Shown in pieces: positions 1-37,602 of a DNA stretch of 37,602 bases. How positions within the stretch are numbered: the stretch's first letter is position 1; each line of letters starts with the position of its first letter. Below the pieces are notes generated by a model. The model saw nothing but the letters and a program-made list of their open reading frames with translations, had not been told where the DNA came from and ran no database searches. Origin of the DNA: Betaproteobacteria bacterium (GTDB lineage Bacteria; Pseudomonadota; Gammaproteobacteria; Burkholderiales; Casimicrobiaceae); contig JAGXBK010000014.1 of the NCBI GenBank assembly GCA_018971195.1, forward strand, positions 1 through 37,602. The letters are read 5' to 3'. Position numbers and translations under genes: made by a program.

Positions 1-735
<735 letters not shown>

Positions 736-781
736 GAAAGGACGGCGCCGGCGGGTGGGTCGCGCCGGTGTTTGCGTCAGC

Positions 782-805
782 GCGGGCGCTCGCATTGGCG
801 CCCGC
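782..805. terminator. GC-rich hairpin between convergent acsA and cupredoxin genes
   Basis: Eight-base arms GCGGGCGC and GCGCCCGC flank an 8-nt loop in the 84-bp gap between two converging genes. There is no T-tract on either side, so termination by this hairpin alone is uncertain. Confidence 0.3.
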
Positions 806-819
806 CGCCCGCAGTCTCG

Positions 820-1278
820 TCATCGCGTGACGGTCAGCTCCGTCTTCATGCCGTCGGCGTAGTGCCCGGACTCGTTGCAGAACAGCAGGTATTTGCCCGG
901 CTTGAGGTCCAGCGTCAGCGTGCCCGAGTGGCCGGGCGGAAGATCGCCGACCTCGCCCAGCGAGTGCACCTTGTTCTCGTTCACCTCGGCGTTCTTGGCG
1001 TCGTAGGGCAGCGGCTTCTTGCCCGGGTCGTGCAGCACCAGCACCTCGTGCACCAGCGTCTTCGACAGGTTGACCGCCTCCAGCGTGACGCTGCCTGCCT
1101 TGACCACGTGGCGGTCGAGGATGATTTCCATCTTCTTGACCGCCGGGCCGGTCGAGGGGTCCTGGAGCTTCGCATGGATCACCTGCGCCGGAACCGCGGC
1201 GTGTCCGGTTGCGGCGATCAGGAGCAGCAGGCTTGCCGCGGACGCTGCAGTTCGTGCGCTTCGATGTTGCCGGCTCAT
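820..1278 (-). CDS. Exported cupredoxin (type-1 copper protein)
   Basis: A 152-aa protein with a Sec signal peptide: basic n-region, a hydrophobic stretch around residues 14-24, and cleavage after about TGHA (residue 27). The mature part is a small cupredoxin domain. The ligand set of a blue copper site is visible: H77 in TLVHEVLV, C134 and H139 in FCNESGHY, and M144 in DGM. It should bind copper in the periplasm and either carry electrons or take part in copper handling. The start is ATG at 1278, preceded by TAGGAG at good spacing. Longer upstream starts have no such site. It lies 37 bp downstream of the GST-like gene on the same strand and may share its promoter. The partner redox enzyme is not in the window. 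Confidence 0.88.
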   Translation of the reverse strand: MSRQHRSARTAASAASLLLLIAATGHAAVPAQVIHAKLQDPSTGPAVKKMEIILDRHVVKAGSVTLEAVNLSKTLVHEVLVLHDPGKKPLPYDAKNAEVNENKVHSLGEVGDLPPGHSGTLTLDLKPGKYLLFCNESGHYADGMKTELTVTR

Positions 1279-1315
1279 GGGGCTCCTATTCGTGGTTGAC
1301 CCGCGGCGCAAGCGC

Positions 1316-1930
1316 TCAGGCCGCGGGCGGGGCGGTGTCGGCGAACGACGGCCGCTTGCCGAGTTTCTCGGCCAGGCGGCCCAGATTCGGATAGCGCTCG
1401 CGCCAGGAAAGTTCCGCATGCCGCAGGTCGAGGTAGCCGAGCGCGCATCCGGTCGCGATGTCGGCGAGCGAGCAAGTCTCGCCGTAGCACCATGCCCGGT
1501 CACCGAGCTCGCGCGCCAGCTCGGCGGTACCTTCTTCGATCTTCCGCCGCTGGCGATCGATCCACTCGCCGCTGCGCTGGGCTTCGGGGCGCCGCCGCTC
1601 CATGACGATCGCGGCAGTCGCATCGCAGATGCCGTCGGCAAGCGCCTCCCATTTCTTGACGACGATCCGCTGGCGCGCGGGCTCCGGGATCAGCCGCGAC
1701 ACGGGGCTCACGAGGTCGATGTACTCGACGATCACGCGCGAGTCGTACAGCTGCGTGCCATCGTCGAGAACCAGCACCGGCAGCTTGCCGAGCGGATTCC
1801 ACTCGTGGACCGGATTGCCCGGATCCATCGGCGATACGTTGACCAGTTGGTACTCGATCTTCTTTTCGGCAAGCGCGATGCGCACCTTGCGAGCGAAGGG
1901 ACTGGTCGGGGAGGCAATCAGTTTCAGCAC
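1316..1930 (-). CDS. Glutathione S-transferase family protein (YibF-like)
   Basis: A 204-aa cytoplasmic protein. The N-terminal thioredoxin-like domain is visible as SPTSPFARKVRIAL, then NPLGKLPVLVLDDG (the cis-proline region that binds glutathione) and LYDSRVIVEYID. An all-helical C-terminal domain follows, with SLADIATGCALGYLDLR. Length and motifs match the YibF group of bacterial GSTs. The substrate is unknown. A Ser/Cys at the start of helix 1 probably activates glutathione, since no N-terminal Tyr is conserved. The gene is divergent from purB, and an extended -10 promoter sits in the shared gap. The start codon lacks a clear Shine-Dalgarno sequence. Confidence 0.9.
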   Translation of the reverse strand: MLKLIASPTSPFARKVRIALAEKKIEYQLVNVSPMDPGNPVHEWNPLGKLPVLVLDDGTQLYDSRVIVEYIDLVSPVSRLIPEPARQRIVVKKWEALADGICDATAAIVMERRRPEAQRSGEWIDRQRRKIEEGTAELARELGDRAWCYGETCSLADIATGCALGYLDLRHAELSWRERYPNLGRLAEKLGKRPSFADTAPPAA

Positions 1931-1968
1931 GAATGGGCGCGTCGAATGCGCGTTCTCGGGAAATGAAA

Positions 1969-1977
1969 ATTATAGCA
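1969..1977 (-). promoter_or_regulatory. Extended -10 promoter for the GST-like gene
   Basis: On the minus strand the sequence reads TGC-TATAAT, a perfect -10 hexamer with a TG extension. It stands out in an AT-rich spot of the purB/GST gap. It would start RNA about 30 nt before the GST start codon. No good -35 is visible, which fits an extended -10 promoter. Confidence 0.55.
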
Positions 1978-2075
1978 TCGCGTCGTCGTGTCTCCCGGCC
2001 GCGCAGCGCGCCTGCACGTGGCGCGCGCATTCCGTCGGACTGGAATGTCGTGCAGGTCCTGCGTGCTAAACTTGA

Positions 2076-3470
<1,395 letters not shown>

Positions 3471-3717
3471 GGCACGCATGCCACTCCGTGGCGAAGCGCG
3501 CACGCCTTGCCGCGCCGCCGGCTTCACGACGACTGCGCCAAAGGCGCCTCGGGTTGCGAACCCGCGCATCATCGTACTGCCTGCTGGGCGAACAGTGGTT
3601 GCGAACGACCCTCAGCAGTCACACGGCAATGCCTGAAGCAGACACGCGAGGGAACACTTACGTATCGGCTGCAGCGCGGGTAGGCTGATTGTTCCCGGGA
3701 CGTTAAGGAACTCCATT

Positions 3718-5442
3718 GTGGCAACTCGGCGGCGGGCCAGACGCAAGATCGATGCGCTCAACGATCTCGCATCAGCACTCATCGCCGATGGGATGTTTGC
3801 GGACGCAATGGACGCCTGCATCCGGTCCTTGCGAGCCGAAGAAACGCCCGCGGCGAAGGCGCTGTTCGTTCGCTTGGTCAAGACGGGCTCGAGTTACGAC
3901 AATGCGTTTGTCGGGCAATTCCTGATTCGTGCGCTCTCTGATCCGTGGTGTCGTACCGGTCAGCTTGTTCCCGCGAGCCTCGCACTGGTCAGGTCCATTC
4001 GCGTGGCCAGGCAATGCATTGAACGAGCTGTCGCATCGTGGCCGACGGCGCTGTCGAAGGACGAATTGTTCGGAGCCGAGGGCCTTGCTGCATTGGCCAC
4101 CGACGACCTCTTTCGCGCCGTACTGGAGAACACGCCGGCGGCCGATCTCGATTTTGAGCACTTCCTGGCGTTGGCCAGGCGAGCGCTCCTTCTTGATACC
4201 CTGGCGCCACGATCTCCTGACCGAGCTGATTCATCGGCGTTGCGCTTCTGCTGCGCCATTGCGCGGCAGTGCTACATCAACGAATACGTCTATGACTGTA
4301 CGGCCGAGGAAAACGATGGCGTGGCCTCGCTCCGCGACGCCATCTCCAAGCACCTCACCGAAGCGAAGCCCGTGCCCGGCGCATGGGTCGCCGCATTCGC
4401 GTGCTATTCCCCATTGTTCTCGCTGCCCGACTGCCAACGTCTTGCGGCTGGCATGGCGGAGCCGCCGCTGGCCGGCCTGTACTCGCAACAGGTGGGGGAA
4501 ATCCTCCAGGAACTGGGTCATCGCGCCGATCTGCAACAGTTGACCCCGATCGACGATGCGACATCCAGAAGGGTTCGCAGCCAATACGAGGAGCATCCCT
4601 ATCCGCGATGGGTCCGATCACCCTCGATCGACGGGGCCGTCCCGTTCAGTGCCTTCCTCGCGTCGGAACTCGACGTCAAGTCCCCTCGCCCGGCGCGTCA
4701 GATCGACAACGCGGACGTGCTCATCGCAGGTTGCGGCACCGGACAGCAATCGATCCAGACGGCGCAACGATTTCCAGCGGCGAGGATCCTGGCGGTCGAC
4801 CTCAGCGCCGCGAGCCTCGCGTACGCGAAGCGCAAGACGCGAGAAATGCGCATTGTGAACATCGAATACGCACAGGCCGACATCCTGCGACTGGACTCCA
4901 TCGGCAAGACCTTCGATTTCATCGAATGCGTAGGCGTCCTGCACCATCTCGAGGATCCCATGGCCGGTTGGCGGATCCTTCGATCCCTATTGCGCCCAGG
5001 CGGCGTCATGCACGTCGGTCTCTATAGCGCGCTTGCCCGTCGGGACATCGCTGCCGCCCAAGTCCAAATCGTCGCACAAGGTTATCCATCGACGACGGAA
5101 GGGATTCGGCAGTTCCGGCGTGATCTGCAATTGATCGACCGATGGCGGCCATACCGATGGCTGACAGGACTGGAGGATTTCTACGACACGAGCGGCTGCC
5201 GTGACCTGTTGTTCCATGCCAAGGAACACCGCTTTACGATTCGCCAGATCGAGGAATCCCTCGCGGAGCTTGGACTCGACTTCTTGAAGTTCAACGTGGA
5301 TTCGGTCGTGCAACAACGGTACGCGCTGCGGTTTCCGGGCGAGCTCGCGCGGACGGATCTGAACTGCTGGACCCAATTCGAAGTGGAAAATCCGAACACG
5401 TTTCTTGGCATGTACAACTTCTACGCGCACGGACCCGCCTAG
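3718..5442 (+). CDS. SAM-dependent methyltransferase with helical N-terminal region
   Basis: A 574-aa protein. Residues 1 to about 280 look all-helical and TPR-like (LNDLASALIADGMFADAMDACIRS is a plausible repeat unit). Around residue 288 is QYEEHPYPRW, a motif that commonly precedes a class I methyltransferase domain in TPR-methyltransferase fusions. From about residue 333 the Rossmann fold is clear: VLIAGCGTGQQS (SAM motif I), AVDLSAASLAYAKRK (motif II) and FIECVGVLHHLEDP. No signal peptide or membrane segment is visible. The start is GTG at 3718 with TAAGGA upstream. The substrate is unknown. Base composition is clearly lower in G+C than its neighbours (about 55-60% in sampled lines), which suggests horizontal transfer. 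It stands alone between purB and convergent dedA. Confidence 0.85.
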   Translation: MATRRRARRKIDALNDLASALIADGMFADAMDACIRSLRAEETPAAKALFVRLVKTGSSYDNAFVGQFLIRALSDPWCRTGQLVPASLALVRSIRVARQCIERAVASWPTALSKDELFGAEGLAALATDDLFRAVLENTPAADLDFEHFLALARRALLLDTLAPRSPDRADSSALRFCCAIARQCYINEYVYDCTAEENDGVASLRDAISKHLTEAKPVPGAWVAAFACYSPLFSLPDCQRLAAGMAEPPLAGLYSQQVGEILQELGHRADLQQLTPIDDATSRRVRSQYEEHPYPRWVRSPSIDGAVPFSAFLASELDVKSPRPARQIDNADVLIAGCGTGQQSIQTAQRFPAARILAVDLSAASLAYAKRKTREMRIVNIEYAQADILRLDSIGKTFDFIECVGVLHHLEDPMAGWRILRSLLRPGGVMHVGLYSALARRDIAAAQVQIVAQGYPSTTEGIRQFRRDLQLIDRWRPYRWLTGLEDFYDTSGCRDLLFHAKEHRFTIRQIEESLAELGLDFLKFNVDSVVQQRYALRFPGELARTDLNCWTQFEVENPNTFLGMYNFYAHGPA

Positions 5443-5463
5443 CACCACTCCGTCATCGCGCAC

Positions 5464-5481
5464 CCGGCGATCCCTCGCCGG
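5464..5481 (+). terminator. Hairpin after the methyltransferase gene
   Basis: CCGGCGA and TCGCCGG arms with a 4-nt loop lie 22 nt after the methyltransferase stop codon. There is no T-tract, so this is a possible but unproven transcript end. Confidence 0.3.
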
Positions 5482-5590
5482 TCCGCGGATCGAACGAGCG
5501 CGCACGGGACGCGTCGGCGCAGAGCTGTCGGGGCAGCTTGGTATGCATGGCCCGCAACCGTCGCCGCGGACACCGCCCGGCTGCGGGAAA

Positions 5591-5629
5591 GTGGTGCGTC
5601 CCGGTTCTAAAACGTGGTGCGTCCCGGTT
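5591..5629. repeat. Two exact 16-bp direct repeats (23-bp period) at the 3' end of dedA
   Basis: GTGGTGCGTCCCGGTT occurs at 5591-5606 and again at 5614-5629, separated by CTAAAAC. One copy encodes the last codons of the DedA protein (PGRTT) and the other lies just past its stop codon. The spacing and sharp boundaries suggest a duplicated dispersed element, but no third copy is seen in this window. Confidence 0.6.
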
Positions 5630-6257
5630 TTTCGCGGCGCTCGCGGAAGAACGTCGTTACCGCCGGGATCAGCGAAACGATGACGATCATGATCACGATC
5701 AGGGACAGGTTGCTCTTGACCCACGGGACGTTGCCGAACAGGTAACCCGCATAGACCAGCAGCCCGATCCAGAGGCAGCCGCCGATCACGTTGTAGGGCA
5801 GGAACCGGCGATACGGCATCCCGGCGACGCCGGCGAGAAACGGCGCGAACGTCCGGACGATCGGCACGAAGCGGCCGATGATGATCGTGACTCCGCCGTA
5901 GCGATCGTAGAAGCCCTGCGTGCGCAGCAGGTACGCGCGCTTGAACCAGCGCGACTCCGGCTCGTGGAACACCCGCGGTCCTATGTAATGACCGACGCTG
6001 TAGTTGACCGAATCGCCGATGATCGCAGCGAGCGCGAGGACCAGCGCGAGCACGTGGACATCGAGTCCCGCAACTGCCACCACCGTTCCGGCGATGAAAA
6101 GGATCGAGTCGCCGGGCAGGAACGGAAGCACGACGAGCCCGGTCTCGGCGAAGATCACGAGGAACAGGATCGCGTAGAGCCAAGTGCCGTAGCTGCCTGC
6201 CAGGCTCGCGAGGGTCTGGTCGAGCGAGAGCAGCGAGTAGACGATCGTCGTCAGCAT
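5607..6257 (-). CDS. DedA family membrane protein
   Basis: A 216-aa inner-membrane protein of the DedA (SNARE-associated/VTT) family, whose members flip undecaprenyl phosphate or phospholipids. Motifs seen: FAETGLVVLPFLPGDSILF with the conserved acidic residue in the first re-entrant region, GDSVNYSVGHYIGPRVF, and GRFVPIVRTFAPFLAGVAGMPYRRF with the conserved arginines. Hydrophobic segments near the C-terminus complete the usual topology. ATG at 6257 was chosen because GAGG lies 6-7 nt upstream and the protein then starts MLTTIVYSLL. The in-frame upstream extension overlaps the preceding gene. It follows the YbdK-type ligase by 7 bp, so the two are probably co-transcribed. Which lipid it handles is not known. 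Confidence 0.92.
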   Translation of the reverse strand: MLTTIVYSLLSLDQTLASLAGSYGTWLYAILFLVIFAETGLVVLPFLPGDSILFIAGTVVAVAGLDVHVLALVLALAAIIGDSVNYSVGHYIGPRVFHEPESRWFKRAYLLRTQGFYDRYGGVTIIIGRFVPIVRTFAPFLAGVAGMPYRRFLPYNVIGGCLWIGLLVYAGYLFGNVPWVKSNLSLIVIMIVIVSLIPAVTTFFRERREKPGRTTF

Positions 6258-6264
6258 CGCTGCC

Positions 6265-7374
6265 TCAGACCGCCCACAGTGCCGCCTGCTTGCGCACGAC
6301 ATCGGTCAGCGTGCCGGTGCTCGCGAATTGACTGCGCAGCCACGCCGCGTCGTTGCCCTGCGACAGTGTCGCATGCAGTGCAGCCAGCGCGTCCTGCGAC
6401 CCGAGCATTGCAGCGTGCGGCGCGATCCGGTCGAGGGTTTCGCAAAGATCGTCGGCGAGCGGACGCGAGCTGCCGGTCACCGGGTCCACCAGCGTTCCGG
6501 CAAAGCCGTGGCGGCAGGCGTGGAACCGGTTGTAGCTGTGCACCAGATAGATATCCGGCGATGTTTCCGGCCGCACGGCCCACAGCCAGCTCGCGAGCGC
6601 CTGCGCGAATCCGGCGATCTGTGCGGCCCGGTCGACGGTGAGCGGCGTGTCGCAGACGCGGATCTCGACGGTGCCGTATTCGGGCTTGGGCCGGATGTCC
6701 CAGTAGAAATCCTTCATGCTGGCGACGATGCCGAGGTCGAACATCCGGTCGTAATAGCGGTTGAATTCGGTCCAGTCGCGCACGAAAGGCATCGTTCCCG
6801 ACAGCGGAAATGCATTCACCACCGACAGCCGCGAGGAGTCGAAAGCCGTGTCGACGCCCTGGTAGAACGGGCTCGACGCGGCCATTGCGATGAAATGCGG
6901 GACGTAGCGAGTCAGCGCGAGGTTGAGGTAGATCGCGTCGTCGGCACTCGGGCAGCCGATGTGGACATGCTGGCCGAACACGGTGAACTGCTTGGCGAGG
7001 AAGCCGTATTTCTCCGACACGGACAGGAAGCGCTCGGTCGGAAAGATCTTGCGGTCGCTCCAGGTCTGGAACGGGTGCGTTCCACCACCGGCGATCGCGA
7101 CGTTCATCTTGCGCGCATGGCCCGCCAGCACGTTGCGCGTCGCCCGGAGCTCGGCCAGGAGCTCCGGATAGCGCCGGTGCACCGAGGTGTTGATCTCGAT
7201 CATGCTCTGCGTGATTTCGGGTTTCAGCTCGCCCTGCGGAGCGTCGCGCGTCGCGCGCCGCAGGAGGTCGTCGGCGTCCGGTGCGAGGTTGAAATCGCGG
7301 GTGTTCACGAGCTGCAGCTCGAGCTCGACGCCGAAGCTCAGCGCGTCGGAGGCGGTGAAATCGAGGGCGGGCAT
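6265..7374 (-). CDS. ybdK: YbdK-type carboxylate-amine ligase (glutamate-cysteine ligase family 2)
   Basis: A 369-aa protein of the GCS2 family, close to the usual 370-aa length of YbdK. It starts LDFTASDALSFGVELELQLV, the family's substrate and metal binding opening, and includes GGGTHPFQTW, FGQHVHIGCP, SSRLSVVNAFPLSGTMPF and EIRVCDTP. E. coli YbdK has weak gamma-glutamylcysteine ligase activity in vitro. The physiological reaction is unsettled, so I call only an ATP-dependent carboxylate-amine ligase. ATG at 7374 gives a start that matches family N-termini, while the open frame upstream lies inside the antiporter gene. It sits 11 bp after the antiporter gene and 7 bp before dedA, in an apparent operon. 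Confidence 0.9.
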   Translation of the reverse strand: MPALDFTASDALSFGVELELQLVNTRDFNLAPDADDLLRRATRDAPQGELKPEITQSMIEINTSVHRRYPELLAELRATRNVLAGHARKMNVAIAGGGTHPFQTWSDRKIFPTERFLSVSEKYGFLAKQFTVFGQHVHIGCPSADDAIYLNLALTRYVPHFIAMAASSPFYQGVDTAFDSSRLSVVNAFPLSGTMPFVRDWTEFNRYYDRMFDLGIVASMKDFYWDIRPKPEYGTVEIRVCDTPLTVDRAAQIAGFAQALASWLWAVRPETSPDIYLVHSYNRFHACRHGFAGTLVDPVTGSSRPLADDLCETLDRIAPHAAMLGSQDALAALHATLSQGNDAAWLRSQFASTGTLTDVVRKQAALWAV

Positions 7375-7385
7375 CGCGGGTCGCG

Positions 7386-8600
7386 TTAATCGCGTGCGGC
7401 GGGCTCGCCCTCGCCCGCGCGGATCAGCGCGAAGCGCGTCGCGATCGGTCCGAGCAGGTAGAGGATCGCGATGCCGGAGACGACGATCGCCGAAAGCCTC
7501 GCGCCGAAATCGGGCGCGATGTCGTAGATCGGCTGCGCGATGCCGATCGCGAGCCCCGTCATCGGCGTGAGCGCAAGCCCGAGCGTGGCCGCCTGTCGGG
7601 CCGAGATGTGCGCCGGCCACGCGAGCGCGAACAGGGCGAGTGCCTTTCCGAGACCGCGCGCGACGACGAAGGCCAGGCCGATCCAGGCGATCGGCCCGAA
7701 CTGGTGGGGGTGCAGCGTCGCGCCGGTCAGCACGAACAGGACGACGAAGAACAGCTGCGCCGCGCGCCCGAAGTCGACGTCGACCAGCCGGTGCTCGTGA
7801 TCGAGGTTGCGCGCACACGCGCCGAGCACCAGCAGCGCGAGCAGCACCGAGAGGCGGGAGACCTCGGCCACCCCGACGGTGACGATGATCATGCCGACGG
7901 TCAGGATGAACTGCGGCGCGGGCGACTTGCCGATCAGGCGGGCGAACAGCGTGAACACGCGAAACGCGGCGTAGCCCAGCAGGAACGACCCGGCGATGAT
8001 CCACAGCGATCGCGCGACGGGATTCCACGATGCGCCGGTGGCGCGCGCCTCGATGAACGGCAGGAGAACGGTGATGCCCAGCGTCGCGACGACGTTGTTG
8101 AGTGCGACGTGCCACAGCATCCGTCGCGTGACGGGGCCATCGGCCTTGAGCTCGTTGGTGACCAGCAGCACGACCGCCGGCGCGGTCGCGATGCCGATCG
8201 TGGCGGCGACGGCCGCCTCGAGCGTGTCGATGCCGCCGACGACGTGCATCAGCGCGAACATCGCCGCGAACGACACCAGACTCTCCGCGATTCCCATCGG
8301 CAGCAGCCACCGGTCGTGGCTCGCCCAATTGAGATCGAGCCGGCGCCCGAGGTCGAAGACGATCAGCCCGAGCGAGAATTCGGCAATGACCCGCGACCGG
8401 GCGAGCACGCCGGCATCGAGCCAGCCGAGGCCCCCGGGCCCGAGCAGGAAACCGGTCGCGATATAGCCGGTGATCGCGGGGAGCACGCGCGTGGTCGCGG
8501 CGAGCCGGCCGCCGAGCAGCCCCGCGAGCAGCAGCAACCCGAACACCAGAAAGCCGTTGGCGGCGGGTGGCCAGTGGGGAAGGAAATCGGGCAGGGTCAT
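7386..8600 (-). CDS. CPA2-type monovalent cation:proton antiporter
   Basis: A 404-aa integral membrane protein with about 12-13 hydrophobic segments. It resembles the Na+/H+ exchanger domain of the KefB/KefC (CPA2) family: ITGYIATGFLLGPGGLGWL near the N-terminus, FSLGLIVFDLGRRLD, then ATIGIATAPAVVLLVTNELKADGP in the core helix-break region. There is no C-terminal RCK (nucleotide-binding) domain, unlike true KefB/KefC. It should exchange K+ or Na+ for protons across the inner membrane. Ion choice cannot be read from the sequence. It is followed closely by the YbdK-type ligase and dedA genes on the same strand. Confidence 0.88.
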   Translation of the reverse strand: MTLPDFLPHWPPAANGFLVFGLLLLAGLLGGRLAATTRVLPAITGYIATGFLLGPGGLGWLDAGVLARSRVIAEFSLGLIVFDLGRRLDLNWASHDRWLLPMGIAESLVSFAAMFALMHVVGGIDTLEAAVAATIGIATAPAVVLLVTNELKADGPVTRRMLWHVALNNVVATLGITVLLPFIEARATGASWNPVARSLWIIAGSFLLGYAAFRVFTLFARLIGKSPAPQFILTVGMIIVTVGVAEVSRLSVLLALLVLGACARNLDHEHRLVDVDFGRAAQLFFVVLFVLTGATLHPHQFGPIAWIGLAFVVARGLGKALALFALAWPAHISARQAATLGLALTPMTGLAIGIAQPIYDIAPDFGARLSAIVVSGIAILYLLGPIATRFALIRAGEGEPAARD

Positions 8601-8678
8601 CGCAGCGCCCCGACGCTCGCGGCGCTCGCGCCGCCGGCTGCCGGTCCCCCCCGGAGGGTCGCGCCGCGACGGCGGCGG

Positions 8679-9623
8679 TTACGGCAGGATCTTGTCACCG
8701 GCCACGCCGCGGTTCCTGTCCGGCCTGACCAGGTCCTCGCGGGAGACGCCGAGCCACATGACCAGCGACGCCATGACCAGCGCCGACGAATAGATGCCGA
8801 AGCAGATGCCGATCGCGAGCGCGAGCGAGAAATAATGCAGCGATTCGCCGCCGAAGAAGAAGATCGACAGCACCATCAGCAGCGTACAGCCGTGGGTGAT
8901 GATGGTCCGCGACAGCGTGCTGGTGATCGCGCTGTCGATGACGTGGGTGACCGTGGCCTTGCGCATCTTGCGGAAGTTCTCGCGAATCCGGTCGGCGATG
9001 ACGACCGACTCGTTGACCGAGTAGCCGAGGACGGCGAGCACGGCCGCCAGCACCGGCAGCGAGAATTCCCAGTGGAAGAACGCGAAGAACCCCAGGATGA
9101 TGACCACGTCGTGGAGATTGGCCACGATCGCGGCAACGGCGAAGCGCCACTCGAAACGCAACGCGAGATAGATGACGATCCCGAACGACACCAGCAGCAG
9201 CGCGAGCGCGCCATTCTGGTAGAGCTCCTTGCCGACCTGCGGTCCGACGAATTCCACGCGCCGCTGCGTCGCCGCGGGGTCGTCGGCCTTGAGGGCCTTC
9301 ATCACGCGGTCGGAAAGCTGCGCGCTGGACACGCCCTGCTGCAGCGGGAGCCGGATCAGCGCGGTGTCGGATGCGCCGAAGCTCTGGGCCGAGGCCTCGG
9401 TGCCGAGCCCGAGCTTGTCGAGCGCCGTCCGGAGGCGGCCGAAATCGACCGCGTGCCCGTAGTTCACCTCGATCACGGTGCCCCCGCGGAAGTCGACGCC
9501 GAGGTTCAGTCCCTTGACGCTCAGGAACACGATCGCGGCGATGAAGGTGAGCAACGATATGACGTTGAACACCAGCGCATGCCGCATGAAGGGGATGTCG
9601 CGCGAAATGCGGAAGAATTCCAT
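8679..9623 (-). CDS. secF: Protein translocase subunit SecF
   Basis: A 314-aa inner-membrane subunit of the SecDF complex, which uses the proton motive force to help pull exported proteins across the membrane. It has an N-terminal membrane segment around residues 17-36, then the hallmark GVDFRGGTVIEV, a periplasmic domain, and five more hydrophobic segments. The conserved stretch LGYSVNESVVIADRIRENFR and the region TLSRTIITHGCTLLMVLSIFFFGG are both seen. The ATG start is 38 bp after secD on the same strand. Length is normal. Confidence 0.97.
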   Translation of the reverse strand: MEFFRISRDIPFMRHALVFNVISLLTFIAAIVFLSVKGLNLGVDFRGGTVIEVNYGHAVDFGRLRTALDKLGLGTEASAQSFGASDTALIRLPLQQGVSSAQLSDRVMKALKADDPAATQRRVEFVGPQVGKELYQNGALALLLVSFGIVIYLALRFEWRFAVAAIVANLHDVVIILGFFAFFHWEFSLPVLAAVLAVLGYSVNESVVIADRIRENFRKMRKATVTHVIDSAITSTLSRTIITHGCTLLMVLSIFFFGGESLHYFSLALAIGICFGIYSSALVMASLVMWLGVSREDLVRPDRNRGVAGDKILP

Positions 9624-9661
9624 GGTCGCGTTCCAGATGCCTCAGGGACGGGGGACTTCGA

Positions 9662-11530
9662 TCATGACTTGGCGGGCACCGTCGCCTTGGAGGCCGGTTG
9701 CCACACCTGGCCGATCGATATGCGCTCGAGCTTGCGGCGTCCGCCGTAGATCAGCGCGACGATGCCGCGCGAGATGAACACGGCCGAGAACATCGAGGTG
9801 AGAATGCCGAGGACATGGACCACGGCGAAGCCCTTGACCGGTCCGGTGCCGAAAGCGAACAGCGCGATGCCGGCGATCATCGTCGTGACGTTCGAGTCCA
9901 GGATCGTCCCCCACGCCCGCTCGTAGCCGGCCTGGATCGCCGCATGCGGCGTCGAGCCCCAGCGCAACTCCTCGCGGATGCGCTCGTTGATCAGCACGTT
10001 GGCGTCGATCGCCATGCCGAGCGTCAGCGCGATCGCCGCCATGCCCGGCAGCGTCAGCGTCGCCTGCAGCATCGAGAGAATCGCGATCAGCAGCATCAGG
10101 TTGATGACCAGTGCGATGGTCGAGATCACGCCCATCAGCATGTAGTACGCGCAGATGAACACGGCCAGCACGACGAAGCCGTACTTGACCGAGTCGAAGC
10201 CCTTGGTGATGTTCTCCTTGCCCAGCGACGGCCCGACCGTGCGCTCCTCGATGATTTCCATCGGCGCCGCCAGGGCGCCTGCGCGCATCAGCAGCGCGAT
10301 GTCGTTCGCTTCGCGCGATGACATGCGGCCACTGATCTGCACGCGGCCGCCGCCGATCTCCTCGCGGATGACCGGTGCCGTGATGACCTCGGACTTGCCT
10401 TTCTCGATCAGCAGGATGGCCATCCGCTTGCCGACGTTGTCGCGGGTGACCTCCTTGAAGATCCGCGCGCCGGTGGGATCGAGGTCCACGTGGACCGCGG
10501 GTTCGCCGCTCTGCGGATCGAATCCGGACTGGGCATCGCTGATGCGATCGCCGGTCAGCACGACCTGCTTCTGCACCAGAATCGGCTGGCCGTTGCGGTC
10601 GGTCAGCAGGTCGCTGCCGAAGGGCACCGAGCCCCCGATCGCCGCCTCGAGCGCGCCGGGATCCTCGTTGACCATCCGGATCTCGAGCGTCGCGGTGCGG
10701 CCGAGGATGTCCTTGGCGCGCGCCGTGTCCTGGACGCCGGGGAGCTGCACGACGACCCGGTCGGTGCCGGCCTGCTGGATGATCGGCTCGGCGACGCCGA
10801 GCTCGTTGACGCGGTTGCGCAGGATGGTGATGTTCTGCTGGACCGCGCTTTCCTGGATGCGTGTTTGCGCCGGCGGCGAGAGTCCCGCGACCAGCCGCAG
10901 GTCACCGCCCGCGGCGTCCTGCTCGCGTACCTGGAGGTCGGGAAACGCCTTCTCGATCTCGAAGCGCGCCTTGCTGCGCTCCGTGCTGTCCTTGAACCGG
11001 AGCACGACGTTCGAGCCTTCGCGACCGACGCCTGAGTAGATGATCTTCTTCTCGCGCATCAGCGAGCGGATGTCGGTCGTGTAGCGGTCGGCGGCCTTGT
11101 CGAGCGCCGCCTTCATGTCGACCTGCAGCAGGAAATGCACGCCGCCCCGCAGGTCGAGGCCGAGGTACATCGGCAGCGCGCCAATCGATGCGAGCCAGTG
11201 CGGGGATGAGGACAGCAGGTTGAGCGCGACGATGTAGTTGTCGCCGAGCTTGGACTGCAGCAGGTCCTTGGCGCGGAGCTGGGTGTCGTAGTCGTTGAAG
11301 CGCACCTTGATGCCCACCGAATCGAGCTCGGCACCGCGGTATGCGATGTTCGCCGACTTCAGCGTGTCTTCGATCGTGCCGAGCAGCGCGTTGTCGATCT
11401 TGACCGCCGACTTCGACGACGATATCTGGACCGCCGGCACCTCGGGGAAGAAGTTGGGCAGCGTGTAGAGCATGCCCACGACCAGCGCGACGGCGATGAC
11501 GATGTACTTCCAGAGCGGATACCGGTTCAT
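9662..11530 (-). CDS. secD: Protein translocase subunit SecD
   Basis: A 622-aa partner of SecF with the expected architecture: one N-terminal membrane segment (residues about 9-27), a large periplasmic P1 region, and a C-terminal bundle of five segments. The family signature YLGLDLRGGVHFLLQVD is present, as are GMAIDANVLINERIREEL (with the conserved aspartate used in proton coupling) and FGTGPVKGFA. The start is ATG at 11530. It lies between yajC and secF in the standard order, so the three are very probably one transcript. Confidence 0.97.
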   Translation of the reverse strand: MNRYPLWKYIVIAVALVVGMLYTLPNFFPEVPAVQISSSKSAVKIDNALLGTIEDTLKSANIAYRGAELDSVGIKVRFNDYDTQLRAKDLLQSKLGDNYIVALNLLSSSPHWLASIGALPMYLGLDLRGGVHFLLQVDMKAALDKAADRYTTDIRSLMREKKIIYSGVGREGSNVVLRFKDSTERSKARFEIEKAFPDLQVREQDAAGGDLRLVAGLSPPAQTRIQESAVQQNITILRNRVNELGVAEPIIQQAGTDRVVVQLPGVQDTARAKDILGRTATLEIRMVNEDPGALEAAIGGSVPFGSDLLTDRNGQPILVQKQVVLTGDRISDAQSGFDPQSGEPAVHVDLDPTGARIFKEVTRDNVGKRMAILLIEKGKSEVITAPVIREEIGGGRVQISGRMSSREANDIALLMRAGALAAPMEIIEERTVGPSLGKENITKGFDSVKYGFVVLAVFICAYYMLMGVISTIALVINLMLLIAILSMLQATLTLPGMAAIALTLGMAIDANVLINERIREELRWGSTPHAAIQAGYERAWGTILDSNVTTMIAGIALFAFGTGPVKGFAVVHVLGILTSMFSAVFISRGIVALIYGGRRKLERISIGQVWQPASKATVPAKS

Positions 11531-11587
11531 GGACAGGAAGGGACTGGGAGCGGGGGAGCGGGCGGGTTGCGACAGTCTCCCATCGCC

Positions 11588-11914
11588 CTAGAGTCCCTTG
11601 AGCGTGCCCTTGGGCAGCAGCTGCGAGATTGCCGAGCGCTGCACGACGATCTGTGTGTTGGGGGCGATCTCGATCGTCGCGTACTGCTCGTCGAGCTTGA
11701 CGATGCGGCCCAGGATGCCGCCCGCGGTGGCGACCTCGTTGCCTTTCTCGAGGGCGTCGAGCATCGCCCGCGCTTCCTTCTGTTTTTTCTGCTGCGGACG
11801 GATCAGCAGGAAATAGAAGACGACGAAGATCGCGACCATCGGGAGGAAGGTCAGCAGCGTGTTTTCCTGGCTTGCGGCGCCTGCCGCCTGTGCATAAGCG
11901 GGGGTGATCAGCAC
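11588..11914 (-). CDS. yajC: Preprotein translocase accessory subunit YajC
   Basis: A 108-aa small inner-membrane protein associated with SecDF. The start is taken as GTG at 11914, giving a protein that begins VLITPAYAQAAG, the normal YajC opening, with GGAG 8 nt upstream. The longer ATG start at 12013 would add about 33 unrelated residues. The single membrane helix is FLPMVAIFVVFYFLLIRPQ, followed by QQKKQKE and the conserved beta-rich VATAGGILGRIVKLDE and TIEIAPNTQIVVQRSAI. It sits between tgt and secD in the classical order. Confidence 0.95.
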   Translation of the reverse strand: MLITPAYAQAAGAASQENTLLTFLPMVAIFVVFYFLLIRPQQKKQKEARAMLDALEKGNEVATAGGILGRIVKLDEQYATIEIAPNTQIVVQRSAISQLLPKGTLKGL

Positions 11915-12022
11915 GTCGGGGTCTCCGGTGGCAGTGACTGGGATTGTTGCGGTCGCGCGAGGCTTCGATGGGGAGCCCTGCGAGCGCGACCAGCCCCCGG
12001 GAGGGGCAGTCAATTCAACTTA

Positions 12023-13225
<1,203 letters not shown>

Positions 13226-14176
13226 CTATCCGAAGGTGATCGTTCCGTCCGGATGGGTCGTGAGCTGCAGCGCCGGTCCGAAACCGCCCTGAATGAACGC
13301 GCCGTCGAGGATGATCGCGAACGTGAATCCGGTGCGCCAGAAGTCGAACTCGTCGCGGTTGGCCCAGCCTTTTGCGATCTGGTTCGGATCGCCCGGCACG
13401 ACGGTGGTCGGGCAGCCCGCAGCACCGAAGTCGAAGGCGTTCTTCCACACCTGGTAGAAGTCCCCGCCGAACGCGGAGCCGTAGACGTTGTACGTCGCGA
13501 GCACCGGGTACTGGGCCGCGATGCCGATCTGGATGACGCAGGCCTTGCCGGTGACGCGGAACGCGATCGCGGGATCGGGCAGCCCCCGCGCGTTCGGCTG
13601 CAGCCAGTTCGCGACCACGATCGTGCCCGGCTTCGCCTGATTGCCCCCGGCATAGGGACCCGGGTTTCCCAGCAGCGCCGACAACGACGCCACCCCCTGG
13701 GTGAGGGGGCTCGGCACGATGCTCGCCGGGTTCAGCGTACGCACGGCATACGCGGTACCCACGCCATCGGTCGTGTCGGGGTCGATCAACTCGAGGTTCC
13801 CCCAACCGTGCGGAACGATGGTGCCCGCAGTCGCGTCGCTGCGATCCTGGTCGTAGAACGTCCCGAGGACGACCGCGCGCCCTGCGTTGGCGAAGGCCGC
13901 GACCTGATTGCCCACGACCGGCGAATTGGCGAACGTGCTGTCCTCGAACAGCAGGATGACGTCGTAGTTCGCGAGCAGCGTAGCCAGGGAAGGGACCGAC
14001 GACGAGACATCGATGCCGGTGAACGTGTCGCCGGGAATGGTGGCGTTGAAGTTGGCGGCCGTCTCGCTCGAGAACGCGTTCGAGAGCACGGCGACGCGCG
14101 CCGCGTGCGCACTGGCGGCGACGGCGAAGCTGAGCAGGACGGCAGCGGCGATTTGCCGCGTCGATGGTATTGCCAA
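13226..14176 (-). CDS. Unrecognised exported protein between queA and tgt
   Basis: A 316-aa protein I do not recognise. Residues 1-25 look like a Sec signal peptide (RQIAAAVLLSFAVAASAHA, cleavage after AHA). The mature part starts RVAVLSNAF. The stretch YDVILLFEDSTFANSPVVGN, then QVAAFANAGRAVVLGTFYDQ, resembles the alternating strand/helix pattern of flavodoxin- or glutamine-amidotransferase-like folds in secreted proteins. The N-terminal third may therefore be such a domain, but that is only inference. Two cysteines (213 and 255) could form a disulfide. There is no PEP-CTERM or other sorting tail. The start codon is TTG at 14176 with no clear ribosome site, so the start is uncertain. No in-frame ATG precedes the signal peptide. 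Confidence 0.75.
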   Translation of the reverse strand: MAIPSTRQIAAAVLLSFAVAASAHAARVAVLSNAFSSETAANFNATIPGDTFTGIDVSSSVPSLATLLANYDVILLFEDSTFANSPVVGNQVAAFANAGRAVVLGTFYDQDRSDATAGTIVPHGWGNLELIDPDTTDGVGTAYAVRTLNPASIVPSPLTQGVASLSALLGNPGPYAGGNQAKPGTIVVANWLQPNARGLPDPAIAFRVTGKACVIQIGIAAQYPVLATYNVYGSAFGGDFYQVWKNAFDFGAAGCPTTVVPGDPNQIAKGWANRDEFDFWRTGFTFAIILDGAFIQGGFGPALQLTTHPDGTITFG

Positions 14177-14392
14177 GGTCAGTCGTGGCGGCAGGGCGCG
14201 AACACCCCTGCCAGCGGAGGATTTCAGATGCTTTGCAGAGTAATGGATGACGCGTGTTTTGCCAATCGAAACCTCGATTCCATGCGCCGTCCTGTTGCGC
14301 GTTCGTTGCCAAGACGCGCGCGCATGGACGGATTGTCTCCAAACGGCGACATTTCGACATGCTTGCCGCCGAAAGACCGTCGTCGGAAGAGC

Positions 14393-15445
14393 TCATGTGC
14401 GGCGCGCCTGTCCACCCTCGAGCAGCATTGCGTCGCCGTAGCTCATGAAGCGGTAGCGCTGCGCGATCGCGTGGGCGTAGGCACGGCGGATCGCGTCGTA
14501 CCCGGCAAACGCGCTGACCAACATCAGCAGCGTCGATCGTGGAAGGTGGAAATTGGTGACGAGGCGATCGACCGTGCGGAACCGGTAACCCGGGGTGATG
14601 AACAGCGCGGTGTCCCCGGAACCCGCTCGCAGGCCCCCGGATTCGTCCGCTGCGGATTCCAGCGCCCGCAAAGTGGTCGTCCCGACCGCGACGACGCGGC
14701 CGCCCCGCGCGCGTGTTTGCCCGATTGCGTCGACGGTCGCTTGCGGGATCTCAAAGGTCTCCGAATGCATCCGGTGCCGGCTGAGCTGCTCGGCCTGCAC
14801 CGGCTGGAAGGTGCCGGCACCGACGTGGAGCGTGACGAAGGCCTGCGCCACGCCGCGCTTCGCGAGCGCGTCGAGCAACGGCGCGTCGAAATGCAGCCCC
14901 GCAGTCGGCGCTGCGACGGCGCCGCGCACGCGCGCATACACGGTCTGGTAGCGCTCGGCGTCGGCGGCATCCGGCGCGTGCGTGATGTAGGGCGGAAGCG
15001 GCACCGCGCCGTGCAGCTCGAGCCAGCGATGCAGCTCTCCGACGCCCTCGAATCTCAGGTTGAAGAAGCGGCCGTCGCGCGCTTCGACCGTTGCACGCGC
15101 GCCCGCCGGCAGCTCGACGCTGCCGCCGACGCGTGGCGGATGACTCGCCCGCAACTGCACGATCGCCGATTCGGTCCCGGTGATGCGCTCGACGAGCATT
15201 TCCACTTCCCCGCCCGTCGGTTTGCGCCCATGGATGCGTGCATTGATGACGCGCGTGTCGTTGAACACCGCGAGGTCACCTGCATCGAGCAGCGAGGGCA
15301 GGTCGGTGAAGGTCAGGTCGCGAAGCTTCGTTCCGTCGACGTGCAGCAGGCGGCTCGCGCTGCGCTCGCGCGCGGGCGTCTGCGCGATCAGCTCGGGCGG
15401 CAGGTCGTAGTCGAAATCGGCGAGAGTGTAGGTGTTGGGGGACAT
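14393..15445 (-). CDS. queA: tRNA preQ1(34) S-adenosylmethionine ribosyltransferase-isomerase
   Basis: A 350-aa cytoplasmic enzyme. It transfers the ribosyl part of SAM to preQ1 in tRNA to form epoxyqueuosine, directly after the Tgt reaction. Family motifs: [24 protein letters not shown] near the N-terminus, [51 protein letters not shown], and [19 protein letters not shown] near the C-terminus. ATG at 15445 gives the usual start ([16 protein letters not shown]). An open extension upstream has no family resemblance. The gene is followed by the exported-protein gene rather than directly by tgt. Confidence 0.97.
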
Positions 15446-15665
15446 CGGTCGCAGTCCGGCTGTGCGGGAACCGGCTGTTGCATGCAAGTCGAGGACGAGC
15501 CGTTCGTGCGCGATCCGGCGTGCGTCGCGTGGACCGCCGGCAACAACCGCGGCAGCCAGATCTCCGCGCATCGTAACGTCGCGATCGCACTGTCCCGTGG
15601 CATCGGCCTAAAATGCCAGGGTCATAGCGCGACACCGCTCTGCAGTGAAGCAGCCAACGGGCGGA

Positions 15666-15751
15666 TGGTGCCGGGGAAGGGAGTCGAACCCTCACGCTGT
15701 TGCCAGCGGCGGATTTTGAGTCCGCTGCGTCTGCCATTCCGCCACCCCGGC
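15666..15751 (-). tRNA. tRNA-Leu (anticodon CAA), CCA encoded
   Basis: Read on the minus strand, an 86-nt cloverleaf can be drawn. The acceptor stem GCCGGGG pairs with CCCCGGC, followed by discriminator A and an encoded CCA. The D arm is GCGGAATGGCAGACGC. The anticodon stem GCGGA/TCCGC encloses CTCAAAA, giving anticodon CAA. A long variable arm (CGCTG...CAGCG) marks the class II leucine type. The T arm has GGTTCGACTCC. A possible GATAAT -10 lies about 50 nt upstream, near 15813, without a good -35. Confidence 0.96.
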
Positions 15752-15818
15752 CGGCAGCGGGCGCATGCCTGGATGCCGGGCGCGGCCCGCGATGCGGACG
15801 CGCATTATCGCGGAAAAA

Positions 15819-16391
15819 TCAGACCTGCGCGAATGCCATCACCCCTAGTACCACCGCCCCCGCCGCGCCTCCGTACGAGACATACTGCAGCCACCGGCTC
15901 CGGGTCAGCAGGGTGATCGCCGCCAGCGCGATCGCGATCTGGATCAGCGTCATCGCCTGCGCCCAGCGGTGATGGACGTGCATCGACGCCTCGCTCCGTG
16001 CCTCGAGCTCGGTCGATCGCTTCTCGAGCTGCCGGGCCTGGACCATGATTTCCTGCTTCTCCTTGTCGTAGCGCGCGGCCTCGGATCGGTAGCGCTCCGC
16101 CTCGGCTCCGCTCGCCAGCACGGCGCCCAGTGCGGCCAGGCCCTGCTTGCTGCTCTTCGCCTGGTAGAAATTCCATTGATCGGACGCCTCCGTCCTGCGG
16201 ATCGCCGAATCGTTCTTGTAGAGCAGTGCATCGTTCTGCGTGGCGCCGGCCATGTAACCGAAAAAAGCGCCGATGGTCGCGAAGATCGCGGTCATCACCG
16301 CAATGCGCGCCGAAAACGGGTCGCCCGAAAGCGCAGCGTGCTCGACCTCGTGGTCGTGCGGGCCGTGCACATGGAATCCATTCTCTGACAT
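15819..16391 (-). CDS. DUF4337 family membrane protein
   Basis: A 190-aa protein. The cytoplasmic N-terminus is His-rich (HVHGPHDHEVEH). A hydrophobic segment follows (AVMTAIFATIGAFFGYMAG), then the family hallmark EASDQWNFYQAKSSKQ. A charged coiled-coil-like stretch (RYDKEKQEIMVQARQLEKRSTEL) leads to two more C-terminal membrane segments. This order matches DUF4337 proteins, for which I know no established function. It begins 30 bp downstream of folA on the same strand and is probably co-transcribed with it. The stop codon is 67 bp before the tRNA-Leu gene. Confidence 0.85.
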   Translation of the reverse strand: MSENGFHVHGPHDHEVEHAALSGDPFSARIAVMTAIFATIGAFFGYMAGATQNDALLYKNDSAIRRTEASDQWNFYQAKSSKQGLAALGAVLASGAEAERYRSEAARYDKEKQEIMVQARQLEKRSTELEARSEASMHVHHRWAQAMTLIQIAIALAAITLLTRSRWLQYVSYGGAAGAVVLGVMAFAQV

Positions 16392-16421
16392 CGCAGCTTC
16401 TCCATGTCGTTAAGGCCGTCG

Positions 16422-16922
16422 TTACGTCCGTCCGCGGCGCTGGTAGGTCACGTAGTCGTAGCCGAATCCGTCGGCTGCGTCGAGGCGATGGTGTTCGCGC
16501 GCCGCCTCCGCCCAGCGTGCTCGGTCCAGCGACGGAAACACGGCATCGCCTTCGAACACGCGGGCGATCTCGGTGATGTACGCTGTCTGGGCGATCGGCA
16601 GCGCGAGCCGGTACAGTTCGGCGCCGCCGATGCAGAACGCGGGCTCGGGAAGCTCGACGCGGGCGAGCGCATCGGTGAGCGATCCTGCGACGAATGCGCC
16701 TTCTGCTTTCAGGCCGGGTTGCCGGCTGACGACGATGTTCTGGCGCCGCGGCAGCGCTCGTCCGAGCGAGTCCCAGGTGCGTCGTCCCATGATGACCGCA
16801 TGCCCCGTGGTCAGCGCGCGGAAATGTCGCAGGTCATCGGGGAGCCGCCACGGAAGCGCACCGCCGCGCCCGATCACGCCGTTGCTCGCGACGGCGGCGA
16901 CCAGTGCGAGGGCCGGCCTCAT
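16422..16922 (-). CDS. folA: Dihydrofolate reductase
   Basis: A 166-aa cytoplasmic enzyme that reduces dihydrofolate to tetrahydrofolate with NADPH. It has LALVAAVASNGVIGRGGALPWRLPDDLRHF, with the substrate-binding acidic residue in PDDL, then GHAVIMGRRTWDSLG and RQNIVVSR (NADPH site), and CIGGAELYRLALP. The start is ATG at 16922, with GGAA 7-8 nt upstream. Another ATG 21 bp earlier has no ribosome site. It feeds the same cycle as thyA, found 5 kb away on the same strand. It is divergent from glrK, with promoter elements that appear to overlap. Confidence 0.96.
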   Translation of the reverse strand: MRPALALVAAVASNGVIGRGGALPWRLPDDLRHFRALTTGHAVIMGRRTWDSLGRALPRRQNIVVSRQPGLKAEGAFVAGSLTDALARVELPEPAFCIGGAELYRLALPIAQTAYITEIARVFEGDAVFPSLDRARWAEAAREHHRLDAADGFGYDYVTYQRRGRT

Positions 16923-17017
16923 CGAAAGTTCCGCGCAGCGCATCCATCGGAGCGCGGCGCGAATCCGGGGGCGCGCGGTGAGCGCCGGACGAGCGTTCGC
17001 GCGGAAGGCGGGAATGT

Positions 17018-17036
17018 CATAATCCGGCGGATTATA
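17018..17036. promoter_or_regulatory. Mirror-image -10 elements between folA and glrK
   Basis: ATAATCC-GGC-GGATTAT forms a 7-bp inverted repeat with a 3-nt spacer. On the minus strand it contains a perfect TATAAT (17036-17031) facing folA. On the plus strand it contains CATAAT (17018-17023) facing glrK, whose GTG start is about 35 nt further on. Neither has a strong -35. Two polymerases could not use both at once. Confidence 0.4.
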
Positions 17037-17058
17037 GCGAGAGCTGCACCCGACACGC

Positions 17059-18540
17059 GTGTACTACCCGCGCTCGTTCCTCAAGTTCATCCTCCTCGGC
17101 TTCCTGCTCGTCAGCCTGCCGCTGGTGTACGCGCTCGCCGAGCTGATCCTGTCGATCGACCGGCTCGAGTCGCAGGGCCGGCAGGAGGTCATCCAGGCGG
17201 CCCAGGCTGGACGCACGAGTCGCCTCCTCTACGAGCAGACGACGACGCTCGAGCGGATCGCGCGCCAGCACCTGATCCTCGAGGACAGCGCGCTGCTCGA
17301 CGAATACGCACGATTGCGGCAGGATTTCCGCCACACGACGCGCCAGCTCGCCGCGCTTCCGCTCGAGCCCGGCCAGCTCGTCGCGCTCGACCAGCTGGCC
17401 CAACAGGAAAGCCAGCTGCACAAGCTGCTGATCGCGCCTCAGCGCAGCCCGGAGATCGCGACCCAGATCGCCGACGGCTATGCGAAGCTCGTCGACGGCG
17501 CGCAGTCGATGCTGGCGGCCAGCAACCAGCTGACCCAGCGCGCGATCGATCGCCTGCAGGAGACGGCGACGCAGGGGCGCGAGAAGTGGATCTACGTGGG
17601 GCTCGCGACGGTCGGGATCGCCATCGCCCTCGCCATCGTGTTCGCGACCCTGATCGCGCGCCCGATCCGGCAGCTGGACCTCGCGGTGCGGCGCATGGGC
17701 CGTGCCGACTTCACCCACGCGATCGAGGTGTCCGGGCCGCAGGATCTGCGCTACCTGGGGCAGCGCCTCGAGTGGCTGCGTGCGCGGCTGGCGGAGCTCG
17801 AGCAGCAGCAGACGCGCTTCCTGCGCCACGTCTCGCACGAGCTCAAGACCCCGCTCACCGCGGTCCGCGAAGGGGCCGAGCTCCTGCGCGACGACGTCGG
17901 CGGCAAGCTGACGCCCGAGCAGCGCGACATCGTACGCATCGTCCGCGACAACACGCTGTCGCTGCAGAAGCTGATCGAGAACCTGCTCGCCTATCACCAG
18001 ACGCGTGCGATGGAGCCGGCGACGCTCGGGCCGGTCGCCCTGTCCGACGTCGTGAGCCGCGTGATCAAGGAGCAGAAGCTCGCGGCGCTCGGCCGGATGG
18101 TCAGCTTCGAGACCCACATGCTCCCGGTGCTGGTGGTGGGCGATGCGGAGAAGCTGCGCACCGTCGTCGATAACCTGGTGTCGAACGCGATCAAGTATTC
18201 GCCGCGCTCGGGAACGATACGCATCGACGTCGCGGCCACGAATGGCGACGCCGTGCTCGACGTCGTCGACGAAGGTCCCGGGGTCTCCCCCGAGGACCGG
18301 AACCGGATCTTCGACTCGTTCTATCAGGGGCCCGCGCCGGCGGACGGGCGCATCAAGGGCTCGGGGCTCGGGCTCGCGATCGCCCGGGAATACGCGATTG
18401 CCCACGGTGGCCGCATCGAGGTCACCGGGCGCGACGACGGCCGGAGCGGGGCATGGTTCAAGCTCTCGCTGCCGCTGGCTGTGCACAACGCGGCATCCGC
18501 GGCGCGCGACACGACGGCGCTGCTGGTGGAAGGCAAATGA
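17059..18540 (+). CDS. glrK: GlrK/QseE-like sensor histidine kinase
   Basis: A 493-aa inner-membrane sensor kinase. TM1 spans about residues 8-30 and TM2 about 178-199, enclosing a helical periplasmic domain of some 145 residues. A HAMP linker follows (ARPIRQLDLAVRRMG). The dimerisation domain has RHVSHELKTPLTAVREG with phospho-acceptor H260. The ATPase domain has the N box (DNLVSNAIKYSP, 371-382), G1 (DEGPGVS, 404-410) and G2 (GSGLGLA, 434-440). FLRHVSHELKTPLTA and the short helical sensor match the GlrK/QseE group. The assignment rests mainly on the next two genes, a QseG-like lipoprotein and a GlrR-like activator, in enterobacterial order. The start is GTG at 17059 with only a weak ribosome site. 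The stop overlaps the next start (ATGA). The signal sensed cannot be read from the sequence. Confidence 0.88.
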   Translation: MYYPRSFLKFILLGFLLVSLPLVYALAELILSIDRLESQGRQEVIQAAQAGRTSRLLYEQTTTLERIARQHLILEDSALLDEYARLRQDFRHTTRQLAALPLEPGQLVALDQLAQQESQLHKLLIAPQRSPEIATQIADGYAKLVDGAQSMLAASNQLTQRAIDRLQETATQGREKWIYVGLATVGIAIALAIVFATLIARPIRQLDLAVRRMGRADFTHAIEVSGPQDLRYLGQRLEWLRARLAELEQQQTRFLRHVSHELKTPLTAVREGAELLRDDVGGKLTPEQRDIVRIVRDNTLSLQKLIENLLAYHQTRAMEPATLGPVALSDVVSRVIKEQKLAALGRMVSFETHMLPVLVVGDAEKLRTVVDNLVSNAIKYSPRSGTIRIDVAATNGDAVLDVVDEGPGVSPEDRNRIFDSFYQGPAPADGRIKGSGLGLAIAREYAIAHGGRIEVTGRDDGRSGAWFKLSLPLAVHNAASAARDTTALLVEGK

Positions 18541-19352
18541 TCCTGCGGCACCTGATTGGGGGCATCTGCGTCGCAGCCATCCTCGGCGGGTGCGCGATCA
18601 AGGGCACCCCGATCCTCGAGCCGGGCCAGGTCTTCGTACCCGATGTCGGGCCGCCGGTGCCCACGTCGCCGCCGCTGGTGGAGTCCCCGCCGCTGGAGCC
18701 GGTGCCCCCGCCCGCCCCTGAGCAAGCGGCGCCGGCGTCCTCGCCAGCCGCGGCGACCCCGTCCGCCGCGTCGCCTGCGCCGGCATCCGCGTCGGCTGGG
18801 ACGCCCGCCATGCCGATTGCGGGGGTTCCAGCGCCATCGGAGGCGGGCAACGCGGAGGCTGCGTCGAGCCCAGGCTCCGCGCCGCGCGTCCAGGGCGCCG
18901 CGGCGGCGCCGACCGAGCCGACCGAGGACCAGCAGCTGCTGCGCCTGCTGGGCGATCTCCAGCGCTACGGGACGCTGCAGCCGGACGAGCTGAAGCACGA
19001 GATCGCGCAGGCGACCGCCGCGCTCGGCAGGGACCACAGCGACGTGAACCGCCTGCGCCTTGCCGTGCTGTATACGATGCTGCGAACCTCGCCGCAGGAC
19101 GATCAGCGTGCGCTGCAGCTGCTCGAGGTCGTGTCGCGCGCGCCGACCGCCGCGCCGGCCGTGCGCTACCTTGCCGCGGTGCTGCAGGCCCAGGTCATCG
19201 AGCGTCAGCGCGCGGTGAAGACCGAGCAGCAGAAAGGCGATGCCGCCATCCAGAAGCTCGAGGCGCTGCGCGCGATGGAGCAGAGCCTGTTCCGCGATCG
19301 CGTCCGCTCCGGTGGGGACGGCGGTGGCGGCGGAGGCGGCAGCGGCCGCTGA
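18537..19352 (+). CDS. qseG: QseG-like outer-membrane lipoprotein
   Basis: A 271-aa predicted lipoprotein. The signal peptide ends in a lipobox (ILGGC, acylated C19). Residues 25 to about 130 are a low-complexity Pro/Ala/Ser-rich tether. From about residue 130 there is a helical domain (EDQQLLRLLGDLQRYGTL, then LGRDHSDVNRLRLAVLYTML). A charged coiled-coil-like stretch and a Gly-rich tail (GGDGGGGGGGSG) end the protein. In E. coli QseG sits between glrK and glrR and activates the kinase from the outer membrane. Position, lipobox and C-terminal coil support the same role here, but sequence similarity by eye is modest. ATG at 18537 overlaps the glrK stop, so the two are translationally coupled. 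Confidence 0.75.
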   Translation: MILRHLIGGICVAAILGGCAIKGTPILEPGQVFVPDVGPPVPTSPPLVESPPLEPVPPPAPEQAAPASSPAAATPSAASPAPASASAGTPAMPIAGVPAPSEAGNAEAASSPGSAPRVQGAAAAPTEPTEDQQLLRLLGDLQRYGTLQPDELKHEIAQATAALGRDHSDVNRLRLAVLYTMLRTSPQDDQRALQLLEVVSRAPTAAPAVRYLAAVLQAQVIERQRAVKTEQQKGDAAIQKLEALRAMEQSLFRDRVRSGGDGGGGGGGSGR

Positions 19353-19422
19353 CGGAGCCGACTGCGCAGGCCGCGACCTGTGTGGTCGATCCGGCGTGTT
19401 CCCCGATTCTCGAAGGAAAGCG

Positions 19423-20778
19423 ATGAATCCAGGCGAAATCCTGCTGGTCGACGACGATCCCGACCTGCTGAAGCTCATCAGCCTGCGGCTGACTTCCGCG
19501 GGTTACCGCGTCCGCACGGCGGACTGCGGCGAGACTGCGCTCGCGGCGATCGCAGTCCAGCGTCCGGCGGTCGTGATCACCGACCTCCGGATGCCGGGAA
19601 TCGACGGCCTGCAGCTCTTCGAGGCGATCCACCGCCAGCACGCGGCACTGCCGGTGATCATCCTGACCGCGCACGGAACCATCCCCGACGCGGTCAGCGC
19701 GACGCAGCGCGGCGTGTTCGGCTATCTGACCAAGCCGTTCGACAGCCAGGACCTGTTGCAGAAAGTGGCTGCCGCGCTCGAGCTTTCGGGCGGCGAGCCG
19801 GCAGGGGGCGACAGCAAGGGAGGCGAATGGCGCGCCGGAATCATCACGCGCAGCCCGCGGATGGAAGATCTGTTGCGGCAGGCGCGACTCGTCGCGGATT
19901 CGGATGCCAGCGTGCTGATCTTCGGGGAATCCGGAACCGGGAAGGAGCTGCTCGCGCGCGCCATCCACCAGGCCAGCCGCCGGGCCACCAAGCCTTTCGT
20001 TGCCGTCAACTGCGGCGCGATTCCCGGCGATCTGCTGGAGTCCGAGCTCTTCGGCCACGCGCGAGGCGCGTTCACTGGCGCGGTGCAGGCGCACAAGGGG
20101 CTGTTCCAGGCCGCCGACGGCGGGACACTGTTCCTGGACGAAATCGGCGACATGCCGCTCCCCCTGCAGGTGAAGCTCCTGCGCGTGCTGCAGGAGGGCG
20201 AGGTGCGCCCGGTGGGTTCGACCCAGTCGATCCCCGTCGATGTCAGGGTGGTCTCGGCCACGCATCGCGACCTCGACTCCGAGCGTGCGCATGGCCACTT
20301 TCGCGAGGACCTGTTCTATCGCCTCAACGTGGTGTCGCTCAAGCTTCCGCCGTTGTCGGAGCGGCGCGAGGACATCCCGTTGCTCGCGGTCCACATTCTG
20401 CGCAACCTCGGCGAGCGCTACCGCAAGTCCGCGTCGACGCTCGCGCCCGACGCGATGGCGCTGCTGGTCGCGGCGCCATGGCCCGGGAACATTCGCCAGC
20501 TCATCAACCTGCTCGAGCAGGCGGTCGCGCTCTCCCCGACCCCGGTCATCCCCGCAACGCTGGTCCAGGCAGCGCTCAAGGAAGACGCTGCGGCGCTCGT
20601 TCCGTTCGAGGAAGCCCGCAAGACCTTCGAGCGGGATTACCTCGTCCGGCTGCTCAAGATCACCGGCGGAAACGTCACCCAGGCTGCGCAGCTCGCCAAG
20701 CGCAATCGCACCGAGTTCTACAAGCTCCTGCAGCGCCATCGCCTGGAGCCTTCGATGTTCAAGGAAGCGAAGGCGTGA
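19423..20778 (+). CDS. glrR: GlrR/QseF-like sigma-54-dependent response regulator
   Basis: A 451-aa cytoplasmic transcription activator. The receiver domain (1-120) has the acidic pocket at D10-D12, phospho-acceptor D54 in ITDLRMPG and K104 in YLTKPF. The AAA+ domain has Walker A GESGTGKE (168-175), the sigma-54 contact loop GAFTGA (215-220) and Walker B TLFLDEIGD (235-243). The C-terminal Fis-type helix-turn-helix is NVTQAAQLAKRNRTEFYKLLQRH (split here as NVTQAAQLAK and RNRTEFYKLL), as in GlrR. ATG at 19423 follows AAGGAAAG at good spacing. It is the third gene of the glrK-qseG-glrR set. In enterobacteria GlrR activates the sRNA gene glmY. Here two exact GlrR-type sites and a sigma-54 promoter lie directly downstream. 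Confidence 0.93.
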   Translation: MNPGEILLVDDDPDLLKLISLRLTSAGYRVRTADCGETALAAIAVQRPAVVITDLRMPGIDGLQLFEAIHRQHAALPVIILTAHGTIPDAVSATQRGVFGYLTKPFDSQDLLQKVAAALELSGGEPAGGDSKGGEWRAGIITRSPRMEDLLRQARLVADSDASVLIFGESGTGKELLARAIHQASRRATKPFVAVNCGAIPGDLLESELFGHARGAFTGAVQAHKGLFQAADGGTLFLDEIGDMPLPLQVKLLRVLQEGEVRPVGSTQSIPVDVRVVSATHRDLDSERAHGHFREDLFYRLNVVSLKLPPLSERREDIPLLAVHILRNLGERYRKSASTLAPDAMALLVAAPWPGNIRQLINLLEQAVALSPTPVIPATLVQAALKEDAAALVPFEEARKTFERDYLVRLLKITGGNVTQAAQLAKRNRTEFYKLLQRHRLEPSMFKEAKA

Positions 20779-20840
20779 GCCACCGGTCGGCGAAGACTGG
20801 AAACATTCCCGACGCGCGAATTACGCACTGCAGCATCGAT

Positions 20841-20858
20841 TGTCGTTGGTGAGCGACA
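20841..20858. promoter_or_regulatory. GlrR-type binding site 1
   Basis: Exact TGTC-N10-GACA, the palindromic motif bound by GlrR upstream of glmY in enterobacteria. Its centre is about 208 bp upstream of the predicted sigma-54 start point, a normal distance for an enhancer. Confidence 0.7.
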
Positions 20859-20873
20859 TCGTTTCTCGCGTCC

Positions 20874-20886
20874 TTTCAACACCTTA
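20874..20886 (+). promoter_or_regulatory. Possible IHF site
   Basis: TTTCAACACCTTA differs from the IHF consensus WATCAA-N4-TTR at one position (second base T for A). It lies between the two GlrR-type sites. IHF commonly bends DNA at sigma-54 promoters. One-mismatch hits are frequent by chance, so support is weak. Confidence 0.3.
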
Positions 20887-20905
20887 ACGAATCTGTCATT
20901 CTGGA

Positions 20906-20923
20906 TGTCGGTGCGCCGCGACA
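20906..20923. promoter_or_regulatory. GlrR-type binding site 2
   Basis: A second exact TGTC-N10-GACA, centred 65 bp after site 1 (close to a whole number of helical turns) and about 143 bp upstream of the predicted start point. Two exact copies of an 8-base spaced palindrome in about 250 bp are very unlikely by chance. Confidence 0.72.
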
Positions 20924-21031
20924 AAGCTTCGCTGCACTGCGGAGGCGCGCATGCGCCGGCTGTCGCGCCGGTGCACCGTTCGCCCTCTCGAAATCCCCGC
21001 AAGTCGCGCAATCGCATCGTCGGTGAGCTCA

Positions 21032-21047
21032 TGGCACGATGGTTGCT
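21032..21047 (+). promoter_or_regulatory. Sigma-54 promoter, full consensus
   Basis: TGGCACG-N4-TTGCT matches the -24/-12 consensus of RpoN promoters at every conserved base, with the GG and GC correctly 10 bp apart. Transcription should start near 21058-21059. It faces the 52-codon gene and lies downstream of the GlrR-type sites. A partial inverted repeat (GAAGAGGTCT at 21049-21058 and AGACCATCTTC at 21072-21082) straddles the start point. Confidence 0.85.
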
Positions 21048-21097
21048 TGAAGAGGTCTACCAACCGATCGCAGACCATCTTCGTAAAGAACACCGAC

Positions 21098-21256
21098 ATG
21101 GACACGTATTCGCCCGAACTCGCCAAGCTGTTGCACGAGGCGCGGGCCATGCAGCCGGGCGGCGCCAAGGCCGAACGGGACGACGAAAAGCGCGAGCAGG
21201 AAGCTGCGCTCGAGGAGCTCGCCGAGCGGATCAGCGCCGCGCGCAGCATCGTCTGA
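21098..21256 (+). CDS. Small acidic protein encoded by the sigma-54 unit (52 aa)
   Basis: A 52-aa frame beginning MDTYSPELAKLLHEARAM and continuing as a highly charged, probably helical stretch rich in Glu, Ala and Arg. There is no signal peptide, membrane segment or cysteine, so it would be cytoplasmic. Third codon positions are almost all G or C, like genuine genes in this genome. The start codon is about 39 nt after the predicted sigma-54 start point. The ribosome site is poor (TAAAGAA, 8-9 nt upstream), which leaves open that translation is weak or controlled, or that the transcript acts as RNA. I do not recognise the protein. It is the only gene between the promoter and the terminator at 21337. 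Confidence 0.6.
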   Translation: MDTYSPELAKLLHEARAMQPGGAKAERDDEKREQEAALEELAERISAARSIV

Positions 21257-21267
21257 ATTTACGCGTC

Positions 21268-21318
21268 GCCGGGGCGGCTTGATCCCCCGGCACGCTGGCA
21301 AGGCGCGCGTCGCGCGCC
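21268..21318 (+). ncRNA. Two strong hairpins in the 3' part of the sigma-54 transcript
   Basis: Hairpin A: GCCGGGG (21268-21274) pairs with CCCCGGC (21285-21291). Hairpin B: GGCGCGCG (21302-21309) is followed by its exact complement (21311-21318), a near-perfect palindrome with one central base. Together with the terminator they give about 100 nt of structured RNA after the small gene. This would suit a 3'-derived or dual-function small RNA. A role is inferred, not shown. Confidence 0.45.
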
Positions 21319-21336
21319 AAGCTATCGGAACCCCCT

Positions 21337-21365
21337 TGCCCGCCTCCTCCTGCGGGCATTTTTTT
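21337..21365 (+). terminator. Intrinsic terminator of the sigma-54 unit
   Basis: TGCCCGC and GCGGGCA arms (7 bp, 8-nt loop) are followed by seven T residues on the plus strand. On the minus strand, which would serve thyA, there is no T-tract. The predicted transcript from the sigma-54 promoter is therefore about 307 nt. Confidence 0.85.
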
Positions 21366-21370
21366 GCCCA

Positions 21371-22165
21371 TCAGACGGCGACCGGCGCCTTGATCGCGGG
21401 GTGCGACGCGTAGCCGGAGATCTCGAAATCCTCGAACGCGTAATCGAAAATCGTCGCCGGCCTGCGGCGCAGGACGAGGCGCGGCAGCGGCAGCGGCACC
21501 CGGGCGAGCTGGACCTCGACCTGCTCGAGGTGGTTGAGATACAGGTGACAGTCGCCACCCGTCCAGACGAAATCCCCGACGTCGAGATCGCACTGCTGGG
21601 CCAGCATGTGGGTCAACAGTGCATACGAGGCGATGTTGAACGGGACGCCGAGGAAGACGTCGGCACTGCGCTGGTAGAGCTGGCACGACAGGCGCCCCTC
21701 GGCGACGTAGAACTGGAACAGCAGGTGGCAAGGTGGCAGCTTCATCCGCGGGATGTCGGCGACGTTCCAGGCCGAGACGATCAGGCGCCGCGAATTTGGG
21801 TTGCGGCGCAACTCGGCGACCAGGTTCGCCACCTGGTCGATGTGCGTCCCGTCGGGGCCCGGCCAGTTGCGCCACTGGAAGCCGTAGATGGGGCCGAGGT
21901 CGCCGTTGGCGTCGGCCCATTCGTCCCAGATCGTCACCCCTGCCGCCTGCAGCGAGCGAACGTTGGTCTCGCCGCGCAGGAACCACAGGAGCTCGTGGAT
22001 GATGGAGCGCGTGTGCAGCTTCTTGGTCGTCACCAGCGGAAAACCGTGGGCGAGGTCGAAGCGCATCTGGTAGCCGAGGACCGACAGCGTCCCGGTTCCG
22101 GTGCGGTCGTCCTTGCGATGCCCGTGGTCGCGCACATGGCGCATGAAGTCGAGATAGGCCTGCAT
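21371..22165 (-). CDS. thyA: Thymidylate synthase
   Basis: A 264-aa cytoplasmic enzyme, the same length as E. coli ThyA. It makes dTMP from dUMP with methylenetetrahydrofolate and yields dihydrofolate for FolA. Catalytic C146 lies in [25 protein letters not shown] and GETNVRSL near the N-terminus, IYGFQWRNW and [20 protein letters not shown] (dUMP and folate binding) are all intact. The frame ends VAV, as usual. ATG at 22165 is the family start. It is 48 bp downstream of aroC on the same strand. Confidence 0.98.
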
Positions 22166-22213
22166 CAGCGCGTCGTCGGGGGATTCTCGCCGGCCTGGCG
22201 GGATTGCACGGAC

Positions 22214-23377
22214 CTAGGCTTCGTCGGGATCGGGATCGTCGACGGCGCTGCCCGACCGCAGGCGGGCGATGACGTCGGCGGGAGCGCGCGCGGCGATCCG
22301 CGGCGTCGTCACGACGACGTCGGCGTTCTGCGCGCGATGGCGCAGCGCGTGGTCCATCAGCACGCAGGCGAGCATCGCCTCGGCGATCGGAGTCGCGCGG
22401 ATGCCGACGCAGGGGTCGTGGCGGCCATGCGTGTTGACGATCACCGGCCGGCCCGCCTTGTCGATCGAATGCCGGTCGAGCCGGATCGACGACGTCGGCT
22501 TGACGGCGATCGCCACGACGATGTCCTGCCCCGTCGAGATGCCGCCCAGGATGCCGCCCGCCTGGTTGCCGAGGAATCCTTCCGGTGCCATTTCGTCGGA
22601 ATGCGCGGTTCCGCGCTGCGCGACGGCTGCGAATCCGGCGCCGATCTCGACGCCCTTGACCGCGTTGATGCCCATCATCGCGTGCGCGATGTCGGCATCG
22701 AGCTTGCCGTAGACCGGCTCGCCCCAGCCGACCGGAACGCCCGTCGCGACGACCTCGATGCGCGCGCCGCAGGAGTCGCCCGACTTGCGCAGTCCGTCCA
22801 TGTAGGCCTCGAGTGCCGGGACGGCCGATGCGCTGGCGACGAAGAACGGGTTCGCATCGACGTGCTCCCAGCCCTCGAACGGAACCGCGTTCTCGCCGAG
22901 TTGCGTCAGGTGGCCGCGGATCGCGACGCCATGGCGCTCGGCGAGCCACTTGCGCGCGATCGCGCCCGCGGCCACGCGCACCGCAGTCTCGCGCGCCGAC
23001 TGCCGGCCGCCGCCGCGATAGTCGCGGATCCCGTACTTCTGCCAGTAGGTGTAGTCGGCGTGCCCCGGACGAAACGTGTCGGCGATGCTCGCGTAATCCT
23101 TGCTGCGCTGATCCTCGTTGCGGATCAGGAGCGCGATCGGCGTGCCGGTCGTCCTGCCCTCGAACACGCCGGACAGGATCTCGACGGTGTCGGACTCGCG
23201 GCGCTGCGTCACGTGACGCGACGTGCCCGGCTTGCGGCGGTCGAGGTCGCGCTGGATGTCGGCTTCGCCGATCGCCAGGCCCGGCGGGCAGCCGTCGACG
23301 ACGCAGCCGATTGCCGGGCCGTGCGATTCGCCGAACGACGTGACGCAAAAGAGCGTGCCGAAGGTGTTGCCTGACAT
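22214..23377 (-). CDS. aroC: Chorismate synthase
   Basis: A 387-aa cytoplasmic FMN-dependent lyase that makes chorismate from EPSP, the last shikimate step. Signatures: [19 protein letters not shown], then [23 protein letters not shown] (read as [13 protein letters not shown] and [10 protein letters not shown]), and [15 protein letters not shown]. The phrase [18 protein letters not shown] and the C-terminal [16 protein letters not shown] also match. ATG at 23377 gives [10 protein letters not shown], the usual opening. The ribosome site is weak. It follows the MFS transporter gene by 95 bp and precedes thyA. Confidence 0.97.
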
Positions 23378-23472
23378 GGCGATGCTGCGATGGGACGGGC
23401 CGAATCGAATATAGCACGCAGGCGGCGTCGGCCCCGGCGCGACCGGTGCCGCGGCGACGATCGCGCGCTCGT

Positions 23473-24867
23473 TCAGCGCCGCATCCACCGTTGCCGGCGC
23501 GATCGGGACCGCGCGCATCGCCCGAACGATGAACGCAACAGCGGGATCCGGAACATTCTCCGCAGCCACGCGAGGAACCGCATCGGGAACTCGGGTACCC
23601 GCGCGTAGATGTAGACCGCGACGACGCCGTTCAGGACGCCGACGATCAGGAACAGCTCGGGAATGGTCAGACCCGCTTCGAGCAGGCCGATGGCGACGAG
23701 CGCCGACACGACGATGAACAGCGCGTTCAGGATGTTGTTCGCGGCGATGATCCGCGACCGGTGCGAGGGCTGCGAGCGCGCCTGGAGCAGCGCATAGAGC
23801 GGCACCGTGTAGAACCCGCCGAAGACCCCCAGCAGCACGATGTCGGCGATGATCCGCCAGTCTGCCGCTGCGGCAATGAACGCGGACACCGTGCCGCTCG
23901 CCGCGGGGGCGATGTGCCGCGTGGCGAGCCACAGGTCGATCGCGAACAGCGTCAGGCCGATCGAGCCGAAGGGCACGATGCCGATCTCGACCTTGCGTCC
24001 CGACATGCGTTCGCACATCAGCGAGCCTGCGCCGATGCCGATCGAGAACAGTGCCAGCAGCAGCGTGAATACGTGCTCGTCGCCGCCCAGGACGCCTCGC
24101 GCGAACTCGGGAAGTTGCGCGAGATAGATCGCGCCGTAGAACCAGAACCACGAGATCCCGAGCATCGAGCGCCACACCAGGAGGTTGCGGTGCGCGATTT
24201 TCAGGTTCGCCCAGGTCTCGGTGAACAGGTTCCAGTTGATCATGAGGTCGGGCGCGACTGCCGGGGTGTGGGGGATCTTCCGGCTCGCGAGCCAGCCGAA
24301 GATCGCGATGGCGATCGTCAGCGCCGCAGCCCAGGTGGTGCCCGCCGGCTTGATCGCGACCACCAGACCGCCCGCGATGGTTCCGAGCAGGATGGCGACG
24401 AAGGTCCCCATTTCGACCATGCCATTGCCGCCGGTGAGCTCCCCGATCGTCAGGTGCTGGGGCAGGATCGCGTACTTGACCGGGCCGAACAGCGTCGAGT
24501 GGACGCCCAGCAGCGCGAGTGCCACGAACAGGACTGCGATGCTGCCGGTCACGAAGCCGACGCCGCCGATCGCCATGATCGCGATTTCGAACAGCTTGAT
24601 CAGCCGGATCAGCCGCGATTTCTCGTACTTGTCGGCGAGCTGTCCCGAGGTCGCCGACAGCAGCATGAACGGGAAGATGAACAGCGCCCCGATCAGGTTG
24701 ACGATCATGCCGGGGTCGACGTGGACGAGGTGGGTCGCCTCGAAGGTCACGAACACGACGAACGCGTTCTTGAACACGTTGTCGTTGGCGGCGGCCGCGA
24801 ACTGCGTCCAGAAGAACGGCGCGAAGCGGCGCTGGCGCAGCAGCGAGAACTGGTTGGGGGCCCTCAT
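23473..24867 (-). CDS. MFS transporter, LplT-like
   Basis: A 464-aa inner-membrane protein with about 12 hydrophobic segments. The N-terminal part, [21 protein letters not shown] and [22 protein letters not shown], and [13 protein letters not shown] resemble the lysophospholipid transporter LplT, including the MFS domains fused to acyltransferases. It may therefore flip lysophospholipids inward, but here no acyltransferase domain or neighbouring acyltransferase gene is present. The C-terminal tail is very basic ([17 protein letters not shown]). ATG at 24867 overlaps the xseA stop codon by the ATGA arrangement, so the two are translationally coupled. Confidence 0.85.
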
Positions 24868-26282
24868 GGGGGGCCTTGCGCCACGGCCGGCGGCTCGGTC
24901 GACACCACCTCGGCCTGCGCGCGCCCCTGGGCGAACGTCAGGCTGAGGTTTTCCCCGACGGCGAGTTGCCGCGAGTCGGTGACGACGACGTTGCCTCGCT
25001 GCTGGACGATGGCGTAGCCCCGATCGAGCACTGCGACGGGACTGAGATGCGCCAGCGCGTCGGCCAAGCGCTCGACGTCCAACGACATGCGGGCGAGGCG
25101 GTTGCGGCCCGCTCTTGCGAGATCGCGCGACGCAGCCGCGACGCGTTGCACCTGCGGCACCGGCGCGTGAAGCTCGCGCAGCAGGCGCAGCTGCGCGACC
25201 GCGACGCGCTGCAACAGCCGGTCGCGCTGCAGCGTCCAGGCCCGCGTCAGTCGTTCTCCAAGGCGTTGCGTTCGCTCCGCCTGCTGGGCGAGCCGGGCCG
25301 CCGGATGGACGAGGCGCTGCGCAGCGAGGTCGAGGCGCTGCGCGCGGGTGTCGAGGCCGTGACGCCAGGCGCGCGCGACGCGCTGCCCGAGCGGCCCGAC
25401 GACATTGCGCAGCGCCTCGCGATCGGGCACGACCAGCGCGGCAGCCGCCGTCGGCGTCGCGGCTCGGACGTCGGCGACAAAATCGCAGATCGTGAAGTCG
25501 GTCTCGTGGCCGACCCCGGAGACGACGGGAAGCCTCGACTCGAGGACCGCACGGGCGAGGGTTTCCTCGTTGAACGCCCACAGGTCCTCCAGCGATCCTC
25601 CGCCGCGGCAGACGATCAGCACGTCGACTTCGTTGCGCTGGTTCGCCGTGCGGATGGCGGCCGCGAGCTCGTCGGCGGCGCCCGCGCCCTGCACGGACGA
25701 TGGGTAGATGACCACGCCCATCGCCGGGTAGCGTCGCTGGAGTGTGGTCAGCACGTCGCGCAGCGCCGCGGCTTGGCGCGACGTGACGACGCCGACGCGG
25801 CGGGGAAAGCGCGGCAGCTCGCGCTTGCGGGCGGGATCGAACCAGCCCGCGGCCTCCAGGGCCGTTTTCATCCGCAGGAATCGCTCGTAGAGCGCGCCGA
25901 GGCCGGCCAGACGCGCCGTCTCGACGCTCAACTGGAAATCGCCGCGGGCGTCGTAGATCGTCGGTATCGCGCGAACTTCGACCGCGAGGCCGTCGCGCAG
26001 GGTGAACGACAGTCCCTGTGCCTTGTGCCTGAAGAACACGCAGCGTACCTGCGCCGACGCATCCTTCAGCGTGAAATACGAATGCCCCGAGGCCGCGCGC
26101 GTGAAACCGGAGATCTCACCGCTCACCCACAGCAGCCCGAGGTGGCGCTCGAGCAACAGTCGCGCCGACGACACGAGCAGCGATACCGGAACCACCGCCG
26201 AACCCGCGACCGGCTCGCCGGTCGCGGCCGGGTCGAGGTCGACGCCACCGCCGGCGGGCTTGCGCGGTGCATCAACAGTCAT
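24864..26282 (-). CDS. xseA: Exodeoxyribonuclease VII large subunit
   Basis: A 472-aa nuclease subunit that degrades single-stranded DNA together with XseB. The N-terminal OB fold is seen as [20 protein letters not shown] and [14 protein letters not shown]. The catalytic domain has [37 protein letters not shown] and [17 protein letters not shown]. Then comes a long helical region rich in Arg and Leu, and a C-terminal [16 protein letters not shown] segment. ATG at 26282 was chosen although its ribosome site is weak. The frame continues upstream only to a TTG at 26354, which would overlap the predicted -35 element. No xseB is seen in the window. Confidence 0.95.
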
Positions 26283-26325
26283 CGCGTCTCGCCGCGGGAC
26301 ATGGGTGAACTGCGTTCGACATTCT

Positions 26326-26354
26326 TTTATGAACGTGACAATTGTCCATGACAA
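26326..26354 (-). promoter_or_regulatory. Candidate sigma-70 promoter for xseA
   Basis: On the minus strand TTGTCA (5 of 6 to the -35 consensus) and CATAAA (4 of 6 to the -10) are exactly 17 bp apart. Transcription would begin about 35-40 nt before the ATG at 26282. Confidence 0.45.
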
Positions 26355-26673
26355 ACATGCCCATCACCCCTGTCATTGCCCTGTCATCGACCGGTGACCT
26401 TACCCTCGCCAGAACTCGGATCGACGCTCAAAGCGCTGCGGGCGTCAGATTCCAGATGATTGAATCAATGGAATATTTTTCCGGCGCAAATTTGGTCAGC
26501 GCTGCCTTTTCCCAGTCCCGCGCATGACTTAGCGCGCGAATTTACAAGATATGCACATCACTATCCACAAGTTTTGTGGAAAACATCGACCAACCGAATG
26601 CCGGGCCCGCCCGGAAAGCCTTATCCGGCGCCGTTTTCCGAGGTGTGCGATGGGCGCACTGGCACTGCGGGCA

Positions 26674-26702
26674 ATGACGCGGCATGCCGCGCCGGTTAGA
26701 AT
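26674..26702 (+). promoter_or_regulatory. Candidate sigma-70 promoter for glnS
   Basis: ATGACG and TAGAAT are 17 bp apart. RNA would start near 26709, just at the AAGGA ribosome site, giving a very short leader before the ATG at 26725. This supports that start over longer in-frame ones. Confidence 0.4.
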
Positions 26703-26724
26703 TCCATCAAGGATCCGCTTGTTC

Positions 26725-28659
26725 ATGAACAAACCTACCCATGCTGCTTTGCAGCATCCGACGCGTCCTTCGACACCCCACCTCGTGGCCGGCGCGACGT
26801 TGGATGCGCCCAGTGTCGGTGCTGGCAGTCCCGCCGCAAATGCGGCGCCGACCGGATCGAAACATGCCGCAGGCACACCGCCTTCGGGCTCCAATTTTCT
26901 GCGCGCCATCATCGCCGAGGATAACGCCGAGGGGAGATACGGCGGACGCGTGGTCACCCGCTTCCCTCCGGAGCCGAACGGCTACCTGCATTTCGGCCAC
27001 GCCAAGTCGATCATCCTGAATTTCGGGCTCGCCGCCGAGAACGGCGGCACCTGTCATCTGCGTTTCGACGACACCAACCCGCTCAAGGAGGACGTCGAAT
27101 ACGAGGACTCGATCGCTGCGTCGGTGCGCTGGCTGGGCTACGACTGGGGCCCGCACCGGTATCACGCATCGGATTACTACGATGCGCTGTACGACTTCGC
27201 CGAGTGGTTCGTCGCGCAGGGGCTTGCCTATGTCGACAGCCAGAGTGCCGACCAGGTGCGGGCGACGCGGGGCACGCTGACCCAGCCGGGCGTCGCCGGG
27301 CCCTTTCGCAACCGCAGCATCGCGGAGAACCTCGACCTGCTGCGCCGGATGCGTGCCGGCGAGTTTCCCGACGGCGCGCACGTGCTGCGCCTGAAGATCG
27401 ACATGGCGAGCCCCAACCTCAACCTGCGCGACCCGCCGATCTATCGCATCCGCCACGCGAGCCATCACCGCACCGGCGACAAGTGGTGCATCTATCCGCT
27501 CTACGATTACACGCACTGCATTTCGGATGCGCTGGAGCGCGTCACTCATTCGATTTGCACGCTGGAATTCCAGGACCACCGGCCCCTCTACGACTGGGTG
27601 ATCGAAAAGCTCGCCGGCGGCGGGCGCCTCGAGCGCCCACTGCCGCGCCAATACGAGTTCGCGCGGCTCAACCTGACGTACGTGGTCCTGTCCAAGCGCA
27701 AGCTGATCGAGCTGGTCCGCGATCGCCACGTCGATGGATGGGACGATCCCCGGATGCCGACGTTGGTGGCCGCGCGTCGGCGCGGCTATACGCGCGAAGG
27801 CTTCCAGCTGTTCGCCGAGCGCATCGGGGTCGCCAAATCCGATTCTTGGATCGACATGAGCGTCCTCGAGGACGCCATGCGCGACGACTTGAACGCGCGC
27901 GCCGTCCGCCGGCTCGCGGTGCTCGACCCCCTTCGGCTGGTGATCGACAACTATCCCGCGGGCCGGAGCGAGGACTGCTTCGCACCCAACCACCCGCAGC
28001 ATCCTGAACTCGGCAAGCGGCCGGTCCCGCTGTCGAAGGAGCTGTGGATCGAGCGCGAGGACTTCCAGGCAACGCCGCCAAAAGGCTACTTCCGCCTCGC
28101 GCCCGGCACCGAGGTCCGCCTGCGCTATGGGTACATTGTCCGTTGCACCGGCTTCGAAACGGACGCGGCCGGCAACGTCACCGTCGTCCATTGCAGCTAC
28201 GATCCGGCGACCCGCAGCGGAACGCCGGGCGCCGACCAGCGCAAGGTGAAGGGCAACATCCACTGGCTCTCGGCTGCGGCTGCGGTGCCGGCGGAGGTGC
28301 GCCTGTACGACCGCCTGTTCGGCGTGCCGTTTCCGGGCGCGCGCAATCCGACAGGCAGCCGCGACGTGGTGCCGGCCGAGGCCGGCCCTGCGCCGGCGCA
28401 TGCGAGGGTGGTGGCAGGCGAGGACGACGAGCTGTCAGGGGACGAGGAGCGCAATTTCGTCGACGACCTGAACCCGACCTCGAAGACCGTCATCCGCGCG
28501 TTCGTCGAGCCCGCGCTCGCGGCCGCGCAACGCGAGGAACATTTCCAATTCGAGCGCCACGGGTATTTCGTGTCCGACCTCGTCGATCATCGCGCAGGGC
28601 AACCGGTGTTCAACCGCACGGTGACGCTCAAGGACTCCTGGTCCAAGCCGCGCCCGTGA
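26725..28659 (+). CDS. glnS: Glutaminyl-tRNA synthetase
   Basis: A 644-aa class I aminoacyl-tRNA synthetase that charges tRNA-Gln. An N-terminal extension of about 55 residues, rich in Ala, Pro and Ser, precedes the core. The core begins SNFLRAIIAEDNAEGRYGG and has the HIGH-type motif PNGYLHFGHAKS. The KMSKS-type loop is VVLSKRKL. RFDDTNPLKEDVEYEDSI and the C-terminal VFNRTVTLKDSW confirm GlnRS rather than GltX. In the anticodon-binding barrel an insert of about 35 residues (Pro/Ala/Asp/Glu-rich) separates LFGVPFPG from NFVDDLNPTSK, making the protein longer than the 554-aa E. coli enzyme. ATG at 26725 is preceded by AAGGA. It is divergent from xseA. Confidence 0.96.
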   Translation: MNKPTHAALQHPTRPSTPHLVAGATLDAPSVGAGSPAANAAPTGSKHAAGTPPSGSNFLRAIIAEDNAEGRYGGRVVTRFPPEPNGYLHFGHAKSIILNFGLAAENGGTCHLRFDDTNPLKEDVEYEDSIAASVRWLGYDWGPHRYHASDYYDALYDFAEWFVAQGLAYVDSQSADQVRATRGTLTQPGVAGPFRNRSIAENLDLLRRMRAGEFPDGAHVLRLKIDMASPNLNLRDPPIYRIRHASHHRTGDKWCIYPLYDYTHCISDALERVTHSICTLEFQDHRPLYDWVIEKLAGGGRLERPLPRQYEFARLNLTYVVLSKRKLIELVRDRHVDGWDDPRMPTLVAARRRGYTREGFQLFAERIGVAKSDSWIDMSVLEDAMRDDLNARAVRRLAVLDPLRLVIDNYPAGRSEDCFAPNHPQHPELGKRPVPLSKELWIEREDFQATPPKGYFRLAPGTEVRLRYGYIVRCTGFETDAAGNVTVVHCSYDPATRSGTPGADQRKVKGNIHWLSAAAAVPAEVRLYDRLFGVPFPGARNPTGSRDVVPAEAGPAPAHARVVAGEDDELSGDEERNFVDDLNPTSKTVIRAFVEPALAAAQREEHFQFERHGYFVSDLVDHRAGQPVFNRTVTLKDSWSKPRP

Positions 28660-28731
28660 CGAGGTTGCCGCGGCCGGAACGGTCGCGCCGGCGCTGCTCC
28701 CTCCCCACCCGCCGTCACCGTCGATCACGCC

Positions 28732-29439
28732 ATGAAACGCATCTTCCTCTTCCTCGCCACCAATCTCGCGGTGCTCCTCGTCCTGTCGATCGTGTTGCGA
28801 GTGCTCGGCCTCGACCGGGCGCTCGCGGCCCAGGGCCTGCAGTACGGCCCGCTCCTCGCGTTTTCGGCGGTCGTCGGCTTCGTCGGCGCGTTCGTGTCGC
28901 TGCAGATGTCCAAGCCGATGGCCAAGTGGTCGACCGGCCCGCTGCAGTCAATGAGCAAGGAAGAGGTCGAGGCGGTGCTGGGCCACGAGATGGCCCACGT
29001 GGCCAACGGCGACATGGTGACGCTGACGCTGATCCAGGGCGTCGTCAATACCTTCGTCGTGTTCCTGTCGCGAGTCGTGGGGTCGATCGTCGATCGCGCG
29101 GTGTTTCGCAACGACCAGCGCAGCACCGGTGCCGGCTACTTCATCACCATCATCGTGTGCCCGATCGCCTTCGGGGTCCTGGCGAGCATGATCGTCGCGT
29201 ACTTCTCCCGTCGGCGCGAGTTTCGCGCCGACGCCGGGAGCGCGCGTTTGCTCGGGTCGCCGCAGCCGATGATGCATGCGCTCGCGCGCCTGGGCGGGCT
29301 CGCCCCCGGCCGGCTGCCGCAGTCGCTGCAGGCATCGGGGATCACTGGAGGCGGCGGCGTGATGGCGCTGTTCGCGTCCCATCCGCCGATCGAGGCGCGG
29401 ATCGCCGCCCTCCAGGGCCGCGCCGCCGGCGCCCGGTAG
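28732..29439 (+). CDS. htpX: HtpX-like membrane protease with an apparent internal deletion
   Basis: A 235-aa M48 metalloprotease of the inner membrane; normal HtpX has about 285-295 residues. TM1 and TM2 (residues 3-24 and 40-58) and [15 protein letters not shown] are normal. The zinc motif HEMAH (H85, E86, H89) and the third ligand E163 in [12 protein letters not shown] are intact, as are the last two membrane helices. However, KWSTG is followed directly by [13 protein letters not shown]. In family members some 55-60 residues separate these two points, and STG occurs on both sides. The junction at 28930-28938 (TCGACCGGC) looks like the product of an in-frame deletion between short direct repeats. 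Function is doubtful because the missing part helps form the active-site groove. It lies 72 bp after glnS. Confidence 0.85.
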
Positions 29440-29495
29440 CGTCGGCCGCCGATCGCGACAGCGTCGCAGGACGACAGGAAGAAGGGATCTCACGC

Positions 29496-29696
29496 ATGCG
29501 CTACAAGATCGAAGTGCAGGACGATACCGGCATCTGGACCGACGTCCGCAATGACCAGGGCGCGCTCGTCACATTCGACGACGAGGCCGCCGCGCGCGCG
29601 GCGCTTGCAGAGCGCTTTCCGATCCTCGTGCAGATGGAGAAGTACGCGGGTGGCAAGCGCACGCGGGTGATCCGGATCATCGAAGACGACGACTGA
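29496..29696 (+). CDS. Conserved small hypothetical protein (66 aa)
   Basis: A 66-aa cytoplasmic protein starting MRYKIEVQDDTGIWTDVRND and ending in an acidic tail (IEDDD). It alternates short strands and one helix (DEAAARAALAERFP), so it is probably a compact beta-alpha fold. No catalytic motif, signal peptide or membrane segment is seen. ATG at 29496 has GAAGGGA upstream at suitable spacing. It follows htpX by 56 bp on the same strand and may share its transcript. I believe similar small proteins occur in other betaproteobacteria, but I know of no function. Confidence 0.8.
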   Translation: MRYKIEVQDDTGIWTDVRNDQGALVTFDDEAAARAALAERFPILVQMEKYAGGKRTRVIRIIEDDD

Positions 29697-29713
29697 TCCG
29701 CCGAAAACAAAAC

Positions 29714-29753
29714 GGCCGGTGGGCGCGTTGTGGCGCGCGGACCGGCCGTTGGC
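29714..29753 (-). terminator. Intrinsic terminator of the H1/SWIB gene
   Basis: AACGGCCGGT and ACCGGCCGTT form a 10-bp stem around an inner GC-rich region. On the minus strand it is followed by TTTTGTTTTC, so it should end the H1/SWIB transcript. On the plus strand it may slow readthrough from the 66-aa gene, but a T-tract is lacking there. Confidence 0.75.
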
Positions 29754-29785
29754 GCGCGGATGGTCCGCGCGAGAGGTGCTGCCGC

Positions 29786-30199
29786 TTACTTCAGGTGATT
29801 CGAGACGAGCTTCGTCATCTCGAACATCGACACCTTGTTCTTGCCTCCGAACACCGCCTTGAGCTTCTCGTCGGCGTTGATCAGGCGCCTGTTCACGGCA
29901 TCCTGCAGCTTGTTCTTCTTGATGTAATCCCAGATCTTCTTCGTCACTTCGGTGCGCGGCATCGGCATCGCGCCGACGACAGCGGCGAGCACCGCCGACG
30001 GCGTCATCGCCTTCATGAACGCAGCATTGGGCTTGCGCTTGGTGGCGGCCTTCTTCGCTGCGGGTTTCTTCGCAGCAGCTTTCTTTGCGGCAGGCTTCTT
30101 CGCCGCAGGCTTCTTCGCTGCGGGCTTCTTTGCAGCCGTCTTCTTGGCGGCGGGCTTCTTTGCAGCAGTCTTCTTCGCAGCTTTCTTGGCAGTAGCCAT
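29786..30199 (-). CDS. Histone H1-like protein with C-terminal SWIB domain
   Basis: A 137-aa basic protein. Residues 1-55 are a Lys/Ala/Pro tail built of repeated AAKKP and AAKKT units, like the C-terminal tail of eukaryotic histone H1 and bacterial H1-like proteins. Residues about 61-137 form a SWIB/MDM2-type domain: FMKAMTPSAVLAAVVGAMPMPRTEV (seen as MTPSAVLAAVVG then PRTEV), TKKIWDYIKKNKLQD, INADEKLKAVFGG and MFEMTKLVSNHL. It probably binds DNA through the tail and condenses or organises the nucleoid. The partner of the SWIB domain is unknown. The start at 30199 has a strong AAGGAG. It is a single-gene transcript. Confidence 0.93.
   Translation of the reverse strand: MATAKKAAKKTAAKKPAAKKTAAKKPAAKKPAAKKPAAKKAAAKKPAAKKAATKRKPNAAFMKAMTPSAVLAAVVGAMPMPRTEVTKKIWDYIKKNKLQDAVNRRLINADEKLKAVFGGKNKVSMFEMTKLVSNHLK
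30035..30196 (-). repeat. Degenerate 15-bp tandem repeat coding the H1-like tail
   Basis: About ten copies of a 15-bp unit encode five-residue AAKKP/AAKKT/AAKKA blocks. Codons vary between copies (GCA/GCC/GCG/GCT for Ala), so the repeat is maintained at protein level rather than by recent DNA expansion. Such tracts can change length by slippage. Confidence 0.8.
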
Positions 30200-30291
30200 G
30201 ACTCTCCTTCCTGTCGGTTATTCGGGCGGGCAACGCCAGAGCGTCCTGAAGCGTGGCCTTCCTGTCGAGGCACAACGCTCCATCGGCGGCG

Positions 30292-30297
30292 ACTATA
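30292..30297 (-). promoter_or_regulatory. Possible -10 element of the H1/SWIB gene
   Basis: TATAGT on the minus strand, in the AT-richest part of the 254-bp gap before pdxH. It would give a leader of about 85 nt. No convincing -35 is seen. On the plus strand of the same gap, TAGAAT at 30422-30427 is the best -10 candidate for pdxH. Confidence 0.35.
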
Positions 30298-30453
30298 CCG
30301 CATTTTCCCAGCAAGGGAATGGGCGCAACGGGGATTTTGCGCTCGGGGAGCGATGCTGTCTCGGCGGCGGCGGGCACGCTGCGCCCACGCTCGCGAGGGC
30401 GCGGCAGCCCTGAGCGCGGAGTAGAATCATCCAGTCTCCCCCCGCCTGACCGC

Positions 30454-31101
30454 ATGCCGAGCCCCCTCACCGATCCTGCCCAGCTGCGCGTCGACTACAA
30501 GCGCGCGGCGCTGGACGAGCAGGCTGCGGATCCCGATCCCTTCCGGCAGTTCGCCCGCTGGTTCGACGAAGCGGTGGCCGCCGCGGTCCCCGAGCCCAAT
30601 GCGATGACCCTGGCCAGCGTCGACGGAGCCGGCCGGCCGGCCGCGCGCATCGTGCTCCTCAAGGGCGTCGACGAGCGCGGCCTCGTGTTCTACACCAACT
30701 ACGAAAGTCGTAAAGGTCGCGAGCTCGCCGCCGGGCGCTACGCGGGCCTGCTGTTCTTCTGGGTGGAGCTCGAGCGCCAGGTGCGCGTCGAGGGGGTCGT
30801 CGAGCGCGTGAGCGGCGCGCAATCGGATGCTTATTTCGCGATGCGGCCGCGGGCGTCGCAACTTGGTGCCTGGGCGTCGCCGCAGAGCGCGGCGATCGCC
30901 GGCCGCGCCTGGCTCGAGGCCCAGTACGCCGCATGCGAGGCCCGCTTTCCCGGCGCGGTCCCGCGTCCGCCGCACTGGGGCGGCATTCGCGTGATCCCCG
31001 ACCGGTTCGAATTCTGGCAGGGTCGCCCGTCGCGCCTGCATGACCGGCTCGAATGGCGGCGCAACGACGAAGGCTGGACGATCGGCCGTCTCGCCCCATG
31101 A
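30454..31101 (+). CDS. pdxH: Pyridoxamine 5'-phosphate oxidase
   Basis: A 215-aa cytoplasmic FMN enzyme that oxidises PNP or PMP to pyridoxal 5'-phosphate. Family features: [20 protein letters not shown] at the N-terminus, [28 protein letters not shown] (FMN site; read as AMTLASVDG and [12 protein letters not shown]), [13 protein letters not shown] and [12 protein letters not shown]. The C-terminus has [19 protein letters not shown], the RLHDRLEW motif and ends WTIGRLAP, as usual. ATG at 30454 is the family start. Open sequence upstream belongs to the intergenic region. Single gene, convergent with msrA. Confidence 0.97.
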
Positions 31102-31153
31102 TGGCGCGATCCCGCGCCCGGGCGTGAGCGGCGCGGCCTGCGGCATCGGCGCG

Positions 31154-31708
31154 TCAGTGCTTCACCTTCAGCCGCTGCGTCCAGGCCTTGCGGAACTTGG
31201 CGACCTTGGGCGCCACCACATGGACGCAGTACGGCTGGCTGCCGTTGCGCTCGAAGTAATCCTGGTGGTAGACCTCGGCCGGATGAAATGTCGCCGGCCC
31301 GGCCACCTCGGTCACGACCGGATCGTGCCAGAGTCCCTGCGCCGTCAGTTCGGCGATGACCGCGTTCGCGTCGCGGCGCTGGCCTTCGTCCTGGCAGAAG
31401 ATCGCCGACCGGTACTGGGTGCCCACGTCGTTGCCCTGCCGGTTGCGCGTCGTCGGATCGTGGATCGTGAAGAACACGCGCAGAAGGTCGGGAAACGAGA
31501 TCACGGCCGGGTCGAAGCGCAGCCGCACGACCTCGGCGTGGCCGGTATCGCCTGCGCACACCTGCTCGTAGGTCGGAGCGGCTGTTCGCCCACCGGCGTA
31601 GCCGGACTCCACCGCGTGGACCCCGTCGAGCTCGCGGAACACCGCGTCGAGGCACCAGAAGCATCCGCCACCGAGGAGGGCTGTCGCGAGCGTGGGTTCC
31701 CGGGTCAT
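31154..31708 (-). CDS. msrA: Peptide methionine sulfoxide reductase A
   Basis: A 184-aa enzyme that reduces the S-epimer of methionine sulfoxide in proteins. The catalytic motif GGGCFWC is at residues 13-19, with nucleophile C16. ESGYAGG, TGHAEVVRLRFDP, DPTTRNRQGNDVGTQYRSAIF and EVYHQDYFERN follow in family order. No signal peptide is seen, so it is cytoplasmic. ATG at 31708 was chosen because the protein then begins 12 residues before the catalytic motif. The longer frame upstream has no family resemblance and overlaps the divergent promoter region. Resolving cysteines near the C-terminus appear limited to C165 (PYCVHV), so the recycling route may differ from the E. coli type. Confidence 0.95.
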   Translation of the reverse strand: MTREPTLATALLGGGCFWCLDAVFRELDGVHAVESGYAGGRTAAPTYEQVCAGDTGHAEVVRLRFDPAVISFPDLLRVFFTIHDPTTRNRQGNDVGTQYRSAIFCQDEGQRRDANAVIAELTAQGLWHDPVVTEVAGPATFHPAEVYHQDYFERNGSQPYCVHVVAPKVAKFRKAWTQRLKVKH

Positions 31709-31765
31709 GGTGTCATCCGTCGTCGTCGATCGTGCAAAGCTTACGCCATTGCCGGCGGGTCGACC

Positions 31766-31774
31766 TGCGATAAT
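31766..31774 (+). promoter_or_regulatory. Extended -10 promoter for the yihY-like gene
   Basis: TGC-GATAAT matches an extended -10 (5 of 6 in the hexamer) and would begin RNA about 50 nt before the TTG start codon at 31834. Confidence 0.45.
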
Positions 31775-31833
31775 CGGCGCGCTCCGATCCGCACCGGGCG
31801 CGGCCACACCATGTCGCCGCGCCCGCATCGCGC

Positions 31834-32673
31834 TTGACCGCCAATCCATTCCGGTTCGTTTCCAAGGTCGCGGCCCGCATGCGCGACATCGACCTTGCCC
31901 GCACCGCAGGCAGCCTGTCGTTCACGACGCTGCTCGCGATCGTGCCGCTCGCGACAGTCACCCTCGCGTTCGTCGCCCGGTTCCCGATATTCGAGGATTG
32001 GTTGAAGGCGCTCGAGCAGTTCATGCTCCGCCACCTGCTGCCGTTCAGCGCGGCCGCCGAGGTCCGCGCCCGCGTCATCGAATTCGCCGAGCAGGCCTCG
32101 CGACTGACCGGGGTCTCGATCGCGGTGATCGCGCTGAGCGCCGGGCTCGCCATCGCGACCGTGGAGCGCGAGATCAACGCGATCTGGGGCATCCGCCAGG
32201 GCCGTTCGCTGGGGAGGCGGCTGCTCGTGTACACGATCGGCCTGACCACGGGCCCGGTGCTGATCGGCGCCAGCATCTCGATCACGACCTGGCTGGTCGT
32301 GCACTCGCTGGCGGTCGTGCCGATCCACCGGACCTCGGGCGAGAGCATCGTGCGGATGCTGCCCTTCGCGTTCTCGCTCGCCGGGCTCACGCTGCTGTAC
32401 AAGATTGTCCCGGCGCGGCCCGTGGGATTGGCGCCCGCCGCGATTGCAGGGGCGCTCGCTGCGGCCGCGCTCGAGGCCGCGAAGCACGCGTTCGCGTGGT
32501 ACGTGACGCGCATATCGACCTACCAGGCGATCTACGGCGCGCTGTCGGCGCTGCCGATCTTCCTGCTGTGGATCTACCTGTGCTGGGTGATCATCCTGGC
32601 CGGCGCGGCCGTCAGCGCCACGATCGCCGATCCGGGCGGCCGTCGCGCCCGCCCGGGCGCGCGGGCGCGGTGA
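31834..32673 (+). CDS. YihY/BrkB family membrane protein
   Basis: A 279-aa inner-membrane protein with six or so hydrophobic segments. The family pattern is clear: ARTAGSLSFTTLLAIVPLATVTLAFVARFPIF (read as TAGSLSFTTLLAIVPL), VEREINAIWGI, IYGALSALPIFLLWIYLCWVIILAGAAVSA (read as IYGALSALPIFLLWIYL). The old RNase BN label for this family is not supported by experiment, and the role is unknown. The start is TTG at 31834. No ribosome site precedes it, and the TTG overlaps the stop codon of a 9-codon frame with ATG at 31811. An ATG 16 codons inside (MRDIDLARTAG) is the alternative start. It is divergent from msrA. Confidence 0.87.
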   Translation: MTANPFRFVSKVAARMRDIDLARTAGSLSFTTLLAIVPLATVTLAFVARFPIFEDWLKALEQFMLRHLLPFSAAAEVRARVIEFAEQASRLTGVSIAVIALSAGLAIATVEREINAIWGIRQGRSLGRRLLVYTIGLTTGPVLIGASISITTWLVVHSLAVVPIHRTSGESIVRMLPFAFSLAGLTLLYKIVPARPVGLAPAAIAGALAAAALEAAKHAFAWYVTRISTYQAIYGALSALPIFLLWIYLCWVIILAGAAVSATIADPGGRRARPGARAR

Positions 32674-32721
32674 GTCGCGACTGCGCCGGCGAGGCGGCCT
32701 TGCACCCTCCGTTGCGCGAGG

Positions 32722-32751
32722 TTGCTTAGCGCGGGCGAGCCAAGCTACATT
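32722..32751 (+). promoter_or_regulatory. Candidate sigma-70 promoter for the exbB-lpxK operon
   Basis: TTGCTT and TACATT are 18 bp apart, with RNA start near 32758, about 59 nt before exbB. Fit to consensus is moderate. Confidence 0.35.
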
Positions 32752-32816
32752 TCAGCGTCGCCGGGCCTTGGCTCCGGCAATCGCAACCAGGCAGGCGATC
32801 GAGGAGCATTCGCAAC

Positions 32817-33422
32817 GTGTGGTCAATCATCGAGGCAGCGGGCTGGCCGATCTGGCCGCTGATCATCGCATCGGTCACGGCGCTCGCGCTGATCCTCGAG
32901 CGCCTGTGGTCGCTGCGCCAGAGCGTCGTCGCGCCGCGCGGCATGGTCGACCATGTGCTGGTCGAATTCAAGCACACGGGTGCGACGCAGGACCTGCTGG
33001 CGCGGACGGCCGAGCAGGGACCGCTGGGCCGCATCCTCGCCGCCGGCCTCGCCAACGTGAGGAGCCCGCGGCCGGTGATGAAGGAGGCGATCGAGGAAGT
33101 CGGGCGGCTGGTCACGCACGAGCTCGAGCGCTTCCTCACGACGCTGGGCACGATTGCGGCGATGGCACCGCTGCTCGGGTTGTTCGGCACGGTGATCGGG
33201 ATGATCGAGATCTTCGGCTCGCAGTCGGCGAGCGGCTCGAATCCGATCGAGCTCGCCCACGGCATCTCGATCGCGCTGTACAACACGGCGATGGGCCTGA
33301 TCGTCGCGATCCCGAGCATGATCTTCTACCGCCATTTCCGCGCCAAGGTCGACGCGCTGGTCATCGAGATGGAGCAGCAGGCGATCAAGCTGGTCGATTT
33401 CGCCCACGGCGAGCGGAAGTGA
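32817..33422 (+). CDS. exbB: MotA/TolQ/ExbB-type proton channel protein
   Basis: A 201-aa inner-membrane protein. TM1 is at about residues 10-28 (PLIIASVTALALILERLW). The two C-terminal segments are GTIAAMAPLLGLFGTVIGMI and the GISIALYNTAMGLIVAIPSM region, with the family threonines and small residues. Together with ExbD it forms a proton-driven motor that powers outer-membrane transport. No TonB gene is nearby, so the client could be TonB-dependent uptake or another envelope process. The start is GTG at 32817 with GAGGAG 9 nt upstream. The stop is 4 bp before exbD. Confidence 0.93.
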   Translation: MWSIIEAAGWPIWPLIIASVTALALILERLWSLRQSVVAPRGMVDHVLVEFKHTGATQDLLARTAEQGPLGRILAAGLANVRSPRPVMKEAIEEVGRLVTHELERFLTTLGTIAAMAPLLGLFGTVIGMIEIFGSQSASGSNPIELAHGISIALYNTAMGLIVAIPSMIFYRHFRAKVDALVIEMEQQAIKLVDFAHGERK

Positions 33423-33426
33423 CGCG

Positions 33427-33858
33427 ATGAACCTGCGCGGCAATCGCACGCGGGACGATCCCGAGATCAACTTCATCCCGTTGATCGACGTGATGCTGGT
33501 GATCCTGATCTTCCTGATGGTGACGACGACCTATCAGCGCATCGCCGAGTTGCAGATCACCCTGCCGCAGGCCGACGCCGACCAGGCGAAGCAGCGCCCG
33601 CACGAGATCAACGTCGGGCTCGACGCGCAGGGCCGCTATTCGATCCAGGGCGGTGCACCGTTCCTGTTCACATCCGTCGCCTCGATGGCGGGCATGCTGA
33701 AGCAGGCGGCGGGCGATGCCAGGGAGCCGGTCGTCGTCATCAACGCCGATGCGCAGGCGACGCAGCAGATGGTGGTCCACATCATGGAGGCCGCGCGCGA
33801 CGCCGGCGTCACCCACATCACGTTCGCGACCCAGTCGTCGTCGGCTGCGCGAAAATGA
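33427..33858 (+). CDS. exbD: ExbD/TolR family protein
   Basis: A 143-aa protein with a short cytoplasmic N-terminus, one membrane helix (residues about 17-36) and a periplasmic domain. The helix carries the proton-binding aspartate D21 in IPLIDVMLVILIFLM, and the preceding EINFIPL is the family signature. The periplasmic part includes VVVINADAQATQQMVVHIME and AGVTHITFAT, as in ExbD. It partners ExbB. ATG at 33427 is 4 bp after exbB, so the two are translationally linked. About 100 bp separate it from lpxK. Confidence 0.94.
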   Translation: MNLRGNRTRDDPEINFIPLIDVMLVILIFLMVTTTYQRIAELQITLPQADADQAKQRPHEINVGLDAQGRYSIQGGAPFLFTSVASMAGMLKQAAGDAREPVVVINADAQATQQMVVHIMEAARDAGVTHITFATQSSSAARK

Positions 33859-33956
33859 CGGGCGTGCGGCGCGGTCCGGCGGGCGCCGGCCCGCGTGGTG
33901 CCCGCGGCCCCGTCGCGGATCCCGCCCGGTCCGTCGCGCGGCGCCGATCCTGACCC

Positions 33957-35105
33957 GTGGGCATCGGCGAAACGCTGCAGCGCGCGTGGTGGCAACCGCG
34001 CATCACGCTGCCCGCAGCGCTGCTGCTGCCGCTGTCGTGGGTGTTCGCTGCCCTCTCCGCGCTGCGCCGCGCCGCCTATCGCGCGGGCCGGCTGCGCCGG
34101 ACCCGCCTGCCGGTCCCGGTCGTGATCGTCGGCAACATTGCGGTGGGCGGGGCGGGCAAGACGCCGCTGGTCATCGCCCTGGTCGGCGCATTGCGCGAGC
34201 GGGGCTTCCATCCCGGAATCGTCAGTCGCGGCTACGGCCGGCGCGACCGCGCGCCGCGCGTCGTGCTGCCGGGCGACCGCGCACGCGACGTCGGGGACGA
34301 GCCGCCGATCCTCGCGGCGTCCGGCGCGCCGGTATGCGTCGGCCGCAGTCGCGCCGCCGCCGCCCTTGCGCTGCTCGCTGCACATCCCGGGGTCGACGTG
34401 ATCGTCTGCGACGACGGCCTGCAGCACTACGCGCTCGACCGCGATGTCGAGATCGCGGTCGTCGACGGGGCGCGCGGCAACGGCAATGGCCTGCTGCTGC
34501 CCGCGGGGCCGCTGCGCGAGCCGGTCTCGCGCCTTGCGTCGGTCGACGCGCTGGTCGAGCTGCGGACCGGCGAAGCCGTTGCGGCGCCGGCCCGGGACCC
34601 GGCGGGCGCCGAGCGGGAGGCGAGAATCGGGGCCGTCCCCGGGCTTCCCGGCATGCGTGTGGAAAACCGGGTCCGTCCCGGATTTCCAGCGGTCTATTCG
34701 ATGATCCAGCAGCCGCAGCCGTGGCGCAACGTCGCCGATCCGGCGATCGTCACCGACTCGGATCGCCTGCGGGGTCCGGACCTGGTCGCGATCGCGGGCA
34801 TCGGGAATCCGCAGCGGTTCTTCGACCAGCTCGCGCGCCTGGGCCTCGATCCGCGGACGCATGCGTTCGGCGACCACCATCGGTATCGTCGCGCGGACGT
34901 TGCGTTTCCGGGCGCGCGCGCAATCCTGATGACCGAAAAGGACGCGGTAAAATGCCGAGAGTTCGGCGATCCGCGCATGTGGATGCTGCCGATCCGGGTG
35001 TCCGTCGACCGGGCGTTAATCGATGCCGTCGTGGAGAAGCTGCGTGGATCCCAAGCTACTCGAAATGCTCGTGTGCCCGGTGACCAAGGGCCCGCTGATC
35101 CTTGA
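33957..35105 (+). CDS. lpxK: Tetraacyldisaccharide 4'-kinase
   Basis: A 382-aa membrane-anchored enzyme that phosphorylates the lipid A precursor at the 4' position on the inner face of the inner membrane. A hydrophobic N-terminal helix (residues about 18-35) is followed by the P-loop [15 protein letters not shown] (about 58-72). RGYGRR and [15 protein letters not shown], with the catalytic DDGLQH, follow. The C-terminal part has [16 protein letters not shown] and the end of the family domain at MTEKDAVKC. The protein is 40-50 residues longer than most LpxK. The extra length comes from a Pro/Arg-rich stretch around residues 205-250 and a short tail. GTG at 33957 is the likely start. The last 62 bp overlap the Trm112-like gene. 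Confidence 0.95.
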
Positions 35106-35235
35106 TCGGGAACGCCAGGAGCTGATCTCACGCTCGGCGCGGCTCGCCTACCCGATCCGCGAAGGCATACCGGTGATGCTCGAGGAGGAGGCGCGCAAGC
35201 TCTCGCCCGAGGAATGGGAAGCGCTCAAGGAGTGA
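35044..35235 (+). CDS. Trm112/UPF0434 family protein (YcaR-like)
   Basis: A 63-aa cytoplasmic protein starting [18 protein letters not shown] and continuing [18 protein letters not shown], the hallmark of this family. The zinc-ribbon-like half has only one cysteine here. In other organisms Trm112-type proteins support methyltransferases, but the bacterial lpxK-kdsB neighbour has no established role. The start is GTG at 35044 with GGAGA upstream, inside the 3' end of lpxK. Its TGA overlaps the kdsB GTG start, so three genes are tightly coupled. Confidence 0.93.
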
Positions 35236-36007
35236 GCTTCACCGTCCTCATTCCCGCACGGTACGCATCGACGCGCCTCCCCGGCAAGCCGCTGGCCGAC
35301 ATCGGCGGCAAGCCGATGGTCGTGCGGGTAGCCGAGCGCGCGCGACAAAGCGGCGCACGGCGCGTCGTCGTCGCCACCGACGATGCCCGCATCGCCGACG
35401 CGGTGCTCGCACATGGCATCGAGGCGGTCATGACCCGCGCCGACCATCCGACCGGTACCGACCGCCTGGCCGAAGCGGCCGCGTCGCTGGGGCTGGCCGT
35501 CGACGAGACCGTCGTCAACGTGCAGGGCGACGAGCCGCTGCTCGATCCGGTGTTGTTGCGGCGGATCGCCGCGCTTCTCGCTGCCCATCCTGACGCGTCG
35601 ATCGCCACCGCCTGCCACCTGATCGACGACGTGCGAGATGCATTCAATCCGAACGTGGTCAAGGTGGCGCTCGACGCGCGCAGGCATGCGCTCTATTTCA
35701 GCCGGGCGACGATACCCTGGGCGCGCGATGCGTTCGCGGCCGATCGCGGCAACCTCCCCGTCGGACTGCCGCTCTATCGCCATTACGGGCTCTATGCGTA
35801 CCGGGTCGGCTACTTGCAGGCGTTTCCGCTGCTGGCCCCCGCGGCGATCGAGCGCTTCGAGGCTCTCGAGCAGTTGCGCGCCTTGTGGCACGGGCACCGG
35901 ATCGTCGTCGAGATCGCGCGAGGCGCGCCCGCACCCGGTGTCGACACCGCCGAGGACCTCGCGCGGGTGCGCGCGCTCGTCGGCACTGCGTCGCGATCGG
36001 ACGGCGA

Positions 36008-36011
<4 letters not shown>
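35232..36011 (+). CDS. kdsB: 3-deoxy-manno-octulosonate cytidylyltransferase
   Basis: A 259-aa cytoplasmic enzyme that makes CMP-KDO for the lipopolysaccharide inner core. The nucleotide-binding opening is [27 protein letters not shown] (read as [15 protein letters not shown]). [35 protein letters not shown] and [14 protein letters not shown] all fit Kds[13 protein letters not shown] and PGVDTAEDL close the family domain. The start is GTG at 35232, overlapping the upstream stop codon (GTGA). It works with lpxK, two genes upstream, in the same envelope pathway. Confidence 0.97.
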
Positions 36012-36777
<766 letters not shown>

Positions 36778-36800
36778 TTGCGATCGCAACCGATGGTGTC

Positions 36801-37602
36801 ATGCAACCGCTCGTCAGCGTCATCGTGCGGAGCATGGCAAGGCCCACGCTCGGCGCAGCCCTCGATTCGATCGGCATGCAGGACCATCCGCGCATCGAGG
36901 TCGTGGTCGTCGCCGCGAGCGGAGCGGGCCACCCGGATGCGCCGAATCGCGTCGGCATGCATCCGCTGCGTCTGGTCCGATGCGCGCGGCAGGCATCGAG
37001 GCCGCAGGCAGCGAACATCGGGGTCGCCGCCTCGTCAGGGGAATGGATCACGTTCCTCGACGACGATGATGTCCTCGACCCCGATCATGTGTCGAGCCTC
37101 ATCGGTGCACGCGATCGTGCCGGGGTCGCGCGGCTGATCTGCTCGCCGGCGCGGGCGCGGTTGTCCGATGGCAGCATGCTGCCGCTGGGGCAGCCGTTCG
37201 CGCTGCAACAGCTCTATGAGCGCAATTTCATCCACTTGTCGATGACGCTGTTCTCGCGCGAGCTGGTCGCGCTTGGTTGCCGGTTCGACGAGTCGCTCGA
37301 GATCCTCGAGGATTGGGATTTCTTCCTCCAGTGCGCGCAGCACACCCGCTTCGACTTCGAGCCGCGGGCCACGTTCGAGTGGCGCGCGGACATCGGCACT
37401 GCGGGAGCGGGCGCGGGCGTGAATCACGACGATGCGCGCTTCGCGGCGTTCCGCGACCGCATCTACGCCAAGTGGGCGAGCCACCGCGATGCGCTGGTCG
37501 ACCGCGTCGGCGCCGCCCTGCAGCAGGCCGCGGAGCTGGCAAAGCGGGGCGATCGCGCAGGCGCGGAGGCGGCCTGCCGCGCGGTCCTGGTCTACAGCCA
37601 GA
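36801..37602 (+). CDS. Family 2 glycosyltransferase (3' end outside the window)
   Basis: An open frame from ATG at 36801 runs to the last base without a stop. The protein begins MQPLVSVIVRSMARPTLGAAL, the usual opening of GT-A fold family 2 enzymes. It has the Asn-containing AANIGVAASSGEWITFLDDDDVLDP, with the metal-binding acidic cluster at residues 87-90. FDESLEILEDWDFFLQCAQ, with its catalytic-base region, comes later. It should move a sugar from a nucleotide donor to a glycan or lipid. Donor and acceptor are unknown. From about residue 240 the sequence turns helical (AELAKRGDRAGAEAACRAVL), suggesting TPR-like repeats beyond the window. It follows adk by 23 bp. Confidence 0.85.
   Translation, partial: MQPLVSVIVRSMARPTLGAALDSIGMQDHPRIEVVVVAASGAGHPDAPNRVGMHPLRLVRCARQASRPQAANIGVAASSGEWITFLDDDDVLDPDHVSSLIGARDRAGVARLICSPARARLSDGSMLPLGQPFALQQLYERNFIHLSMTLFSRELVALGCRFDESLEILEDWDFFLQCAQHTRFDFEPRATFEWRADIGTAGAGAGVNHDDARFAAFRDRIYAKWASHRDALVDRVGAALQQAAELAKRGDRAGAEAACRAVLVYSQ

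Follow-up and report, generated by a model that had tools for sequence, protein, structure and literature searches.

The window, the whole stretch of 37,602 nucleotides that we analysed, probably carries a GlrR-activated, sigma-54-dependent unit in which one transcript gives two products, a microprotein and a trans-acting RNA directed against Shine–Dalgarno (SD) sequences. The predicted promoter architecture, the coding frame and the conservation at the RNA level are supported by comparison; from these we infer the binding of GlrR and IHF, transcription, processing and targets.

The window holds the gene order kinase, putative lipoprotein, regulator, all on the forward strand. The gene for a GlrK-like sensor histidine kinase (17059–18540) encodes HAMP, HisKA and HATPase_c domains and is named by its position before glrR, as no NCBIfam model scores at or above its cut-off. 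The putative QseG-like lipoprotein (18537–19352) is assigned by its place between kinase and regulator and by a lipobox-like LGGC, Pfam and NCBIfam searches having given no match, and the third gene (19423–20778) encodes a GlrR-like sigma-54 response regulator with Response_reg and Sigma54_activat domains. About 590 bases separate the end of glrR from thyA (21371–22165, reverse strand), which is convergent with the unit, and the sites, promoter, 52-codon frame and terminator all lie inside them; their coordinates in an earlier, sequence-only reading proved right to the base. UAS1 (20841–20858) and UAS2 (20906–20923), for which no strand is assigned, are exact, conserved TGTC-N10-GACA sites placed 65 bp apart, start to start, and an IHF-like site, TTTCAACACCTTA (20874–20886, forward strand), lies between them with one mismatch. 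Farther along the forward strand come an exact sigma-54 -24/-12 promoter match, TGGCACGATGGTTGCT (21032–21047), with a predicted start near 21058; the gene for a microprotein of 52 residues (21098–21256); and a conserved RNA 3′ end (21324–21367), recognised by a covariance model match, the terminator and a count of loops among relatives. The 5′ part of this end contains CCCCCUU (CCCCCTT in the DNA, 21331–21337), and the terminator stem-loop (21337–21358), followed by seven T (21359–21365), has an anti-SD loop, CTCCTCCT in DNA and CUCCUCCU in RNA (21344–21351). The glrK–glrR block and the unit are flanked by a dihydrofolate reductase gene (16422–16943, reverse strand) and by thyA, also on the reverse strand.

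In the mechanism that we propose, the kinase would relay a signal to GlrR, probably modulated by the lipoprotein; phosphorylated GlrR would occupy both UAS, IHF would bend the DNA between UAS1 and UAS2, and GlrR would remodel the sigma-54 polymerase at 21032–21047. A single transcript of ~308 nt (about 21058–21365) would code for the microprotein of ~52 residues, probably helical, and end in a 3′ hairpin whose loop CUCCUCC, together with the preceding CCCCCUU, is predicted to be complementary to SD sequences. The transcript, or a 3′ fragment processed from it, would most likely repress the translation of selected mRNAs in trans.

The microprotein and the conserved RNA 3′ end

The sequence-only reading did not recognise what the unit encodes. 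Its kind can now be named, as a family-restricted microprotein joined to a putative anti-SD RNA end. Of the 64 family genomes, 47 have homologues of the ~52-residue protein (profile from 35 proteins, E up to 0.01), with the matches in G021, G033 and G070 being partial, and a sample of 300 genomes of the order contained eight with a microprotein match, all inside the window's family. None of the 35 members reaches the cut-off of any Pfam model, and the window's own microprotein has no match in NCBIfam. Mismatches in the C-terminal block occur at rates of 0.21, 0.22 and 0.52 for the first, second and third codon position, and the middle of the protein is unconstrained, with dN/dS about 1.0. Judged by this comparison, which backs the coding nature of the frame, the product is a new microprotein restricted to the family; a single-sequence AlphaFold model gives it helices at residues 6–18 and 23–51 (pLDDT 82, pTM 0.42).

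Given a conserved protein, one could suppose that the microprotein alone matters, GlrR and sigma-54 driving a small-protein gene whose 3′ end is merely a terminator. The spread of the frame through the family and its coding constraint agree with this, and so does G017 (L014/L139, G017:C21), which keeps the UAS pair, promoter and ORF but lacks the conserved RNA end and has a thyA of another type next, in the same direction. We nevertheless consider this explanation unlikely, as several observations on the RNA end run against it. None of the 11 g6 genomes has the microprotein, and in seven of them the promoter is followed by the RNA end without an ORF. The loop and the C-run are more conserved than a terminator requires, CCTCC being present in the terminator loop of 36 of the 37 non-g2 loci. 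In genus g2, where the unit is sited away from glrR, the terminator loop is plain, and a hairpin just 3′ of the frame carries TTTCCTCCCCCGGTC without exception in all 15 sequences, which come from 15 of the 17 g2 genomes and form 10 distinct rows; both-sided changes affect 5 of its 12 pairs, a number reached by 2 of 500 shuffles and by none of the slid versions, so the hairpin covaries beneath a fixed loop. That the RNA end is retained where the ORF is missing, and that the g2 hairpin covaries, together suggest that the RNA itself has a function. A tblastn search of the g2 stretches L173–L176 found no thyA, which argues that the RNA end there is not retained as a terminator shared with that gene. 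Against this reading, the stability of the full transcript does not exceed that of its shuffles (z −0.40).

The covariance model used to trace the end, R2, was made from 18 RNA ends, the window's included, with the stem set by hand, and replaced R1, whose automatic structure was poor. At E up to 0.01 it matches 43 of the 64 family genomes, generally with a single match per genome, and thus does not capture a general terminator style of these genomes; the matches in G065 and G083, like the second matches in G024, G032 and G086, correspond to something other than the unit.

An RNA function could also be exerted in cis, the C-rich loop pairing within its transcript, with the leader or elsewhere, and controlling translation or stability. 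Both ends do share one transcript, and GAGG or AGGAGG precedes the start codon in some relatives; however, the SD in front of the window's start codon is weak by eye, with only TAAAGA nearby, and the RNA end survives where the ORF is absent, so that we give action in cis little credence. Repression of translation in trans appears likeliest, since CUCCUCC and CCCCCUU can pair with SD sequences. Direct pairing with the glmS start region was attempted for 11 genomes, in one of which the start was not found; in all 10 that could be scored, the duplexes were no better than those of shuffles. The count of genes with a perfect SD (AGGAGGAG-N2-10-ATG) in the window's own genome, 17 against 6 in the control, is uninformative.

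The promoter region and its probable tie to GlrR

Exact TGTC-N10-GACA sites occur three times in the window against 0.42 expected, a background of the same magnitude as the 0.004 per 250 bp estimated in the sequence-only reading. Across the 3.17 Mb genome, single sites number 37, compared with 11 for the reversed control, and a pair with 53–78 bp from start to start occurs once, compared with none in the control. The third site of the window, at 14334–14351, has no -24/-12 match nearby and is probably a chance occurrence. Although TGGCACGATGGTTGCT is the window's sole exact -24/-12 match, the promoter alone is weak evidence, given that two matches with one mismatch were found and 0.91 expected. 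The same applies to the IHF-like site, which by itself is not significant (three sites with one mismatch in the window against 3.09 expected) and whose assignment to IHF is based on the motif.

It is the joint conservation of these elements that argues for a working promoter. A GlrR search over 61 genomes, the window's own and 60 relatives, gave a match in 42 of them; among the best 30 loci, which were read, the UAS pair follows glrR in 27 and the promoter as well in 26, and the sequence of L024 stops short of the promoter position. The pair is missing beside glrR in L036 (G012), where the unit lies ~5 kb away, and in L039 and L041 (G022 and G033), both of genus g2; G028, a third g2 genome, likewise has no unit beside glrR. 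In G022 the unit is found ~31 kb along the same contig, and in G033 and G028 on a different contig. A wider set covered 54 of the 64 family genomes, picked by a GlrR, protein or RNA match and not by the sites, and left out ten (G013, G021, G023, G031, G065, G068, G080, G082, G083 and G084) that had no match, a fragment, or a match other than the unit. The UAS pair precedes the unit in 52 of the 54 loci, including G027 and G029, for which the automatic scan had picked the wrong pair or strand, and its spacing is 65 bp in 41 loci, 66 in 8, 64 in 2 and 67 in 1. The promoter is present in 51 of these 52, and the IHF-like site, with 0–1 mismatch at one fixed offset, in 38. The two loci without the pair are G078, represented by a truncated locus only, and G070, the one exception among the 15 g2 loci, 14 of which keep the pair although the unit is away from glrR. 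The sequence-only reading had suggested looking for the sites and promoter in relatives as a check on the GlrR/sigma-54 link that it drew; with sites, spacing and promoter conserved in relatives that have glrR, the link holds up. Downstream of a second GlrR-like gene in a family member, at L151 (G024:C7), are a sigma-54 promoter and the gene for a PAS histidine kinase.

The best NCBIfam model for the window's regulator is GlrR (NF011695), at 644 bits against a curated cut-off of 763, and it is 212 bits ahead of the runner-up, NtrC, at 432 bits. Four of 14 gammaproteobacterial GlrR loci have a similar module 2.2–3.1 kb before glrR, upstream of glrK, and none was found in 47 loci of other sigma-54 activators (38–47% identity to the query), scanned on both strands with the same criteria. 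Presence in GlrR loci and absence from the control loci indicate that the module follows GlrR. A chance origin of sites and promoter, unconnected with GlrR, is extremely improbable: single sites are common and chance alone would yield one-mismatch -24/-12 matches, but the pair, its spacing and the promoter are conserved jointly, the unit has been relocated as a block in g2, and the control loci are devoid of the module. The sequence thus contains what is characteristic of a GlrR-dependent sigma-54 promoter, namely paired sites, an IHF-like site, a -24/-12 element and association with GlrR. Predicted control of the adjoining unit by GlrR and sigma-54 is strongly supported by these comparisons, and we infer that GlrR, the sites and the target unit form the complete circuit envisaged in the sequence-only reading. 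In Hahella (L084), a UAS pair comes after glrR, but no promoter is present at the threshold used.

Relation to known regulatory systems

Most of what is known about GlrR concerns GlmY and rpoE of enterobacteria. A 2011 survey of sigma-54 regulation includes QseF-like activators and, in the part of its text considered here, leaves a betaproteobacterial target unnamed (PMC3162934). The sequence-only reading placed the enterobacterial glmY elsewhere on the chromosome and saw the adjoining target as a contrast with enterobacteria. It was mistaken on both counts: according to extracts of two papers, glmY lies immediately upstream of qseEGF in conserved synteny (PMC6075780, PMC8745638), and adjacency is the known arrangement; in the window the unit occupies the opposite flank of the operon. 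What is new is the place and content of the unit, not its adjacency to the regulator.

As those extracts describe GlrR/QseF and GlmY of Enterobacteriaceae, the likeness to what is predicted for the window's unit extends to the activator type, IHF, a sigma-54 promoter, an RNA product, TGT-N12-ACA/TGTC-N10-GACA sites and a target adjoining the regulator operon (PMC6075780, PMC8745638); E. coli glmY is described with three sites plus IHF (PMC6075780). Unlike GlmY, the unit lies after glrR and not before glrK, and no -24/-12 match occurs upstream of glrK in the window; it also encodes a protein, has an anti-SD loop and shows no sign of direct glmS pairing. GlmY itself acts on glmS through RapZ and GlmZ. 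Identity of the RNA with GlmY was rejected because of its place after glrR and because an Rfam search of 20700–21500 found no GlmY (E up to 5).

A further known RNA is S17 of Bordetella, which is described as using C/U-rich single-stranded sites against ribosome-binding regions and whose long form, with a 32-codon ORF, is processed to a short 3′ RNA (PMC11722255). S17 and RF02278, the Betaproteobacteria toxic sRNA, resemble the predicted RNA of the unit in being betaproteobacterial RNAs with C/U-rich sites against ribosome-binding regions and an ORF in the longer RNA; unlike the unit, S17 is described with a sigma-A promoter (PMC11722255). The window's RNA was not accepted as a member of RF02278 or as S17, there being no match in 20700–21500 or anywhere in its own genome and the RF02278-type sequences compared being different. 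By analogy with S17, the likeliest action of the RNA would be repression in trans at ribosome-binding regions. S17/RF02278-like RNA does occur in genus relatives (L129, L131, L132), at other loci and below the Rfam cut-off.

The loops of the CcsR RNAs are C-rich and resemble the window's loop. Within the alphaproteobacterial CIN1 locus, the DUF1127 protein CcaF1 is described as co-transcribed with the CcsR sRNAs, which are matured by RNase E, and, as predicted for the window's unit, this places a small protein in a common transcript with a downstream RNA (PMC10253847). Unlike the unit, CIN1 has an RpoH promoter and belongs to another bacterial class; a CIN1, or cuckoo RNA, locus was discarded as a candidate, DUF1127 not being among the Pfam matches (E up to 1) of the 35 microprotein members. 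CbrB is the sigma-54 activator of CrcZ, which serves as an Hfq/Crc decoy. The gene for this regulatory RNA of Pseudomonas is reported as a unit of its own downstream of the CbrAB two-component operon, and the window's unit is similarly a separate unit with a putative RNA gene 3′ of a two-component operon (PMC8871633); activator and RNA are different. Among the matches listed in the openly licensed PMC literature, we recognised no report of the unit.

The predicted switch and its outputs beyond the family

Among named betaproteobacterial loci with a GlrR of at least 60% identity, the pair and promoter come directly after glrR in 12 of 13, the exception being Propionivibrio (L069), where the module is found only elsewhere in the locus. 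Behind such promoters, in loci not all of which have the full UAS pair, we counted 20 products: seven BON-domain proteins, three MdoG, two glycine-zipper proteins, one EF-hand protein, one kinase and six without a family. Hydrogenophaga, Rubrivivax and Roseateles (L049, L054, L072) have a GlrR-type module before mdoG, a periplasmic glucan gene. An order-wide sample outside the family, with 115 GlrR-like loci from 110 genomes, contained the full module in 56 loci, a good promoter only in 25 and neither in 34.

A CCTCC loop was present in 14 of 200 terminators on the same strand versus 1 of 144 on the opposite strand (Fisher p = 0.0055, with related genomes taken as independent), and a second scan found 15 on the same strand and none on the opposite one. 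From the 15 outside anti-SD terminator matches we dropped L330 (no promoter), L386 (an intervening globin-like ORF), L348 and L408 (hairpin at 319 within an ORF starting at 271). The terminator is retained in 11 of the 115 outside GlrR loci, each with a sigma-54 promoter, in families f11, f12, f19, f24, f26 and f48; a stricter first-terminator test accepted eight outside loci, and the loop UUUCCUCCCUUAU is identical in six loci of f24 and f19. All 11 terminators come after a gene of one membrane-protein type, and a profile built from the same 11 proteins matches 33 of the 115 loci, 22 of these 33 without the CCTCC loop. The membrane-protein type after glrR (L299, L301, L303, L305, L307, L310, L311, L318, L329, L337, L344) shows a Cys-x2-Cys-Gly motif and a conserved NGS-like C-terminal end.

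R2 matches outside the family come from 13 genomes; six of these were scanned over ~0.8–1.0 kb upstream of the match, and no UAS or promoter was found in any of them. In two of the six, the match proved to be preceded by a GlrR gene, at 1.2 kb in G153, where the promoter was just outside the scanned distance, and at 2.9 kb in G192. At L319 and L220 (G192:C33), the R2-like anti-SD terminator shares the strand of glrR and follows it at ~2.9 kb, past the scanned stretch.

The RNA end is not universal, but it may predate the microprotein. Taken order-wide, we tentatively suggest that the GlrR enhancer is fixed and the protein output exchangeable, and that the 3′ anti-SD hairpin arose early, has often been retained and is the betaproteobacterial counterpart of GlmY, with the microprotein mRNA carrying it in the window's family and the membrane-protein mRNA in the six outside families, and with the hairpin standing alone in g6; the full UAS pair is present in only 3 of the 11 outside cases, which makes this scenario less probable. 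For betaproteobacteria, the unit represents a predicted direct output of GlrR, and it adds a candidate small RNA with a directly testable loop as well as a new family of microproteins. Many genera appear to have conserved the enhancer, whereas the product encoded behind it varies (BON-domain, MdoG, glycine-zipper and other proteins), which would allow a study of how a conserved regulatory circuit exchanges its outputs.
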